Part shown: positions 1-64,000 of the stretch, one piece after another
How positions within the stretch are numbered: position 1 is the first letter of the stretch
Layout of the letters: the number at the start of each line of letters is the position of its first letter
Source: Burkholderiales bacterium
GTDB lineage: Bacteria > Pseudomonadota > Gammaproteobacteria > Burkholderiales > SG8-41
Assembly: GCA_030684405.1 (NCBI GenBank)
Contig: JAUXYA010000024.1
Coordinates: 1 to 64,000, forward strand
Reading direction: 5' to 3'
DNA: 64,000 nt
Translations under genes and position numbers: made by a program
Notes under the pieces: model-generated
The model's database searches: none
The model's input: only the letters and a program-made list of their open reading frames with translations
What the model was told of the DNA's origin: nothing

Positions 1-60
1 CTTTTCCCTGCCTGCCGTTGATGGTTAAGAAAAATTAAAAAACCGATTGCTTCTCTTAAA

Positions 61-135
61 TGGTGCCCATGGCGTGGATTGAACACGCGACCTCTCCCTT
101 ACCAAGGGAGTGCTCTGCCACTGAGCTACATGGGC
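61..135 (-). tRNA. tRNA-Thr (anticodon GGT)
   Basis: Reading the minus strand gives a full 75-nt cloverleaf. It has a 7-bp acceptor stem (GCCCATG with CATGGGC), a D-arm, an anticodon loop TTGGTAA with anticodon GGT, a T-arm with TTCAATC, discriminator A and an encoded CCA. It is the third gene of a Tyr-Gly-Thr series. In enterobacteria and many betaproteobacteria this series precedes tuf (elongation factor Tu), so tuf probably lies just left of the window; that is inference. Confidence 0.96.
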
Positions 136-179
136 GCAAAAGCTGCGCTGATGCCATGCTCCCGTCGGGAAGCGGTTAC

Positions 180-253
180 TGGAGCGGGTGAAGGGAATCG
201 AACCCTCGTCGTAAGCTTGGAAGGCTTCTGCTCTACCATTGAGCTACACCCGC
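180..253 (-). tRNA. tRNA-Gly (anticodon TCC)
   Basis: A complete 74-nt cloverleaf on the minus strand. The acceptor stem GCGGGTG pairs with CACCCGC, the anticodon loop carries TCC, the T-loop reads TTCGATT and CCA is encoded. It lies 44 nt upstream (in transcription) of the tRNA-Thr and is presumably cut from the same precursor. Confidence 0.96.
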
Positions 254-340
254 CCTGACTGCCACACCACATTCCGAGAATCCGCACTCACCCCGCTACT
301 GCAACAAACAACATACTTCCAGGCGCCTGCAACAAAATCC

Positions 341-425
<85 letters not shown>

Positions 426-439
426 GAACGAAACCGGTA

Positions 440-468
440 ATTATCGTCAGATCATGTGGGTATGTCAA
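440..468 (-). promoter_or_regulatory. Sigma-70 promoter of the tRNA(-tuf) operon
   Basis: The minus strand shows a perfect -35 TTGACA (463-468), a 17-bp spacer and a -10 GATAAT (440-445). The -10 ends 14 bp before the 5' end of tRNA-Tyr, as expected for a stable-RNA promoter. The near-consensus boxes and ideal spacing make this the clearest promoter in the window. Confidence 0.85.
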
Positions 469-767
469 TGAAAGTACGCGAAAAAATATGGGGGCGGCGC
501 AGAAAAATCGCGGCACTGCAACGTCGCAGTGGAGGAGGTCGCCAAGACACTGAAACCATGATTGAAATTGACTTTCGCAGAGCAACTGTCACTAGCCTGT
601 AGACTGCGGCCCGCATTGCGGGGATTCCGGCGCGGCCGATAAGTCGAAACATCCGTGCACCTGTCCCCCTCAATCATTAACTCCCCCACCGCCCTCACTG
701 GGCAGGGGCTCATAGCTCCTGCCTCTACCCTTACATCCGTGAGCGCACACAAACAATTAAATGCCTT
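469..767. other. Intergenic region without a recognisable gene
   Basis: About 300 bp lie between the tRNA promoter and the 3' end of the SDR gene. I see no ORF with coding character, RNA gene or terminator. Its last part (about 750-767) becomes AT-rich and runs into a perfect AT palindrome. Confidence 0.6.
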
Positions 768-789
768 ATTAATCAATTAATTGATTAAT
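768..789. repeat. Perfect 22-bp AT-rich palindrome over the SDR stop codon
   Basis: ATTAATCAATT is followed directly by its exact reverse complement, with no loop. The SDR stop codon (785-787 on the minus strand) lies inside it. It lacks a GC stem and T-tract, so it does not look like an ordinary terminator. It could be a dimeric protein-binding site; no second copy was noticed. Confidence 0.7.
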
Positions 790-1510
790 TACCGCCGGAG
801 CCGCTGACACTGCTGCCGCCACAGACAAAAAGCGTCTGCCCCGAGATATAGCCACTCTCCGGGCTCAGGAAAAAACCAACCGCTCTTGCCACATCCCGCG
901 GCGTTCCGACCCAGCGCACAGGAATGCTATCGATCACTGCCTGGCGCTTGACACTGCCGATCGGGTGACCGTTATCGAATAATTCCGTCGCCACTGGACC
1001 GGGGGCAACTGCGTTGATCGTGATGCCATCTCCGGCCAACTCCAGACAAAGCACCCTTGTCATGCCGACAAGCCCCGCCTTGCCCGCGGCATAGGCCAGC
1101 CGCTGGGTCTTACCCAGAATGGCCCTGGACGAGATATTGACAATGCGCCCGAACTTCGCCTCGCGCATCCCCGGCGCCAATGCTTGGATCAGGATCATGG
1201 CGGCGCGAACATTCAGCGCATAGACATGATCCATGTCATCCACGGTCGCCTGTTCCAGCGATCCCGGTCGGTTCGCCCCGGCATTGTTCACGAGGTAGCG
1301 CACCGGATACTTTGCCGCCACCTCCCGCGCCGCCGCCGATGCCGCCGCCGCATCGGCCAAATCGACCGCGTGATGCAGAATCTGCGGATGCACGATCCGC
1401 GGCGGTCGGCGTTGCAGTGTCACCACCGTCAATCCTTGGTCGAGCAGATCCTGCGCGATCGCTTCGCCTATGCCCGAACTCGCTCCCGTTACTACGGCCA
1501 CACCGTCCAT
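785..1510 (-). CDS. SDR-family NAD(P)-dependent oxidoreductase
   Basis: This 241-residue protein has classical short-chain dehydrogenase features: a nucleotide-binding TGASSGIG near residue 8, NNAG near residue 97, a catalytic Ser in INISS and a YAAGK active-site pair. The C-terminus ends soon after SGQTLFVCGG, typical of the family. It probably oxidises or reduces a hydroxyl/keto group in the cytoplasm. GGGGAA precedes the ATG at 1510. It is divergent from the acyl-CoA synthetase at 1611 with only 100 bp between starts, so the two may share a regulatory region. Substrate unknown; FabG-like activity cannot be excluded. Confidence 0.88.
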   Translation of the reverse strand: MDGVAVVTGASSGIGEAIAQDLLDQGLTVVTLQRRPPRIVHPQILHHAVDLADAAAASAAAREVAAKYPVRYLVNNAGANRPGSLEQATVDDMDHVYALNVRAAMILIQALAPGMREAKFGRIVNISSRAILGKTQRLAYAAGKAGLVGMTRVLCLELAGDGITINAVAPGPVATELFDNGHPIGSVKRQAVIDSIPVRWVGTPRDVARAVGFFLSPESGYISGQTLFVCGGSSVSGSGGN

Positions 1511-1610
1511 ATCGTGTTCCCCGAAAAAAGTTTGCCGTTTCCGATTATAGGTGCGCCGGGCATCGATTCAGCGACGCGAATGACACCGATGTTATGCTCG
1601 GGTCGCCATC

Positions 1611-3737
1611 ATGAACCCGGAAAATTCCGTATTGCGGGCCATACTGAACCCGCGCAGCGTAGCCGTATTCGGCGCATCCGGCGACCCCGCCAAATTCGGC
1701 GGCCGCGTCATGCATTTCCTGCTCAAGCACGGTTATCGCGGCCGCATCGTGCCCGTGCACCCCAGCGCGAAGGAAGTGCTGGGCATTCCGGCCGTGGCGC
1801 AGCTCTCCGCGGTGAGCGAGCCGGTCGATGTCTGCCTGCTGGCGCTTCCTGCCACACACCTGGCCGCGGCACTGGATGACTGTGGCCGGGCAGGCGCGCG
1901 CGGCGCCGTGGTCATTACCGCGGATTTTGCCGAGACCGGCGCTGAGGGCGCGGCGCGACAGCAGGAGCTGATCGACATTGCGCGCCGCCACGGCCTGAGA
2001 ATCATCGGCCCCAACTGTCTTGGCTACATCAACCCACATCTCAACCTCGCGCTGACTTCCTCGGTCGCACTGGCAACGGAACCGATGCCGCGTGGCGAAA
2101 TCGGCCTCGGTTGCCAGAGTGGCTCGCTGATGGCTTCACTGATCTCGCATGCGCAGGACTGTGGCGCGGGATTCAGCGTCGCCGCCACCGTCGGCAATCA
2201 GGCCGACATTGAACTTTGCGACCTGCTTGAATATTTCATCGAGGACGCCGCGACCCGTGCCATCTGCCTCTATGTCGAAGGACTGAAGGATGGCGCGCGC
2301 TTCCTTGAACTCGCCCGCCGCGCTCGCGCTGCGGGCAAACCGGTGCTCGCCGTGAAGGCGGGACGCAGCGCCGCCGGCGAACGACTGACCCAGTCGCACA
2401 CCGCCAGCCTCGCCGGCTCCTACGCGGTATGGGCGGCCGCCTGCCGCGACCACGCAGTAATCCTGCTCGACGATCCCGAGGCACTGATCTATTGCGCTGA
2501 TTTCCTGATCCGCTTCGGTGCACCCGCAAAATCCACCATCGCAGTCATCTCCCCGTCCGGCGGCACCGTTGCCGTAACCGGCGATCGTGTCAGCGCCGCG
2601 GGTCTGGCACTTGCCGAACCCGGCGCAGAAACCTGCGCCGCGCTGCGCACGCTGCTGCCTCCGGGACGTTTGTTCAATCCACTGGATGTCGGCGGCCTCC
2701 CGCGCAGCAGCGGCCTCGACAGCGCGCTCACCGCCTATGAACTGCTGGCGAAGGATCCCGCAGTCGGTGCCATCCTGATCGCCGTGGCCACGACCCCGCA
2801 ACTCGAGGACAAGGTCAGGCAATGGGGCTGGGCCGCGATCAGTGGCGGCAAGCCGACCGCCCTCCTGCTCACCCCCGGATCGCTGGTCGACGGCGCGCGT
2901 CGTGCACTGAAGGAGATCCGGTGCCCGTACACGAATCGCCTAGACGACGCCCTGCGTGTACTGCGCGCGGCCGTCGATTACGGCGATGCGCTGCGCGATC
3001 CGCCACCACCCGCAGCGCCGCAGGCATGGACTGAGGGCCCGCGCCGGCACGTCGACGGCCTACCGGCCGGGCGCCTTACAGAACCCGAAACCAAGGCCCT
3101 GCTCCGCACAGCAGGCATCTGCACCACCGAGGATGTACTGGCGCCGACACCGGATGACGCCATCGAACAGGCCCGGCACATCGGTTTCCCGGTTGTCCTG
3201 AAGGGCGTGTGCCGCGCCCTTGTTCACAAGAGTGAAGCCGGCGCGGTCCGGCTTGGCATCAGCGACGAGGCGGCGCTGCGCGCGGCATGGCAGGAGATCA
3301 GGTGCGGACTCGAAGCGCATTTGCCGGGCACAGCACTCGAAGGCTGCGTGGTGCAGCCCATGCTGTCCGGCGGCATTGAGCTGATCGTCGGCTGCCGCTG
3401 GGATGCGCAGTTCGGTCCGGTCGTTGTCGTCGGCAGCGGCGGCGTACTGGTGGAAATCCTCGACGACGTGCAAATGGCAGTTGCTCCGGTTTCCGCCGCC
3501 CATGCCAGGCGCCTGGTCGAGGCCCTGCGCATCGCACCGGTTCTGGCCGGCGCGCGTGGGCGCAAGCTCGCCGACATCGACGCGCTGGCCGATGCCATCG
3601 CCCACCTGAGCGAGCTCGCCGCCGCTCTCGGCACGCGGCTCGCCGAACTCGACATCAATCCATTGCTGGTGCGCGAATCAGGGCAGGGTGTCATCGCGCT
3701 CGACGGCCGCGCAACCTTGACAGAACAAACCCGCTGA
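1611..3737 (+). CDS. ADP-forming acetate/acyl--CoA ligase (NDP-forming acyl-CoA synthetase)
   Basis: The 708 residues follow the fused order of this family: CoA-binding Rossmann domain (about 8-135, with SVAVFGASGDPAKFG), succinyl-CoA-ligase-like domains (about 145-440) and a C-terminal ATP-grasp domain (about 480-700). SHTASLAG around residue 262 carries the His expected to be phosphorylated during catalysis. The enzyme would interconvert acyl-CoA + ADP + Pi with free acid + CoA + ATP. A crotonase starts 10 nt after its stop, implying an operon for acyl-CoA metabolism. A paralogue lies at 32474-34597. Acyl specificity cannot be read from sequence. Confidence 0.9.
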   Translation: MNPENSVLRAILNPRSVAVFGASGDPAKFGGRVMHFLLKHGYRGRIVPVHPSAKEVLGIPAVAQLSAVSEPVDVCLLALPATHLAAALDDCGRAGARGAVVITADFAETGAEGAARQQELIDIARRHGLRIIGPNCLGYINPHLNLALTSSVALATEPMPRGEIGLGCQSGSLMASLISHAQDCGAGFSVAATVGNQADIELCDLLEYFIEDAATRAICLYVEGLKDGARFLELARRARAAGKPVLAVKAGRSAAGERLTQSHTASLAGSYAVWAAACRDHAVILLDDPEALIYCADFLIRFGAPAKSTIAVISPSGGTVAVTGDRVSAAGLALAEPGAETCAALRTLLPPGRLFNPLDVGGLPRSSGLDSALTAYELLAKDPAVGAILIAVATTPQLEDKVRQWGWAAISGGKPTALLLTPGSLVDGARRALKEIRCPYTNRLDDALRVLRAAVDYGDALRDPPPPAAPQAWTEGPRRHVDGLPAGRLTEPETKALLRTAGICTTEDVLAPTPDDAIEQARHIGFPVVLKGVCRALVHKSEAGAVRLGISDEAALRAAWQEIRCGLEAHLPGTALEGCVVQPMLSGGIELIVGCRWDAQFGPVVVVGSGGVLVEILDDVQMAVAPVSAAHARRLVEALRIAPVLAGARGRKLADIDALADAIAHLSELAAALGTRLAELDINPLLVRESGQGVIALDGRATLTEQTR

Positions 3738-3747
3738 AGGAGCAGTC

Positions 3748-4488
3748 ATGAGCACTGAGGTTGTCACCTACGAATCCCGCGACGGCATTGCCGTCATCAC
3801 GCTGAATCGTCCGGCGAAACGCAACGCCATCAACAACGAGGTCGCACAGCAGCTGCGCGCGGCGCTCGACCGGCTCAACGAGAGCGAAGATCGCGTCGGC
3901 GTGCTGACCCATGCCGGCGCGCATTTCACCGGCGGTGCCGACATCAAGGGTCCGCCCGAGGACTTCCCGGCCTGTGTGCCCAATGTCGGCGTTATGATGC
4001 AGAAGCCGCTGGTCGCTGCTGTGGGCGGCTGGGTGGTCGGCGGCGGCGTGGTCATCCTCCAGATGTGCGACCTTTGCGTGGCAGCAGACGACGCGAAGTT
4101 CATGTTCCCCGAAGCCAAGGTAGGCTTCACCGGCGCCGCGATTGCCGGACTCGCCGCACGCATTCCGCACAAGGTCGCGATGGAGCTGATGCTGGTTGGC
4201 AACGAGATCTCCGCAGAACGCATGTATCAGGTCGGACTCGTGAACCGGCTGGTGCCGGCAGGGCAACAACTTGATGCAGCCATGGAATACGCGCGCCAGC
4301 TCGCCGACAATGCACCGCTGGTGCTGTCGGTGCTGCGCGATTACGTGGGCCGCGTCATACCCAAAGGGCCGTCGGAACTCGCCGCACAGGGCCGCGCGAC
4401 CATTCAGCGCATCCGTCAGAGCGCCGATGCCCGCGAAGGCATTGCCAGCTTCAAGGACAAGCGCAAAGCTCGATTTTCCGGAAAATAA
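3748..4488 (+). CDS. Enoyl-CoA hydratase/isomerase family protein (crotonase fold)
   Basis: At 246 residues it is normal length for a crotonase. TGGADIKG (about 61-68) and the GGWVVGGG segment (about 93-100) form the oxyanion hole. In enoyl-CoA hydratase two Glu residues activate water. The second is kept here (PE at 121-122), but the first position is Val (about 102), so simple hydration is doubtful and an isomerase, hydrolase or lyase role is possible. GGAG precedes the ATG. It follows the acyl-CoA synthetase by 10 nt, so the pair probably acts on the same CoA ester. A 20-bp AT-rich repeat begins 1 nt after its stop. Confidence 0.88.
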   Translation: MSTEVVTYESRDGIAVITLNRPAKRNAINNEVAQQLRAALDRLNESEDRVGVLTHAGAHFTGGADIKGPPEDFPACVPNVGVMMQKPLVAAVGGWVVGGGVVILQMCDLCVAADDAKFMFPEAKVGFTGAAIAGLAARIPHKVAMELMLVGNEISAERMYQVGLVNRLVPAGQQLDAAMEYARQLADNAPLVLSVLRDYVGRVIPKGPSELAAQGRATIQRIRQSADAREGIASFKDKRKARFSGK

Positions 4489-4489
4489 T

Positions 4490-4509
4490 AATAAAAACAA
4501 ATACTTATA
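4490..4509 (+). repeat. 20-bp AT-rich interspersed repeat, copy 1
   Basis: Matches AATAAAAACAANTACTTATA exactly (N = A), beginning 1 nt after the crotonase stop. Five other copies are at 10618-10637, 19265-19284, 31135-31154, 36700-36719 and 46593-46612. The AT-only flanks extend it to about 30 bp. Function unknown. Confidence 0.75.
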
Positions 4510-4568
4510 TTGATATCCCGGCGACACTCCCATGCTGGCCGATCGCTGCCCTGATCACCGCAGGCCTC

Positions 4569-5174
4569 ATGGTCGACCAGCATGTCGCGCCCTGGGGCCA
4601 GCCGGCAGTCAGCCTGGCGACATGGGGCATGCTGCTGTGGTGGATGGCGAGATCGGCACCACCGGCAAGGCTGAGCCTCGCCATCTGCGTGGTCTATGCG
4701 ACACTGGGCGAAATCGTCCTGTCGCTGGTCTGGGGACTCTATGAGTACCGCCTCGGCAACGTACCCCTGTTCGTGCCGCCAGGCCATGCCCTGCTGTTCG
4801 TGCTCGGCATTCGCCTCGCAATGCGTCTGCCGGACTGGGTCACCTGGGTAATACCGGCCACCGCGGCGCCGTTGGTCCTTGCACTGGCCTGGACGGGCAC
4901 TGACACCCTGGGACTTCCGCTGTTCGCACTGCTGCTCGCCTGCATGGCGTTGAGCCGCGCGCGCAAGCTTTATGCGGTGATGTTCCTGTTGGCGCTGGCC
5001 ATGGAAATCTACGGCACCGCGCTGGGCAACTGGCGCTGGCACGCCGAGGTGCCGGGACTGGGCCTGCACACCCTCAATCCGCCGCTCTCGGCCGGTGCCT
5101 TCTACTGCGTGCTCGATTTACTGGTGGTCGGCACTGCGGCCCTGCTGCGCCGTCGCGCCGTGCCGGCTGGTTAA
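4569..5174 (+). CDS. Uncharacterised integral membrane protein
   Basis: The protein has at least 201 residues, with about six hydrophobic segments, for example around [50 protein letters not shown] and [17 protein letters not shown] conserved-looking EYRLGNVP lies in one loop. I recognise no family. The ATG at 4569 has no good ribosome-binding site. The open frame continues upstream through a hydrophobic stretch (LPCWPIAALITAGL) without ATG, GTG or TTG, so the true start may be a rare codon or the 5' end may be disturbed by the repeat at 4490-4509. It overlaps the convergent YgiQ gene by 4 nt. Confidence 0.6.
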
Positions 5175-7381
5175 CGCACCCTGGCAGCGCGCGTGCCCGA
5201 TTTTTTCGGCCCGGCCTGTCGCGCCTTGCGATCGCGCTCTTGGGGTGCCGGCGGCAAGCCAGTGTGCTGGGTGCGGAAGGACTGGTACTTGGTCGGCTTG
5301 CGCGCGCCCTCGGGCTTCAGGCCCGTACCTGCGGGCTGAAAAGACGGAATCAGTTGGCGCTTGCCGGAGCCGATCAGGTCAGCACGGCCCATGCGCCGCA
5401 ACGCATCGCGCAACATCGGCCAGTTTTCCGGATCGTGGTAACGCAGGAAAGCCTTGTGCAGCCGGCGCACCCTGAGACCCTTCGGAATGACCACGTCCTC
5501 GCTGTCACGGGTGACCTTACGCAGCGGATTCTTGCCGGAGTGGTACATCGCCGTCGCAGAGGCCATCGGCGACGGCAGGAACGCCTGCACCTGGTCAGTG
5601 CGAAACCCGTTCTGCTTCAGCCACAACGCGAGCTCCAGCATGTCCTCGTAGGTGGTGCCGGGGTGCGCGGCGATGAAATACGGGATCAAGTACTGCTCCT
5701 TGCCGGCCTCGCGCGAATACTTGTCGAAGAGTTCCTTGAACTTGTAGTAAGTGCCGACGCCGGGTTTCATCATCTTCGACAGCGGCCCCTCGCCGATCGC
5801 CTCCGGCGCTATTTTCAAATAACCGCCGACATGGTGCTGCGCCAGTTCCTTCACGTAATCAGGCGATTCCACCGCGAGGTCATAACGCACGCCGGAACCG
5901 ATCAGGATTTTCTTGATGCCGGGCAGCGCGCGGGCACGGCGGTAGAGCCTGATCAACGACGAGTGGTCGGTGTTGAGGTTCGGGCACACGCCGGGATAGA
6001 CACAGGAAGGCTTGCGGCAGGAGGCCTCGATCTCGCGGCTCTTGCAGGCGAGCCGGTACATGTTCGCGGTCGGTCCGCCGAGGTCCGAAATGACGCCGGT
6101 GAACCCCGGCACCGCATCGCGGATGTGCTCGACCTCGCGGATGATCGAATCTTCGGAGCGATTCTGGATGATGCGGCCTTCGTGCTCGGTGATTGAACAG
6201 AAGGTGCAGCCGCCAAAGCAGCCGCGTTGTATGGTTACCGAAAAACGGATCATCTCGTAGGCAGGGATCTTCGCCTTGCCGTACGCAGGATGCGGCACAC
6301 GCGCGTAGGGCAGCTCATACAGCGCGTCCATTTCCTTCGTTGTCAGCGGAATCGGCGGCGGGTTTATCCAGACTTCCCGCGCGTTCTTCCCTTCGCCGTG
6401 GCGCTGCACCAGCGCCCGTGCGTTGCCGGGATTCGACTCGACGTGCAGGATGCGGGAAGCATGCGCGTACAGGATCGGGTCAGCGGCAACCGCCTCGTAC
6501 GAAGGCATGCGAATCACGCTGCGCGCACGGTCCGCGTTTTTTACTTCGCGGATGAAACGCACAACCTGTGCGCCGCCGGTGGGCGCAGCGGGCGGCTGCG
6601 CCGTCGCCGAGCCCTCCATGGCATAAGGGTCGACTGGCGGATTGTGCGGACCCGGCGTGTCGATGGTCGTGGAGTCGATTTCGATCCAGTCCGCCGGCGT
6701 CGCGCCGCGCAGGAGAGCGGTGCCACGGATGTCGATGATGTCCGCAGGAAGCTGCCGCGCCGCCAGCCGGTGGGCAATCTCCACGATCGCACGTTCGGCG
6801 TTGCCGTACACCAGGATGTCAGCCTTGGCATCTACCAGCACCGAGCGCCGCACCTTTTCCGACCAGTAATCGAAATGCGCAATGCGCCTCAGACTCGCCT
6901 CGATACCGCCGATGATGATGGGCACGTCAGGAAAGGCTTCGCGCGCGCGCTGGCTGTAGACGATCACCGAGCGATCGGGCCGCTTGCCGCCCTCGGCGTT
7001 CGGCGTGTAGGCGTCGTCGCTGCGCAGCCGGCGGTCGGCCGTGTAGCGATTGACCATTGAATCCATGTTCCCGGCGGTGACACCGAAGAACAGCTTGGGC
7101 CGACCCAGCGCGCGGAAGGCATCAACCGAATGCCATTCCGGCTGGGCGATGATGCCGACGCGAAAACCCTGAGCTTCGAGCAGCCGGCCGACGATGGCCA
7201 TGCCGAAACTCGGATGGTCGACATAGGCGTCGCCGGTGACAAGGATGATGTCGCATTCATCCCAGCCGAGCTTGTCCATCTCGGCGCGAGACATCGGCAG
7301 GAACGGGGCCGTGCCGAAACGCGCCGCCCAGTACTTGCGGTGACTGAAAATGTCCTTGATTGGCTGCGGGGAGGATGGCAT
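5171..7381 (-). CDS. ygiQ: YgiQ-family radical SAM protein (UPF0313)
   Basis: The 736-residue protein matches YgiQ in length and layout. The N-terminal region (about 1-300, starting [19 protein letters not shown]) is characteristic. The radical SAM motif [13 protein letters not shown] supplies the [4Fe-4S] cysteines at about 388, 392 and 395, followed by a TIM-barrel-like core and a basic C-terminal tail rich in Lys and Arg. Radical SAM enzymes cleave S-adenosylmethionine to start radical chemistry; the YgiQ substrate is not established. It is a cytoplasmic, stand-alone gene here, separated from the next minus-strand gene upstream by 64 nt. Confidence 0.93.
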
Positions 7382-7445
7382 GCGCCATTATAGTCCGCCG
7401 CGTAGCGGAGCCCGGCAAAGGTCCTGACGTGTCCTCGCCGCCGAC

Positions 7446-8027
7446 CTAACGCTGGCCTTCGGCCTCGCGAAACTGCCTGAGCAGGGCCGCCAGCTGCAGC
7501 GCCTCCTCCGGCGCACCCTTGCAGTCCCGGACCTGCAGCCAGAACTTCACCGGCGGATCGGAATGCCGGTAACCGTTGCCTGCGGAAAAATTGACGCGAC
7601 GCGCAAGCAACTCGCCGGTTTTGGTGTCCACCAGCTCGTCGGTCCAGCGCCAGACCTTCAGGAACAGCTCGCCCTCGTCGCGGGTAGTGATGTGATTGCG
7701 GTGCACCAGTACAAACCGCCTCGCATCCCGATTCTCTGCAGTATCAACAGGACGCGCTCCAGCTCCGGCTTTCCCCGCTTCGCGCCACTGCCCGGGCGTC
7801 ACGAAAATTTTCAGGCCCGCCTCTTTGGCACAGCGGTAATGGTGGGAAAGCACGACCGGCGGCCAGTCCCAGAGCAGAACAAGTCCCATGATTGCAGCGG
7901 CCGCTGATCCCCAGCGCGCCGGGCTCCGTCCCCTGCGCCGCGCGATGACCGTCACGCCGTATACGATCGCGACCGCGACCAGCGCATAGGCCTTCAACAC
8001 TATCCCGACCTGGAACCAGAGGCTCAT
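7446..8027 (-). CDS. Uncharacterised membrane-anchored protein
   Basis: The 193-residue protein has two N-terminal transmembrane segments (about 6-27 and 38-60), followed by a mostly polar domain of about 130 residues that is probably outside the membrane. That domain includes Trp-rich LFLKVWRWTDELVD and two Cys (HHYRCAKE and VRDCKG) that could pair in the periplasm. I do not recognise a family. The neighbouring OYE gene on the same strand ends 48 nt before its start, so co-transcription is possible. Confidence 0.6.
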   Translation of the reverse strand: MSLWFQVGIVLKAYALVAVAIVYGVTVIARRRGRSPARWGSAAAAIMGLVLLWDWPPVVLSHHYRCAKEAGLKIFVTPGQWREAGKAGAGARPVDTAENRDARRFVLVHRNHITTRDEGELFLKVWRWTDELVDTKTGELLARRVNFSAGNGYRHSDPPVKFWLQVRDCKGAPEEALQLAALLRQFREAEGQR

Positions 8028-8075
8028 TGCGCAAGCGTTCTCTTCGGGTAGCCGCCGCTGTGTCCGGGCTCCGCC

Positions 8076-9188
8076 TTAACGCCCGGTGCTCCCGGCAACC
8101 CGTCCCGGCGGCCACAGCTTCGGTGATCCGCGCTCGTACTGCGGCGGCCAAACCGCCTCTGCACCCAGCGCGACAGCGGCATGCTGCGGCCAGCGCGGAT
8201 TGAACAGCAGCGCTCGCGCCAGTGATACGAAATCCGCCTGCCCGCCAGCGATGATCGATTCAGCCTGTTGCGGATCGCTGATCAGGCCCACCGCACCGGT
8301 CACCATGCCGACTTCCTTTTTTACGCGCTCGGCAAACGGCACTTGATAACCGGGGCCGAGCGGAATCTTCGCATCGAGCACGACGCCGCCGCCGGACAGC
8401 GTGACATAGGCGCAGCCTTCGGCCTTCAGCGCACGCGCGTAGATGACTGCCTCATCGGGTGTCCAGCCGCCCTCGGCGAAATCACTGCCGGAAATCTTGG
8501 CACCGACGAAACGCCCGGCTGGAAACGCCGAGCGGATCGCCCGGAACACCTCCAGCGGATAACGCATGCGGTTTTCAAGGCTGCCACCATATTCGTCGCT
8601 GCGACGATTGGCCAGCGGCGACAGGAACTCCGACAGCAGATAGCCGTGGGTCGAATGCAGTTCGACGAAATCGAGGCCGATGCGCGCCGCGCGCCGCGCC
8701 GCCTGCACGAAAGCCGCAGTCAGTGCGTCCATATCGGCACGGCTCATTTCATGCGGTGCCGGCCAGCCTGCAGCCAGCGGCAACGGCGACGGCGCCAGTG
8801 TCTGCCAGGCCCCCTCACCGGCATTCAACGGTCCGTGCCCCTGCCAGGGGCGGTGGCTCGAAGCCTTGCGTCCGGCATGGGCAAGCTGCACGCCGAGCAC
8901 GATGGGCGACACGCCGCGAATGAAATCGGCGACGCGCTGCATCGCCGCCTCGTTGGCATCCGAATATAGGCCCGGGCAATGCGGCGTGATGCGGCCTTCC
9001 GGAGTCACGCCCGTGGCTTCCATTACCAGCATCGATGCGCCGGAGATCGCCAATGAGCCGAGGTGCATGGTGTGCCAGTCGCCCATCGAACCGTCGACGG
9101 CACTGTACTGGCACATCGGCGCCACGGTAATCCGGTTCGGCAGTTCGAGCCCGCCGATCCGCAGTGGCGTAAACAGTTGCGATGTCAT
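8076..9188 (-). CDS. NADH:flavin oxidoreductase of the Old Yellow Enzyme family (NamA/YqjM-like)
   Basis: From the chosen start the protein has 370 residues, typical of YqjM-type OYEs. The N-terminus PLRIGGLELPNRITVAPMCQ carries the FMN-contacting Cys region, HxxxH (ELHSTHGYL) forms the substrate-anchoring pair, and FLSPLANRRSDEYGGSLENR is the family signature. Such enzymes use FMN and NAD(P)H to reduce activated C=C bonds. The ATG at 9188 is preferred over a codon 36 nt upstream because GGGGAGCAAGGAC precedes it and it avoids overlapping the transporter gene, which ends 16 nt upstream. It probably forms the tail of the aldolase/transporter operon. Confidence 0.92.
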   Translation of the reverse strand: MTSQLFTPLRIGGLELPNRITVAPMCQYSAVDGSMGDWHTMHLGSLAISGASMLVMEATGVTPEGRITPHCPGLYSDANEAAMQRVADFIRGVSPIVLGVQLAHAGRKASSHRPWQGHGPLNAGEGAWQTLAPSPLPLAAGWPAPHEMSRADMDALTAAFVQAARRAARIGLDFVELHSTHGYLLSEFLSPLANRRSDEYGGSLENRMRYPLEVFRAIRSAFPAGRFVGAKISGSDFAEGGWTPDEAVIYARALKAEGCAYVTLSGGGVVLDAKIPLGPGYQVPFAERVKKEVGMVTGAVGLISDPQQAESIIAGGQADFVSLARALLFNPRWPQHAAVALGAEAVWPPQYERGSPKLWPPGRVAGSTGR

Positions 9189-9204
9189 GTCCTTGCTCCC
9201 CGCT

Positions 9205-10590
9205 TCAATTGCCGAAATAACCAATCACCCGCCACCACAGGTAATGCAGCGGAATCAGCGCGAATATGCTGATCAGCGCCAGCGGCAAGGTCAGCCGCAG
9301 CGCATCACGCAGCCGCAGGCCCGCCATCTGCATGCCCACCACCACCGGCGGTGCCTGGTACGGAAACAACAGCGTCGAGAACCCCACGGCCATGGTCATC
9401 AGCGCCGCCTGCAGCGGCCAGCCGGCGGCCTCGGCGAAAGTGCCGGCGAGCGGCGACAGCAGCGCCGGCTGCGCCGGGTTGGTGACCAACATGGATGCCA
9501 GCGTCGACAACACGGACAGCATGATGAAATTCGCCGCGTCGGCATCACGCTCCAGGCGCACGACCTGGAGTAACGCATCGCCGATCGCCTTGCTCAGGCC
9601 GGTATCGAGCATCACAGCGCCGAAGCCGAGGATGCCGCCGATGTAGAAAAAGGTGCCGAACTTGACCCGCTCCTGGAAAATCGAGGCCGGTACTGCGCCG
9701 ATTCTCGGCAACATCGCCACCACCGCCGCGGCGAGGGCGATCCAGCCCGGCCGTATGCCATGCAGGAAATCGCTGGCCCACAGTGCCAGCGCGACGAGCA
9801 CGATCACGGCCAGGCGCTTTTCGTTGCCACTCATCGGCCGCAGTTCGGCCGCCACGCCCGCAGCACAGGTCTGCGCCGGGAACATCCAGCACACGAGTAC
9901 GACGATCAGCGCGCCCTTGATAATGCCCATCACCGGGAACTGCGCCCACAGGTATTCGGCATAGATCAGCTGCACGCCGTAGAGGGTTTCCGCGGCGCCG
10001 GCGAGCACCAGGTTCGGCGCATTGGCAGGCAGGATCGCGGTGCCGCATTGAAAGGAAGCGATGATGGTCGCGAACAGCACGCCGCTGTGCCCAGGCGTGC
10101 CCGGCGCCAGGCCGTGACGTTCGGCGACCGCCGCAAGTATCGGCACCAGCAGCAGGATTCGACCGACGGTCGCCGGCATCAGGAAAGCCAGCACCACGGC
10201 CACCAGCACCGCGGCCGTGACCAGCTGCGGATAGGTCCAAATCCGCGTGCCCAGCGCTGCCCTCGCGATACGCTCGCCGAGTCCGGTCATGCGCACCGCT
10301 TCGGCGATCACCAGCCCGCCGAGCACCAGCCACAATGTACCGGAAGCGAATCCGGAAAAAATGACTTCCGGCTTCGCCACTTCGAGCAATACCGCCAGCG
10401 CAAAGAACATCAGCGCGGTCAGCGCCTCGGGCAGGATGCCGGTGGCCCAGAAACCCATCACCAGCACCAGCAGCCCGCCGGTATGCATCACGTTGACCGA
10501 TACACCCGCGGGCGGCGGCGCGAAAAAAATCGCTGCCGCCACGGCGACAATCACCAGAGCCAGCAGCGAAGCGGATTTCGATGATGTCAT
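9205..10590 (-). CDS. SLC13/DASS-type anion (di/tricarboxylate) permease
   Basis: The 461-residue, strongly hydrophobic protein has about 11-12 transmembrane segments. The repeated architecture and motifs, such as LIMPATVGRILLLVPIL-like segments, NAPNLVLAGAAETLYG and NPAQPALLSPLAGTF, fit the divalent-anion:Na+ symporter superfamily. It likely imports an organic acid. It lies between an HpcH-type aldolase (48 nt upstream) and an OYE enzyme (16 nt downstream), suggesting a carboxylate or sugar-acid substrate for that pathway. No ribosome-binding site is clear before the ATG. The substrate is inferred from context only. Confidence 0.85.
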   Translation of the reverse strand: MTSSKSASLLALVIVAVAAAIFFAPPPAGVSVNVMHTGGLLVLVMGFWATGILPEALTALMFFALAVLLEVAKPEVIFSGFASGTLWLVLGGLVIAEAVRMTGLGERIARAALGTRIWTYPQLVTAAVLVAVVLAFLMPATVGRILLLVPILAAVAERHGLAPGTPGHSGVLFATIIASFQCGTAILPANAPNLVLAGAAETLYGVQLIYAEYLWAQFPVMGIIKGALIVVLVCWMFPAQTCAAGVAAELRPMSGNEKRLAVIVLVALALWASDFLHGIRPGWIALAAAVVAMLPRIGAVPASIFQERVKFGTFFYIGGILGFGAVMLDTGLSKAIGDALLQVVRLERDADAANFIMLSVLSTLASMLVTNPAQPALLSPLAGTFAEAAGWPLQAALMTMAVGFSTLLFPYQAPPVVVGMQMAGLRLRDALRLTLPLALISIFALIPLHYLWWRVIGYFGN

Positions 10591-10617
10591 CGCCGGCCGG
10601 CGTTACGCCGGGTATGT

Positions 10618-10637
10618 TATAAGTACTTGATTTTATT
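10618..10637 (-). repeat. 20-bp AT-rich interspersed repeat, copy 2
   Basis: The minus strand reads AATAAAATCAAGTACTTATA: one change from the consensus, with N = G. It starts 1 nt after the aldolase stop codon, in the same orientation as both flanking genes. Confidence 0.72.
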
Positions 10638-10638
10638 G

Positions 10639-11406
10639 TTATTTTTTGAATTTCGCGGCGAGAGCCTCGCTGCCGCGCGCCAGCATCACCAGATCCGAGC
10701 CGACCGCCACGAACAGATAACCCATGTCGAGGCAACGCTGACCATCAGCTTCACCGACGAGTATGCCCGGCGCCCTGCCCGCTTTGGTGATGCGCTTCGC
10801 AGCATCTTCCATCACCTTCCACACTTCCGGATGCTGCCAGTTGCCGAGGTAACCCATGTCGGCGGCGAGATCATTGGGGCCGATGAAAATGCCGTCGACG
10901 CCTTCGACCGCGGCGATCGCCTCGATCTCCTTCATCGCCGCCACTGTTTCCACCTGCACCAGCACGCACAGTTCGTCGTGCACGCGTTTGAAATAGTCCT
11001 TGATCCTGCCGTAGCGGGTCGCGCGGGTGCAGCCGGAGACGCCGCGAACACCCAGCGGCGGATAACGCGTGGCCGCAACTGCGCGCCTGGCTTCCTCGGC
11101 GTTCTGCACATACGGAATCAGCAGCGTGCGTGCGCCGACATCGAGAAAACGCTTGATCAGCACAGTGTCGTTCCAGGCCGGGCGTACGATGCCCTCGGTG
11201 CTGCCGGCGAGCATCGCATCGAGCTGGTTCTGCACGTTCGGCAGTTCGTTGGGCGAATGCTCGGTGTCGAGCAGCACCCAGTCGAAACCGGCGTCAGCGA
11301 GCACCTCCGCGGAGATTGCACTGCACAGGCTCGACCAAATGCCGATCTGCGGCTTGCCTGACTTGATCGCTTTCTTGAATTGATTGACGGGCAAATCCAT
11401 TTTCAT
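10639..11406 (-). CDS. HpcH/HpaI-type class II aldolase
   Basis: The 255-residue protein carries the hallmark signatures of the family: GIWSSL near the start, DWVLLDTEHSPN, an Arg/Gln-containing VLVQVETVAAMKEIEAIAAVEGVDGIFIGPNDLAADMG with the metal-binding Glu and Asp, and a C-terminal VAVGSDLVMLARG. These cytosolic, divalent-metal enzymes cleave 2-keto-3-deoxy acids or 4-hydroxy-2-oxo acids to pyruvate and an aldehyde. The ATG at 11406 is only 1 nt from GGGAG; a Met two codons later (11400) is better spaced and may be the true start. With the IlvD/Edd dehydratase upstream it suggests sugar-acid degradation. Confidence 0.92.
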   Translation of the reverse strand: MKMDLPVNQFKKAIKSGKPQIGIWSSLCSAISAEVLADAGFDWVLLDTEHSPNELPNVQNQLDAMLAGSTEGIVRPAWNDTVLIKRFLDVGARTLLIPYVQNAEEARRAVAATRYPPLGVRGVSGCTRATRYGRIKDYFKRVHDELCVLVQVETVAAMKEIEAIAAVEGVDGIFIGPNDLAADMGYLGNWQHPEVWKVMEDAAKRITKAGRAPGILVGEADGQRCLDMGYLFVAVGSDLVMLARGSEALAAKFKK

Positions 11407-11449
11407 GCTCCCTGTAACTTGTTGAATTCAATCACCTGAGACATCTACT

Positions 11450-11533
11450 CGTCATTCCGGCGAATGCCGGAATCCAGTGTTTACGAGACAGTCTTGCGAA
11501 CGACTCTGGACTCCGGCTTTCGCCGGAGTGACG
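11450..11533. repeat. Dispersed palindromic repeat (CGTCATTCCGGCGAA type)
   Basis: Two 28-bp arms (11450-11477 and 11506-11533) are near reverse complements of each other, and each is itself a small hairpin (CCGGCGAATGCCGG; CTCCGGCTTTCGCCGGAG). Such elements are common extragenic repeats in proteobacteria. Related copies lie at 21208-21292, 27052-27134 and 44800-44827. It sits between the aldolase start and the dehydratase stop. Confidence 0.85.
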
Positions 11534-11569
11534 GCAAATCAAATATTTGCACTTTCATATATAAAATGG

Positions 11570-13306
11570 TCAATGAACCACTTCAGGGTCGGGCGTCGGG
11601 TCGCCCCGATGCAGCACGTCGAGGTCACAGCCCTTGTCGGCCTGGGTGATGTGCTGCACGTAAATGGCCCCGTAACCGCGGGTGTAATGCGGCGGCGGCT
11701 GTTTCCACGCCGCTTTGCGCTTCGCGAGTTCTTCGGCGCTGACCTTCAGTTCGAGCTTGCGTGCAGCGACATCGAGTTCGATCAGATCGCCGTCGCGCAC
11801 CAGCGCCAGCGGCCCGCCGACATGCGCCTCGGGCGCCACATGCAGCACGCAGGCGCCGTACGAAGTGCCGCTCATCCGCGCATCCGAGATGCGCACCATG
11901 TCGCGCACACCCTGCTGCAGCAGCTTCTTCGGAATCGGCAGCTGGCCCCACTCCGGCATGCCCGGTCCGCCCTGCGGCCCCGCGTTCTGCAGCACCAGCA
12001 CCGAGTTCGCGTCGACCACCAGATTTTCGTCATCGACGCGGGCGTACATGTCGTCGTAGTTTTTGAACACCACCGCAGGGCCGGTGTGTTTGAGCAGATG
12101 CGGCTCGGCCGCCGTCGGCTTGATCACCGCGCCATCCGGCGCGAGGTTGCCGCGCAGCACCGCGAGGCCGCCGTTCGCCGACAAGGGATTATCGCGGCGG
12201 CGGATCACGTCATCGTTGTAGATCGTCGCCCCTTCAAGGTTGTCGCCCAGTGTGCGGCCATTGACGGTCAGGCAGTCGAGGTTCAGCAGATCTTTCAGCT
12301 CGGACAGCATCGCGCGCAGTCCGCCGGCATAATAGAAATCCTCCATCAGGTACTTCTTCCCCGCGGGTCGGATGTTGGCGAGGACAGGAGTACGCAGCGC
12401 CAGTTCGTCGAAACGGTCGAGCTTCAGATCAACGCCGGCACGCCCCGCCATGGCCACCATGTGAATCAGCGCATTGGTCGAGCCCGACAACGCATGGACC
12501 ACGGTGACCGCGTTGTCGAAGGCCTGCGCGGTCATGAGTTCCTCGGGTTTCAGGTCCTCCCACACCATCTCGACAATGCGCCGGCCGCTGGCGGTGGCCA
12601 TGCGCGGATGGTTGGCGTCCGGCGCCGGAATCGAGGCGGCACCCGGCAGCGTCAGACCCAGCGTCTCCGCCACCGAGGTCATCGTCGACGCCGTGCCCAT
12701 GGTCATGCAGTGACCGTAAGAGCGCGCAATGCCCGCTTCCACCTCATCCCATTCGTTTTCGGTGATGTTGCCAGCGCGCAGCTCTGCCCAGTATTTCCAG
12801 GAATCGCTGCCCGAGCCCAGCGGCTCGCCATGCCAGTTTCCGCGCAACATCGGGCCGGCGGGCACGTAGATGAAGGGCAGGCCCATCGAGGTCGCGCCCA
12901 TGATCAGCGCCGGCGTGGTCTTGTCGCAGCCGCCCATCAACACCGCGCCGTCAACCGGGTAACCGCGCAGCAACTCCTCGGTTTCCATCGCCAGCATGTT
13001 GCGGTAGAGCATGGTCGACGGTTTCTGGAACGGCTCAGCCAGCGCGATTGCCGGCATCTCCAGCGGGAATCCCCCGGCCTGCCAGACACCGCGCTTCACT
13101 TCCTCGGCGCGGGTGCGGAAATGCGCATGGCAGGGATTGATGTCGCTCCAGGTGTTGATGATCGCGATCACCGGCTTGCCGGCAAAATCCTCGATCGCAT
13201 AACCCATCTGCAGCGTGCGCGAACGGTGGGTGAACGAGCGCAATCCACGGGTGCCGAACCAGCGGTGACTGCGCAACTCTTCGGGACGCTTGTTCTGACG
13301 CGCCAT
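11570..13306 (-). CDS. IlvD/Edd-family dehydratase (probable sugar-acid dehydratase)
   Basis: The 578-residue protein has the three Fe-S cysteines of the family at about 59 (INPCH), 127 (GGCDKTTPA) and 200 (GHCMTMGTAST), plus the C-terminal SDARMSGTSYG. IlvD/Edd enzymes remove water from 2,3-dihydroxy or sugar acids to give 2-keto acids. The N-terminus (RSHRWFGTRGLRSFTHRSR) resembles the arabonate/xylonate branch rather than biosynthetic IlvD. The HpcH aldolase downstream would accept the keto-deoxy product. AGGAGGAG lies just before the ATG. The substrate is inference; a biosynthetic dihydroxy-acid dehydratase is less likely. Confidence 0.9.
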   Translation of the reverse strand: MARQNKRPEELRSHRWFGTRGLRSFTHRSRTLQMGYAIEDFAGKPVIAIINTWSDINPCHAHFRTRAEEVKRGVWQAGGFPLEMPAIALAEPFQKPSTMLYRNMLAMETEELLRGYPVDGAVLMGGCDKTTPALIMGATSMGLPFIYVPAGPMLRGNWHGEPLGSGSDSWKYWAELRAGNITENEWDEVEAGIARSYGHCMTMGTASTMTSVAETLGLTLPGAASIPAPDANHPRMATASGRRIVEMVWEDLKPEELMTAQAFDNAVTVVHALSGSTNALIHMVAMAGRAGVDLKLDRFDELALRTPVLANIRPAGKKYLMEDFYYAGGLRAMLSELKDLLNLDCLTVNGRTLGDNLEGATIYNDDVIRRRDNPLSANGGLAVLRGNLAPDGAVIKPTAAEPHLLKHTGPAVVFKNYDDMYARVDDENLVVDANSVLVLQNAGPQGGPGMPEWGQLPIPKKLLQQGVRDMVRISDARMSGTSYGACVLHVAPEAHVGGPLALVRDGDLIELDVAARKLELKVSAEELAKRKAAWKQPPPHYTRGYGAIYVQHITQADKGCDLDVLHRGDPTPDPEVVH

Positions 13307-13462
13307 CGGGACTCCTCCTGAGGTCTGGATCCGCCGTGGTCCACATTGGACAAGGCGGAAATTTTGCGATGTTTTTCTATTCTAACCGAGCCGCTGCAGC
13401 GGCCATCGGGTAGACTTTTGGCCTCCCCACGACAGAACACCACATCATGGACGGCAAGAATC

Positions 13463-14791
13463 TTGGACACCATCACTAAGCCCGGCACCCTCGCCCACAA
13501 CGTCAAACGCCTGTCGCACCTCGACCTGCCCGGTGCCGGCCAGGTCTATGTCGAAGGCACGCACTGCTACATCGGCCACATCCCCAACAAGCAGCAACTC
13601 GGCACCAGCATCCTCGACGTCGCCGATCCGAAAAACCCGAAAATCCTGTCGCAGATTTTCATCGAAGACCCGGACTCGCACAGCCATAAGGCGCGGGTGA
13701 TCGGTGACCTGATGATCATCAACAGCGAGCGCAACATGACCGCCATCGGCCGCAAGGCCGACGAGCTGCCGAAGCTGCGCACGCGGCTGACCGCCGAACT
13801 CGGCCGCGCGCCGACACACGCCGAACTCGCGGCAAGACTGGGCGTCACGGTAGCCGACATTCCGGCAGTGGAAGAAGCCGAACGCAAACCCTACGAGCGC
13901 GGTGGCTTCAGCCTCTATGACGTTTCCGACAAAACCAGGCCCAAGCTGATCCATTTCCAGAAAACCTGGGGCCGCGGCGTACACCGCTTCGACATGGATG
14001 CGAACTACGCCTATATCTCGACCGAGATGGAAGGCTTCATCGGCAACATCCTCGTCACCTACGACATCCGCAATCCGGCAAAACCGGAAGAGGTGTCGCG
14101 CTGGTGGATACCCGGCCAGCACCTCGCCGGCGGCGAAAAACCGACCTGGCCCGGCCGCCAGCACCGCTTGCACCATACGCTGCGCTTCGGCAACGAACTG
14201 TGGGCCGGCTACTGGCACGGCGGCGTGCGGGTGGTCGATGTTTCTGACATCCGCAAGCCGAAAACCGTGGGTGCCTACAACTACCACCCGCCCTACCCCG
14301 AGCCCACTCACACCGTCATGCCGGTGCTGAAGCCGCTCGACGGCAAACGCATCGCCGTTGCGATCGATGAGGAAGATCATGCCCACGACGCTGCGGAGAT
14401 GGCGCGCCGCCGCGGCCGTCCGCATGGCTGTCTGTGGGTGTTTGACGTCTCCGACCTGTCGAACATCAAGCCGCTCTCGCTCTTCGAAGTCAGCGAGCTC
14501 GACAGTCCCTGGAGCCGCACCGCACCGGGCCGCTTCGGCGCCCACCAATTTCAGGAACACTGGAAGGGCGGCGACACACTACTCTACTGCGCATGGTTCG
14601 CCGGCGGGTTGCGCATCGTCGACGTCGCCGATCCCTCGGCGCCGCAGGAAGTGGGCTGGTACATTCCCGAACCCTGCGGCGGCAAACCCTGCCCGCAGAC
14701 CAATGACACTGAGGTCGACGACCGTGGACTGATCCACATCGTCGACCGTTACTGCGGCTACGACATACTGGAATTCTCAAAACACCAATAA
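13463..14791 (+). CDS. LVIVD-repeat (beta-propeller-like) protein
   Basis: About 442 residues contain repeated segments of the type SILDVADPKNPKIL, FSLYDVSDKTRPKLI, VRVVDVSDIRKPKTV, LWVFDVSDLSNIKPL and LRIVDVADPSAPQEV, as in LVIVD-repeat proteins expected to form a propeller. There is no signal peptide. The start is uncertain. An ATG at 13447 begins MDGKNLGHHH and then stops; deleting one G of the GG at 13465-13466 would give MDGKNLDTITKPG and join the main frame. Without that change a TTG at 13463 is the best in-frame start. It precedes a Bug protein gene by 20 nt. Biochemical role unknown. Confidence 0.75.
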   Translation: MDTITKPGTLAHNVKRLSHLDLPGAGQVYVEGTHCYIGHIPNKQQLGTSILDVADPKNPKILSQIFIEDPDSHSHKARVIGDLMIINSERNMTAIGRKADELPKLRTRLTAELGRAPTHAELAARLGVTVADIPAVEEAERKPYERGGFSLYDVSDKTRPKLIHFQKTWGRGVHRFDMDANYAYISTEMEGFIGNILVTYDIRNPAKPEEVSRWWIPGQHLAGGEKPTWPGRQHRLHHTLRFGNELWAGYWHGGVRVVDVSDIRKPKTVGAYNYHPPYPEPTHTVMPVLKPLDGKRIAVAIDEEDHAHDAAEMARRRGRPHGCLWVFDVSDLSNIKPLSLFEVSELDSPWSRTAPGRFGAHQFQEHWKGGDTLLYCAWFAGGLRIVDVADPSAPQEVGWYIPEPCGGKPCPQTNDTEVDDRGLIHIVDRYCGYDILEFSKHQ

Positions 14792-14811
14792 CCCGATTGG
14801 AGGAGGCGCAT

Positions 14812-15795
14812 ATGGACCGGATGTTCAGGAACATCAGCACGGCAGTCCTCGGTTTTTCGGCAATCGTGTTCACCGCCGGCTTCGCCAGCGCGCAGACCCA
14901 AACGTTTCCGACAAAACCGGTACGCATGATCATCGCGCTGGCTCCCGGCGGCGGCGTCGACACCACCGGGCGTTATCTGGCCCAGAAAATGAGCGAAGCC
15001 TGGGGGCAGAACGTGATTACCGACAACCGGCCCGGTGCCGGCGGTTCGATCGCCGCCGAGCTCGTGGCCAAGGCGGCACCCGACGGCTACACGATGCTGA
15101 TGACTTCCTCCGGCATTTCGATCACGCCGAGCATCATGAAACTGGGTTACGACCCGCGCAAAGATCTGCTGCCAGTGAGCCTGGCGGTGGTTTCACCGGG
15201 CGTGCTGGTGGTCCACCCCTCGCTGCTGGCAAAAAACATCCAGGAGCTGATCGCCCTCGGTAAATCCAAGCCCGGCGAGCTGTTGTTCTCCTCGTCCGGG
15301 CAGGGCTCGGGTCAGCACCTCGCAATGGAAATGTTCGCGCAGATGGCGGGCATCAAACTCACCCACGTACCGTACAAGGGCACCGCGCCGAGCATTATTG
15401 ACGTCGTCGGCGGCCGCATTGCGATGACCATTGCCAGCGTGATCTCGACGCGGCCCTTCTTCACCAGCGGCAAGCTGCGCGCACTGGCCGTGGTCGGTCC
15501 GAAACGCACGCCGGCATTGCCGGAGTACCCGACGATCGCAGAATCCGGCGTACCGGGGTTCGGCTACAACAACTGGTATGCGGTATTCCTGCCCGGCGCA
15601 ACACCAAAGCCGATTGCGAATCGCGTACAGCAGGAAATCGCCAAAGCGGTGCTGACACCTGACGCCCAGAAGCTGCTGATCGGTCAGGGCCTCGATCCCG
15701 TCGGCAACACGGTCGACGAATTCACGAAGATGTATCTCGACGAAATCCCGCGCTGGGCCAAGGTCGTCAAGTCCGTCGGCATGCAGGTGCAGTGA
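14812..15795 (+). CDS. Bug-family (TctC-type) periplasmic solute-binding protein
   Basis: From the ATG at 14812 (preceded by GGAGGAG) the protein has 327 residues with a signal peptide ending near ASAQT at about residue 27. The Bug fold signatures are present: FPTKPVRMIIALAPGGGVDTTGR, NRPGAGGSIAAELVAKAAPDGYTML and YKGTAPSIIDVVGGRI. These proteins bind carboxylates for tripartite (TctAB) transporters, but no tctA or tctB is in the window, so it is an orphan here. It is probably co-transcribed with the LVIVD protein upstream. Ligand unknown. Confidence 0.93.
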   Translation: MDRMFRNISTAVLGFSAIVFTAGFASAQTQTFPTKPVRMIIALAPGGGVDTTGRYLAQKMSEAWGQNVITDNRPGAGGSIAAELVAKAAPDGYTMLMTSSGISITPSIMKLGYDPRKDLLPVSLAVVSPGVLVVHPSLLAKNIQELIALGKSKPGELLFSSSGQGSGQHLAMEMFAQMAGIKLTHVPYKGTAPSIIDVVGGRIAMTIASVISTRPFFTSGKLRALAVVGPKRTPALPEYPTIAESGVPGFGYNNWYAVFLPGATPKPIANRVQQEIAKAVLTPDAQKLLIGQGLDPVGNTVDEFTKMYLDEIPRWAKVVKSVGMQVQ

Positions 15796-15820
15796 TTTCT
15801 TTTATGCAACAGAACCAATT

Positions 15821-15896
15821 AACAGGATGGACAGGATTTACAGGATAAATCCGTGCCCTGTTAACCTGCTCATCCTGCTAATCCTGTCCATCCTGT
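15821..15896. repeat. Imperfect palindrome of CAGGAT units
   Basis: The left arm (15822-15846) contains ACAGGATGGACAGGATT and the right arm (15872-15896) contains AATCCTGTCCATCCTGT. They are reverse complements at 23 of 25 positions around a 25-bp centre. This type of extragenic repeat is widespread in beta- and gammaproteobacteria. Lying between two + strand genes, it could fold in RNA and act as an inefficient terminator. Confidence 0.85.
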
Positions 15897-15931
15897 AAAT
15901 TGAAGTTTTACCACTCACTATCCCGCAAACG

Positions 15932-16651
15932 ATGACCCACACCAGCACCGAATTCCGCGTAATGACCTCCGGCGCCTTCACTGCCGCCTACAAGTCGCTG
16001 ATCCCGCAAATTGAGCACCTCACCGGCAAGACGGTGGTCACCGTCACGACCTCCATCGGCACCGGCGACATTTCCATCCCCAATCGCCTGAAACGCGGCG
16101 AAGTGGCGGACATCGTCATCGTCGCCGACGGAGTGCTGCGCCAGTTCATCGCCGACGGGCTGGTGCTGGCCGAAAGCGCGACGGTCATCGCACGCTCAAT
16201 GATGGGTTTCGCGGTGCGCGCGGGCGCACCTGACCCGCAGATCCACACTGCCGATGACCTGAAGCGCGTGCTGCTCGCGGCCAAGGGCATCGGCTATTCC
16301 GCCAGTGAAAGCGGCAAGTACTTCACCACCGAAATCGTGCAGCGCCTGGGCATTGCAGACCAGGTGCTGCCGAAAAGTCGATTGGTCGGTGGTGGCGAAC
16401 GCGTCGGCACGGTGATTGCCCGCGGCGAACTCGATTTCGGTTTTCAGCAGATCAGTGAATTGCTGCCGGTGCCCGGCATTGCCCACATCACACCCTTGCC
16501 GCCGGAACTGCAAAAGGCCTCCCTTTTCACTGCGGGTATCGGTGCAAACTCGCCGGACAGGGGAGCCGCGCGCAAGGTCATCGCATTTTTGGCCTCCGCG
16601 GAAGCGTGCCAGGCCATTTCGGACAGCGGACTGGAGTCGGTCGCGGGCTGA
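15932..16651 (+). CDS. ModA-like substrate-binding-domain protein lacking a signal peptide
   Basis: The 239-residue protein has the type II periplasmic-binding fold pattern of ModA-like proteins: VMTSGAFTAAYKSLIPQIE, ADIVIVADGVLRQFIADG, GYSASESGKYFTTEIVQRLGI and GELDFGFQQISELLPVPG. The N-terminus (MTHTSTEFRVMTSG) enters the first strand directly, with no leader and no upstream Met in frame that would add one. It is therefore either cytoplasmic or miscalled. No ABC permease or ATPase is nearby. A similar leaderless paralogue lies at 17355-18041. It is followed by a strong bidirectional hairpin. Confidence 0.8.
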   Translation: MTHTSTEFRVMTSGAFTAAYKSLIPQIEHLTGKTVVTVTTSIGTGDISIPNRLKRGEVADIVIVADGVLRQFIADGLVLAESATVIARSMMGFAVRAGAPDPQIHTADDLKRVLLAAKGIGYSASESGKYFTTEIVQRLGIADQVLPKSRLVGGGERVGTVIARGELDFGFQQISELLPVPGIAHITPLPPELQKASLFTAGIGANSPDRGAARKVIAFLASAEACQAISDSGLESVAG

Positions 16652-16676
16652 CCCTGGTATCGGCGCGGAAAGCGCA

Positions 16677-16710
16677 AAAAACAAAGGCAGCCGAAGCTGC
16701 CTTTGTTTTT
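16677..16710. terminator. Bidirectional intrinsic terminator
   Basis: A perfect 15-bp stem (AAAAACAAAGGCAGC with its complement, loop CGAA at 16692-16695) ends in T-runs on both strands. It lies between the convergent ModA-like gene (stop 16651) and the glycine-zipper gene (stop 16725), so it can end both transcripts. Confidence 0.92.
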
Positions 16711-16724
16711 ACGCGGCACTGCGG

Positions 16725-17216
16725 TCACAGGCCGTTGCCGATCAGGCCGCCGATGATGGCGCCGATCACTGTCGTCACGCCGCGGGTCTCGTAATCACCG
16801 ACCTGGCTGCCGATCACGCCGCCAATCACCGCACCGGCCACTGCGCCCGCCGCATTGGAATCATGGTCACGATAGGCCGCACGCTGATCGTAGTACGCGG
16901 GCGCCGGGGCATGGCCATAATCCGGCCGGGCCGGGCGGTGGTGATAAACCGGCGCGGGACGATGCACCACCACCCTGCGCTCCATCATGGCCGGACGCTG
17001 CACGATCATCGGTTGCCTGACGATGACCTGTGGCCGGTGCTGGTAGACCGGACGCTGCACGATGACATGCTGCGGCGGCGCCTGGCGGAAGACCTGCGCG
17101 CGTTCACCGCGACGGAAATCGCGATAGTCTCCGGCGGACGCCGGCATCGCAGCAGCCAGCGCAGCCGCCGCAATTGCCAGTGTTGAAACGACAGTCATGG
17201 GTTTATTCGCGTTCAT
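16725..17216 (-). CDS. Glycine-zipper 2TM domain protein, exported
   Basis: The 163-residue protein starts with a Sec signal peptide (MNANKPMTVVSTLAIAAAAL, cleavage near PASAG at about 29). A His/Arg/Tyr/Pro-rich middle (about 35-110) is followed by a C-terminal glycine zipper with AGAVAGAVIGGVIGSQVG and VIGAIIGGLIG, able to insert in a membrane. Such proteins are usually outer-membrane or periplasmic and are often linked to envelope stress. There is no lipobox. AAGGAGG precedes the ATG. It stands alone between a terminator and the next minus-strand gene. Confidence 0.85.
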   Translation of the reverse strand: MNANKPMTVVSTLAIAAAALAAAMPASAGDYRDFRRGERAQVFRQAPPQHVIVQRPVYQHRPQVIVRQPMIVQRPAMMERRVVVHRPAPVYHHRPARPDYGHAPAPAYYDQRAAYRDHDSNAAGAVAGAVIGGVIGSQVGDYETRGVTTVIGAIIGGLIGNGL

Positions 17217-17325
17217 GGCAAACCTCCTTGTTGTGGATGCCTGCAGTCATTAACGCATCGCCATCCGCCGCTGTAAACGGAGAATGTGCAACACTCTGTT
17301 GCGCCTGTAACAGGACGTAACAACG

Positions 17326-17351
17326 TCTGCTTCCGCCGCAGCGGAAGCAGA
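17326..17351 (-). terminator. Hairpin just after the ModA-like gene
   Basis: A perfect 11-bp stem (TCTGCTTCCGC / GCGGAAGCAGA, loop CGCA) begins 3 nt past the stop codon of the minus-strand gene ending at 17355. It has no U-tract, so it may stabilise the 3' end rather than terminate strongly. Confidence 0.55.
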
Positions 17352-17354
17352 GCT

Positions 17355-18041
17355 TCAGGAAATGCCCGTCTCCGCAAAAATTTTCTTCGCCTCGGGCGAG
17401 GAAAACCTCCTTGCGAGCGCGACAGCCTCCGCCGATGCGCCGGCCGTTGCTGCCGCGTCGTAATGGGTCATGTTCTGGATCTCGTCCGGCAGCGGCGCGG
17501 CGAGCTTGACCCTGCAACCCTTGTCGATCATCACCATCAGTTCCGAGATCTGCGCCAGGCCCACGGCCTGCGGATGGTCTGCCACATGCCGCATGATTTC
17601 CGAGCCGGTCTTGGTGACAACGATTCGGTCGCCCAGCGTGGCAGTCAGGCCCAGCCGGTCGAACAGCTTCTCCGAGTAAATGCCGCTGGAAGCCGCGTTG
17701 CGCACGATCTGGCTTGCCGCCAGCAGCAGCGCCTTGAACGACTCGGTGTCGGTGATCTGCGGAACCAGCGCATCGGCATGGATCACCACACCCATGCGCG
17801 AGCGGCCGATGAATCCGCGACTGGCCGTGTCGATCTTCTGCTGCGCGGCAAACTCGTCCAGCGCGGTAGGTGTGGCGACCACGACATCGGCGGCTTCGCC
17901 GGCGCCAATCCGCCGGCGCACTTCAGGCACCGGAGTGAACTCGATCTCCACCTTGCATCCGGTGTCCTTCTCGAATGCGGCAGCAACGAGAGCGACGCCG
18001 CGCTTGACAGCGCCGGCACTGAGGATTTTCATGGTTTTCAT
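17355..18041 (-). CDS. ModA-like substrate-binding-domain protein lacking a signal peptide
   Basis: The 228-residue protein starts MKTMKILSAGAVKRGVALVAAAFE, going straight into the first beta-strand of the binding fold. Further family features are EIEFTPVPEVRRRIGAGEAADVVVATPTALDEF, NAASSGIYSEKLFDRLGL and QAVGLAQISELMVMIDKG. The layout matches the gene at 15932, so the two are probably paralogues. AGGAAA precedes the ATG. No transporter partners are nearby. It may be a cytoplasmic ligand-binding or sensory protein; molybdate binding is not supported by specific residues. Confidence 0.8.
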   Translation of the reverse strand: MKTMKILSAGAVKRGVALVAAAFEKDTGCKVEIEFTPVPEVRRRIGAGEAADVVVATPTALDEFAAQQKIDTASRGFIGRSRMGVVIHADALVPQITDTESFKALLLAASQIVRNAASSGIYSEKLFDRLGLTATLGDRIVVTKTGSEIMRHVADHPQAVGLAQISELMVMIDKGCRVKLAAPLPDEIQNMTHYDAAATAGASAEAVALARRFSSPEAKKIFAETGIS

Positions 18042-18213
18042 GCGAATTTCCTGTCTTGATCAGTCAATGCCTGTCGCCGCCATCGCGGCGCGGGATGCAG
18101 GCGTGTTGAGATTATGAAATACGGTCGCAGCGCGACCGGCCCGCAAGCTTAACAACAGCACCTTGCACTGACAACGAGATCGCGGCGCAGCACGACTGGA
18201 TGGTGGTCATGCT

Positions 18214-18241
18214 TTGGCGGCTGCGGAGGCGATGCTATTCT
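18214..18241 (+). promoter_or_regulatory. Possible promoter for the DHDPS-like gene
   Basis: TTGGCG (18214-18219) and TATTCT (18236-18241) are separated by 16 bp, about 80 bp before the start codon. The match to sigma-70 boxes is moderate. Confidence 0.3.
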
Positions 18242-18321
18242 ATGGCCATGCTGGCGCAGCGCGCCGGAGTCCAGCCGGACCGCATGGTACCGGAACCCTT
18301 TTTCCAGCGAGGATTTCATTC

Positions 18322-19254
18322 ATGAGCAAGACGCAACGCATAAAGGGCGTGCTCGCCCCCGTGGTCACGCCCTTCGACAAGGATCTCAACCCCGATACCC
18401 GGCGCTTCATCGCCCAATGCAGGTGGCTGGTATCACAGGGCTCGGGACTCGCCTGCTTCGGCACCAACAGCGAGGCCAACTCACTGTCGGTCAACGAGCG
18501 CCTGGCGCTGCTTGAAGCGCTGCTCTCCGCCGGCGTCGATCCCCAGCGCATGATGCCGGGCACCGGGTGCTGCGCACTGTCGGATTCGATCAAGCTCACC
18601 GAGCACGCGGTGAAGGCCGGCTGCGCCGGCGTGCTGATGTTGCCGCCGTTCTACTACAAGGGGGTCAGCGACGAAGGCCTCTACCGCAATTTTTCCGAAA
18701 TCATCGAGCGCGTCGGCGACAGCCGCCTGCGCATCTACCTCTACCACATCCCGCCGGTCGCGGTGGTCGGCATCACGCCGAAACTGGTCGAACGCCTGCT
18801 GAAGAAGTATCCGCAAAACATCGCCGGCATGAAGGACAGCTCGGGCGACTGGAACAACACCAAGACCTTCCTCGACAACTTTGCCAAGCAGGGCTTCGAC
18901 GTCTTCGCCGGCAGCGAATCCTTCCTGCTCGCCAACATGAGGAACGGCGGTGCCGGCTGCATTTCGGCCACCGCCAACGTCAACCCGGGCCCGATCGACA
19001 AGCTCTACCGCGAATGGAAAAACACTGACGCCGATGCCCAGCAGAAGGCGCTTGATGTGGTGCGCGGCACCTTCGGCAACAGCAAGTACCTGATGATCGC
19101 CGCGCTGAAGGCCGGCATCGCGCAATACAGCGGAGATGAGCATTGGTGCACCGTGCGCCCGCCGCTGGTCGAACTGTCGAAGGAGCAGCGTGCATCGCTC
19201 GCCGCCGAACTCAAGGCGATCGAATTCGAGATGCCCGGCCTCAAGGCGGCGTAA
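18322..19254 (+). CDS. Dihydrodipicolinate synthase (DapA)-family aldolase
   Basis: From the ATG at 18322 the protein has 310 residues. The DHDPS/NAL fold is clear: VVTPFDKD near the start, GTNSEANSLS (the GTTGE-like loop), the Tyr in YHIP (about 141) and the Schiff-base Lys in GMKDSSGD (about 171). YHIP and GTNSE differ from lysine-biosynthetic DapA and point to a catabolic 2-oxo-acid aldolase or hydratase-aldolase. It forms an apparent two-gene operon with the LigI-like amidohydrolase starting 32 nt later. Substrate unknown. Confidence 0.9.
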   Translation: MSKTQRIKGVLAPVVTPFDKDLNPDTRRFIAQCRWLVSQGSGLACFGTNSEANSLSVNERLALLEALLSAGVDPQRMMPGTGCCALSDSIKLTEHAVKAGCAGVLMLPPFYYKGVSDEGLYRNFSEIIERVGDSRLRIYLYHIPPVAVVGITPKLVERLLKKYPQNIAGMKDSSGDWNNTKTFLDNFAKQGFDVFAGSESFLLANMRNGGAGCISATANVNPGPIDKLYREWKNTDADAQQKALDVVRGTFGNSKYLMIAALKAGIAQYSGDEHWCTVRPPLVELSKEQRASLAAELKAIEFEMPGLKAA

Positions 19255-19264
19255 TTAAAATATC

Positions 19265-19284
19265 AATATAATCAAGTACTTATA
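19265..19284 (+). repeat. 20-bp AT-rich interspersed repeat, copy 3
   Basis: AATATAATCAAGTACTTATA differs from the consensus at two positions, with N = G. It fills the gap between two co-oriented genes and ends 2 nt before the next start codon, where a ribosome-binding site would normally lie. Confidence 0.7.
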
Positions 19285-19286
19285 AA

Positions 19287-20186
19287 ATGTCTGTCAACAC
19301 ACCGACGACTACCGCGCCGCTCTGCGCGGCCCCTGACTTCAAGCCGCATCCGCCGAAGTTCCAGATGCCGGCGAAGGCCTGCGACACCCACGCGCATGTG
19401 ATGGGGCCGGCAGCGCGCTACAACTATTCGAGTGCGCGCGTCTACACGCCGCCCGACTGCCTGCCCTCGCAGTACCGCCACATGCTCGACACCCTCGGCG
19501 TCGAACGCGCAGTACTGATCCAGCCCAGCGTCTACGGCAGCGACAACGCCGCGATGCTCGATGCAATGAAAGCCGATCCGCAGCGCCTGCGCGGCGTCGC
19601 GGTGGTCGATCCGGCGATCAGCGATGCTGAACTGAAAAAAATGGATGGCGCCGGCATCCGCGGCGTGCGCGTCAACATCGTCGACGTCAAGGACCGCAAG
19701 CCCGGCACGCTGCCGCTCGACGTGCTGCGCCCGTTGGCGGCGCGCATCAAGCCGATGGGCTGGCACATGGAATTCCTGATGCATGCCAACGAATTCCCGG
19801 ACCTGGATCAGAGCTTCGCCGATTTCCCGGTGCCCGTCGTGTTGGGCCACCTCGGCTATATGAAGGGCAACCCGGGCACCGGAGATCCCGGCTTCCAGGC
19901 ACTGCTGCGGCTGATGCTGGCGGGCAAGGCCTGGGTCAAGCTGACGGGACCCTACCGCATCTCGGCGCAAGCGCTGCCGCATGCCGACACCATCCCCTAC
20001 GCGCATGCCTTGATCAAAGCCAATGCCGCGCAGGTGATCTGGGGCACGGACTGGCCGCATGTGATGCACAAGGGGCAGATGCCGAACGATGGCGACCTTA
20101 CCAACCTGCTGCTCGACTGGGTGCCCGATGAACAACAGCGCGGGCAGGTGCTGGTCGGCAATCCTGCGCGGCTGTACGGATTCTAG
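19287..20186 (+). CDS. Amidohydrolase-family protein (2-pyrone-4,6-dicarboxylate lactonase-like)
   Basis: The 299-residue TIM-barrel hydrolase has ACDTHAHVMGP (HxH metal/substrate motif, about 31-41), RGVRVNIVD, HMEFLMH, a strand with VVLGHLGYMKG and the terminal WGTDWPHVM with the catalytic Asp. The layout resembles LigI and related lactonases acting on cyclic esters of di- or tricarboxylic acids. It is the second gene after the DapA-like aldolase, so both may serve one carboxylate pathway. The ATG has no visible Shine-Dalgarno because the 20-bp repeat abuts it. Confidence 0.86.
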   Translation: MSVNTPTTTAPLCAAPDFKPHPPKFQMPAKACDTHAHVMGPAARYNYSSARVYTPPDCLPSQYRHMLDTLGVERAVLIQPSVYGSDNAAMLDAMKADPQRLRGVAVVDPAISDAELKKMDGAGIRGVRVNIVDVKDRKPGTLPLDVLRPLAARIKPMGWHMEFLMHANEFPDLDQSFADFPVPVVLGHLGYMKGNPGTGDPGFQALLRLMLAGKAWVKLTGPYRISAQALPHADTIPYAHALIKANAAQVIWGTDWPHVMHKGQMPNDGDLTNLLLDWVPDEQQRGQVLVGNPARLYGF

Positions 20187-20195
20187 CTCCGCGTT

Positions 20196-21089
20196 TCAGA
20201 CCATACCGATTTCCTTCATGTATTGCAGCACCCCGGGATGAATCAGTTCCCGGGTCGGTGCACCGGCCAGGGTGTTGGCCAGCGTCGACTCCTGCGCCTG
20301 ATCGAGTTTCGCCGAGAGCGCGGCGTGGCCGGTGTGCAGAGCCTTCGCCAATCGGTAAGCAACGTCATCGGGCAGCGAGGCCCGCGCCAGCACGAAGGGC
20401 CATGAACCCACCGAGTTCACCGGGCCGGTCTGCCCCGGGTAGCTGCCGGCAGGCATCGTGGTCTGTTTCAGGAAAACGTGTTTGGCCTGGATGCGCTTGA
20501 TCTCTTCGGCCGAGGGCGAAATGAAACGCATGCCCTTGGGATTCTTGGCAATGTTCATGAACGGCGGCCAGCCGACGCCGCCGCCCCACATCGCCGCCGC
20601 CTCGCCGCTGTTGACCAGAGGCGGGCCGTCGCCAGCTTTTTCCAACAGCCGCGCATCGAAGTCCTTCTTGATGTCGAGGCCGAGGCCGTCGAACACGTAG
20701 CGCGCGAGCACGACAAAGCCCGAGCTCGATGCACCCCACACCACGGTCTTGCCGACGAGGTCGCTGATCGACTGGTATGGGCTGTCGGCACGCACCATGA
20801 ACATGCCCGCCTGCGAATAGGTGGCATTGATGATGCGGATGTTCTTGCAGGGTGCGCGGCCAATGCCGTTGACCGCTTCGTAGGTCACTTCGCCGGTGGC
20901 GAGCGCGATGTCGAGCGAACCGTCATCGATGCGGCCGACGTTCTCGCCGCTGCCCTTGGTGTTGATCGGCTCGATGTCGAGCGTCGGGTCGGTGGCGTTG
21001 AGCACCTCCGCATAGGGCCAGCCGTAGGCGGGAAATCCGCCGCCGGGGGTTGCGGTGCCGAGCACGACTTTTGTTTTTTGTGCCGCCAT
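20196..21089 (-). CDS. TAXI-family TRAP-type solute-binding protein lacking a signal peptide
   Basis: From the ATG at 21089 (GGAGGAG upstream) the protein has 297 residues. The TAXI pattern is present: LGTATPGGGFPAYG, DIALATGEVTYEAVNG, GKTVVWGASSSGFVVLARYVFDGLG and a C-terminal helical region. A TTG 18 nt further upstream is possible but adds no leader. TRAP binding proteins normally work in the periplasm with DctQ/DctM membrane proteins. Here there is neither a leader nor those partners, so its location and role are open. It is the third leaderless binding protein in 5 kb. Confidence 0.82.
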   Translation of the reverse strand: MAAQKTKVVLGTATPGGGFPAYGWPYAEVLNATDPTLDIEPINTKGSGENVGRIDDGSLDIALATGEVTYEAVNGIGRAPCKNIRIINATYSQAGMFMVRADSPYQSISDLVGKTVVWGASSSGFVVLARYVFDGLGLDIKKDFDARLLEKAGDGPPLVNSGEAAAMWGGGVGWPPFMNIAKNPKGMRFISPSAEEIKRIQAKHVFLKQTTMPAGSYPGQTGPVNSVGSWPFVLARASLPDDVAYRLAKALHTGHAALSAKLDQAQESTLANTLAGAPTRELIHPGVLQYMKEIGMV

Positions 21090-21207
21090 TTTTTCTGTCT
21101 CCTCCAAGGATCGAAAGACAAATAGTAATCGCGATTACACCGTTTGGGGCACACTCAGCTGTATTATCTGAGATCGCTTTGTCAGACAACACGTTGATGT
21201 CACAAAT

Positions 21208-21292
21208 GTCGTTCCCGCGAAAGCGGGAATCCAGTGACTTTCGCGGCAGCTGCACTGGATTCCGGCTCGCGCTGCGCGCCTCCGGAATAACG
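21208..21292. repeat. Dispersed palindromic repeat (TTCCCGCGAAAGCGGGAA type)
   Basis: The left part (21208-21234) contains the hairpin TTCCCGCGAAAGCGGGAA followed by TCCAG. The right part (about 21255-21292) begins CTGGATTCCGG and ends near CCGGAATAACG as an inverted, degraded copy. It lies in the gap between the divergent TAXI and ceramidase-like genes, close to both starts. Confidence 0.8.
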
Positions 21293-21336
21293 GGATACCT
21301 GCCCTGAAACAATGCAATTCTCGCCAGGATGAAGGC

Positions 21337-22110
21337 ATGGATTATTCTTCGCCATCACGCCCCGCACGCAGAGCCGGACTGGTCATCCTCGTACTTGGGC
21401 CGCTGGCCTGGCTGCTCTTCGGCCACGGCGAGCCGATCCCGCAGGATCGCGGCTACCATGTCTTCGCCGACGGCCGCAGTTGCCTTGGCATTCCCAATTT
21501 CGGCAATATCTCCTCCAACCTGCTGTTCCTGCTCGTCGGCGTAGCGGGGATTCGCCACTGCTGGCGCCAGCGCCACGGCGCGTGGCGTTCCTGGCTGGTG
21601 TTTTTTGCCGGCGTCGCACTGGTGTTCTTCGGCTCGGCCTGGTACCACCGCGCACCGAATGACCACACGCTGGTCTGGGACCGGCTGCCGATGACCATGG
21701 CCTTCATGAGTCTGTTCGCGGCGCTGGTCAGCGAACACCTCGAAGCAAGGCTGGAAGCGCGTCTGCTCGCCAGCGCATTGGCGGTCGGCGTGTTCAGCGT
21801 ATTCTGGTGGCAGTGGAGCGGCGACTTGCGTATCTACATCTGGGTGCAGGGCGCGCCGCTGCTGGCAATTCCCTACCTGATTGTCGCGTTTCCCGGCCGT
21901 TACGACCGGCGCCATTATCTGCTCTACGGAGTGGGACTTTATGCCCTGGCCAAGGTTGCCGAGCTGTACGATCACGAGATTTATGCCGCGACGGCCACCG
22001 CGATCAGCGGCCATTCGGCAAAACACCTGCTCGCCGCGCTGGCCGTGTTTTGCGTGCTGCGGATGCTGCAGACGCGTCAGAGTTTGACGCCGGTCGCCTC
22101 TTCCCAATAG
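21337..22110 (+). CDS. Ceramidase-fold (CREST superfamily) membrane protein
   Basis: The 257-residue protein has about seven hydrophobic segments. Motifs match the alkaline ceramidase/CREST metal-hydrolase pattern: GIPNFGNISSNLLFLLVG, FFGSAWYHRAPNDHTLVWDRLPM (conserved Ser, His and Asp) and SGHSAKHLLAAL (the two late His). Such enzymes hydrolyse amide bonds of membrane lipids at the membrane. Its bacterial role is not established. The 3' end overlaps the convergent dehydrogenase gene by 34 nt. Confidence 0.78.
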   Translation: MDYSSPSRPARRAGLVILVLGPLAWLLFGHGEPIPQDRGYHVFADGRSCLGIPNFGNISSNLLFLLVGVAGIRHCWRQRHGAWRSWLVFFAGVALVFFGSAWYHRAPNDHTLVWDRLPMTMAFMSLFAALVSEHLEARLEARLLASALAVGVFSVFWWQWSGDLRIYIWVQGAPLLAIPYLIVAFPGRYDRRHYLLYGVGLYALAKVAELYDHEIYAATATAISGHSAKHLLAALAVFCVLRMLQTRQSLTPVASSQ

Positions 22111-22976
22111 CGCACGATTTCGGTCTGGTCGACGCTGGCGCCAACCTTGCCGACGGCATCGCTCCACAGTTCCGACACCTTCTCGCCCAGCGGCACCGCC
22201 GCGTCAATGGCATGCGCCATGTCGACGGCGATCTTCACGTCCTTGGCGATGAAACTGAGCGCCATGCCGGTGGCGTACTTGTGATTGAGTATCTGCGGAA
22301 TGACTTTTTTCTCGATCGGGTGGTTGCGGCCCGCGCACATCGGGATCAGCGCTTCGGCCATCATTTTCGGATCGAGACCGAATTTCTTGCCAATGGTCAG
22401 CGCCTCGATGGCATTGATCAGCGCGCAGGCATTGATGTAATTGGCCAGCGCCTTCATCGCATGCCCGGAACCGGCTTCGCCGCAGTGCACGATGCTGCGA
22501 CCCAGCGCCTTCAGCACCGGTGTCACCCGCTCCACCTGTTCGGCACTGCCGCCGGTCATGATGTCCAGCGTCGCATCCTTGGCGAACACCACCCCGCCCA
22601 TTACCGGTGCATCGACCATCTGCAATCCGAGCTTCTCCAGTGCCTCTGCGGTCGAGCGCGTACCGGTGGGATTGCAGGTGCCCATGTCGATCAGCACCGC
22701 ACCCTTGTTCATCGCTGACGCTGCACCGCCAGCATCGAGCATCACCTTGCGCACGATCTTGTCGTCGGGAAGCATGGTGACAATCGCATCCTTGCCGGTG
22801 GCAAGTTCCGATAGCGTGGCCGCGGCCTTGCCGCCATGCTGCGCAACAAAGGCCGCCGCTGTTTCCGGACGCGCATCAAACACCGTGACTTCGAAACCGC
22901 CCTTCAGCAGATTCGCCGCCATCGGGTTGCCCATGTTGCCGACGCCGATAAAACCGATTTTTTTGATGGTGTTCAT
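22077..22976 (-). CDS. Beta-hydroxyacid dehydrogenase (3-hydroxyisobutyrate dehydrogenase family)
   Basis: The 299-residue protein has the Rossmann signature IGFIGVGNMGNPMAANLL, substrate loop GTCNPTGTRS, dimer segment DAPVMGGVVFAKDATL and the catalytic Lys in GSGHAMKALANYI. Members oxidise 3-hydroxyisobutyrate, tartronate semialdehyde, 2-(hydroxymethyl)glutarate and similar compounds. It is the last gene of a seven-gene minus-strand cluster with LeuCD-like and lyase genes, but is separated from the PLP enzyme by a 100-bp palindromic repeat. The context fits a branched dicarboxylic acid; the exact substrate is unknown. Confidence 0.9.
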   Translation of the reverse strand: MNTIKKIGFIGVGNMGNPMAANLLKGGFEVTVFDARPETAAAFVAQHGGKAAATLSELATGKDAIVTMLPDDKIVRKVMLDAGGAASAMNKGAVLIDMGTCNPTGTRSTAEALEKLGLQMVDAPVMGGVVFAKDATLDIMTGGSAEQVERVTPVLKALGRSIVHCGEAGSGHAMKALANYINACALINAIEALTIGKKFGLDPKMMAEALIPMCAGRNHPIEKKVIPQILNHKYATGMALSFIAKDVKIAVDMAHAIDAAVPLGEKVSELWSDAVGKVGASVDQTEIVRYWEEATGVKL

Positions 22977-23000
22977 GATGAAACCCTCAGATCAAAAGCA

Positions 23001-23100
23001 GCCACAGAGGACACAGAGGACACAGAGAAAAACCAGGTCAAACCCCGAGCCAGGGAAACCCGGTTTTGAAGTTCTCTGTGCTCTCTGTGACCTCTGTGGC
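23001..23100. repeat. CACAGAG-type extragenic palindrome, copy 1
   Basis: The left arm (23001-23029) starts GCCACAGAGGACACAGAGG and the right arm (23072-23100) ends ACCTCTGTGGC. The 29-bp arms are reverse complements at about 26 positions, with a 42-bp centre. Other copies are at 31101-31202 and 32376-32458. Confidence 0.88.
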
Positions 23101-23116
23101 TAAAGGTTTTAAAGCT

Positions 23117-24235
23117 TTACCACACCGCCCCCCGGGCCGCGATCGGCCACAGGGCTTCGACCTTGCCGCTGCGCACGCAGACGTAGTGGTCGTAGAGATT
23201 CACCGTCGGGTCGCAGTGGCCGGGGATCAGGCGGATCTTGTCGCCCAGCGCAAAACCATGCGAACCGTTCATTTTGATCACGCCATGCTCGTCGGAAGCC
23301 TTCTGGAATTCGGCCTGCGGAAAATCGGCGACCCGCGGCATACCGGAATCGATGCTGGAAGCCTTCAGTCCGGCGTCAACGAGGGCGATGTCGGGGCGCG
23401 TGCGGCTCATCACCGTGGTCCACACGAACAGGCTGTGCTCGAAGCGAGGGATGCCGCTTTCGGTCCAGTCGTTCTTGGCGTAATCGGCATCCATGAAAAT
23501 GTAGGAGCCGACCTGCAACTCGTCGTAGACCTGACTCGTCGCCTCAAACAGGTAGGTGCCGGTGCCGGCGCCCGTGACCTTGCCGCGCGGCAACCCGGCT
23601 TTTTCGATGAGTGCCAGCGTTTTTTCCACGCTGCCGATTGCCGCGTCGATCGCAGCGCGCCGTTCCTCGACCTTGCGCAGGTGCTGGGCCCCGCCCTGGT
23701 ACGCCTGGAGCCCGGCGTAACGCAGGTTTTTGCAGGCCGCGATGGCCTGTGCAATCTTCAATGCCGGCTCGCCGGGATCCACACCGCAGCGGTTGGCGCC
23801 GACATTGACCTCGACCAGCACATCGATGACGACACCGAACTCGCGCGCCGCGGCATCGATATCCTTCACGTTGCCGGCGTCGTCAGCGCAGACGGTGATC
23901 TTCGCCTGGGTCGCCAGCGCGGCAAGGCGCCTGAGCTTGGTCTTTCCGACCACTTCATTGGCGATCAACACGTCGGGCACACCGCCCTCGACCATGGCCT
24001 CGGCTTCGCTGACTTTCTGGCAGCAGACGCCGACTGCGCCGAGTGCGATCTGGCGCAGCGCGATCTGCGGGCACTTGTGGCTCTTGGCGTGGGGCCGCAG
24101 CATGATCTTGCGGCCGGCGATTGATTCCCTGAGTTTCTGCAGATTGTTCTCGAACGCGTCGAGATCGAGGATCAATGCCGGCGTATCGACATCAGCCAGG
24201 GACATGCCCGGCTGCGCGGGAAGAATGCGCGGCAT
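23117..24235 (-). CDS. DSD1-type PLP enzyme (D-threonine aldolase / D-serine dehydratase-like)
   Basis: The 372-residue fold-type III PLP protein has an alanine-racemase-like N-terminal barrel with LRPHAKSHKCP, in which the first Lys (about 51) should bind PLP. The C-terminal beta domain contains PGHCDPTVNLYD, whose His and Cys are metal ligands in D-threonine aldolase and D-serine dehydratase. It would cleave or dehydrate a D-3-hydroxy-amino acid. Its start overlaps the cupin stop (TAATG), indicating translational coupling. It belongs to the minus-strand cluster 22.1-28.0 kb. Confidence 0.88.
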   Translation of the reverse strand: MPRILPAQPGMSLADVDTPALILDLDAFENNLQKLRESIAGRKIMLRPHAKSHKCPQIALRQIALGAVGVCCQKVSEAEAMVEGGVPDVLIANEVVGKTKLRRLAALATQAKITVCADDAGNVKDIDAAAREFGVVIDVLVEVNVGANRCGVDPGEPALKIAQAIAACKNLRYAGLQAYQGGAQHLRKVEERRAAIDAAIGSVEKTLALIEKAGLPRGKVTGAGTGTYLFEATSQVYDELQVGSYIFMDADYAKNDWTESGIPRFEHSLFVWTTVMSRTRPDIALVDAGLKASSIDSGMPRVADFPQAEFQKASDEHGVIKMNGSHGFALGDKIRLIPGHCDPTVNLYDHYVCVRSGKVEALWPIAARGAVW

Positions 24236-24687
24236 TATGCAGTCTTGGGGCCGGTGCCCGCATCGTAATGACCACCCGCCATGGTGCCGTCGGCGGCCTT
24301 GCCGATGATGCCGTGGGACATGTCCTTCACCGCGAAGAACATCGCATCCTCTTCCGGCATGGCAATCGTGTAGTGCACGATGTTCGCCGGAAAATAGAGC
24401 AGCGTGCCGGGGCCGCAGATCTGTTCGGGGCCGTCACCAACCTTGACCCGCATCTTGCCCTTGACGATGTAGTTCCACTGCTCGTTGGGGTGCAGGTGCG
24501 GGCGCGAGCCGGTGCCTTTTTCCTTGGTCACCAGCGCGCACTGCATGCGCTCGCCCTCGATCACCGGACCCATCGCAGTGGAGTAACCGGTGCCGGCTTC
24601 GATCGGAGCCATTTCGGCAAGCGGGAAAATAAACTTGCCGTTGCCGCCTTTGACGGCACCCTGGGTCTTGGTTTCTGCGTCTGCCAT
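24235..24687 (-). CDS. Cupin-domain protein
   Basis: The 150-residue single cupin carries motif 1 as GSRPHLHPNEQWNYIVKG (two His and a Glu as likely metal ligands) and motif 2 as GTLLYFPANIVHYT (third His). It may be a small metal-dependent enzyme or a ligand-binding partner. GGAGA precedes the ATG, and it is sandwiched tightly between the HbpS-like gene (20 nt upstream) and the PLP enzyme (1-nt overlap). The cytoplasmic location follows from the lack of a leader. Specific reaction unknown. Confidence 0.85.
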   Translation of the reverse strand: MADAETKTQGAVKGGNGKFIFPLAEMAPIEAGTGYSTAMGPVIEGERMQCALVTKEKGTGSRPHLHPNEQWNYIVKGKMRVKVGDGPEQICGPGTLLYFPANIVHYTIAMPEEDAMFFAVKDMSHGIIGKAADGTMAGGHYDAGTGPKTA

Positions 24688-24707
24688 GATGTCTCCGCGC
24701 TCGTGGT

Positions 24708-25136
24708 TCAGATAATCGGCTTCAGGCCCGCCTGCTCGGCACCGTAAGCGCAGCAGGCTTCGTCCTCGTCACCGGTACCGCCACTGGCGCCCGCAGAGCC
24801 GACGACATTGCCCGCGGCATCCTTGATCAGCACCGCACCGGTCTGCGGCAGAAACTTGCCCTGAGCCGTTGCCGCCAGTGTGATCATGAAATTGGGGTTT
24901 TCCTTGGCGCGGCCGAACAGCGCGCGGCTGGACATGCCCATTGCCACCGCGGCCCAGGCCTTGCCCAGCGCGACGTCATAACGGAACATCGTTGCATCGT
25001 CCTGGCGCTGCGCAGAGACGATGTGGCCGGAGGCATCGAGCACAACCACCGCCAGCGGCTTCACTTTCATTTCCTTCGCCTTGGCAAAAGCTTTTTCGAT
25101 GAGGGTATTGGCCTGCTGCAGCGTGATCTTGGACAT
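24708..25136 (-). CDS. GlcG/HbpS family (DUF336) protein
   Basis: At 142 residues it matches the compact HbpS/GlcG fold: an N-terminal helix (QQANTLIEKAFAKAKEM), PLAVVVLDASGHIVSAQRQDDA, the helix with ALGKAWAAVAMGMSSRAL and a C-terminal VVGSAGASGGTGDEDEACCAYG. Family members are often encoded beside glycolate or aromatic catabolic genes; some bind heme, most have no proven function. There is no leader, so it is probably cytoplasmic. GGAGG precedes the ATG. Placed between LeuD-like and cupin genes, it probably accompanies the same pathway. Confidence 0.88.
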   Translation of the reverse strand: MSKITLQQANTLIEKAFAKAKEMKVKPLAVVVLDASGHIVSAQRQDDATMFRYDVALGKAWAAVAMGMSSRALFGRAKENPNFMITLAATAQGKFLPQTGAVLIKDAAGNVVGSAGASGGTGDEDEACCAYGAEQAGLKPII

Positions 25137-25270
25137 GCATTCCTCCGTGGATGATGGACGCGGACGCTGCCGGTCGCCCGGTCAGGTAAGCCGTAATGCA
25201 GAGCCCGCAGAATGGGACGGATGACTATACCAAAGGCATCGCTGCCGGTGTCAACAGTGCGGCCACGGCT

Positions 25271-25780
25271 TCAGGTCTTCGGTGCAATCAATCCCTCTTT
25301 TTCGAGCAGCTGATATACGCCGCCCGCCTGCACCAGCGCCATCAGCGGCGCCGGCAGCGGTTTGCCGGCGAGTGCCGTGCCACGGCTGAGGTTGCGCACC
25401 TTCGCCTGAGCGAAATCGACCTCGGCCTCCTCGCCCTCGGTAAACGCAGCATGGACCCCCGGACATTCCAGCGCCGGGAACGCAAAGTTCACGCAGTTGC
25501 GCAGAAACAGGCCGTTCAGCGATTCGGCGATCAGGCAGGCGAGGCCGAGGTTTTTCAGCGAGCGTGCCGCCGCGCGGCTGGAACCCATGCCGAAGTTGCT
25601 GCCGCCGATCAGGATATCGCCCTTTTTGACCTGCTCGGCCCAGCCCGGGCGGTTGGCACTGAACACGTACAGCGCCTGTTCCTCATGCGTGAGGTAGAAA
25701 GCCTTGTTGGGCAGGATCAGGTCGGTGTTGATGTTGTCACCGACAATCCAGACACGACCTTTGAATGTCATCGTGCTCAT
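25271..25780 (-). CDS. Aconitase-superfamily small subunit (LeuD-like)
   Basis: The 169-residue swivel-domain protein includes VWIVGDNINTDLILP, GGSNFGMGSSRAAARSLKNLG (about 60-79) and LFLRNCVNFAFP. In LeuD and aconitase the loop normally reads SSRE(H/Q)A; here it is SSRAAA. The Arg is kept but the Glu and His are replaced, suggesting a different substrate. The ATG overlaps the large-subunit stop (ATGA). It completes a two-subunit hydro-lyase with the next gene upstream. Isopropylmalate isomerase for leucine synthesis is unlikely given the non-leucine neighbours. Confidence 0.88.
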   Translation of the reverse strand: MSTMTFKGRVWIVGDNINTDLILPNKAFYLTHEEQALYVFSANRPGWAEQVKKGDILIGGSNFGMGSSRAAARSLKNLGLACLIAESLNGLFLRNCVNFAFPALECPGVHAAFTEGEEAEVDFAQAKVRNLSRGTALAGKPLPAPLMALVQAGGVYQLLEKEGLIAPKT

Positions 25781-27030
25781 TGCAGAAACTCCCGTGGGTC
25801 GGTGATGACTCCCGTCAGTGCCGAAGCCGCCACCGTTGCCGGTGAGGCCATGTAGACCTGCGAGCTGGGATCACCCATGCGTCCCTTGAAGTTGCGCGTA
25901 CTGGAGGTCAGGCAGATTTCGTTCGGTCCCAGCACACCCATGTGGCCGCCGCCGCAGGCGCCGCAGGTCGGCGGCGCAATCATCGCGCCGGCCTCGATCA
26001 GTGTTTGCACCGCGCCACTGGCGACCACGTCGCGGTACACCGTCTGCGACGCCGGTGTCACGATGAAACGCACGCCGGCTGCGATGCGCCGGCCCTTGAC
26101 CACGCGCGCGGCCAGTTCGATATCGTCCTGGGTGCCATTGGCGCAGGAGCCAATGTAGGCCTGGTCGATGCGTGTACCGGCAGTTTTTGCGACCGGCTGC
26201 GAGTTGTTGACCACACTGTCGGGCAGGGCCACCAGCGGCTCCAGCGCCGACAGGTCGACATTGCGTACCGCATGGTATTTCGCGTCGGCATCGGGCCGCA
26301 CCGGCACCAAGGGCGCGGGATTGCGTGCACTGATCCACTCCGCCAGCACTGCATCTGCCTCGAAGGTCGCGAACTCCGCCGACAGTTCGGCCGACATCGC
26401 AGTAATTGTTTTACGGGCATTGATCGACAGTCCCGCAACGCCGGGACCGCCGTATTCAACGTTCATCGTCGCATGCGCGCCATGCACGCCGGCAATCTGC
26501 AGGAAGGCGTCCTTGGCAGTCACCGCCTCGGGCAATTTGCCGACCAGTTCGTACCGCACCGTCTCGCCGCAGCGGAACCAGGTCTGCCCCTTGATCGCCG
26601 CGTAGATAATGTCCGGACCGCCGACGCCGCGCGCCAGGCAGTTGAAAACGCCAGCGCTGCAGGTATGCGAGTCACTGCACAACAACACCGAGCCCGGTAG
26701 CGCGTAGCCGTAATCCGCCACCAGCTGGTGGCTGATGCCCTGGTTGTGGCCGACGTCGTGGAAGCGCTTGATGCCGAACTTCTTCACGAAAGCGCGGCCC
26801 GTGACCTGGGCCGCCGCGGCCTGCTGCGTCGGCGCCGGCACCCGGTGGTCGAAGGTGACAATGATCTTTTCCGGATCGGCAACCTTCAGGATGTCGCGCC
26901 AGTTGTTGGGCATGAAATTGTTGTCGAACAGGATCACAGTGTCGACTTCGACCGTGACCACGTCGCCCGGCACCACGGCCTTGCGGCCGCTTTTCGCGGC
27001 AAGGATTTTTTCTGCGATGGTCATGCCCAT
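25777..27030 (-). CDS. Aconitase-superfamily large subunit (LeuC-like hydro-lyase)
   Basis: From the ATG at 27030 (GGGGGGAG upstream; a GTG 15 nt earlier would overlap it) the protein has 417 residues. The [4Fe-4S] cysteines are in YIGSCANG (about 296) and PPTCGACGG (about 356 and 359). HDVGHNQGISHQ, CSDSHTCSAG and the C-terminal SSTRNFKGRMGD are family signatures. Short two-subunit members include isopropylmalate isomerase, homoaconitase and 2,3-dimethylmaleate hydratase. The isocitrate-lyase-type gene directly upstream favours hydration of an unsaturated dicarboxylate to a malate-like substrate for cleavage; this is inference. Confidence 0.9.
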   Translation of the reverse strand: MGMTIAEKILAAKSGRKAVVPGDVVTVEVDTVILFDNNFMPNNWRDILKVADPEKIIVTFDHRVPAPTQQAAAAQVTGRAFVKKFGIKRFHDVGHNQGISHQLVADYGYALPGSVLLCSDSHTCSAGVFNCLARGVGGPDIIYAAIKGQTWFRCGETVRYELVGKLPEAVTAKDAFLQIAGVHGAHATMNVEYGGPGVAGLSINARKTITAMSAELSAEFATFEADAVLAEWISARNPAPLVPVRPDADAKYHAVRNVDLSALEPLVALPDSVVNNSQPVAKTAGTRIDQAYIGSCANGTQDDIELAARVVKGRRIAAGVRFIVTPASQTVYRDVVASGAVQTLIEAGAMIAPPTCGACGGGHMGVLGPNEICLTSSTRNFKGRMGDPSSQVYMASPATVAASALTGVITDPREFLQ

Positions 27031-27051
27031 TTTTACTCCCCCCACCTGTTA

Positions 27052-27134
27052 CGTCACTCCGGCAAAAGCCGGAGTCCAGAAACGCTCGCACGAGCGGCAA
27101 TCCGGACCGTATTCCGGCTTTCGCCGGAATGACG
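27052..27134. repeat. Dispersed palindromic repeat (CGTCACTCCGGC type)
   Basis: The left arm 27052-27079 and right arm 27111-27134 are inverted relatives of each other. Each contains a CCGGC...GCCGG hairpin and is bounded by CGTCA / TGACG. It separates the lyase stop (27160) from the LeuC-like start. Confidence 0.85.
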
Positions 27135-27159
27135 GCCCATAATCACCGGGGCCGATCAT

Positions 27160-28053
27160 TCAACCACCCTTGTATTTCTCTTCCAGTTGGTCGAGAAATT
27201 TCATGCCCATCAGGTCGTTCAATTCCTCGAACCCCACCTGCAGATCGGTACGCTCGACCACCTTGTTCTGTCCGACCACCTCATCCTTGAACACTTCCAG
27301 CGCATTCATCATGCCGCGCAGCGCGGCAGTGGTCAGCAGGCGCGGGTAACTTACACCGCCGACACCGATGTCCTGCAGCTGTTTGGGTGACATCAGCGGC
27401 GTGGTCTTGCGCGGACGCATGCCGAGGCCCATGTTCACAATCAAGGGCTTCGGCACGTTATTGGCGACCTTGGCGATGTCTTCCTTCGACAGCAGCGCAT
27501 CGGCATACATCACGTCGGCACCGGCTTCGGCATACAGGTTGAGGCGGCGAATGGCCTCGTCCACGCCATGGGGGCCCGCCGCATCGGTGCGCGAGACGAT
27601 GACGAAGTCGTTGTCACGGCGCGCATCCACCGCTGCCTTGACCTTCTGCACCATTTCCTCGGCGGAAATGCAGGCCTTGCCCGCCATGTGACCGCAGCGC
27701 TTCGGCCATACCTGGTCCTCGATCATCAGCGCCGCCATGCCGGCCTTCTCGAAGGCGCGGACGACAAAATGCACGGTCATCGCATTGCCATAGCCGGTGT
27801 CGGCATCGGCGCGCAGCAACAAGTCAGAGCAGTCGGCAAGCCGGCGTGCGTTATTGAGATTTTCCTCGAAAGTCATCACGCCGCGATCGGCCCAGCCCAT
27901 GCGGCTCTCCGACACACCAGCACCGGAAATCGACGCGGTCTTGAAACCCGCGCGCTCGATCAGCCTCACGCTGTAGCCGTCATACACCCCGGGCTGGATG
28001 AGGATCTCTTTGCTGTACATCAAGTCCTTGAACTGCTTGCCTTTGCTCGCCAT
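27160..28053 (-). CDS. Isocitrate lyase/PEP mutase superfamily C-C lyase
   Basis: The 297-residue protein has the Mg-binding RADADTGYGN and the active-site loop PKRCGHMAGK with the catalytic Cys (about 120). That Cys marks C-C lyases (methylisocitrate lyase, 2,3-dimethylmalate lyase) rather than PEP mutase. The first part includes QPGVYDGYSVRLIERAGFKTASISG. It would cleave a 2-hydroxy- or 2-methyl-succinate-type acid into pyruvate or a 2-oxo acid plus a shorter acid. It begins the seven-gene minus-strand cluster, and GGAGGATTTCAC precedes the ATG. A divergent paralogue starts at 28193. Confidence 0.9.
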   Translation of the reverse strand: MASKGKQFKDLMYSKEILIQPGVYDGYSVRLIERAGFKTASISGAGVSESRMGWADRGVMTFEENLNNARRLADCSDLLLRADADTGYGNAMTVHFVVRAFEKAGMAALMIEDQVWPKRCGHMAGKACISAEEMVQKVKAAVDARRDNDFVIVSRTDAAGPHGVDEAIRRLNLYAEAGADVMYADALLSKEDIAKVANNVPKPLIVNMGLGMRPRKTTPLMSPKQLQDIGVGGVSYPRLLTTAALRGMMNALEVFKDEVVGQNKVVERTDLQVGFEELNDLMGMKFLDQLEEKYKGG

Positions 28054-28192
28054 GTGAAATCCTCCTTGAAAATGTATGGGTGCATTTTATCAACACGCCT
28101 CAGTTCTTCCGGCTCCAGGTATCGGATACTGGACTTGAACGCAAACAAAGGTGATGCGCTGGACTAAAATGCTCTCTTCATCGGAGAACCTC

Positions 28193-29128
28193 ATGCGCAC
28201 AAAAACCACTACCGAGCTGCGGCGTCTGCTGAAGGGCGGCAAAACCCTGGTCAAGCCCGGCGCCTACAACGCACTGTCGGCGAAAATCATCGAAAAAGCC
28301 GGTTTTCAGTGCTGCGGTGTCACAGGTTATGGCGTTTCAGCCTCATTGCTCGGCAAACCCGATGTCGGCCTGATCACGCTGGATGAAATCGTGATGATCA
28401 CCCGTTACATCGCTCGCGCCGTAAGAATCCCGGTGATTGCCGATGCCGACACCGGATTCGGCAATGCCATCAACGTGATGCGCACGGTGGAGGATTTCAT
28501 AGTCGCTGGAGCAGCCGCGATCCATATCGAGGATCAGGTCGCGCCCAAACGCTGCGGCCATGTCGCCGGCAAGCAGATCATCCCGCTGGAGGAAATGGCC
28601 GGCAAACTGCGCGCCGCAGATCGTGTACGCCGCGAACTGGATCCGGACTTTGTATTGATTGCGCGTTGCGATGCCCGCGGCATCGCCGGCGGCAGCGTCG
28701 ATGAACTGATCCGCCGCGCCAATGCCTATATCGATGCCGGTGCCGACATGATTTTCCCGGAAGCGCTGACCTCGGAAGCCGAACTGGAGCGCTGTGCCAG
28801 GGAGATCAGGGGGCCGCTGCATTTCAACCGCACCGGCGTGTCGCCACGATTGCCGGTGTCACGACTGAACGAACTCGGTATCGCAATGGTGTCCAACGCC
28901 ACCGGTTCGCTGCGCTCCTCCACTGTCGCAATGGTGGATTATTTTGCCGAGTTCGCGAAAGACGACGTCGAAGCGGTCAAACGTTTCGAGGCGCGGACGA
29001 AGGACCATCCCGCCGGCAACATGCACGCCTTCATCGGTTTCTCCGATATCAAAAAGCTGGAAGAGGAATTCCTGCCCAGCGCCGAAGTGCTAGCCAAGTA
29101 CGAGGGCTCGGTCGGTTTCCAGCCCTGA
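28193..29128 (+). CDS. Isocitrate lyase/PEP mutase superfamily C-C lyase, second copy
   Basis: From the ATG at 28193 (CGGAGAA upstream) the protein has 311 residues. IADADTGFGNAINV and PKRCGHVAGK show the metal site and catalytic Cys (about 121). The body LVKPGAYNALSAKIIEKAGFQCCGVTGYG parallels the gene at 27160, but the proteins differ enough to have distinct substrates. It diverges from the first lyase with a 139-bp shared upstream region and is followed 38 nt later by a Bug binding protein, forming a lyase-plus-binding-protein pair. Carboxylic-acid cleavage is expected; the substrate is unknown. Confidence 0.9.
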   Translation: MRTKTTTELRRLLKGGKTLVKPGAYNALSAKIIEKAGFQCCGVTGYGVSASLLGKPDVGLITLDEIVMITRYIARAVRIPVIADADTGFGNAINVMRTVEDFIVAGAAAIHIEDQVAPKRCGHVAGKQIIPLEEMAGKLRAADRVRRELDPDFVLIARCDARGIAGGSVDELIRRANAYIDAGADMIFPEALTSEAELERCAREIRGPLHFNRTGVSPRLPVSRLNELGIAMVSNATGSLRSSTVAMVDYFAEFAKDDVEAVKRFEARTKDHPAGNMHAFIGFSDIKKLEEEFLPSAEVLAKYEGSVGFQP

Positions 29129-29166
29129 CTGAATAAACCTGCTGTTTACAACGAGGAGAACCGCAT

Positions 29167-30132
29167 ATGCGCACCACATCAATCCTGCTGATCGCCACAG
29201 CCCTTGCCGCTTCAGGCACGGCCGTGGCTCAGAGCTATCCGACCAAACACATCCGCATCGTCGTTGTCAGCACGCCGGGCGGCAGCGTCGACACCCTGGC
29301 GCGAACCGTCGGCCCCAAGCTGGCGGAGCGCTGGGGCCAGCAGGTCCTGGTAGACAACCGACCCGGCGCCGGCGGCGCGATCGCCGCTGAAATCGTGGCA
29401 AAGTCGCAGCCCGACGGCTATACCCTGATCATGGGCACCGTGGCCTCCTTCGCCACCAATGTAAGCCTGCGCAAATCGCTGCCCTATGACCCGGTGAAGG
29501 ATTTCTCGCCGATCTCGCTGGTCGCGACCCAGAACCTGATGTTGCTGATTCATCCGTCGGTGCCGGCCAAATCCGTCAGGGAACTGACGGCCATCGCGAA
29601 AAAGCAGCCCGGCGTGCTGTCTTTCGCATCGGCAGGCAATGGCACCGGTGGCCATCTCTCCGGCGAGCTTTACAAGATGCTTGCCGGCGTCGACCTGCTG
29701 CACGTGCCGTACAAGGGCGTGCAACCGGCCCTGATCGACGTGGTCAGCGGCCAGGTGTCGATGACCTTCGCCAGCATTATTTCCTCCATGCCGCAAGTCA
29801 AAAACAACCGCCTGCGCCCACTGGCGGTAACCGGCGGCCAGCGTTCACCTGCGGCAAAAGAACTGCCGACGATGATCGAGGCCGGCGTCAAGGGTTATGA
29901 ATCGGCCACCTGGTACGGCCTGCTGGCGCCGGCCGGTACTCCGGCGGACATCGTCACCAAGCTCAACACCGAAGTCGTGGCCATCCTGAAAAGCCCGGAA
30001 ATGAACGACCGCCTGTCGAAAGAAGGCGCCGACCCCGTGGGCAACACGTCCGCCGAGTTTGCCCGGCACATCCAGGCCGAGATCGAAAAATGGCGCAAGG
30101 TCATCAAGGCTGCCGGCATACAGCCGAACTGA
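29167..30132 (+). CDS. Bug-family (TctC-type) periplasmic solute-binding protein
   Basis: The 321-residue protein has a signal peptide (MRTTSILLIATALAASGTAVAQ, cleavage near residue 21) and the Bug motifs SYPTKHIRIVVVSTPGGSVDTLAR, NRPGAGGAIAAEIVAKSQPDGYTL and YKGVQPALIDVVSGQV. GAGGAG precedes the ATG. It follows the second lyase by 38 nt, so it may deliver or sense the acid that lyase handles. No TctAB membrane proteins are in the window. A short palindromic, IS-like sequence begins 30 bp after its stop. Confidence 0.93.
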   Translation: MRTTSILLIATALAASGTAVAQSYPTKHIRIVVVSTPGGSVDTLARTVGPKLAERWGQQVLVDNRPGAGGAIAAEIVAKSQPDGYTLIMGTVASFATNVSLRKSLPYDPVKDFSPISLVATQNLMLLIHPSVPAKSVRELTAIAKKQPGVLSFASAGNGTGGHLSGELYKMLAGVDLLHVPYKGVQPALIDVVSGQVSMTFASIISSMPQVKNNRLRPLAVTGGQRSPAAKELPTMIEAGVKGYESATWYGLLAPAGTPADIVTKLNTEVVAILKSPEMNDRLSKEGADPVGNTSAEFARHIQAEIEKWRKVIKAAGIQPN

Positions 30133-30162
30133 TCCGAAACTGTGGAAAAAAAGGGCTCCTTG

Positions 30163-30213
30163 TGAACTGCACCCCAAAAGTTGGACACCTATCCAAACTT
30201 TTGGAGGTTTTTC
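30163..30213 (+). mobile_element. Possible remnant of an IS3-family terminus
   Basis: TGAACTGCACCCCAAAAGTT followed by an inverted repeat (30174-30204, CCAAAAGTT...AACTTTTGG) resembles the left end of IS150-group IS3 elements as I remember them. An ATG at 30214 opens only a short frame that runs into the antisense of the SDR gene. No transposase and no matching right end were seen. It could alternatively be the terminator hairpin of the Bug gene. Confidence 0.35.
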
Positions 30214-30297
30214 ATGACGGAAGCCTTTGATTTACTTGGTCGAGGCGAGAGTATTTGCTCCAACCACCCGCACCCCATGCAGGTACGCGCCCTCCTC

Positions 30298-31074
30298 CTA
30301 CCAGGCCACCGCGCCGCCATCGACCGGGATGATCGCCCCGGTCATGAAGTTCGATGCGTTCGATGCCAGCACCACGACAATGCCCTTCAGGTCATCCGGC
30401 CCGCCGGTGCGACCGAGCGGAATCTCGCGCTCGACGTTTTCCTTGTTCTTTATGTACATCTTTTCATTGATCGGCGTCACAAAAAACCCCGGGCAGATCG
30501 CGTTGACCTGGATGTTGTGCTGCGCCCACTTCACTGCAAGATCGCGGGTGAAATTGACCAGCGCACCCTTGCTTGAGCCGTAGGCAATCGAGTTGTAGGC
30601 GGCCGGGTTGCGGCCGACGAGGCCGGCAATCGACGCGATGTTGATGATCTTGCCGCGTTTCTGTTTGATGAACTCGCGGCCCAGCGCCTGTGCGCAGAGG
30701 AAGGGCGCGGTGATGTTGAGGTCAAACACCTGCTGCCAGCGTTCGAGAGGCGTGTCTTCCGGCGGCGCCACCCAGGCCCGGCCGGCGTTATTGACCAGCA
30801 CATCGACGCGGCCGAATTTTTTCAGCACTTCGTTTTTCATTGCTTCGACCTGATCCTGTTTGGTCACATCGCAGCCAATCGCCAGCGCCTTGACGCCGAT
30901 TTTTTCGATCTCCGTCGCTGCGGCTTCGCAGACATCCAGGCGCCGCGAACAAATCACGATGTTCGAACCGGCTTCGGCCAGCCCTTTTGCCATTTGGAGA
31001 CCAATGCCGGTTGCACCGCCGGTGACCACGCTGACCTGGCCTTCGAGATTCATCAATTCCTGGATTTTTGCCAT
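30298..31074 (-). CDS. SDR-family NAD(P)-dependent oxidoreductase
   Basis: The 258-residue classical SDR has TGGATGIG (about 18-25), NNAG, the catalytic Ser in INIASIAG, an extended YNSIAYGSSKGAL active site and an ending with PVDGGAVAW. GGAG lies before the ATG. It is the third gene of a minus-strand set (acyl-CoA synthetase, acyl-CoA dehydrogenase, SDR), which suggests oxidation of a hydroxyacyl intermediate or a similar alcohol. About 135 bp of palindromic repeat separate it from the dehydrogenase gene. Gluconate 5-dehydrogenase-like or FabG-like activity is equally possible from sequence. Confidence 0.88.
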   Translation of the reverse strand: MAKIQELMNLEGQVSVVTGGATGIGLQMAKGLAEAGSNIVICSRRLDVCEAAATEIEKIGVKALAIGCDVTKQDQVEAMKNEVLKKFGRVDVLVNNAGRAWVAPPEDTPLERWQQVFDLNITAPFLCAQALGREFIKQKRGKIINIASIAGLVGRNPAAYNSIAYGSSKGALVNFTRDLAVKWAQHNIQVNAICPGFFVTPINEKMYIKNKENVEREIPLGRTGGPDDLKGIVVVLASNASNFMTGAIIPVDGGAVAW

Positions 31075-31100
31075 GGGAACTCCTTCAAAAAATCTTTTTT

Positions 31101-31202
31101 GCCACAGAGATCACAGAGGCCACAGAGAAAAACCAATAAAAACAATTACTTAAATACTACTCCGAGCTTGCCGTTCTCTGTGCTCTCTGTGTCCTCTGTG
31201 GC
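31101..31202. repeat. CACAGAG-type extragenic palindrome, copy 2, with a nested AT-rich repeat
   Basis: The left arm is 31101-31129 and the right arm 31174-31202, 29 bp each, near reverse complements. The centre is occupied by a copy of the 20-bp AT-rich element (31135-31154), so one repeat appears inserted in the other. Confidence 0.87.
31135..31154 (+). repeat. 20-bp AT-rich interspersed repeat, copy 6
   Basis: AATAAAAACAATTACTTAAA matches the consensus except for A instead of T at position 19, with N = T. It lies in the loop of the CACAGAG palindrome between the SDR and acyl-CoA dehydrogenase genes. Confidence 0.68.
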
Positions 31203-31210
31203 TAAAGTCT

Positions 31211-32350
31211 TTAATCGTCTTTCAACAACAACCCCGCAATGATGTTGCGCTGGATTTCCGAGGTACCCTCATAGATGCGCACGATGCGCGCATCGCGGAA
31301 GGTGGTTTCGATGCCGACCTCGCGCATGTAACCCATACCGCCGTGGATCTGCACCGCAGCGTCAACCACGCGGCCCAGGGCTTCGGTGGAGAAAACTTTC
31401 GCAGTCGAAGCTTCCATCGTGCCGCGTTCGCCGCGCATCAGCGTGTCGATCGCGCGCTGCGTCAGCCCTCGTGCCGCATCACGCGCCACCGCCATGTCGG
31501 CCAGCATCCACTGCAGTCCCTGGTGTTCGGCAAGTCGCTTGCCGCCCTGGCTGCGGGTTTTCATGTATTCAGCAGTCTGGGTGATCAGCTTGTCCATCAT
31601 GCCGCAGCAGCGCGCGGACACCGTCACCCGGCCCGCGGTCAGCGTTTTCAGCGCCTGCACATAACCCATGCCTTCCGCGCCGAGCAGGTTTTCCGCCGGC
31701 ACTTCACAGTCAGTGAAGGACAGTGGCGCCGTGGTGCAGCCGTGCATGCCCATTTTCAGCTCGTTTTTGCCGATACCGAAACCGGGCGTGCCACGCTCGA
31801 CGACGAAAGACGAGATTCCCTTGATGCCCTTCGACTTGTCGGTGATTGCCATCACCGTGAACACCTGCGCCAATCCAGCGTTGGTGATGTAGATCTTTTC
31901 GCCGTTGAGGATGTAACGGTCGCCCTTCTTTACTGCCGTGGTGCGCATCGCCGCCGGATCGGAACCGGCTTGGGGCTCCGTTAACGCAAACGCGCCGACC
32001 CACTCACCGCTGGCCATTTTCGGCAGAAACTTCTTCTTCTGCGCCTCGTTGCCCAGCGCGGTGATGCCGGTGGTGCTGATGCCGGTGTGATTGCCGATCA
32101 GCGTGGCGAAACCGTAGTTGGTCTGCCCCATGACTTCCTCGATCGCGCATTTGCCGGCGAGGTCGAGGCCGCTGCCGCCGTATTCCTCGGGTATCGTCAG
32201 CCCGAACAAGCCCATGTCGCGGGCGAGCTTGATAAGGTCATCCGGAATCGCATCGTTTTCCTCAATCCAGCGCGAACGCGGCTCGACCTGTTCGCGCACG
32301 AATTTCGCGACTTCGTCGCAGAGCAGGCGGACTTCTTCGGAAACGGCCAT
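31211..32350 (-). CDS. Acyl-CoA dehydrogenase
   Basis: The 379-residue flavoprotein is normal length for the family. It shows GLFGLTIPEEYGGSGLD, the FAD/substrate segment FALTEPQAGSDPAAMRTTA, KIYITNAGLA, and near the C-terminus QIHGGMGYMREVGIETTFRDARIVRIYEGTSEIQ, where the Glu of YEGT is the expected catalytic base. It introduces a trans-2,3 double bond into an acyl-CoA and passes electrons to ETF. AAGGGG precedes the ATG. Together with the acyl-CoA synthetase upstream it forms an acid-activation and beta-oxidation module. Chain-length preference cannot be read. Confidence 0.93.
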   Translation of the reverse strand: MAVSEEVRLLCDEVAKFVREQVEPRSRWIEENDAIPDDLIKLARDMGLFGLTIPEEYGGSGLDLAGKCAIEEVMGQTNYGFATLIGNHTGISTTGITALGNEAQKKKFLPKMASGEWVGAFALTEPQAGSDPAAMRTTAVKKGDRYILNGEKIYITNAGLAQVFTVMAITDKSKGIKGISSFVVERGTPGFGIGKNELKMGMHGCTTAPLSFTDCEVPAENLLGAEGMGYVQALKTLTAGRVTVSARCCGMMDKLITQTAEYMKTRSQGGKRLAEHQGLQWMLADMAVARDAARGLTQRAIDTLMRGERGTMEASTAKVFSTEALGRVVDAAVQIHGGMGYMREVGIETTFRDARIVRIYEGTSEIQRNIIAGLLLKDD

Positions 32351-32375
32351 TACAACCCCTTAAAACCTAAAAACA

Positions 32376-32458
32376 GCCACAGAGGACACAGAGAGCACAG
32401 AGAAAACCAAACCTCTGTTTTTTTTGCAGTTCTCTGTGAGCTCTGTGTCCTCTGTGGC
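32376..32458. repeat. CACAGAG-type extragenic palindrome, copy 3
   Basis: The left arm 32376-32404 (GCCACAGAGGACACAGAGAG...) and right arm 32430-32458 are near-perfect inverted 29-bp sequences with a 25-bp centre. It lies between the acyl-CoA synthetase stop and the dehydrogenase start, where it could fold within the transcript. Confidence 0.88.
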
Positions 32459-32473
32459 TAAAGTTTTTGACCT

Positions 32474-34597
32474 TCAGCCCTTGATTCTGATCAACGCATC
32501 CGCCGCCTTCACACCCTTGCCCTTCGGCAGCACGATCAGCGGGTTGATGTCGAGTTCGGCGACGCTGTCCTTCAGGTCCACCGCCAGCGCCGACAGTTTC
32601 ACCAGCGCATCGGTCAGCGCATCGACGTCAGCGGGCGGCTTGCCGCGGGCGCCGGCGAGCACCGGGTAACCCTTGATTTCCTCGATCATCTCGCGCGCCA
32701 TCGCCGGGGTGATCGGCGCGAGACGGAAAGACACGTCCTTCAATACCTCGGCAAAAATACCGCCGAGTCCAAACATTACCGCCGGACCGAACAGGGCGTC
32801 GTTGGTGATGCCGACAATGGCCTCGATGCCACCGCCGACCATCTCCTGCACCAGCACGCCGTCGATGCGCGCATCGGCCTTGTAGGCCTTCGCGTTCTTC
32901 AGGATCTCATCGAACGCCGCAGCCACGCCGGCGGCATCCGTGACGTTGAGCCTCACCGCCTTCGCTTCGGTCTTGTGCGAGATGTCGGCGGACTGCACCT
33001 TCATTGCCACCGGGAAGCCGATCTTCTGGGCGGCGGCGACCGCGGCATCGCGGCTCGTCGCCAGCTGTTCCTGCGTCACCGGGATGCCGTACTCGGCCAG
33101 CACCTGCTTCGCCGCGTATTCGGCGACGTCACCCGTCCGGCCCTTGAGCATCGCCTGCGCCGCGGGGCGCTTGATCACCGGTGCCTTGTCGTTTTTCTGC
33201 GCTTCATTGCGCCGTTTGGCTTCGGCATACCAGGACACCGCCGCCAGCGCACGGCCGCAGCGCACCGGCGACTTGTAATGCGGAATACGCGCGGCATCCA
33301 GCGCCGCATAAGCCTCGGGGGCGACGGCGTCGCGCGCGCTCCAGGAAATGAAAATCGGCTTGTCGGTCTGCGCGGCCACCATAACGATTTCGGCCGCGAC
33401 CTTCTGCGCAATCTCGCCCTGGAGCGAAGCGTTGATCATGGCAATGCAGTCGACGCCGGGATCGTCATTGATCGCCTGCAGGGTGCGGTTGATCAGGCTC
33501 AGGTCGTTGAAGATCGCCGCGGTGACGTCGACCGGATTGCCCACCGAGCCGTAAGAAGGCACAAATTCCTTCAGCTTGGCGACAGTCTCCGGCGCAAGCT
33601 GCGCCATCTGCATGCCGCCGGCGACGATCTCGTCGGTCATCAGGATGCCGGCGCCGCCGGAGATGGTGATGATCGCGAGCCGGTTGCCACGCGGCAGGCG
33701 GTTGCTGCGCAGCGCATGTCCGTAATCCACCAGGTCCTGGATGTCCTCGACCTGAATGATGCCCTTCTGCCGGAACGCCGCCTTGTACAGCGCCATCGCG
33801 CCGCCGAGGTTGGCGGTGTGCGAGGCCGCGGCCTTCTGCCCCTGCTCGGTGTTGCCGACCTTCCACATCAGGATCGGTTTGCCTGCGGCAAGCGCTTTAT
33901 CACCGACGTCAAGGATGCGCCGTGCATCCTTCACGCCCTCGATATAGGTGCCGATGATGTCGGTCTGCGGGTCACGGATGAAATACTCCATGAAGTCCAG
34001 CGTCGACACGCCGATTTCGTTGCCGGTGGTGACCATCTGCCGGAACGGCAATCCGCCGTCGAGCGAGGACAGGTTCATCACCGAGAAGCCGAAACCGCCG
34101 GACTGCGACACCATGCTCACCGAACCCGCAGTGTAATCGGCGTTAAACACGGAGCCGAAGCCGGCATAGACCGCAGCGGCCGGATTGATCATGCCCTGAC
34201 AGTTGGGACCGATGACGCCGATGTTGTATTCCTTTGCGATGTCGGCCAGTTTCTGCTGCATCGCCACGCCCTGACCACCGGTTTCCGAGAAACCCGAGCT
34301 GAAAATGATGACGTAGGGAATGCCTTTTTTGCCGCAGGCAGTGAGCATGTCGGCGACGCGCGTGGCGTTGACCAGTATCAGCCCGAGCTCGGGTGTTTCC
34401 GGCAGCGACTCCATCGAGGGCCAGCATTTGACGCCGGAAATCTCGGGGTACTTGGGATTGATCGGGTACAACTTTCCCTTGTAGCCGTGGGACAGCAGGT
34501 GTTTCAGCGGCTGGCCGCTGATGGTGACGAGGTCCTGGGAAGCGCCGATGATGGCGATGGATTTGGGGCTGAAGAAACGTTCGATGTCAGTACGCAT
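32474..34597 (-). CDS. ADP-forming acetate/acyl--CoA ligase
   Basis: The 707-residue protein has the same order as the gene at 1611: CoA-binding domain (IAIIGASQDLVTISGQPLKHLL), succinyl-CoA-ligase-like domains with ASHTANLGG (expected phospho-His about 260), and a C-terminal ATP-grasp domain with GFPVAMKVQSADISHKTEAKAV and LDINPLIVLPKGKG. It would activate a carboxylic acid to its CoA ester, or run in reverse to make ATP. It is first in the minus-strand synthetase/dehydrogenase/SDR set. The two synthetases are clearly diverged, so different acids are likely. Confidence 0.9.
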   Translation of the reverse strand: MRTDIERFFSPKSIAIIGASQDLVTISGQPLKHLLSHGYKGKLYPINPKYPEISGVKCWPSMESLPETPELGLILVNATRVADMLTACGKKGIPYVIIFSSGFSETGGQGVAMQQKLADIAKEYNIGVIGPNCQGMINPAAAVYAGFGSVFNADYTAGSVSMVSQSGGFGFSVMNLSSLDGGLPFRQMVTTGNEIGVSTLDFMEYFIRDPQTDIIGTYIEGVKDARRILDVGDKALAAGKPILMWKVGNTEQGQKAAASHTANLGGAMALYKAAFRQKGIIQVEDIQDLVDYGHALRSNRLPRGNRLAIITISGGAGILMTDEIVAGGMQMAQLAPETVAKLKEFVPSYGSVGNPVDVTAAIFNDLSLINRTLQAINDDPGVDCIAMINASLQGEIAQKVAAEIVMVAAQTDKPIFISWSARDAVAPEAYAALDAARIPHYKSPVRCGRALAAVSWYAEAKRRNEAQKNDKAPVIKRPAAQAMLKGRTGDVAEYAAKQVLAEYGIPVTQEQLATSRDAAVAAAQKIGFPVAMKVQSADISHKTEAKAVRLNVTDAAGVAAAFDEILKNAKAYKADARIDGVLVQEMVGGGIEAIVGITNDALFGPAVMFGLGGIFAEVLKDVSFRLAPITPAMAREMIEEIKGYPVLAGARGKPPADVDALTDALVKLSALAVDLKDSVAELDINPLIVLPKGKGVKAADALIRIKG

Positions 34598-34721
34598 GGA
34601 AAGCGCTTATCGGTGATTCGTGGATGGTGTTTTGTGTCGGCGGGAAGGCGATGATTATACGCCGCGGTCCTGGCGCTTTGCCCCATGCTAAGATGAACCG
34701 CAAGTCGTTCAGGACCATATT

Positions 34722-35972
34722 ATGAGCACCCCTGCAGCCGCTGTTCTACCGCCACGCACCTTCCGCGATGTGTGGCTGATTTCCGCCGGACACGGTCTCA
34801 CCCACTGGTATCCTGCCACCTTCTATGTGCTGCTGCCGCTGATCGGCAAGGAGCTGGGTCTCTCCTATACGCAGATCGGTTTCCTGATGAGCGCGCAGCA
34901 CATCGCCGGCGCGCTGTCCAACCTGCCCGGCGGCATGATCGTCGACTCCATCGGCAAGAAGGGTTACCTGATGGCGGCCTCGCTGTTCTGGGTCGGCTTT
35001 CCTTATGCGCTGATGAGCATGACCAACAGCATGTGGATGCTGGTGATCTGCCTGATGCTGGTCGGCATCGGCAACAACCTCTGGCACCCGGCCGCCATTC
35101 CGACATTGGCCCACCAGTACCCGCAACGCAAGGGGCTGGTGCTGTCCTTCCACGGCATGGGCGGCAACATCGGCGAAGCACTGGCACCGCTGGCCGCGGG
35201 CTCGCTGCTCGCCTGGTTCAGCTGGCGCGAAGTGGTGGTAATCAACGTCGTGCCGGGGCTGGTGATGGCGGTGCTGATTCTGGTAATGGTCGGCGCACTG
35301 ACCACCGTCCGCGATGGCGACAAACCCCGCAAGGAAGGCGTCAACGCCGGCAGCGGTAGCAGCAACTGGAATGCGCGCCAGTACCTGCGGGACCTCGGCA
35401 GCCTGCTGCGCAACCGCGCGCTGATGCTGATCTGCGTCAGCGGCGGCTTCCGCACCCTGACCCAGGTCGGGCTGATGGTGTTCCTGCCGGTGTACCTCGC
35501 GTACGAACAGGGTTATTCGCCGATCGCCGTCGGCGTGTGCATGACCGTGCTGCAGGTAGCGGGGCTGATCGCCGGCCCGATCGCCGGCCATGTATCCGAC
35601 AAATTCGGCCGCCGCCATGTCGTGCTGTCGAGCATGGTGCTCACCGGCCTCACCATCATCGGCATGGTGTTCGCCGGGCAATCCTTCATGTTCATTGTGT
35701 TCGTCGCGCTGGTCGGCTTCTTCCTCTACGCGATGCGCCCGGTGATGCAGGCCTGGGCAGTCGAAAACACGCCCAAGCGCCTCGCCGGTACCGGCGTCGG
35801 GCTGCAGTTCACCATTCTCGCCATCGGCGGCAGCATCGCGCCGGCCACTTTCGGCGTAATCGCCGATGCCTGGGGCGTCTACACCGCGTTCTACTTCCTC
35901 GCCGGCACCATCATCGCCGCCAACCTGCTGGTCGTGTTCGTACCCAAGGACAGCGAGCGCGCAGTGGCATGA
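34722..35972 (+). CDS. MFS transporter (Fsr-like 12-TM carrier)
   Basis: The 416-residue protein has 12 predicted membrane spans. The N-terminus LISAGHGLTHWYPATFYVLLPLIGKELGLSY resembles fosmidomycin-resistance-type carriers. A loop 2-3 motif occurs as GGMIVDSIGKKG, and GHVSDKFGRRH marks the second half. It is divergent from the acyl-CoA synthetase at 34597. A decayed Bug binding-protein gene follows 12 nt downstream, suggesting the two were once an operon. Substrate and direction unknown. Confidence 0.86.
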   Translation: MSTPAAAVLPPRTFRDVWLISAGHGLTHWYPATFYVLLPLIGKELGLSYTQIGFLMSAQHIAGALSNLPGGMIVDSIGKKGYLMAASLFWVGFPYALMSMTNSMWMLVICLMLVGIGNNLWHPAAIPTLAHQYPQRKGLVLSFHGMGGNIGEALAPLAAGSLLAWFSWREVVVINVVPGLVMAVLILVMVGALTTVRDGDKPRKEGVNAGSGSSNWNARQYLRDLGSLLRNRALMLICVSGGFRTLTQVGLMVFLPVYLAYEQGYSPIAVGVCMTVLQVAGLIAGPIAGHVSDKFGRRHVVLSSMVLTGLTIIGMVFAGQSFMFIVFVALVGFFLYAMRPVMQAWAVENTPKRLAGTGVGLQFTILAIGGSIAPATFGVIADAWGVYTAFYFLAGTIIAANLLVVFVPKDSERAVA

Positions 35973-35984
35973 CCGCCGGCTGGC

Positions 35985-36688
35985 GGCCACGACATCGAAT
36001 TGGTGGCCGGCACGCCTGCGGGCGGCGGCCAGGACCCCCCGGCATGCGCGCTTCTAAAAGTTCTGGCGTCCGAAAGCCTGCTTGAGGTCCCCACGTGGTT
36101 GACCAACATCCCGGGACGTGGCGGCGGCAACGCCTGGGACTACCTGGCCCAGCATCGCTGGTGACCCGCATGTGGTCGCGATCAACTCGCCCACCCTCAT
36201 CACCAACCGCCAGCTCGGTGTCAGCGATTTCGACGATCGCGTGCTGACTCCGATCGCGTGCTGACTCCGATCGCGTGCCGACTCCGCTCGCGACGCTCTA
36301 TACCGAGTACATCGCCTTCCTGGTGCGCACCGATTCGCCGATCACGGATGCCGCCGGCCTGCTGACGCGGCTGCGCGCGCTGGCAGTATCGGCGCCACAG
36401 CGTCTCAGCCAACTCTATGCAGACACGCCGACCTGGCAGGAGTTGGGTATCGACTGCGTCATCGGCACCTGGCGCGGGGTCATCGGCGCCGACGGCCTCG
36501 AAGCCGCGCAGGTCGCCTGGTGGGAGCATGCGCTGGGCAAGGTTGCCACCAGCGCAGCCTGGCAGGAAGAACTGCGGCACCAGTACTGGCTTGATACCTG
36601 GGCCGGCGCGGATGCGACCCGCGAACTGCTTGAGCGCGAACGCGGGATGCTCGCCGACCTGCTCACCGGACTGGGTCTGCGCCCGTGA
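35985..36688 (+). pseudogene. Degraded Bug/TctC-type solute-binding protein gene
   Basis: Translated pieces in different frames give consecutive Bug-protein segments: GHDIELVAGTPAGGGQD, TNIPGRGGGNAWDYLAQH, then after a frameshift near 36160 GDPHVVAINSPTLITNRQLG, then after the 17-bp triplication LYTEYIAFLVRTDSPITDAA, then a C-terminal part with ELGIDCVIGTWRGVIGADGL. The signal-peptide end is missing and roughly 100 residues are absent after AGLLTRLRALA. A TGA at 36162-36164 interrupts the first frame. The last open frame (from about 36285) could still yield a 130-residue peptide but is unlikely to be functional. Confidence 0.85.
36234..36284 (+). repeat. 17-bp tandem triplication inside the Bug pseudogene
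   Basis: CGATCGCGTGCTGACTC occurs three times head to tail (36234-36250, 36251-36267, 36268-36284, the last with one T-to-C change). As 17 is not divisible by 3, the expansion shifts the frame and contributes to inactivation. Confidence 0.93.
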
Positions 36689-36699
36689 TGTAAAATGAT

Positions 36700-36719
36700 T
36701 ATAAGTATTTGTTTTTATT
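36700..36719 (-). repeat. 20-bp AT-rich interspersed repeat, copy 4
   Basis: The minus strand matches AATAAAAACAANTACTTATA exactly (N = A). It lies 11 bp after the end of the pseudogene and about 90 bp before the next start, oriented against both. Confidence 0.75.
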
Positions 36720-36808
36720 GGTTAATTTGTAATTCACCGCTGTGGTATCCTTGACGCCCCGTGCCGCCATTGGCGGCACCCTGCAGCCCCACACCGGAGT
36801 CGGTAACA

Positions 36809-37372
36809 ATGAAAAGTGAAGTGCATGTCCACGGCAGCGTTTTCCTGTGCAAAGGCGTGCGCCTGGCGCAGGTGGAACTCGCGCTGCGCCCCTGGCTGGA
36901 TTACGTGGATGCCGACCATCTTGCCGACGCGAAAAGTTTGGAGCGCGATGAACCGGGTATCGTCTACGACGCCGGCGAGCGCGTGGTCAGCATCTGCTGG
37001 ACCGGTGACGTCGGCCGCAGCTTCCACAACAAACTGACCGAGGCCTGCAACAATCTCGGCCCGCTGACTGAGTACGCGTCCGAAGTCGAGATCACTTACT
37101 ACCAGGACAGTGGCGAGGACGAGTTCTACCAGTTCTTCGTCGGCCCCACCCCGGAGGCAATCCACGAATTCCGCCGCCAGTGCGTGGTCGAAGACCTCAA
37201 CCACATGTTGTCGCGCCATCTTGGCAAACAGGAAGTCGAAGAAGTCACCACGCAGGTGACGCGAATGTTCGACGCCCACGCGCCGCAGAAAGCGGCGGGC
37301 GGCACTGCCGCATCGACGGCGGGCAGCTCGACCGTCATTCCGCTGCATCCGCGCAACCGACACCTGCACTAA
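36809..37372 (+). CDS. Conserved hypothetical protein (possibly DUF6806)
   Basis: From the ATG at 36809 the protein has 187 residues, mostly acidic and soluble. It reads VHVHGSVFLCKGVRLAQVE, LRPWLDYVDADHLADA, ERDEPGIVYDAGERVVSICWTGDVG, EVEITYYQDSGEDEFYQFFVGPTPEAIHEFRRQ, and a Ser/Ala/His-rich tail from about 160. I recall similar betaproteobacterial proteins of unknown function, possibly catalogued as DUF6806, but cannot confirm it. No leader or membrane span is seen. Nothing in the neighbourhood suggests a role. Confidence 0.75.
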   Translation: MKSEVHVHGSVFLCKGVRLAQVELALRPWLDYVDADHLADAKSLERDEPGIVYDAGERVVSICWTGDVGRSFHNKLTEACNNLGPLTEYASEVEITYYQDSGEDEFYQFFVGPTPEAIHEFRRQCVVEDLNHMLSRHLGKQEVEEVTTQVTRMFDAHAPQKAAGGTAASTAGSSTVIPLHPRNRHLH

Positions 37373-37426
37373 AAGCAGCGCTGAACGCTGAGTGATGAAT
37401 GCAGAGCGGAAAACCCGCTCCCCTGC

Positions 37427-38068
37427 TTAGCCCCGTTTTTCGGACTCACCCAGCCTCAGTGCGGGCATCTGCAGGTCGAAGAAAATAGCGGCAAAACGAA
37501 TCAGCACAATCGCCGCCATGCCGGCATAAGCGGCGGTTGCACGCTCGAAGCCGCTGGCCTGCAGCAGCAGGTACAGCACGATGCCGGCAATCGCCGCAGT
37601 CGCGTAGATTTCGCGGTTGCGCAACAGCAGCGGAATCTCCGCCAGCAGCATGTCGCGGAACACGCCGCCGGCGACACCCGTCATCGTGCCAAGGATCACC
37701 GCAATGATGCCGCCAAAACCGGCAGCTTCGGCGATGCGCGCGCCGCTGATCGCGAACAGCGCCAGCCCCAGCGCGTCGGCGACCAGCAGCGCCCGCAGCG
37801 GGATTTCCCGAAAGCGCACCAGCAGCAGCGTCAGCAGCGTCGCCGCGAGGATGGTCCACAGATACCCCGTATTCGCCATCCAGAACACCGGATTACGGTC
37901 GATCAGCAGATCGCGCAGCGTGCCGCCACCGATCGCGGTAACTGTCGCGATCACCAGTACGCCGAACCAGTCGAGGTGCTTGCGGCCTGCGGCAAGCACA
38001 CCGCTGACGGCGAACACGGCAACGCCAAGGTAATCCATCAGCTGCAGCGGTGTGATCGGGATATCCAT
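37427..38068 (-). CDS. TRIC-type trimeric intracellular cation channel family protein (UPF0126)
   Basis: The 213-residue membrane protein has about seven hydrophobic segments arranged as an internal repeat. The duplicated signatures AIGGGTLRDLL (first half) and VAGGVFRDMLLAEIP (second half) are diagnostic of prokaryotic TRIC proteins, which form trimeric cation-conducting pores in the inner membrane. A Met one codon upstream (38071) is an equally possible start. It is a single gene, convergent with the hypothetical gene at 36809. The physiological ion is not evident. Confidence 0.92.
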   Translation of the reverse strand: MDIPITPLQLMDYLGVAVFAVSGVLAAGRKHLDWFGVLVIATVTAIGGGTLRDLLIDRNPVFWMANTGYLWTILAATLLTLLLVRFREIPLRALLVADALGLALFAISGARIAEAAGFGGIIAVILGTMTGVAGGVFRDMLLAEIPLLLRNREIYATAAIAGIVLYLLLQASGFERATAAYAGMAAIVLIRFAAIFFDLQMPALRLGESEKRG

Positions 38069-38151
38069 CAAGCCTAGCGTATCAGTTTGCCGTGCGCAGG
38101 ATCAGCGGCGCCGGTCGTCCGCTGCATCCCCCGCGAAGCCGTCCTGATCGC

Positions 38152-39849
38152 TCAGGATCCGGGCTGGCGTTTCTTCAGCGCGTCCTTGCGGAAGCTGATC
38201 GTCGCCTCCGGATCAACCTTGACGTGGATGATCGCCGGCTTGCCCGCCTTCAGTGCATCGCGCAGTGCATCAGCCGTCTCGCCAGGCGCCGTCGGGTGGT
38301 AACCGTTGCCACCGGTCAGCTTCATCACCTCGTCGAAACGCGGGCTGTGCACATGGGCGCCGATATAGCGCTCGTTATAAAAATCGCGCTGATAGGCGAT
38401 TTCCGAGCCCCAGGTGCCGTTATCCATGACGATGCCGACGGCGGGGATGTTGCTTGCCACCGCGGTGGTCATCTCGCCCATGGTCATGCCAAAACCGCCA
38501 TCGCCCATCAGCGAAATCGCCCGCCGATGCGGCGCCGCGACCTGGGCACCGAGTGCCGCCGAGTACGAGAAGCCAACCATGCCGCAGTCAAGCGGCGTCA
38601 ACAGCGCCGGCGCCTCGTAGCAGGGCAACTGATCTGTTGCTTGGAACCCTGTAGTGCCGGCGTCGAGCGTGAATATCGCGTTGCGCGGCGCTGCCTTGCG
38701 CACCTCGGCGTAAATCACGTCGGGATGCATCGGCGTGCCATCGCGCGCGCCGGAGGCCTCGCGCTCTGCCCACAGCGCCGTGCGCGCCTTGAAGTACTGC
38801 TCGTTGCGCGCGCGCCACGGTGCCGACTCGGCTGCGATCGGCGCCATCACCGCAAGCAGCCCGTCGATCACCGCGCCGGCATCCGCGGCCACTGCCAGCG
38901 CCACCGGGAAATACCGGCCCAGCGCCACGGGATCGATGTCGACCTGGATGATTTTCGCAGTCGGCGAGATGTCGGTGTGCTTATAGAAGGTGGTGTTGAA
39001 GCCGAGGCGCGTACCCAGAGCGATGATCAGGTCGGCCTCGCGCGTCAATTGGCTCGCCACCGGATTGCCGCGCGGACCGACACCGGCGGCGTGGAGCTGG
39101 AAGTCCATCGGAAGAATGTCGGCATGACCTGCAGAATTGGTCACCGGGATCTGCAGCTTTTCAGCGAGCGCAGCGAGTTTGGCACTCGCACGCGACCACT
39201 TGATGCCAGCGCCGGCGTGAATCACCGGTTTTTTCGCGGCGAGAATCAGCTTTCGCATCTCGGCAAGTACCGCGGCATCGGCAGCCGGCGGCCGGATCTG
39301 CGGCAGGCTCTGCGGCAAATCGACCTCGATGTCGTGGTTGAAAATGTCGCGCGGGATGTTGACCACCACCGGCCCACGGCGACCGGCGTTGGCGATGCGG
39401 AAGGCCTCGAGGATGAATTCGGGGATGCGGTCGGGCCGCGGCACCGTCATCACGCGCTTGGTTACCGGCAGGAACAAGGTGTTCTGGTCAATTTCCTGGA
39501 AGGCGTCGCGCCCGAGGTGTTCGGTCGCGGCAAGACCGGTGATCGCCACCACCGGCGAGTAGGCGAACTTCGCCTGTGCCAACCCCAGCACCATGTTTGC
39601 CGAGCCGGGTCCGGCCTGCCCGCAGATGAATACACCCGGCGTCTGGGTCATCCGGCCGTAGGCATCGGCCATGTGCGTGCCGCAGTTCTCATGACGCACG
39701 CCGATGTACTCGATTTCGTCCTTGAGATCGTACAGCGCGTCATACATCTCCAGCGTGCTCGAGCCCATCAGGCCGAACACCTTTGTCACGCCGGCAACAC
39801 GCAGCGCCTCGACCGCGGCGACGCCGCAACGCATTTTCTTCATGGCCAT
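38152..39849 (-). CDS. Thiamine diphosphate enzyme, sulfoacetaldehyde acetyltransferase/acetolactate synthase-like
   Basis: From the ATG at 39849 (GAGGAG upstream) the protein has 565 residues in the PYR-central-PP order of ThDP enzymes. The cofactor-activating Glu lies in GVRHENCGTHMADAYGR, and the ThDP/Mg motif is GDGGFGMTMGEMTTAVASN...DNG. Downstream, TWGSEIAYQRDFYNERYIGA resembles the corresponding stretch of Xsc more than acetolactate synthase. It would decarboxylate or transfer a two-carbon or acyl unit from a 2-oxo acid or aldehyde. The gene for a 2-hydroxyacid dehydrogenase ends 29 nt upstream, and that enzyme could make its 2-oxo-acid substrate. Confidence 0.85.
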   Translation of the reverse strand: MAMKKMRCGVAAVEALRVAGVTKVFGLMGSSTLEMYDALYDLKDEIEYIGVRHENCGTHMADAYGRMTQTPGVFICGQAGPGSANMVLGLAQAKFAYSPVVAITGLAATEHLGRDAFQEIDQNTLFLPVTKRVMTVPRPDRIPEFILEAFRIANAGRRGPVVVNIPRDIFNHDIEVDLPQSLPQIRPPAADAAVLAEMRKLILAAKKPVIHAGAGIKWSRASAKLAALAEKLQIPVTNSAGHADILPMDFQLHAAGVGPRGNPVASQLTREADLIIALGTRLGFNTTFYKHTDISPTAKIIQVDIDPVALGRYFPVALAVAADAGAVIDGLLAVMAPIAAESAPWRARNEQYFKARTALWAEREASGARDGTPMHPDVIYAEVRKAAPRNAIFTLDAGTTGFQATDQLPCYEAPALLTPLDCGMVGFSYSAALGAQVAAPHRRAISLMGDGGFGMTMGEMTTAVASNIPAVGIVMDNGTWGSEIAYQRDFYNERYIGAHVHSPRFDEVMKLTGGNGYHPTAPGETADALRDALKAGKPAIIHVKVDPEATISFRKDALKKRQPGS

Positions 39850-39878
39850 ACCCAATTCTCCTCGGTTACGTTATTGCG

Positions 39879-40850
39879 TTACTTTTTCAGCACTTCCGGA
39901 TTGGCAACATTGATCGGCTGGCCGGCAATGTAGGCCAGGATCTGCTCGACTGCAGCACCGTAATAGGCTTCGTAGGTACGCTCCTCGACATAACCCAGGT
40001 GCGGCGTGCATACCACGTTGTCCATGCCGATCAGCGGGTGTGCGGCATTCATCACCGGCTCGTCCTCGTAGACATCGATCCCGGCGCGGCCCGGGCGCCC
40101 CGCCTTCAGCGCATTGGCCAGCGCGTCCTTGGCAATGATCGGCGCGCGGCTGGTATTGACGATCAGCGCTGTCGTTTTCATGCGCGCCAGGTCTTCCGCA
40201 GTTACGATGCCGCGGGTGCCGTCGTTCAGCGGCAAATGGAGCGATATCACGTCGGATTCCGCGAAAAACGCTTCGCGGCTCGGCGCCACCTCGTAACCCG
40301 CCGCTTTTGCCTTCGCGGTCGAGCCCTCGCGCCCCCAGCACCAGACGCGCATGCCGAAGGCCTTGCCGACCTGGGCGACCAGACTGCCGATGCGGCCGTA
40401 GGCGTAGATGCCCAGCGTCCTGCCCGACAGGCCGCTGCCCACCGAGCCCTGCCACTGGCCGTTCTTCAGGCGCTGTGCCTCCTGCGGGATGCGTCGCAGC
40501 GCGGCAATGATCAGCCCCCATGCCAGTTCCGCGGTCGGATTGGGATTGCCGGCGCCACCGGCCGACACCACGATGCCCTTCTCGGTGCAGGCGGTCATGT
40601 CGATGTGGTTGGCGTTGCGTCCGGTCTGGCTGATCAGCTTCAGCTTCGGCAGTTTCTCGATTACCGCACGCGGCATTTTCGAGCGCTGCTGGGTCAGCAC
40701 CAGGACCTCTGCGTCCTGCAGGCGCGCGGCGAGCTTCGCCGGGTCCTTTTCGGTGTCTGTATAGGCAAGCAGTTCATGGCCGGCCAGTTTTCCGGCACAT
40801 TCCAGCTTGCGGAAGGCGTCCTGGTAGTCGTCGATGATGGCGATTTTCAT
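39879..40850 (-). CDS. D-2-hydroxyacid dehydrogenase family protein
   Basis: From the ATG at 40850 (GGAGAG upstream) the protein has 323 residues. The NAD-binding turn is GIYAYGRIG, slightly unusual against GxGxxG. The catalytic trio is visible as Arg in NTSRAPII, Glu in DVYEDEP and His in CTPHLGYV. These enzymes interconvert D-2-hydroxy acids and 2-oxo acids with NAD(H). It is upstream of and probably co-transcribed with the ThDP enzyme. An earlier codon at 40913 would overlap the MFS gene and adds an unlikely Cys-rich N-terminus. Confidence 0.9.
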   Translation of the reverse strand: MKIAIIDDYQDAFRKLECAGKLAGHELLAYTDTEKDPAKLAARLQDAEVLVLTQQRSKMPRAVIEKLPKLKLISQTGRNANHIDMTACTEKGIVVSAGGAGNPNPTAELAWGLIIAALRRIPQEAQRLKNGQWQGSVGSGLSGRTLGIYAYGRIGSLVAQVGKAFGMRVWCWGREGSTAKAKAAGYEVAPSREAFFAESDVISLHLPLNDGTRGIVTAEDLARMKTTALIVNTSRAPIIAKDALANALKAGRPGRAGIDVYEDEPVMNAAHPLIGMDNVVCTPHLGYVEERTYEAYYGAAVEQILAYIAGQPINVANPEVLKK

Positions 40851-40887
40851 GTCAGTAACTCTCCAAAAAAGATCAGGTGATGAACAT

Positions 40888-42021
40888 TCAGCGCCGCCGG
40901 CTGAGCATTCCACTTGCGCCCAGCATCACGGCATTGGCGAGGAACACCGGCGCCACGCCAAACGCGGTGCCGATGGCACCGAAGAACAGCGGCACGACGA
41001 TATGGGTCAGGTTGTTGATGCTCATGCGCAGGCCCAGCGCCTCGCCGGTGCGCCCCTCCGGCGCCCGCGCGTAGATCATCATCAGCGTCAGCGGCTGGCC
41101 GCAGCCGGTGCCGAGCCCGAGCAGGAAAGCGATGGCCGCGAGCAGCAGGACGCTCTCGACCAGCGGAAACAGCAGATAGGTGCCGGCGGCGATGAAAATC
41201 GAGCTCACCAGCACCTGCTCCTCGCCGAAGCGTGAAACAATCTGCGGAAGGATGATGCGCACCAGGAATGCCGCGGCGGCGAACATCGCCAGTACCATGC
41301 CGATCGCCGAAGCCGAGAGGCCGATGGCATGACCGTAGATCGGCATATAGAACTGGAAGAGGTCGATGGCGGTCAGGATGATGCCGCTGGTGATCAGCGT
41401 GCGCCGCAGCGGGACGTTGCCAAGGAGCCCCACCGCATAGCCGCCGGCCTCTTCGTTTTTCGACTTGCCGCCGCTCAACGCCGCCAGTCCGCGGCCGGCG
41501 CGGAACAGGATTGCGGCGGACACCACGGGCAGTACGGCGATGCACAGGTAACCGGCGGCATGGCCGAAGCTGTCGATGGCGAGGCCGGCGATCAGCGGCC
41601 CGAGAACGCCGCCGGAGGCAATCATCATGCTCAGGTTGCTGAAATTGCGGGTGCGGGCATCGACGCTGCTCAGCGTGCCGACAAGACTCTGCACCGACAC
41701 GTTGTAGAAAACAAAAGAGAACCCGATCAGTAGTGCGGACAGGTAAAGCATGTTGAGCGACGGCATCAAGCCGGGCAGCAGCAGCGCCAGTGCAATGCCC
41801 AGCGAGCCGAGCGCCAGCGGCCAGCGCACACCCAGACGGTCGGAAAGCTTGCCCGCATACAGCGCGAGCAACATCGGGCACAACGAGTACAAGGCGACGA
41901 TCACCCCGAGCATGATCTGCGGTGCGCCCAACTCCAGCGCGAACAGGGACACCAGCACCTTGCTGCCGCGAAAGGCACTCATGTTGACCAGAACCACGAA
42001 CAGGAGGAGGGTGATCGGCAT
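40888..42021 (-). CDS. MFS transporter
   Basis: The 377-residue protein has 11-12 membrane spans. Motif A-like YAGKLSDRLGVRWPL sits in the loop between spans 2 and 3, and GEALGLRMSINNLTHIVVPLFFGAIG is seen late. Its closest visible relative is the next gene upstream (42036), which shares LIAGLSIDSFGH-type and GRAGESLGLR-type segments; the two are tandem paralogues 14 nt apart. It may export or import the acid handled by the adjacent dehydrogenase/ThDP pair; that is inference from position only. Confidence 0.86.
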   Translation of the reverse strand: MPITLLLFVVLVNMSAFRGSKVLVSLFALELGAPQIMLGVIVALYSLCPMLLALYAGKLSDRLGVRWPLALGSLGIALALLLPGLMPSLNMLYLSALLIGFSFVFYNVSVQSLVGTLSSVDARTRNFSNLSMMIASGGVLGPLIAGLAIDSFGHAAGYLCIAVLPVVSAAILFRAGRGLAALSGGKSKNEEAGGYAVGLLGNVPLRRTLITSGIILTAIDLFQFYMPIYGHAIGLSASAIGMVLAMFAAAAFLVRIILPQIVSRFGEEQVLVSSIFIAAGTYLLFPLVESVLLLAAIAFLLGLGTGCGQPLTLMMIYARAPEGRTGEALGLRMSINNLTHIVVPLFFGAIGTAFGVAPVFLANAVMLGASGMLSRRR

Positions 42022-42035
42022 CGGGCGTGCTCGCG

Positions 42036-43205
42036 CTAGTCCGGCCGCCGGCGGGCGTACCAGTTGCCCGCTGCGATTACGCCGGCGCTGACCCAGAATA
42101 CCGGGGCCAGGCCGAAAGCCGTACCCACCGCGCCAAACACCGCCGGCACCACCACGTGCATCGAGTTATTGATTGCGATGCGCAGTCCCAGCGATTCGCC
42201 GGCGCGCCCCTTGGGCGAATACTGGTAGCACAGCATCACCGTCAGTGGTTGACCGAGTCCCATGCCGAGGCCGAGCACGAAACAAATCAGGCCGAGGATG
42301 ATGCCGTTGCTGAACAGGGGTATCAGCGTGAACATCGCCGCAGTCAGGAACAGCGAATAGAGCAGGGTCGTTTCCTTGCCATAGTGGGAGGCCAGCGTCG
42401 GGAGCAACGCGCGCGACACGAAGGTTGCCGCAGCGGCGGCGCCGAGGATCATGCCGATCGCCGATGCCGAGAGGCCAATCTGGTGACCGTAGAGCGGCAT
42501 GTAGAGCTGGAACAAATCGATGCCGGTCATCACCACGGCGCTGGCGATCAGCACCCGGCGCATTTCGACGTCGCGGAACAGGTCGAGCATGCTCTGTCCG
42601 GCGGGTGTCGGCGCGGGGCGGCGGCGCAGCGGGATGCGCCGGGCCAGCACCAGTATCATGAAGACGGAGATGACGCCGAAGGCGCCCATGACCAGATACG
42701 CGGGAACGTGGCCGAGATGGTCGATGGAAAACCCCGCGGCCACCGGTCCGACGAAATCGGCCATCGCCACGATCAGCGCGTAATTGTTGAAATTGCGGGT
42801 GCGCGCCTCGCCTTCGCCCAGCGTTCCGACCAGCGACTGCAACGCCACCTGGCCGAGGATGAAGCCGAAGCCGGTGACCAGAGCCGCGGCAAACAGCAGC
42901 GTCAGACTGGGCGCGAACCAGGGCAGCACGGTGCCCAGCGTGCACACCACCATGCCGAATATCACGGGAATGCGCGAGCCATAACGATCGGCGATTCGCC
43001 CCGCACTCACCGCCATCAGCAGCGGGAACACGCCATAGGCGGCGAGCAACAGGCCGATGTGCAGGGGTGTTGCGCCGAGCTCCAGCGCGTAAAGGGTGTT
43101 GAGCACGCGCGCGCCCTTGTAGGCGCTGTTCCACAGCACCACCACCGCCATGATCTGGTAGATGGTGATGAGGCGGCTCGGGATCGCGGCAGACGGAACG
43201 GACAT
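42036..43205 (-). CDS. MFS transporter, paralogue of the downstream gene
   Basis: The 389-residue, 12-span carrier contains SAGRIADRYGSRIPVIFG (motif A), FILGQVALQSLVGTLGEGEARTRNFNNYALIVAMADFVGP and PKGRAGESLGLRIAINNSMHVVVPAVFGAVG. The matching positions in the 40888 gene read QSLVGTLSSVDARTRNFSNLSMMIASGGVLGP and PEGRTGEALGLRMSINNLTH, showing a tandem duplication followed by divergence. The pair could work separately or as a heteromer. It is divergent from a third MFS gene at 43289. Confidence 0.87.
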   Translation of the reverse strand: MSVPSAAIPSRLITIYQIMAVVVLWNSAYKGARVLNTLYALELGATPLHIGLLLAAYGVFPLLMAVSAGRIADRYGSRIPVIFGMVVCTLGTVLPWFAPSLTLLFAAALVTGFGFILGQVALQSLVGTLGEGEARTRNFNNYALIVAMADFVGPVAAGFSIDHLGHVPAYLVMGAFGVISVFMILVLARRIPLRRRPAPTPAGQSMLDLFRDVEMRRVLIASAVVMTGIDLFQLYMPLYGHQIGLSASAIGMILGAAAAATFVSRALLPTLASHYGKETTLLYSLFLTAAMFTLIPLFSNGIILGLICFVLGLGMGLGQPLTVMLCYQYSPKGRAGESLGLRIAINNSMHVVVPAVFGAVGTAFGLAPVFWVSAGVIAAGNWYARRRPD

Positions 43206-43288
43206 GGAATTGCTGCATTTTACCGCAGCGCGACAGCACGCCCGCCCTTAAGTCCATCCAGTAGAATGCCGTCCTTTGCCAGCAAGTC

Positions 43289-44539
43289 ATGCCTCTGCCT
43301 GCCCTGCGTGCTCTGCGCCACCGCAATTTCCGGCTGTTCCTCGCGGGCCAGTCCTTTGCATTGGTCGGCTATTGGATCCAGATGGTGGCCCAGAGCTGGC
43401 TGCTCTACCGGCTCACGGAATCGGCGACTCTGCTCGGCCTGCTCGCCTTCGCCGGCAGCCTGCCCATACTGCTGCTGTCGCCGATCGCGGGTTGGTGGTC
43501 GGACCGCTGCAACCTGCATCGCACGATGTTCGCTACCCAGATACTCGAGCTGCTGCAAGCGGCGACACTGGCAGGGCTCGCGCTGGCCGGCATCATCGCG
43601 CCCTGGCACATCATCACGCTGGCGATGGTGATGGGTATCCTGGTGGCGATCGAGCTGCCGATACGCCACGCCTACCTGCTGGAACTGGTCGACGGCAAGC
43701 AAGACCTGTCCAATGCCATCGCACTGACCTCGCTGGTGGGCAACAGCGGCCGCATGGTCGGGCCGGCAGTGGCCGGCATCCTCATCGGTATATTCAGCGA
43801 GGCCCACTGCTTCCTGATCAACGCACTGAGCTATGTCGCCGTGGTGATCAGCTTCCTGATGATCCGCGTGCGCGCGCAGCCGCGCGAGCCTTCAGCCAAG
43901 CCCGTGCTGGCCGGGCTGCATGAGGGTTTCGCCTACGCCTGGCGAATACTGCCGATCCGCGCGCTGCTGCTGGCCCTGGCAACCGTCGCTTTCGTCGCGA
44001 CGCCGTACGCGGCGCTTATGCCGGTGATGGTGAGCGAAGCATTCCAGGGCGGTGCCGACGAGATGGGTTATCTGATGGGGGCCAGCGGCCTCGGTGCGAT
44101 TTCCGGCACGCTTTATCTGGCTTCACGCGCCAATGCCCGCGGACTGATCCGCCTGATCATCATTGCCACCTTCGCCGCCGGCAGCGCGCTGGTGCTGTTC
44201 GCCAATGCGCCCTCGACCTGGTACGCGCTGCCGCTGCTGGTGGTGGTCGGCTGCGGCATCCTGGTAATCTCGGTGTCGGTCAACATGATCCTGCAGACCA
44301 TCGTCGACGACGACAAGCGCGGGCGGGTGATGAGCCTCTATACCGTGGCTTTCCTCGGCATCTCACCCTTCGGCGCACTCGCTGCGGGCGCGCTGGCGGA
44401 CTTCGCGGGCCCGCGGCTGACCATCACCTTGGGAGGAATCGGTTGCGTGTTGGCAGCGTTGCTGCTGGCGCGCAAGCGCCACGAGATCCGCGCCGGCATC
44501 CGGCCGATCTACGAGAAGCTGGGGATAGTGCGACGGTAG
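43289..44539 (+). CDS. MFS transporter (EntS-like, MFS_3 family)
   Basis: The 416-residue protein starts MPLPALRALRHRNFRLFLAG, typical of the enterobactin-exporter-like family. Other family stretches are MVAQSWLLYRLTESATLLGLL, LLSPIAGWWSDR, NAIALTSLVGNSGRMVGPAVAGILIG and DDKRGRVMSLYTVAFLGISPFGALAAGALAD. Twelve spans are predicted. It belongs to a different MFS branch from the two adjacent minus-strand carriers. Export of a small metabolite is the usual role; the substrate is unknown. Confidence 0.87.
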   Translation: MPLPALRALRHRNFRLFLAGQSFALVGYWIQMVAQSWLLYRLTESATLLGLLAFAGSLPILLLSPIAGWWSDRCNLHRTMFATQILELLQAATLAGLALAGIIAPWHIITLAMVMGILVAIELPIRHAYLLELVDGKQDLSNAIALTSLVGNSGRMVGPAVAGILIGIFSEAHCFLINALSYVAVVISFLMIRVRAQPREPSAKPVLAGLHEGFAYAWRILPIRALLLALATVAFVATPYAALMPVMVSEAFQGGADEMGYLMGASGLGAISGTLYLASRANARGLIRLIIIATFAAGSALVLFANAPSTWYALPLLVVVGCGILVISVSVNMILQTIVDDDKRGRVMSLYTVAFLGISPFGALAAGALADFAGPRLTITLGGIGCVLAALLLARKRHEIRAGIRPIYEKLGIVRR

Positions 44540-44937
44540 CAGATACCCCTTGTGAGCCGCCGAGCAGCGCAGTCACGCCGGGAGGGGTCGGCGAGGACTG
44601 TCTGAGTCCTTGCCGCGCCAGCGGCAAGGGCGAGTTCCGGAGCCGCCCGGCGGGACGAGCAGCGCAGGGGAGTCCGCAGGACCGGCGAACCAGGGTGCCC
44701 TTTTCTTTGGTGACTTTCTTTTGGGCAAGCAAAAGAAAGTCACCAGCCGCCGGGCTGCCCCCGGCGACGTTGAAGTTGAGGTGTCCTTCCAACGACTCAC
44801 TGGATTCCGGCTTTCGCCGGAATGACGACATGTTGCGGACGGTTGTTTGATCGTGAATCTCGGAATTTCCAATCAACCAAAAAAAACAAAACCCCGCATC
44901 AGCGGGGCTTTGTCGCAATTGATGAACGCTCAAACCG
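44540..44937. repeat. Gene-free block with a long GC-rich repeat, hairpin and half palindrome
   Basis: About 44570-44760 resembles an extragenic sequence recurrent in betaproteobacteria. It contains a perfect 15-bp stem (GGTGACTTTCTTTTG at 44709-44723 with its complement at 44730-44744, loop GGCAAG). At 44800-44827 lies one arm of the CCGGCTTTCGCCGG-type repeat. No ORF here has coding character. The block ends with the terminator of the Bug gene. Confidence 0.7.
44879..44907 (-). terminator. Intrinsic terminator of the Bug gene at 44938
   Basis: On the minus strand CCCCGC-TGAT-GCGGGG (44892-44907) is followed by TTTTG and a run of eight T (44879-44886). It lies 31 bp past the stop codon. Confidence 0.88.
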
Positions 44938-45906
44938 TCACTCGGGCTTGGCCCCCGAAATCTTGACCACCCGCGCCCACTTCTTGATTTCGGACTGGAT
45001 GTAGGCACTGAAATGCTCGGGCGTGCCGTGGGTGATCTCGAAACCCACGCCGGCAAGCCGTTTCGCGACTTCCGGATCCTGCAGCGACTTGCGGATGTCG
45101 GCATTTAGCCGGTTGATGATGGGTCGCGGCGTTCCCGCGGGTGCCAAAACGCCAAACCAGGAACTCGATTCGAAGCCGGTATAGGTTTCGGCGATGGTCG
45201 GGATGTCGGGCGTCGCCGGTGTGCGCTTGAGGCCGGTGGTAACGATGCCGACCAGCTTGCCGGAACGCACATGCGGCAGGGTTGACGCCATGCCGCTGAT
45301 CATCACCTTGATATGGCCGCCGACGAGGTCCGAGATAGCCTGGCCGCTGCCCTTGTACGGAACGTGCTGCATGTCGATGCCCGCCATGTCGTTGAGCAGT
45401 TCACCGGTAAGGTGGCCGACACTGGCGACGCCCGCGGAAGCGAAACTGACCTTCTTCGGATTGGCCTTGACGTAACCAATGAACTCCTTGAAGTTCTTCG
45501 CCGGCAGCGAGGGGTGAGTCACGAAAATGTTCGATGCGCCGGCGACCTGGGTGATCGTGGCGAAATCCTTGACCGGGTCGTAGGGCATTTTCGCGTAGAG
45601 GCTGGGGCCGATGGCGAGGTTGGCAATGTAGCCGAGCACGATGCTGTAGCCGTCGGGCGGCGCCTTGGAGACGATGCTCATGCCGATGTCGCCATTGGCT
45701 CCCGGACGGTTGTCGACCACCACCTGCTGGCCGAGCAGTTCCGAGAGCTTGCCACCCATCGAGCGGGCCAGGGTGTCGGTGCTGCCGCCAGGCGCATAGG
45801 GCACGACAAAACGCACCGGGCGCTGCGGATAGTTCTGGGCGGCGGCGACAGTTGTTGCGGCGAGCAACGCCGCGCCGAGGATCAGGTGGGTTTTCAGGGT
45901 TTTCAT
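44938..45906 (-). CDS. Bug-family (TctC-type) periplasmic solute-binding protein
   Basis: The 322-residue protein has a signal peptide (MKTLKTHLILGAALLAATTV, cleavage near AAAQ at about 23), then NYPQRPVRFVVPYAPGGSTDTLARSMGGKL, NRPGANGDIGMSIVSKAPPDGYSI and YKGSGQAISDLVGGHIKVM. Its ATG overlaps the stop of a 68-residue ORF (ATGA), and its GGAGGC ribosome-binding site lies inside that ORF, indicating translational coupling. It has its own terminator. No TctAB genes are nearby, so it is another orphan binding protein. Confidence 0.93.
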   Translation of the reverse strand: MKTLKTHLILGAALLAATTVAAAQNYPQRPVRFVVPYAPGGSTDTLARSMGGKLSELLGQQVVVDNRPGANGDIGMSIVSKAPPDGYSIVLGYIANLAIGPSLYAKMPYDPVKDFATITQVAGASNIFVTHPSLPAKNFKEFIGYVKANPKKVSFASAGVASVGHLTGELLNDMAGIDMQHVPYKGSGQAISDLVGGHIKVMISGMASTLPHVRSGKLVGIVTTGLKRTPATPDIPTIAETYTGFESSSWFGVLAPAGTPRPIINRLNADIRKSLQDPEVAKRLAGVGFEITHGTPEHFSAYIQSEIKKWARVVKISGAKPE

Positions 45907-46109
45907 CGTTGCAGTGCCTCCGGGTCATTGCGCCAGCGCTCCCATGCGCGGCGCTGGTCTTCACGTATCGATTCGTCTTCAAGCATGCGGCGCACCAGCG
46001 CCGTCACGTCGGACTCATAAATGCCGTCACGCTTTTTGAAATCCCATTGTTTTTCCTGCGGGAATACGGGTGACGGATCGGGAGATTGCGAATTTCGGGT
46101 GTTGCTCAT
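45903..46109 (-). CDS. Small hydrophilic protein coupled to the Bug gene
   Basis: The 68 residues have no leader or membrane span. The N-terminal third is Ser/Pro/Asn-rich, followed by QWDFKKRDGIYESDVTALVRRMLEDE and a charged, probably helical tail with WERWRNDPEAL. Its stop overlaps the Bug start (ATGA). The order and spacing argue that it is translated. I know no family for it. It may be a small partner or simply a leader that sets Bug expression. Confidence 0.6.
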   Translation of the reverse strand: MSNTRNSQSPDPSPVFPQEKQWDFKKRDGIYESDVTALVRRMLEDESIREDQRRAWERWRNDPEALQR

Positions 46110-46156
46110 CGAGATGCCTGTAGTAAGAAAGGAAGATCAACAAGGGAAGCCAAAGC

Positions 46157-46552
46157 TTACTGCGCTGCACCGGCAGGTGTCGATTCGGGTTGCCAGCCGT
46201 AACAGGAACAGGTGTGCGAGATGCCGCCCTCGGGCAGGCGCTGCGCCCGCGCGGGGGCCGGCGCCTTGAACCAGCCACCGATTTCGTCGACGGCACCGGC
46301 AACCAGCACACCGAGCACCAGCGCCGCTGACGCGCCGCGGGAAAACGTGACCTGACCACCGCCAGCCTGCGCCGCTCGCGGCGCGCCGAAAGAGCCGCCA
46401 ATGCGTGCATTGCCGATACGGGTGCCGCCCTGCACGCTGCTGCCCACCGTCGTTGCCGAATGGCCACCGCCCGTCGTCTGCTGACCATGCAGGGTGACTG
46501 CACAGCCCGGCAGCACAAGCAGGAGCATGACCATCAGGGCAAGGCGGGACAT
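46157..46552 (-). CDS. Putative small lipoprotein
   Basis: The 131-residue protein begins MSRLALMVMLLLVLPGC, a lipoprotein signal peptide with lipobox LPGC (Cys about 17). A Gly/Thr/Ser-rich segment follows, with a hydrophobic stretch (ASAALVLGVLVAGAVDEIGGWF, split here by eye at about 75-95) and a C-terminal CSCYGW. I recognise no family. Anchoring to a membrane from the periplasmic side is expected. It is separated from the Gld-like operon upstream by about 150 bp containing an AT-rich repeat. Confidence 0.7.
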   Translation of the reverse strand: MSRLALMVMLLLVLPGCAVTLHGQQTTGGGHSATTVGSSVQGGTRIGNARIGGSFGAPRAAQAGGGQVTFSRGASAALVLGVLVAGAVDEIGGWFKAPAPARAQRLPEGGISHTCSCYGWQPESTPAGAAQ

Positions 46553-46592
46553 GGCTGCAGTATATATAGCGCAGCGCTTTTCTTAAAATATA

Positions 46593-46612
46593 AATAAAAA
46601 CAACTACTTATG
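46593..46612 (+). repeat. 20-bp AT-rich interspersed repeat, copy 5
   Basis: AATAAAAACAACTACTTATG matches the consensus except for the last base, with N = C. It lies between two minus-strand genes, oriented opposite to them, about 40 bp upstream of the lipoprotein start. Confidence 0.72.
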
Positions 46613-46698
46613 TAAATCTCGCAGAGGGATTGCAAGACCAGCGCCCGCTTGGGGGGCTACTGCAGTTCCGCCCCCTCTCGGTAAAGCCGCCGACCCGG

Positions 46699-47811
46699 CT
46701 AACGCCGGACGAGTTGGTCTCGCGCCGCGAGCATGGGCATCAGTTGTTTGGCCGGCACCACGTAAGCCCACTGCGAACGCACCTGCTCAAGCATGACCCT
46801 GGCTTCCAGACGCTGCCGGTTCTCGTCAAATGCCTTGTCCAGCTTTTCCGCCTCTTCGGGCTTTTCCTTCGGCTCCGGCTTGCGCGTCTTCGGCAGCTCG
46901 CCGGCCACCTTGTAGCGCAGCACGAAATCGCCATCGGCCTGCGGCGCGAGCCCGAGGGTGTAGGTCAGGTTGTCGAAGGTTTCCGCAAGGATCGTCACCG
47001 CCGGCTTCACTCCGGTCTGGTCATCGACAATCACATCGCTGAAAGACAGGCTCGACAGCGCATTGTTCGCGCTGACTGCTGCGCTGGGATCGAGTTGCCC
47101 GCCGCCGGTGGCGAACTTCCACTGCCCCCACTCTTCGTCGCGCGTGATTGTCCAACTGCCGCGCTCGCCCGACACCTGCAGCGTGCGGATGCGGTCGACC
47201 TTGAAGAAATCGCGGGCCACCCAGGCACCGGGGCGCGCCACCGCCTTCTCCAGGGGATCCGACACGACCACCACGTTTTCGCCCCGCCCATCGACCAGGA
47301 TGTGCCGTCCTGCGGGAACACCGTCGCGGGCGTTAGGCAACGGGTTGAGTGGATCTTTCTTCAGCGACACGCGCCCGAGTACCATCTTCGCCAGGGTTTT
47401 TCCGGTAGCGTCACCGAGTTCGAGCAACGTGCCCGCGCCTTCTTTGACATCTTTGCCGGGCGCCAGCAGGTCGAGCCGGCCGTGCAGGCTAGTACCGACG
47501 GTTTCCGACTGCACGACCTTGGCATCGAGCAGCTTCAGGATCAGGCCACTAATCTCGCCAAAATCCGCCGGATAGCCACCGCGCTGCTCGACCCGCCAGA
47601 CCTTGTCCTTCACCGCCAGAGTCACTTCGCCTGAAGCATCCTGCAGGTGCAGCCTGGCAATGTCACTCGCTTTCAACTCAGGGAGCAGCGGCGCACCGAT
47701 GCTCGCGCCACTGTCGCGATACGCGGTGAGATCCTTCCAGAACATTGCAATGCTGGTAGCGCCAAGCACCAGCACGGCGAGCATCAACCAGAGGAACTGT
47801 TTGCGGTTCAT
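46699..47811 (-). CDS. DUF4340 domain protein of the Gld-like ABC operon
   Basis: From the ATG at 47811 the protein has 370 residues. One N-terminal transmembrane helix (QFLWLMLAVLVLGATSIAMF) anchors a large extracytoplasmic part with repeated beta-rich motifs such as LQDASGEVTLAVKDKVWRVEQRGGYPADFGEI and WTITRDEEWGQWKF, as in DUF4340 proteins. A charged Lys/Glu-rich segment lies near the C-terminus (about 320-345). The ATG overlaps the GldG-like stop (ATGA), so it is the last member of the four-gene ABC operon, where DUF4340 proteins are typically found. Confidence 0.85.
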   Translation of the reverse strand: MNRKQFLWLMLAVLVLGATSIAMFWKDLTAYRDSGASIGAPLLPELKASDIARLHLQDASGEVTLAVKDKVWRVEQRGGYPADFGEISGLILKLLDAKVVQSETVGTSLHGRLDLLAPGKDVKEGAGTLLELGDATGKTLAKMVLGRVSLKKDPLNPLPNARDGVPAGRHILVDGRGENVVVVSDPLEKAVARPGAWVARDFFKVDRIRTLQVSGERGSWTITRDEEWGQWKFATGGGQLDPSAAVSANNALSSLSFSDVIVDDQTGVKPAVTILAETFDNLTYTLGLAPQADGDFVLRYKVAGELPKTRKPEPKEKPEEAEKLDKAFDENRQRLEARVMLEQVRSQWAYVVPAKQLMPMLAARDQLVRR

Positions 47812-49730
47812 GACGCGCGCACCCGGGCGTTGGCCCTGCGACGCTTGAGGATCGCCAGCGTGACGCCAAGCACCATCACCAGCAGCGGCACCAGGCCGAT
47901 GTTGATGATCTTGGTCCACAGCTGCAGGGTTTCGGTTTCCTCACGCAGGGTCCTGCGCACGTCCTTCAGTTCGCGGCGCGTTTCGACCATCTTCTTGCGG
48001 AAACTGTCCATCTCCGCCTGCTGCTCCGGCGTGAGGATCGCCCCGCCGGTGGCGGTTCCGGACTGGCTGCCCCGCTGCATGGTCTGCAGTTTCTCGGTGG
48101 TCTGGTTCAGCTCATCCTCCAGTTCCTTGATCTTGCCAAGATAAGCCTGCTGGGCACGCGCTTCCATTTGCCTGATCACCGTCAGCGGGCGGCTGAAAGC
48201 CGCGCGGCTGCGCAGGTTGATCAGCGCACTGTCGCCGGCCATTTGCTCGACCAGGCCCTGGGCAAAGGCCAGATTGCCATTGCGCGGTATCGCCACGCGT
48301 TGGCCGAAGATTTCCTGGATCTCTACAGCGGCACCGTCGGTGAGCATGTCGACGTCGCCGACGATGACCACCGTATTCTCCTCGGCCGCCTCGCGCAAAT
48401 GCGCCTTGCGGTCGGCCTCGAACTGCGCCGGATCGACCGGTTTTCCACGGGCGAAGGGATCGGCCGGCCTGCCATTGGGGAAAGCAGTCCTGAACTTGCC
48501 GCTCAGGCGGAATGCCAGCGGCTCTTCCTTGCCCGAGGGCTGGAAGCCGCGGGTCGAAGGCTCACCCGACAGCGTCGCGATAATCAGATCCGCAAGCATC
48601 GAATTTTTCGAGGTATGCACCAGCGGAGTGTGCTTCAGGTGCTCCGGCAGATTGAGTGTGAAACTGCCGCCAAAGGGAATCAGCAAGGTACCGACCTGGC
48701 TGGTGACCACGTCGTCCATGTTGAGCGCCTCGTTGTTCAGCGACAACAGAGTCGGCAACAGACGCGGGCCTTCACCGCTGGCGAAAGTCAGGTCGGCGAC
48801 GACCTTGCCGGTGCTCGGCTCGACGCCCCAGCCCTTGAACAGGTTGAACAGTGTCGACTGTCCCGCGGCATTGCCGCCGAGCGGGTTCTGCAGGTCGGGT
48901 TGCTGGTCGAAGTAGGCATAGGTGTCTACGAAGGCGATCAACTTGCCGCCGCGCAGAACAAACTGGTCAATCGCGTACTCGGTCGGCTCAAGGATGTCGC
49001 GCGGGTGGATGACCAGCAGCACCTTGACGTCGTCATCGATCTTGGTCGCGGTCAGCGGCACTTCACGCACATCGAATATGCGCTTCAGTTCGGAGGCCAG
49101 GACCCAAGGCTCCAGCGGCTGCTGTTTCTTCGACGGATCGAGCGGGCGGCCGAGAACGGGAAGCCCGCTCATCACGCCAACGACCGGCTTTTTCGCCTGC
49201 GATACCTGCGAAATCGAGCGCGTGATGTCGTACTCGAGCAGGCGCTCACGATCCGGGGTCAATACCGGGATCGAGGACTTCTGGTCTAGGAAGGACACCG
49301 CAAGACCCAGGTAGAACTTCTCCCCGGTATTGGTCATCTGGCCCTCGACATTGTCGAGCGCCGCCGACTCTTCAGCATCCGAATCCGGCTGCGGATTGAA
49401 TTTTTCGATGATGACTTTGCCGTTGGAGGCCGCCCGATATTCGTTGAGCAGGTCTTCGACGCGGCTGGCAAAGGTCTTCAGCCCTGGCGGAACCGCAGTG
49501 CTGCCCTGGGTGTAGTAGAAGCGGATCTTCACCGGCGCCTCGAGCCGCGACAGGATCGAACGCGTGCCGTCGGACAGCGTGTAGACGCGGCCGTCGGTGA
49601 GGTCAACCCGCGCGCTGAAGGCGCTGAATATGAAATTCGCGGCGATCAGGACCAGCGCCAGTGCGACGATGCCGCCGGCGGAATACATCAAAGTTTCAAG
49701 ATTCTTGTTTTTCACGGTCTTGGTTTCCAT
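47808..49730 (-). CDS. GldG-family ABC-associated protein
   Basis: The 640-residue protein has an N-terminal helix (about 15-38) followed by VDLTDGRVYTLSDGTRSILSRLEAPVKIRFYYTQ, the usual opening of GldG/ABC_transp_aux proteins. A large periplasmic domain with VLLVIHPRDILEPTEYAIDQFVLRGGKLIAFVD follows, then a coiled-coil region (about 550-610) and a final helix (about 612-632). It works with the permease and ATPase encoded just upstream (4-nt gap to the permease). In Bacteroidetes GldAFG supports gliding; here the role is unknown. Confidence 0.87.
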   Translation of the reverse strand: METKTVKNKNLETLMYSAGGIVALALVLIAANFIFSAFSARVDLTDGRVYTLSDGTRSILSRLEAPVKIRFYYTQGSTAVPPGLKTFASRVEDLLNEYRAASNGKVIIEKFNPQPDSDAEESAALDNVEGQMTNTGEKFYLGLAVSFLDQKSSIPVLTPDRERLLEYDITRSISQVSQAKKPVVGVMSGLPVLGRPLDPSKKQQPLEPWVLASELKRIFDVREVPLTATKIDDDVKVLLVIHPRDILEPTEYAIDQFVLRGGKLIAFVDTYAYFDQQPDLQNPLGGNAAGQSTLFNLFKGWGVEPSTGKVVADLTFASGEGPRLLPTLLSLNNEALNMDDVVTSQVGTLLIPFGGSFTLNLPEHLKHTPLVHTSKNSMLADLIIATLSGEPSTRGFQPSGKEEPLAFRLSGKFRTAFPNGRPADPFARGKPVDPAQFEADRKAHLREAAEENTVVIVGDVDMLTDGAAVEIQEIFGQRVAIPRNGNLAFAQGLVEQMAGDSALINLRSRAAFSRPLTVIRQMEARAQQAYLGKIKELEDELNQTTEKLQTMQRGSQSGTATGGAILTPEQQAEMDSFRKKMVETRRELKDVRRTLREETETLQLWTKIINIGLVPLLVMVLGVTLAILKRRRANARVRAS

Positions 49731-49734
49731 GGCC

Positions 49735-50478
49735 TTATCCCGCGCGCTGGTTGCGGATGATCACGCCGGTGACGAACAGCATGAAGCCGATCACCGAAGC
49801 GAAAAACGCCACATCGCGCGTATCGAGCACGCCACGCTGGAAGCCCTCGAAGTGCGTCATCACCGAGAACGCAGCGACGATGTCGACCACCACCGGGCTG
49901 GCGAAGCGCGACAGCAGGTCGGTGACCGGCGTGTAGCCGGCGAGGATCAGAAACAGGCAGATCATCACCGACAGGATGAAGCTGATGACCTGGTTGCGGG
50001 TCATCGCCGAGGTCATGCAGCTCACCGCGAGGTACGAACCCGCGAGCATCAGGCTGCCGACATAACCGGCGAAGATCACGCCGTTGTCAGGCGCGCCGAA
50101 ATAGTTGACGGTGATCACAACCGGGAAGGTCAGCGCCAGCGCCAGCGCGAGGAACAGCCAGGAAGCGAGGAACTTGCCGACAATCGCCTGCCAATTAGTC
50201 ACCGGCATGGTGAGCAGCAGTTCCATCGTGCCCAGCCGCCGCTCCTCCGACCACAGCCGCATGCCAGCCGCGGGTACCAGGAACAGGTACAGCCAGGGGT
50301 GCCAGGTGAAGAAGGACACCAGCGAAGCCTCGCCGCGCTCGAAAAAATTGCCTATGGTAAAAGTGAAAAAGCCCGTAAGCAGCAGGAAGATGACCAGGAA
50401 CACGTAGGCGATCGGCGAAGTGAAATAGCCCGCCAGTTCGCGTTTCATGATGGTGCGGATATTGGCCCAGGAGTTCAT
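49735..50478 (-). CDS. ABC-2 type permease (GldF-like)
   Basis: The 247-residue protein has six predicted spans. It starts MNSWANIRTIMKRELAGYFTSPIAYVFLVIFLLLTGFFTF and includes the family feature SEERRLGTMELLLTMPVTNWQAIVGKFLASWLF. The start overlaps the ATPase stop (ATGA) and the GldG-like gene follows after 4 nt, so the three proteins are made together. It forms the membrane channel of the exporter. Substrate unknown. Confidence 0.9.
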   Translation of the reverse strand: MNSWANIRTIMKRELAGYFTSPIAYVFLVIFLLLTGFFTFTIGNFFERGEASLVSFFTWHPWLYLFLVPAAGMRLWSEERRLGTMELLLTMPVTNWQAIVGKFLASWLFLALALALTFPVVITVNYFGAPDNGVIFAGYVGSLMLAGSYLAVSCMTSAMTRNQVISFILSVMICLFLILAGYTPVTDLLSRFASPVVVDIVAAFSVMTHFEGFQRGVLDTRDVAFFASVIGFMLFVTGVIIRNQRAG

Positions 50479-51215
50479 GCGTGCGCCTCGTGCTTGACAG
50501 TGTCGGGCAGCGTGATCGCGCGAAACACCTCGTCGAGTTTGCCTTCGGGCGAACGCGCCTTCAATTCCGCCGGTGTGCCACTGGCGACTATGCGGCCGCG
50601 ATCGATGATGATCACGCGCGAGCAGGCCGCTTCGACCTCCTCGAGAATGTGGGTCGAGAAGATCACGACCTTGGTTTCGCCGAGGCGTTTGATCAGCCCG
50701 CGCACCTCGTGCTTCTGGTTGGGATCGAGGCCGTCGGTTGGCTCGTCAAGAATCAGCACGTCGGGATCATGGATCAGCGACTGCGCGAGGCAGGTGCGGT
50801 GCTTGTAGCCTTTCGACAGTGTGTCGATCGACTGGTAGAGCACGCTCTCGAGGAAACACAGTTCCACAGCCCTGTGCACGGCGCGCTTGCGCGCGTCGCC
50901 CTGCAGGCCGCGCAACTCGGCGCAGAAATTGAGGAAACCGTGCACGGTCATGTCGGCGTAGCCGGGCGCATTTTCCGGTAGATAGCCGATCAGGCGTTTC
51001 GCGGCGATCGGATCTTCGACCATGTCATGGCCGCCAACTGTAATCCGGCCCGAAGTGGGCGGATAATAGCCGGTGATCATGCGCATCGTGGTTGATTTGC
51101 CAGCGCCATTGGGGCCCAGGAACCCCAGCACTTCGCCGCGCTCGACGCTGAATGACACATCATTCACCGCCAGTTTCGGGCCGAAGGCCTTTACCAGGTG
51201 TTCGACGTTGATCAA
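50475..51215 (-). CDS. ABC transporter ATP-binding protein (GldA-like)
   Basis: The 246-residue ATPase has Walker A GPNGAGKST (about 34-42), a Q-loop region, signature LSKGYKHRTCLAQ in place of the common LSGGQ, Walker B VLILDEPTDGLDP and the switch His in IFSTHIL. It is the first gene of the operon ATPase-permease-GldG-DUF4340 and powers the ABC-2 permease. It lies about 200 bp downstream of tRNA-Thr on the same strand, in an AT-rich gap containing a 7-bp hairpin (51328-51345). Confidence 0.93.
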   Translation of the reverse strand: MINVEHLVKAFGPKLAVNDVSFSVERGEVLGFLGPNGAGKSTTMRMITGYYPPTSGRITVGGHDMVEDPIAAKRLIGYLPENAPGYADMTVHGFLNFCAELRGLQGDARKRAVHRAVELCFLESVLYQSIDTLSKGYKHRTCLAQSLIHDPDVLILDEPTDGLDPNQKHEVRGLIKRLGETKVVIFSTHILEEVEAACSRVIIIDRGRIVASGTPAELKARSPEGKLDEVFRAITLPDTVKHEAHA

Positions 51216-51422
51216 TGCCTCTCTCCATTCCCGTGCGCGTCCATCCCGCGGCAGCGCGTTTTTTGTGGCCTGTTAGATGGTGCGGACACGAAAAAATTCA
51301 AATTTTCGAACCGCAAAACTTCACCCCTCACCCGATACCGGGTGATCAAACATAACCCATTGATTATATTGGATTATTTTAATTTTCCGCCAGTTGTCGC
51401 AGTTCCTATGCACCGGCGGCGG

Positions 51423-51498
51423 TGGTGCCGACAGTCTGAATCGAACAGACGACCTACCGCTTACAAGGCGGTTGCTCTACCAACTGAGCTATGCCGGC
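51423..51498 (-). tRNA. tRNA-Thr (anticodon TGT)
   Basis: A complete 76-nt cloverleaf on the minus strand. Acceptor GCCGGCA pairs with TGTCGGC (one G-T pair), the anticodon loop CTTGTAA gives TGT, the T-loop reads TTCGATT and CCA is encoded. It is a solitary tRNA gene. Confidence 0.96.
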
Positions 51499-51508
51499 GC
51501 GAGGCGGG

Positions 51509-51545
51509 ATTATAACGCCTCGATGCCGGGCGGGCCCCCTATAAT
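51509..51545. promoter_or_regulatory. Divergent -10 boxes for tRNA-Thr and the dehydrogenase gene
   Basis: TATAAT on the minus strand (51509-51514) lies 10 bp before tRNA-Thr. TATAAT on the plus strand (51540-51545) lies about 32 bp before the ATG at 51578. Clear -35 boxes were not found for either, so this rests on the -10 matches and position. Confidence 0.45.
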
Positions 51546-51577
51546 TGCCCGCTGTTTAACCAACGGACACACTCTGC

Positions 51578-52441
51578 ATGACTCCCGTCGGAATCATCGG
51601 CTGCGGCCTGATGGGCAGCGCCTGCGGGGCGCGCCTTAAGGCGGCCGGCATCGCCATCACCGGATACGACATCGATTCCTTGAAAGCAGCGGCGCTGGGC
51701 GGCAAGCCCGCAACCGCGCTCGCCGACATCGCCCGGCACTGCGACACTGCAGTGCTCGCCGTATTCGACACCGCGCAGGTGGAAGATACGATCGACGCCC
51801 TGCTGACGGCTCGGCCGGCGGATGCCTCGCCGCTGACCGTGGTCTGCGTCAGCACCTGCGATCCGGATCGCATCGCGGCACTGGCCGCGCGGCTGCCGGC
51901 CGATCGCCTGCGTTTCATAGAAATGCCGGTCTCCGGCACCAGCGAGCAGACGGCCTGCGGCGACGCGCTGGGCCTCGTCGGCGGCGATCCGGTGGCCGCC
52001 GATGCGGTGAAGGAGGTGCTCGACGCCATCTGCCCGCGCCGCCACCACCTTGGCGCCGCCGGCAACGGCGGCCGCGCCAAGCTGGCGATCAACCTCATTC
52101 TCGGCGTCAACCGCGCCGCGCTGGCGGAAGGCCTGGTGTTTGCCGAACGCATGGGCCTCGACCCCGCGACCTTCCTCGGAGTCGCGAAGGATTCCGCCGC
52201 CTATTCGCAGATCATGGACGTCAAGGGCAAAAAAATGGTCGACGGCGATTTCACCCCGCACGGCAAGATCGCGCAGACGCTGAAGGACTTCCGTCTGATG
52301 CTGGAGCAGGCAGGCAAGCTGCGGCAGGGCCTGCCGCTGGCTTCGACCTACGCCGACATCGTCGACGGCTGCATGAAAGCCGGCGAAGCCGAGCTGGACA
52401 ATGCTGCGGTGATCCACGAAATCCGCCGCCGGCGGCGTTGA
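51578..52441 (+). CDS. Beta-hydroxyacid dehydrogenase-like NAD(P)-binding protein
   Basis: The 287-residue protein has the nucleotide-binding start VGIIGCGLMGSACGARLKAAG, VSTCDPDRI in the substrate loop, EMPVSGTSEQTACGDAL and the Lys in GNGGRAKLAINLILGV expected for catalysis. It belongs to the 3-hydroxyisobutyrate dehydrogenase family but is diverged from the gene at 22077. It stands alone, convergent with the large kinase gene 16 bp away. Substrate unknown. Confidence 0.87.
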   Translation: MTPVGIIGCGLMGSACGARLKAAGIAITGYDIDSLKAAALGGKPATALADIARHCDTAVLAVFDTAQVEDTIDALLTARPADASPLTVVCVSTCDPDRIAALAARLPADRLRFIEMPVSGTSEQTACGDALGLVGGDPVAADAVKEVLDAICPRRHHLGAAGNGGRAKLAINLILGVNRAALAEGLVFAERMGLDPATFLGVAKDSAAYSQIMDVKGKKMVDGDFTPHGKIAQTLKDFRLMLEQAGKLRQGLPLASTYADIVDGCMKAGEAELDNAAVIHEIRRRRR

Positions 52442-52456
52442 TCCGGCAGCCCTGGT

Positions 52457-55400
52457 TCAGCCTCCGGGACGCCTGCCGCGCCTGAGCTTGATGCCCGGCA
52501 GCACGGTTTCCAGGACCCCCAGCATCACGGGTTTTTCGACGAAACGCAAAAACCCCGCTGCCAGTATCCGTTCGACCTGCTCAGGAAGTGCACCGGCGCT
52601 CATGGCCATGACCGGAATCCGCGCAAACAGCGGGTTCAGCCGCAGGTTAGCCAGCACATCAAAACCACTCATCCCCGGCAGATTGATATCCAGCAGCACC
52701 AGGCTGGGCACCAGCCCCTGCCGCACCAGTTCCAGCGCCTGCTCACCGGTGCCAGCCGTCACCAGTCGATACCGCGTACCACTTAATACCGCCTCCATCA
52801 GTGCGCAACTGGCCTCGTCATCATCCACATAGAGCACCACGCCAGCATGCTCCGGCGCGCCGCCTCCCCGCATGGGCGGCATTGACGCCGTATCCCCGCC
52901 TGCCCGGCGCAGCCGCACATGGAAGACACTGCCGGTGCCGACGGTACTTTCGGCACGGACTTCCCCGCCCATCAGTGCCAATAGCCTGCCGGCAATGGCC
53001 AGGCCCAGGCCGGAATTCTGTTGCAGCGCAGTCATGCGGTCCGCATTGCCCGGCGGATCGAACAGATAAGGGATATCGGCCGCCGCAATGCCGATGCCGG
53101 AATCCCTGACGCTGCAAACCAGTGATTCATCATCCGCCTCAAAGGAAATATCCAGCCGCCCGCCACTTTTGTTGAATTTCACTGCATTCGACAGCAGGAT
53201 AAGCAATATCTCCCTGAGCCGGACGGGATCGGCATGGACACGCGCCGAAGTGGAACAGGGACTGAAATGTACCGTCACATTGGCCGCCCGGGCTGCCGGC
53301 AGGATCGCGCTCATGCATTCCTCCGCCAGCGCACCGGCGTCGACGATGCCCATCTGCAGTTCGAGCCGGCCGGCTTCAATCCTGCCCAGCTCCAGCAAGC
53401 CGTTGATCAAATGCAGCAGCTGCCTGCCGCTTTCAAGGATCTGCTGCACGCTGTCACGCTGCTCCGTGGTCAGCGTGGCCTGATCCAGTTCCAGTAACTG
53501 GCCGAAACCGAGTATCCCGTTGAGCGGAGTACGCAACTCGTGACTCATACGCGAAAGAAATTCGGATTTGGCACGGTTGGCCGCTTCGGCCTCATCCCGT
53601 GCCGCAAGCACCGCTTCCTCCGCCAGCTTGCGTTCGGTAATGTCCTGCACCGTTCCGGTCATGCTCGATGGCAAACCTTGCGCATCGGTCTCGACCTGCG
53701 CCTCTTCATGCACCCAGCGGATCTCGTCGTCGGGCAGGACGATGCGATGATCGACGCTGTACACCACCCCGGTCTGAAAGGCGTCGCGTTGAACACGCTG
53801 GATCAACTCACGGTCGTCCGGATGAACTATCTCGAAAAATAAGGTCTGGCTCGGCACAAACGACTTCGGATCGCGGCCAAACATCCGGTAAACCTCTTCC
53901 GACCAGACCAGCTCACCGGTCTGCACATTCACCGTCCAGTAGCCCATGCGGGCAATTGCCTGAGCGCGGCTTAGCTGCCGCTCACGCTCTGAGAGCGCGG
54001 CCGTGCGTTCCGCAACCCGCTGCCCCAACTCCTTGTTTGCCTGCTCCAGTGCCGCCTCGTACTGCTTGATCGGCGTGATGTCCTGGAAAATCGAAGCGAC
54101 CGCAATAATTTCGCCGGCATCGTTGCGAACCAGGGAAATGCACGTCAGCACGTCCAGCACGCGGCCATCCTTGTGCATGCGCTGGGTGGGATAAGGCTTC
54201 ACGGTTTCCCCGTTCAACAGCCTTCGGGTGACATCCTTGAAGACGGGAATCTTGCCCGGCACTCCGTTGAACGAAATGGGTCTGCCGATCGCCTCGGCGG
54301 GAGTGAACCCGAACATCCGCTCGGCGCCAGGATTCCATGAGGTGATAAACCCGTCGAGATCACGCATGACAATCGCGTCATAGGAATTCTCGGCAATGGC
54401 GGCCAGTTGCGCCCGCACAGTCTCGGCTTGCTTGCGCTCGGAAATATCCGTGGCAACACCGAGAAATCCGGCAGTGTCCCCAAAACCGTCGCGAAGTGCG
54501 GTCACCACCAAGGTGACGATCCGTCTTGATCCGTCCTTGCGCAGGTAAGTCCACTCGCGTGGCCGGAAATCCCCGCGGCGCGCCGGCTCCAGGAACACAT
54601 CCATGCCCTCCACCGGTCGGCCGTAATCCCGGGACAGCACCTCCGCCCTCGACGCCACTTCAGCAGGCAGATGGAACACCAGCGGCGTGCACCGGCCAAC
54701 CATTTCCTCAGACGCATGACCGAGCATGCGCTCCGCGCCCTTGTTGAACAGCACCACCACACCGTCCTTGTCGCAGGCAATGATGGCCACCTCCGTGGCG
54801 GCATCGATCACCGCCTGCAACCGGGCACGCGACTCGCGCAGGGCGTTCTCGGCCTGCTGCTGCTCCGTCACATCCTGACCGATCGCCAGCACCTCGACGG
54901 GATTGCCGATAACATCGGTGACAACCTGGCTGCGCCACTCGATTTGACGCTCTGCTCCGCCGCGAGTAAGCAGAGTATTGACGTGGCCCTGCACTGGCTC
55001 GCCATAGATCGTTTGCACCAACAGCGTGCGTATCGCCCCCCTGTCCCGCGCCGGCAGAAACATCTGGAACCAGTCCTTGCCCTTGACCTCATCCAGCCGG
55101 TAACCGCTGAGTTGCTCGAAGTACGGATTGACATGCCGTATGAAACCGCGAATGTCGAGCACCAGCACGATCACCGGCGCGGCCTTGATCAGTCCTGCGG
55201 TAAAGTCGCGCTCCTGCCGTACCTCATGCTCCACCCGCTTCTGCGCGGTCACGTCGATGAACGACGCCATCAGGCACAGCGACTCCTCCTCGGAACTCCT
55301 GGGAACCAGGCGCGTAGTCACCTGCAGGTCCGCCAGCGAACCATCCCTGAGGCGGGCGCGCAATTCGCCGCGCCAGCCCCCCGGGCTGCGCAAAGTGTCC

Positions 55401-56677
55401 ATCATCGACTGCGCGTCTCCCGGCAATTCCCAGAACTCCAACGCAGGGCGTCCTACCGCGGCTTCGCGCTGCGGCAACCGCCACAGTTCCAGAAAAGCCC
55501 GGTTCACATAAAGCAGTCGGTCATCCGGTCCGACAATCGCCATCGCAACCGGCACGGACTCGATGGCAGCCTCCTTGATGAGGAGGTTTTCGTTCGCCGT
55601 GACCAGGTCGGTGGCATCGGTGACATGGCCCTCGAGAAAAAGCAGCTCACCCCCGGCGTCGTGGATCCCCCGCCCGCGCTCATGCACCCAGCGCAAAGTC
55701 CCGTCGCGGGTATGGATGCGGTAGGTGAGCACGAAATCGCTGTGCCGGGTCAGTGCCTCCTGCACGCCTGTCCAAACCCGATCGGCATCCCCGGGATGGA
55801 TCAGCCCGCCCCAGGTCTGCTGGTGGCGCAGAAACTCATCTCGCGGATAACCGCAGAGTTCCTCGACGCCAGCGGTCATGTCGAGCACTGTCCACTCACG
55901 ATCATTGCTGCAACGATAGACAAATCCATTCAGGGTGTTGAGCACCCGCCGCAGGTGGTCGCTGCTGATGACGTTTAACTGGCGAGTCATTATCGCGAAT
56001 GCAAGAGCGATGACAAGCGCGCACAACGCCCGCACCAGTTCGACCGGAACACCGACCAGGGCAAGGAACTCCGCGCCGGTCGGCAGCCATGCCGGCAGTC
56101 CGGCAGCGCCAGCGGTCACAAACAGTGTCAAAAATCCATAGCCCATAAAACCCAGGGCGAGAACGCTCAGCCAGAACAAGGCAGCTTCGTTGACAGGGTT
56201 GGCCAATTGCCTGCGCTTGATCCCCAGCAGCGCCAGCCCGGTCAGCAGGCTGGCCGGCATTCCGACAAAATAGCGCGTGCCGGCCGCCAGTCCGGACAGG
56301 GGATCCGCCGCCCACCACGCCATCACCGCCACAGCGCCGCAGGCCAGCCCGTGCACCCATGCCGCGCCCAGCGCGGCGCCCTGCAGACTCACGTGGAGCC
56401 GGCGCCCGAACTCCAGCAATGGCAAATAGGAAATCAACAACAGCACATGGCCCAGCAGTGCCAGCGACGCAAGCGGTTGATCCAGCAGATATCCTTGCAG
56501 CAGTTGCGACAATCCGTGCAGGAGGCCGAACGCCGCCAGCAGCCACAGGGATGGCCTGTTGAGTTGCGGCAACACATCGCTTCGAGGCAGCATCAAAACA
56601 ACCACTGCCAGCAGCAGAAAGGCCGCGCCGTAAACCTGGTAGACCAGGCCGGGATTCACCTCAGTCCAGCCAGCCAT
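52457..56677 (-). CDS. Hybrid sensor histidine kinase with membrane sensor and six PAS domains
   Basis: From the ATG at 56677 (GGAG upstream; an ATG 15 nt earlier has none) the protein has 1406 residues. About seven transmembrane segments fill residues 10-235. Six PAS/PAC units follow (about 250-1020), then HisKA with His 1046 in SHELRTPLNG, HATPase_c (N-box LLSNAVKFN, DSGIGI, GLGLAI) and a C-terminal receiver with Asp 1330 in LLDINLPG. It should autophosphorylate and pass phosphate to its own receiver. It lies 54 nt downstream of a second giant kinase on the same strand. No Hpt or output regulator gene is adjacent. Signal unknown. Confidence 0.93.
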   Translation of the reverse strand: MAGWTEVNPGLVYQVYGAAFLLLAVVVLMLPRSDVLPQLNRPSLWLLAAFGLLHGLSQLLQGYLLDQPLASLALLGHVLLLISYLPLLEFGRRLHVSLQGAALGAAWVHGLACGAVAVMAWWAADPLSGLAAGTRYFVGMPASLLTGLALLGIKRRQLANPVNEAALFWLSVLALGFMGYGFLTLFVTAGAAGLPAWLPTGAEFLALVGVPVELVRALCALVIALAFAIMTRQLNVISSDHLRRVLNTLNGFVYRCSNDREWTVLDMTAGVEELCGYPRDEFLRHQQTWGGLIHPGDADRVWTGVQEALTRHSDFVLTYRIHTRDGTLRWVHERGRGIHDAGGELLFLEGHVTDATDLVTANENLLIKEAAIESVPVAMAIVGPDDRLLYVNRAFLELWRLPQREAAVGRPALEFWELPGDAQSMMDTLRSPGGWRGELRARLRDGSLADLQVTTRLVPRSSEEESLCLMASFIDVTAQKRVEHEVRQERDFTAGLIKAAPVIVLVLDIRGFIRHVNPYFEQLSGYRLDEVKGKDWFQMFLPARDRGAIRTLLVQTIYGEPVQGHVNTLLTRGGAERQIEWRSQVVTDVIGNPVEVLAIGQDVTEQQQAENALRESRARLQAVIDAATEVAIIACDKDGVVVLFNKGAERMLGHASEEMVGRCTPLVFHLPAEVASRAEVLSRDYGRPVEGMDVFLEPARRGDFRPREWTYLRKDGSRRIVTLVVTALRDGFGDTAGFLGVATDISERKQAETVRAQLAAIAENSYDAIVMRDLDGFITSWNPGAERMFGFTPAEAIGRPISFNGVPGKIPVFKDVTRRLLNGETVKPYPTQRMHKDGRVLDVLTCISLVRNDAGEIIAVASIFQDITPIKQYEAALEQANKELGQRVAERTAALSERERQLSRAQAIARMGYWTVNVQTGELVWSEEVYRMFGRDPKSFVPSQTLFFEIVHPDDRELIQRVQRDAFQTGVVYSVDHRIVLPDDEIRWVHEEAQVETDAQGLPSSMTGTVQDITERKLAEEAVLAARDEAEAANRAKSEFLSRMSHELRTPLNGILGFGQLLELDQATLTTEQRDSVQQILESGRQLLHLINGLLELGRIEAGRLELQMGIVDAGALAEECMSAILPAARAANVTVHFSPCSTSARVHADPVRLREILLILLSNAVKFNKSGGRLDISFEADDESLVCSVRDSGIGIAAADIPYLFDPPGNADRMTALQQNSGLGLAIAGRLLALMGGEVRAESTVGTGSVFHVRLRRAGGDTASMPPMRGGGAPEHAGVVLYVDDDEASCALMEAVLSGTRYRLVTAGTGEQALELVRQGLVPSLVLLDINLPGMSGFDVLANLRLNPLFARIPVMAMSAGALPEQVERILAAGFLRFVEKPVMLGVLETVLPGIKLRRGRRPGG

Positions 56678-56731
56678 TCCTGAGCTCCGCATTGCGGTTC
56701 AAATGTCTGTCCTTTCAACCCGATACCCCGT

Positions 56732-59700
56732 TCAGGGCGATGCCCCGGAGCGACCTGCCGTTTTGAGATACCGATCGATCACCCGATAAAACGCTGCCAC
56801 ATCCAGGGGTTTGGTCAGGTACTCGGCAAATCCGGCGGCTCTCCCCTTTGTGATGTCCTGCGGCATGGCATTTGCACTGATTGCAATCACCGGGGTTTCC
56901 GCGCAGTCCTCCGATGCCCGCAGCAGATTCAGCACCTGAAAACCGCTGATGCCCGGCAGACTGATGTCGAGCAGGATCAGATCCGGACGATGCTGTTGCG
57001 CCAGGTCAATGCCGAGTTGCGGCGTGTTCGCCAGGAACAGGCCAATGTCAGAACGGCGGGCCAGTAGCTGCTCCACCAGTTTCAGGTTGGCGCGATTGTC
57101 TTCGATGTATAGGACGACATGCTGCCCCCCCGTTGCTCTGTCCCGCACCGGCCGGATCCCGGAATGCGGCGGCACTGCAGCATACGGCAGCCGCTCAGCC
57201 GGCAATTCCACCCAGAACGTGCTGCCTTCCCCGGCCCGGCTTTCCACCCCTGTCTGCCCGCCCATCAGTTCGGCCAGTCGCCGGGTAATGGCGAGGCCGA
57301 CGCCTGCACCCTCAACGGTGCTGGACTTGCCGACGAGCCGCCTGAAAGGCTGGAACAGTTCAGTCAGACGGTGTTCGTCTATGCCCATACCCGTATCACG
57401 CACCATCAATCGCAGGCGGTCACCGCCGGGGTCTTCGGCAAAGACCTGCAACATGCCCTGCTCGCGATTGTATTTCACGGCATTGGAAAGCAGGTTCAAC
57501 AGGATTTGTTTGAGCCGCATGCGATCCGCGCGTACCGCCTTGCCCGCCAGATTGGCGCTGGATACGGTAATCCCCCGCTGTGCGGCCAAGGGCGAGATCA
57601 TCTGCAGGCAATCGGCGACCAGCTCTTCGCAATCCACCACCTCGAACGAGAACTCGATATTGCCGGACTCGATGCGCGACAAATCAAGCACTTCGTTGAT
57701 CAGTTCGAGCAAATGGCGGCCGCCTTTGGTGATCTCCCGCACCCACTTCCGTTGCCGCTCGTCCAGGGCGTCGTCGACGTCCAGCAATTGCGCGAAGCCG
57801 AGGACGGCATTCATCGGCGTGCGCAGTTCATGGCTCATCCTGGACAGGAACTCCGACTTCGCCCGGCTCGCCTGCTCCGCCTCTTCCTTGGCCAGAACCA
57901 GGGCCTCCTCGGCCTTGATTTGCCAGGTCACATCCTGAGCAGTACCGGACATCCGGACAGCCCGCCCGGCATCATCAAGTCTCACTGTGCCCAGACCTCG
58001 AATGTAATGATTGCTGCCATCCGGCCATACGACTCGATGGACGCACTCATAATCTCGGCCACCACCTAGTGCCCGCTGAAGGGTCTCTTCCACGCGAACC
58101 ACATCCTCGGGGTGAATTCCTTGCCGGAAGAGGGCATAGCTGGGCGTGGTGGACTGCGGCGCCAGTCCCCACAGGCGAAAATGCTCATCGGACCACAGCA
58201 ATTCCCCGGAAACGGGATCCCAATCATAACTGCCCAGATGCGCCACCTCCTGCGCCTCGTGCAGCTGCCGCTGCCGTTCGGCCAGCGCGAGTTCCGTTCG
58301 CTTGCGCTGGTCGATGTCCTGCACCACCCCCAGCATGCGCTGGGGCTCGCCATCAGAACCGCGAACCACGTCGCCGGATTCCAGCAACCAGCGCACCTCG
58401 CCGTTCGGCCAGATGCAGCGGTGTTCGATATGGTATTTTTCGCCGCGCTTGATACAGGCATCGACGGCATCGACGACTTTCTGCCGATCCCCTGGGTGAA
58501 TGGCATTGAGGAAGTTTTCATACTTCGTTTCAAGCTCGCCTTCCGGATAACCAAACAATGGGGCTATGCGTTCGGACCAGAAAAGCTCGCCGGTCTGAAT
58601 GTTCCAGTCCCAGGTGCCGATGTTGGCGTAATTTTGGCTATTGCGCAGGCGAATCTCACTGTCCTGCAGGGCTTGCCTTGATATGAGACTCTCGGAGACG
58701 TCTTCACTGACGCCGATAAAATGGGTCAGACGGCCGCTGGTATCACGCAAGGGCACAAGGCGCAGATGATTCCAGAACAATTCGCCGTTTTTGCGGCAAT
58801 TGCGGATTACCGCCTCCACCGGTTGCTCTTTGGCGATGCCCCTGCGGATGGTCTCCATGGCCTCCTCGTCGCGCACGTCGCCCTGGAGGAACCGGCAGTT
58901 GCGGCCGATCACTTCGGCACGCGTATAGCCGGTGATGCGCTCGAAAGCCGCATTGACATAGATCAGTGGCAGCAGCGGATCCCGGGCATTGGCAATCGCG
59001 ATGCCGCTGGCTGCCGCTTCCAGCGCGCGTTCGCGCAAATGCAGCAAATCGATGTTGGCCTGCAAGGTCCGTGCTGCACGCTCACGCTGGATTGCAAGGT
59101 AGAAGAAGTTGCCCAGGATCAGGAGCAAACCGGCTTTATCTGCCTTCCAGATGCGTCTGGATTGCACTGCGTCATACCCCAGAAAACCCTTGGTGATGCC
59201 ATTGCTCCTCAGCGGCACCGCAATCAGGGACTGGATTTGCTGGCCCTCGAATAGTGCCTTCTCCACAGCAGCCTCCGGCGGAAGGGCAGCCACATCAATG
59301 ATGACAAAGGGCTTTTGCCGAATCTGTTCGAGCCCCCAGGGTAACGCGGACGACGGCATATCCTGGACCTTGTGCATCTGCGGCTCGATGCCGGGCGCGC
59401 ACCATTCATGCGTGTTGCTGAGCAAGTCGCCATCCTCCGAATACAGGAACAGATAGGCGCGATCGGCGCCGAGCAACTCGCCGCTCGCCCGTAACGACCG
59501 GTTGACGGCGGCATCCATGTCCTCTTCAGGTACAGCCAGAAAATCGGCTGCCACATCAGTGATCATCTGCTGCAGCATGCTGTGATAGCGCAGCCTTGAT
59601 TCGACAGCCTTGATGTGGGTGACATCGGTGCGTATCGACACATACCGATAGGGCACGCCCTGTTCATCCGCGAACGGTACGATGGTGGATTGAACCCAAT

Positions 59701-61117
59701 ACAGACTGCCATCCTTGCGGCGGTTGCAAATCTCCCCGTGCCATGTTTCGCCTCCGGAGATTGCGCACCACAGATCGTCGTAGAACCCGGGGGGATGTTC
59801 CCCGGACTTGAGCATTCGGTGGTTGCGTCCCAGCAGTTCCTCCCGCTGATAGCCGCTGATCATGCAAAACCGGGCGTTGACATAAACAATCGTTCCCGCT
59901 GCATCGGTCACACTGACGATGGCATGTGCATCCAGTGCCTGCTGGTACCGCTCGTGCTCATGGAGCATGGCGTGCAACAGCCTCGACTGCCGCACCGACT
60001 GGCGGAAACGCCGCGCCAGGATTGCCGCTGCCGTGGCCAGCTTTTGCGCTTCACCCGACCTGATGAACAGGCCGGACGCCGCTGAAACCGCCACTGCCCG
60101 CTGCAAATCGCGTTCATCCTCTTCGGCAAAAAAAATGACCGGCGCCTGTTCCTGCCCGAGTTCGTCGCGCAGGAGTGCGGCGAGCTCTGGTCCCGGGCAT
60201 TGGGGCATCCGCGCGCTGATTACCAGCACTTCCGCAGCAAACTCCTGCGATGCGTGCAGTGCCTGAAGCGGATCCCTGAGTTCCCTTACTTCCAGCCCGG
60301 CCTGTCGCAGCATCAATGCATGCGTGGCAAGGCGTCCCCCATCGCTCTCGATCAACAACGCGCGATAGGGTTCGGCAGATTGCAACGCAGCAGACTCTGC
60401 GATTGCCCGCAACAGCGTATCGGGAGACGCCGGCTTGTGCAGGCAAATGTCAACGCCGGCACCGTAGGCAGCCAGTTGTGCAGCCAGATTCTGTCCACCA
60501 ACCAGCATGATCACCGCCAGCCCCGGCCAGCGCTGCTTCACTTCGGCAAGCATGCGCTCACCTGCGACACCGCTCTCGAGCAGCGCATTGTTCACCATCA
60601 CTGCAGCAGGCGCTTCTCTCTGCGACAGGCAAGCATCATGCAAGGCATCAAGATCGCCGTATTCCACTACACGATAACCTGCTCCCTGCAGTACGCAGCA
60701 GAGGTACGCAATCTGGTCCGGATCGGTATCCACAACCGCCACGACAGGCGCCGCCGCACCTGCCGCCGCGGGCGCCAACAGGATGTCGGTGTTGCGAACC
60801 AGCGTCTTCGCAGCCGCAAGCAGTTGCGAAAAGGCCAGCCTGGCCGCTGAAGTCTGGCTCTCTCCGCGCAAAGTCGACACGGCGATCACGGCCTGCTGCA
60901 GGGTGCAGGCCGCATGAAAGACGTCGGCGAAATGCAGCGCACCGGCATCGTTGGCCAGGTTCCGCACTTCTTGCTGCAAGGACTCGAGTGGTGCAGTCTC
61001 ACCACACAATACTGCAGTCAACAGTTCTTCTATCCGCGCCAGGCGCTCCGGCAGCGCCGCAGAAAACTCGATCAACAGACTGCCGATTGGCCGTGGAAAG
61101 CGGTTTTGCAGATTCAT
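56732..61117 (-). CDS. Hybrid sensor histidine kinase with a LOV-type PAS domain
   Basis: Numbered from the ATG at 61117 (a TTG 15 nt upstream is an alternative), the 1461 residues comprise an Hpt-like helical region (about 10-110), two receiver-like domains (about 125-245 and 250-370), PAS (about 390-510), GAF (about 512-690), a LOV-type PAS (about 700-815), two further PAS units (about 825-1065), HisKA with His 1096, HATPase_c (LLSNAVKYN, DTGMGI, GVGLAI) and a receiver with Asp 1384 in LLDISLPG. GRNCRFLQG (738-746, Cys 741) is the flavin-adduct motif of blue-light receptors. No transmembrane helix is seen, so it should be cytoplasmic. It is probably co-transcribed with the kinase downstream. 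Confidence 0.93.
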   Translation of the reverse strand: MNLQNRFPRPIGSLLIEFSAALPERLARIEELLTAVLCGETAPLESLQQEVRNLANDAGALHFADVFHAACTLQQAVIAVSTLRGESQTSAARLAFSQLLAAAKTLVRNTDILLAPAAAGAAAPVVAVVDTDPDQIAYLCCVLQGAGYRVVEYGDLDALHDACLSQREAPAAVMVNNALLESGVAGERMLAEVKQRWPGLAVIMLVGGQNLAAQLAAYGAGVDICLHKPASPDTLLRAIAESAALQSAEPYRALLIESDGGRLATHALMLRQAGLEVRELRDPLQALHASQEFAAEVLVISARMPQCPGPELAALLRDELGQEQAPVIFFAEEDERDLQRAVAVSAASGLFIRSGEAQKLATAAAILARRFRQSVRQSRLLHAMLHEHERYQQALDAHAIVSVTDAAGTIVYVNARFCMISGYQREELLGRNHRMLKSGEHPPGFYDDLWCAISGGETWHGEICNRRKDGSLYWVQSTIVPFADEQGVPYRYVSIRTDVTHIKAVESRLRYHSMLQQMITDVAADFLAVPEEDMDAAVNRSLRASGELLGADRAYLFLYSEDGDLLSNTHEWCAPGIEPQMHKVQDMPSSALPWGLEQIRQKPFVIIDVAALPPEAAVEKALFEGQQIQSLIAVPLRSNGITKGFLGYDAVQSRRIWKADKAGLLLILGNFFYLAIQRERAARTLQANIDLLHLRERALEAAASGIAIANARDPLLPLIYVNAAFERITGYTRAEVIGRNCRFLQGDVRDEEAMETIRRGIAKEQPVEAVIRNCRKNGELFWNHLRLVPLRDTSGRLTHFIGVSEDVSESLISRQALQDSEIRLRNSQNYANIGTWDWNIQTGELFWSERIAPLFGYPEGELETKYENFLNAIHPGDRQKVVDAVDACIKRGEKYHIEHRCIWPNGEVRWLLESGDVVRGSDGEPQRMLGVVQDIDQRKRTELALAERQRQLHEAQEVAHLGSYDWDPVSGELLWSDEHFRLWGLAPQSTTPSYALFRQGIHPEDVVRVEETLQRALGGGRDYECVHRVVWPDGSNHYIRGLGTVRLDDAGRAVRMSGTAQDVTWQIKAEEALVLAKEEAEQASRAKSEFLSRMSHELRTPMNAVLGFAQLLDVDDALDERQRKWVREITKGGRHLLELINEVLDLSRIESGNIEFSFEVVDCEELVADCLQMISPLAAQRGITVSSANLAGKAVRADRMRLKQILLNLLSNAVKYNREQGMLQVFAEDPGGDRLRLMVRDTGMGIDEHRLTELFQPFRRLVGKSSTVEGAGVGLAITRRLAELMGGQTGVESRAGEGSTFWVELPAERLPYAAVPPHSGIRPVRDRATGGQHVVLYIEDNRANLKLVEQLLARRSDIGLFLANTPQLGIDLAQQHRPDLILLDISLPGISGFQVLNLLRASEDCAETPVIAISANAMPQDITKGRAAGFAEYLTKPLDVAAFYRVIDRYLKTAGRSGASP

Positions 61118-61132
61118 GGGGACGATGGCCAA

Positions 61133-61621
61133 GATTGAAAATTGGTCCTGATTGAGTGAAACGTATCACGGCGACACCTGCCGCATCCCGCACCGGAGAC
61201 GCTGGGAGCGTTATTTTTCAGGCGCCGGGGCCTGCCCGGGCACATGAGGTCAGCCCGGTCATGCAAACCGGCGATGATCGTCGCCACGTATCAGCCACCC
61301 GAAAAACAGTCTGATTGGCAAGGCTGCATTGACTCTGCCTGTGCCCAGGAATATTACCTTTGTATTATATAAGGGAAAGGGATTTCAGACGTGCCGCCGC
61401 CTGGTTCACCCTCCATCCCCGTCACTGGCATCGTATTGTTGCCGTTGCTTTCTGATGAGTTGCTCAACCGCGCAATAGACAGCAGGCGGCCGCATCCATA
61501 ATCCGGCTTTACGGCCGATTCCGGCAAAACTTGAGGCTGGTCCGCGGGTTCATGGACGGTCTTAAGGCATTTTTATATTCCCTCCATAATCGCCGGGTGG
61601 ACGCGATGGATCACGGTGGCC
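61133..61621. other. Intergenic region without a recognisable gene
   Basis: About 490 bp between the kinase gene and the terminator of the amidohydrolase. No ORF with coding character was found. An AT-rich patch at 61350-61372 contains promoter-like hexamers on both strands but no convincing pair directed at a gene. Confidence 0.6.
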
Positions 61622-61645
61622 AAAAAAAAGCGCGGTCTCCCGCGC
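61622..61645 (-). terminator. Intrinsic terminator of the amidohydrolase gene
   Basis: On the minus strand the stem GCGCGG/CCGCGC (61630-61645, 4-nt loop) is followed by eight T (61622-61629). It lies 23 bp past the stop codon at 61669. Confidence 0.9.
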
Positions 61646-61668
61646 CTTCGATGCCTGCGACCTCAAAC

Positions 61669-63177
61669 TCAGGTTTTCTTCGCGACAAACCCGTAGGCCA
61701 TGTTGGTGCGCCCCGGCCCTTCCTGCTCGTAGGTTTCCTTGATCTGCGCCACACGGTCGACGATGATTTCCGCCTGCTGTTTCGGCGTCACGTGGTACAA
61801 GCGTGCGTTGTTGCCGCCGAAAATGGCGTTTTTGACCGGGCCGTCGGCGGCGCCGAGCGGCCGGTAGCCATACTTCTTTTGCATGTCCTCGGGAATCTCC
61901 AGACGGCGCAGGGCTTCGATCTGCCACTGCGGCGCGCCGGTCCACACCGCGTCGGTACCCCACACCACGTTGCTGCTGCCGAGGCCCTTGATCAGCGTCC
62001 CCATCACCGCCGCGCCGAGCCGCGGGTTGGCGGTAGTGGTCCAGGCAAAAAGCTGGCCGAGGTCGCCGTAGACATTCTTGACACCGTACTTCTCCGGGAT
62101 CTCGGCAAGGTCGGTGACCCACTCGATGCGGCCGGTTTTCTCGAAATGCTCCCAAGCGGCCTTCGGCGCGTTGGGGCCAGTCCAGCGCCAGCCCGAGTGA
62201 TAGATGATGAAATTCAGCTGGGGCCAGTCCTTCGCCGCCTTGCCCACGTCGCGCACGTCCGAGTATTCGAGCAGATGCGGAAACTTCTGCTCGATCTGGG
62301 GCGGAAACAAACCCTTGTGGATGCACACGTTCTTCAGGCTCGGATTGGTCTTGCTCCACTTCAACAGCTTCTCGTAAAACGGGTACATCACCTTTTCATC
62401 ATCGAGGCGGAAAGGCCACTTTGAGAGGTGCTTGTTGGTGTTGTCGCCGATGGTGTAGCCCTTCCATGAATCGGGCTTGAGCCGCGCCTGCTCCTCCTCT
62501 ACCTTGTCCAGCCAGCCGGCATGTCCGGGCGTGAATATCGCATGCGAAAAGCTGCGCCGGGTGCCTGCCTCCTTGTTGATCTTCTCGCGCGCAGCGTACT
62601 TCATGTCGTTGGTCAGGAAGGAAAACGCGGGATCGACCGAATAGGAGCCACTGATGCAGCCGACCTTGGTGTCGCTGTCGAGGTAGATCTCCTTGAAGTA
62701 GTTCGGAAACTTCAGGTCGTCGATGGTCTGCTCCTTTTCGCCGATCTGCAGGTTCCAACCGAGCTTGCCCACGGTCGCGCGCTGGGCGACAAATGTCTTG
62801 ATCGGTGTGTCGTCGCGCAGGAAATGCGTGTGCATGTCCATGATGAACTGGTTCTTCAGCGCCTTCGCCCGCTCGTTGGCCATTTCCGGAGTGGCGGCCT
62901 CGGCACGGCTGACCATGTAGAACGGGCCATAGGTTTCGTTCATGGCGACGAAAGCGGCCGCCATTCCAGCGGCCGACTGGAAGAAACGACGACGGCTGAC
63001 CCCCTGCTTGCGCGCGAGTTCGGCGCCGTACTCCTTGATCCGCCCCTCGAACTCGCGCTGCTTCTCGGTCTGAGGCGGAGGCATGTACTCGTCGCTGGAC
63101 ACGCACTGCACGGGAATCGGCGACGGGAATATCGATTCTGCGGGGTCTAGCTGTTCGAGCTCTTCCGGGCTAAGCAT
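61669..63177 (-). CDS. Amidohydrolase-family protein with an internal twin-arginine signal
   Basis: From the ATG at 63177 (GAGGGAG upstream) the protein has 502 residues. A hydrophilic leader of about 60 residues precedes SRRRFFQSAAGMAAAF (from 61), a Tat-type motif with cleavage possible near EAAT at about 95. The hydrolase domain begins MDMHTHF (HxH) and contains CIHKGLFPPQIEQKFPH, NFIIYHSGWRW and a late VVWGTDAVW with the catalytic Asp. Export of a folded metalloenzyme is likely. An upstream frame to 63303 lacks a ribosome-binding site. It has its own terminator. Substrate unknown. Confidence 0.87.
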   Translation of the reverse strand: MLSPEELEQLDPAESIFPSPIPVQCVSSDEYMPPPQTEKQREFEGRIKEYGAELARKQGVSRRRFFQSAAGMAAAFVAMNETYGPFYMVSRAEAATPEMANERAKALKNQFIMDMHTHFLRDDTPIKTFVAQRATVGKLGWNLQIGEKEQTIDDLKFPNYFKEIYLDSDTKVGCISGSYSVDPAFSFLTNDMKYAAREKINKEAGTRRSFSHAIFTPGHAGWLDKVEEEQARLKPDSWKGYTIGDNTNKHLSKWPFRLDDEKVMYPFYEKLLKWSKTNPSLKNVCIHKGLFPPQIEQKFPHLLEYSDVRDVGKAAKDWPQLNFIIYHSGWRWTGPNAPKAAWEHFEKTGRIEWVTDLAEIPEKYGVKNVYGDLGQLFAWTTTANPRLGAAVMGTLIKGLGSSNVVWGTDAVWTGAPQWQIEALRRLEIPEDMQKKYGYRPLGAADGPVKNAIFGGNNARLYHVTPKQQAEIIVDRVAQIKETYEQEGPGRTNMAYGFVAKKT

Positions 63178-63320
63178 GGCAACTCCCTCCTCGACTGAAT
63201 GGATTGCTGAGCATGCACCGCGCAGGGGCCGTTCGCGGGACGGTCTGATGTTCTGGGTGCGAGGCGTCTCAGGAGTTTGCGACGCGGTCAGCCACGGTGT
63301 CAAACCGCGGCGGCGAAAAC

Positions 63321-63743
63321 CTACTTGACGATCTGCAACCGCGGTCGGCCACCCGGAGCCGGGGCATCCGGCTTCGGATCATCCGGCTGTTCGGGGGAAG
63401 ATGGGATGGACACCGGCGCGGTGGACTGTGCCTGGGATTCCTCCGGGAAGAACAGGCCCTGACCGTTTTCGCGCGCGAATATGCCCTGAACAGCGGACAC
63501 CGGTATCGAGCATTCTCGCGACACTCCTCCGAAACGTGCCGAAAACTGGATCAGGTCCTGGCCGATGGTCAGCTTGTGGGTCGCGTCGTAACTGAGATTG
63601 AGCACGATCTCGCCGTTTTTGACGTGCTCCATGGGAACGCGGGTGTTCTCGTCGAGCTTCACCGACAGGTACGGCGTGAAGCCGCTGTCGCAGGCCCATT
63701 CGTGGACCGCGCGGATCAGGTACGGTTTGGTGGAACGCTCCAT
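63321..63743 (-). CDS. sspB: ClpXP protease specificity-enhancing factor SspB
   Basis: The 140-residue protein matches SspB: KPYLIRAVHEWACDSGFTPYLSV, NGEIVLNLSYDATHKLTIGQDLIQFSARFGGVSRECSIPVSAVQGIFARENGQGLFF, then an acidic, Pro-rich flexible linker and a short basic end (RPRLQIVK) equivalent to the ClpX-binding tail. It tethers ssrA-tagged substrates to ClpXP in the cytoplasm. It follows sspA on the same strand, the usual operon. No ribosome-binding site is obvious before the ATG; a palindromic repeat occupies the upstream gap. Confidence 0.95.
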   Translation of the reverse strand: MERSTKPYLIRAVHEWACDSGFTPYLSVKLDENTRVPMEHVKNGEIVLNLSYDATHKLTIGQDLIQFSARFGGVSRECSIPVSAVQGIFARENGQGLFFPEESQAQSTAPVSIPSSPEQPDDPKPDAPAPGGRPRLQIVK

Positions 63744-63765
63744 TATGATTCAGCGATGAATGATG

Positions 63766-63833
63766 AGTGATGAGTGATGAACGGAATCATGGGAGCAGTT
63801 TTGCTCATCGTTCATCACTCCTCGCTCATCACT
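63766..63833. repeat. Inverted repeat in the sspA-sspB gap
   Basis: AGTGATGAGTGATGAACG (63766-63783) is matched in inverted form by 63809-63833, which starts CGTTCATCACTC and ends GCTCATCACT (7 extra bases inside). It fills nearly the whole 91-bp gap between the sspA stop and sspB start, so the sspAB transcript could fold here. Confidence 0.82.
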
Positions 63834-63834
63834 G

Positions 63835-64000
63835 TCATTTCCGCATCACTTTTTCTGATGCGGTCAGCGCATCAATGTAGGCCGGCCGGCTGAACAGCCG
63901 TTCGGCGTACTTCATCAGTGGCGCCGCCTGCTTGCCGAGCTGGATGCCGTAATGGTCAAGACGCCACAGCAAAGGCGCGATCGCCACGTCGAGCATCGAG
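63835..64000 (-). CDS. sspA: Stringent starvation protein A (3' end only)
   Basis: The last 54 codons run off the right edge. They read SMLDVAIAPLLWRLDHYGIQ, then LGKQAAPLMKYAERLFSRPA and YIDALTASEKVMRK before TGA (63835-63837). This is the C-terminal helical part of the glutathione-S-transferase-like SspA, an RNA-polymerase-associated regulator. The position upstream of sspB on the same strand supports it. The N-terminal part is outside the window. Confidence 0.9.
   Translation of the reverse strand, partial: SMLDVAIAPLLWRLDHYGIQLGKQAAPLMKYAERLFSRPAYIDALTASEKVMRK

Follow-up and report, generated by a model that had tools for sequence, protein, structure and literature searches.

A LOV domain with serine at the signalling-glutamine position in a hybrid histidine kinase of a Burkholderiales bacterium, and the state of this position among its relatives

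A large hybrid histidine kinase of a Burkholderiales bacterium was found to carry a near-canonical LOV domain in which Ser809 occupies the position of the signalling glutamine. The gene lies in a 64,000-nucleotide stretch of DNA, the whole of which is called the window here. Judged from the residues and the modelled fold, this domain was best read as a blue-light sensor without the Gln and as one of two flavin-type inputs of the kinase, and we gave this reading a probability of about 0.6. The need for a flipping Gln in LOV receptors is debated, and the evidence comes mostly from engineered mutants. In addition, relatives of the bacterium appeared to carry Gln-less LOV domains unusually often.

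The kinase and its LOV domain

The minus-strand ORF of the kinase was open over 1,466 codons from its first TTG, and its base composition by codon position was of the coding type. An alternative ATG start at 61115-61117 would give a kinase of 1,461 amino acids. Residue numbers in an earlier sequence-only reading of this DNA were lower by 5 than the TTG-based numbers used here, which was consistent with this ATG start. The domain order was Hpt-like, REC, REC, PAS, GAF, LOV, PAS, PAS, HisKA, HATPase and REC (Table 1). The protein was assigned as a hybrid histidine kinase by its Pfam matches, with His1101, the ATPase motifs and Asp1389 all intact.

Table 1. Positions of the kinase genes, domains and single residues in the window
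Feature	Position	Strand	Basis
Hybrid histidine kinase, 1,466 or 1,461 aa	56732..61132	-	ORF, translation, Pfam
Hpt-like helical region, about residues 16-115	60788..61087	-	L120 alignment, four-helix model
REC1, phospho-Asp position = Asn181	60398..60742	-	Pfam, alignment
REC2, phospho-Asp position = Ser306	60038..60376	-	Pfam, alignment
PAS, MmoS/Aer/NifL FAD type, residues 394-514	59591..59953	-	MmoS 3ewk match, pocket residues
GAF domain, about residues 537-680	59093..59524	-	Pfam GAF_2 and GAF
LOV domain, residues 700-815	58688..59035	-	phmmer, AlphaFold2, PDB fold matches
Gly743 codon	58904..58906	-	
Cys746 (TGC), predicted flavin-adduct cysteine	58895..58897	-	position in translation
Asn778, first flavin-ring Asn	58799..58801	-	position in translation
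Asn788, second flavin-ring Asn	58769..58771	-	position in translation
Ser809 (AGT) at the signalling-Gln position	58706..58708	-	alignments
Two PAS domains (PAS_3 type) separating LOV from kinase, about residues 850-937 and 965-1080 (boundary of the second set by eye)	57893..58585	-	Pfam PAS_3, translation
HisKA (His1101) and HATPase_c	57194..57862	-	Pfam, residue positions
C-terminal REC, Asp1389 intact	56789..57115	-	Pfam, residue positions
Second hybrid kinase, 1,411 aa	52457..56692	-	ORF, Pfam; 39 nt downstream of the first

The LOV domain was compared with solved LOV domains using phmmer. The alignments were gapless over the whole domain, and the best match was 9vf7 (3.6e-32). All nine residues of the LOV signature of Dietler et al. 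were present, and the GxNCRFLQ motif was found with the adduct Cys and the two flavin Asn. At the place of the conserved Gln in the last strand, Ser809 was found instead, and it faced Gln in 5 of the 5 phmmer alignments shown, all of which were to solved LOV domains. The AlphaFold2 model, made with 28 alignment rows, had a mean pLDDT of 92.9. Among the PDB fold matches listed for this model, 50 of 50 were LOV or LOV-containing structures. A match of fold and sequence by chance was excluded. The sequence-only reading had described a giant hybrid kinase with a near-canonical LOV domain, with the adduct motif and both FMN-contacting Asn present and Ser in place of the Gln, and each of these points held.

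The LOV fold and the flavin pocket residues were common to this domain and to Meiothermus LOV 9vf7, Brucella LOV-HK and YF1 (4gcz). However, the solved domains carried Gln in the 5 alignments shown, whereas the window domain carries Ser and lies in the middle of the chain, within a longer sensor array.

The gap of 39 nt between the two kinase genes suggested co-transcription, and by this spacing the downstream kinase is a probable co-transcribed partner of the LOV kinase. Its N-terminus was hydrophobic and resembled several membrane helices by eye, and Pfam gave several PAS matches, HisKA, HATPase and a receiver. Upstream of the LOV kinase, at 61669-63303 on the minus strand, an amidohydrolase-type protein was seen (Pfam Amidohydro_2), with no NCBIfam match at 0.001. 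A promoter-like site was looked for within 56600-61700 and none was found. A search of 74 family genomes for an orthologue of the N-terminus of the LOV kinase found none, the best match having 26% identity. At least 5,000 plasmid records matched the kinase; among the 5,000 listed, all were below 60% identity and none had a single place covering over 80% of the query.

A second flavin-type domain and an N-terminal module without phosphorylation sites

The first PAS domain of the kinase gave MmoS PAS-A (3ewk) as its best PDB match (1.1e-48). Four residues of the FAD pocket of Aer and MmoS are named in the available text of PMC9668731. All four of the residues named there were present as Thr409, His438, Asn470 and Arg501, which were mapped by eye on the 3ewk alignment. 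These pocket residues were common to the window PAS and to Aer and MmoS; unlike the MmoS PAS-A, Aer and NifL domains, the window PAS lies in one protein with a LOV domain. By these residues, a redox domain of the FAD type and a light domain of the FMN type are probably combined in the kinase.

The N-terminus was homologous to L120 (25% identity, 5e-28), which is a protein from another genome of the same family with the architecture Hpt-REC-REC-GGDEF. In L120, this stretch matched Pfam Hpt and two receiver domains; in the kinase, the Hpt-like region alone had no Pfam match. The single-sequence model of the N-terminus was a four-helix model of low confidence (pLDDT 75.3). Its PDB matches included CheA P1 and Hpt proteins, none of them at or below 0.001. 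L120 keeps the His and both Asp and has a GGDEF output, whereas the window protein has Arg57, Asn181 and Ser306 opposite these three residues and is a kinase instead. No phosphorylatable His or Asp was found in the positions of a functional Hpt-REC-REC phosphorelay within the module at 60038-61087. From the alignment, the role of this N-terminus would be structural or regulatory at most.

Blue-light input and the alternatives

LOV domains without the Gln were an already known exception. About 350 natural examples were catalogued, with Ser among the substitutes, and a Mesorhizobium LOV-GGDEF protein with Met for Gln was repressed by blue light, as described in the available text of Dietler et al. 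(2022, PMC9098866). According to the same text, the light response of YF1 survives most substitutions of the Gln and is abolished only by Pro, His, Trp, Tyr and Arg, and water substitutes for the Gln in the model of the authors. Ser is not named in this part of the text; by analogy with YF1, it should be tolerated at the Gln site. A Gln-less LOV domain is taken there to have at least 8 of the 9 signature residues and no Gln, and the window domain had 9 of 9 and Ser. Because the Gln is dispensable in this literature (PMC9098866, as far as its available text goes), we placed the domain in the Gln-less subclass, of which it is a further example. It was similar to the receptors described in that text in the retained adduct Cys, in the signature and in having another residue for Gln. 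However, the receptor tested there was a LOV-GGDEF protein with Met, whereas in the window protein the LOV domain has Ser and belongs to a hybrid histidine kinase.

In the proposed working, blue light would cause Cys746 to bond to C4a of FMN, with protonation of N5, as in other members of the family. The N5 proton would be coupled to the beta-sheet by the hydroxyl of Ser809, by water in the space of the Gln, or by both. The helix at the C-terminal end of the domain would carry this change on to the next two PAS domains, and the kinase/phosphatase balance would be shifted at His1101 and Asp1389, residues that were seen in the translation and whose function is predicted. The upstream PAS probably binds FAD and would report the redox state, so that light and redox signals would converge on the kinase.

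The main alternative was an eroding photoreceptor, in which the LOV domain folds and may bind flavin but gives no light signal, serving as a structural PAS while the FAD-type PAS and GAF are the real inputs. The replacement of the Gln by a residue whose codon, AGT, has a different base from CAA and CAG in each of its three positions pointed in this direction, as did the three lost phosphorylation sites at the N-terminus, the search of 74 family genomes that gave no orthologue, and the long branch of the domain in the LOV tree (0.66). However, the full signature with its Cys and both Asn was kept, the 1,466 codons were open with coding-type composition, and the residues of the kinase and of the last receiver were intact; we considered erosion the less likely reading, though a serious rival. 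It was also possible to regard the LOV flavin as a redox or semiquinone sensor with N5 protonated on reduction, rather than as a light sensor. In the available text of PMC9098866, Cys-less LOV domains signal via the neutral semiquinone and a descent of LOV domains from redox flavoproteins is proposed, and the same kinase has the FAD-type PAS. On the other hand, the adduct Cys was kept although it would be superfluous for a pure redox sensor, and a second redox sensor beside the FAD-type PAS would be redundant. This was judged improbable, more so than erosion.

A canonical Gln displaced by a shifted register was rejected and was given almost no weight. Nothing was found in its favour, and besides the gapless phmmer alignments, the 28-row alignment had a one-residue insertion in row L093, upstream of the Ser809 site, as its sole indel after the Cys. 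Thus no Gln was brought in by a change of register, which the sequence-only reading had named as an outcome that would refute it.

Blue-light input, which the same reading had suggested, was retained as the best reading on the basis of the Cys, both Asn and the modelled LOV fold. The altered signal transmission that it had added may be possible, but this was weaker than it sounds since most Gln replacements in YF1 keep the light response in the available account (PMC9098866). The genome of the window was also searched for photosynthetic reaction-centre and BLUF families, and no match was found. The organism is therefore probably not phototrophic.

The Gln position among relatives

LOV domains were found at E 1e-20 or better in 8 of 21 genomes of the genus, at 9 places, two of which were in the genome of the window. 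The second of these (L163; G000:C16, near 78141-78488) carries Gln and lies before GGDEF-EAL, and six genus counterparts carry Leu. The catabolic gene surroundings to which the sequence-only reading had drawn attention gave no argument against light sensing, as this genome has that other LOV domain with Gln. All 8 genus LOV domains besides that of the kinase had GGDEF and EAL motifs downstream. The position of the Gln was occupied by Gln in 2 of them (the genome of the window and G019) and by Leu in 6, and the adduct Cys (TGC) was present in 8 of 8. In the tree, the two Gln rows and two Leu rows formed one clade with a support of 98, and those two Leu rows were joined with a support of 99. Tree and architecture suggested that the Gln and Leu proteins of the genus may be regarded as orthologue-like.

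The pN/pS values were between 0.09 and 0.48 over all 28 pairs of these 8 relatives, a set that does not include the LOV domain of the kinase. This meant that the LOV-GGDEF-EAL domains of the genus are under purifying selection with or without the Gln. If Gln-less domains stay functional, low pN/pS and a Cys kept in 8 of 8 are the pattern to be expected in the genus.

The order Burkholderiales was sampled by 300 genomes drawn evenly. With the window LOV domain as the query, 108 places reached E 1e-20 or better and all of them were read, and a profile of 16 Gln-type domains gave 20 further places in the same genomes, these being the best-scoring new ones. Of these 128 places, 64 kept the Cys and had 8 or more of the 9 signature residues. 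The Gln was present in 26 of these 64 domains and absent from 38, in which the residues were Leu (18), Ile (8), Ser (5), Ala (3), Glu (2), Thr (1) and Met (1). Bias of the query was considered as the cause of the Gln-less excess and was rejected; the Gln-type profile moved the count from 37/58 to 38/64 and the excess stayed.

When this filter was combined with a score cut, domains without the Gln made up 5/50 in the rest of the class and 5/46 in the rest of the phylum, together 10/96. The order entered this comparison with 38/64, where one Gln domain was added and one was lost to the score cut. A raw Fisher test of 38/64 against 10/96 elsewhere in the phylum gave 4e-11 for domains that share ancestry, and the ancestry-aware comparison had just one independent pair on supported branches. 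The LOV tree was weakly resolved, with 63 of 140 inner branches open. The large searches scored the best-ranked candidates per genome, so that some domains may have escaped in each of the groups. The Gln-less excess in the order is thus an observation on this sample, given as a raw count.

Domains without the Gln occurred in 14 of the 25 order families that have a LOV domain with the Cys and both Asn. When LOV-like domains of the order were counted that had 7 or more of the 8 remaining signature residues, the Cys was kept slightly less often without the Gln (38/49) than with it (26/31). Output type was considered as a cause of the Gln-less excess: a GGDEF motif lay downstream of 29/38 Gln-less domains and 9/26 Gln domains, but flanks were short and 10/26 of the Gln domains were unassignable. 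Two domains, L186 and L207, had Glu at the Gln position and Gln as the next residue (VAIEQDVT), that is, a displaced Gln. Another LOV-like domain, L148, naturally lacked both the Cys (Val) and the Gln (Ile) and kept the other signature residues. In a literature search on LOV in Burkholderiales, Betaproteobacteria and Burkholderia, no title on a Gln-less pattern was found.

Taken by itself, the domain of the window would be no more than a routine entry in the known list, and the pattern in the order and genus was the more interesting lead. We tentatively suggest, at somewhat less than even odds, that the LOV domains of the order mostly signal without the Gln. In close relatives the site would toggle between Gln and Leu while the Cys stays fixed, and the Gln would be a tuning residue for spectrum, recovery or efficiency and not the transducer. 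The window kinase would then be an extreme case, with a Ser-type light input and a redox-type FAD domain. The Gln and Leu proteins of the genus have few other differences and offer a natural matched pair for the role of the Gln. If the count in the order holds, this bacterial group offers natural Gln-less receptors together with Gln-bearing near relatives, and if the reading of the Gln as a tuning residue is true, the order would be a natural test bed for its role.
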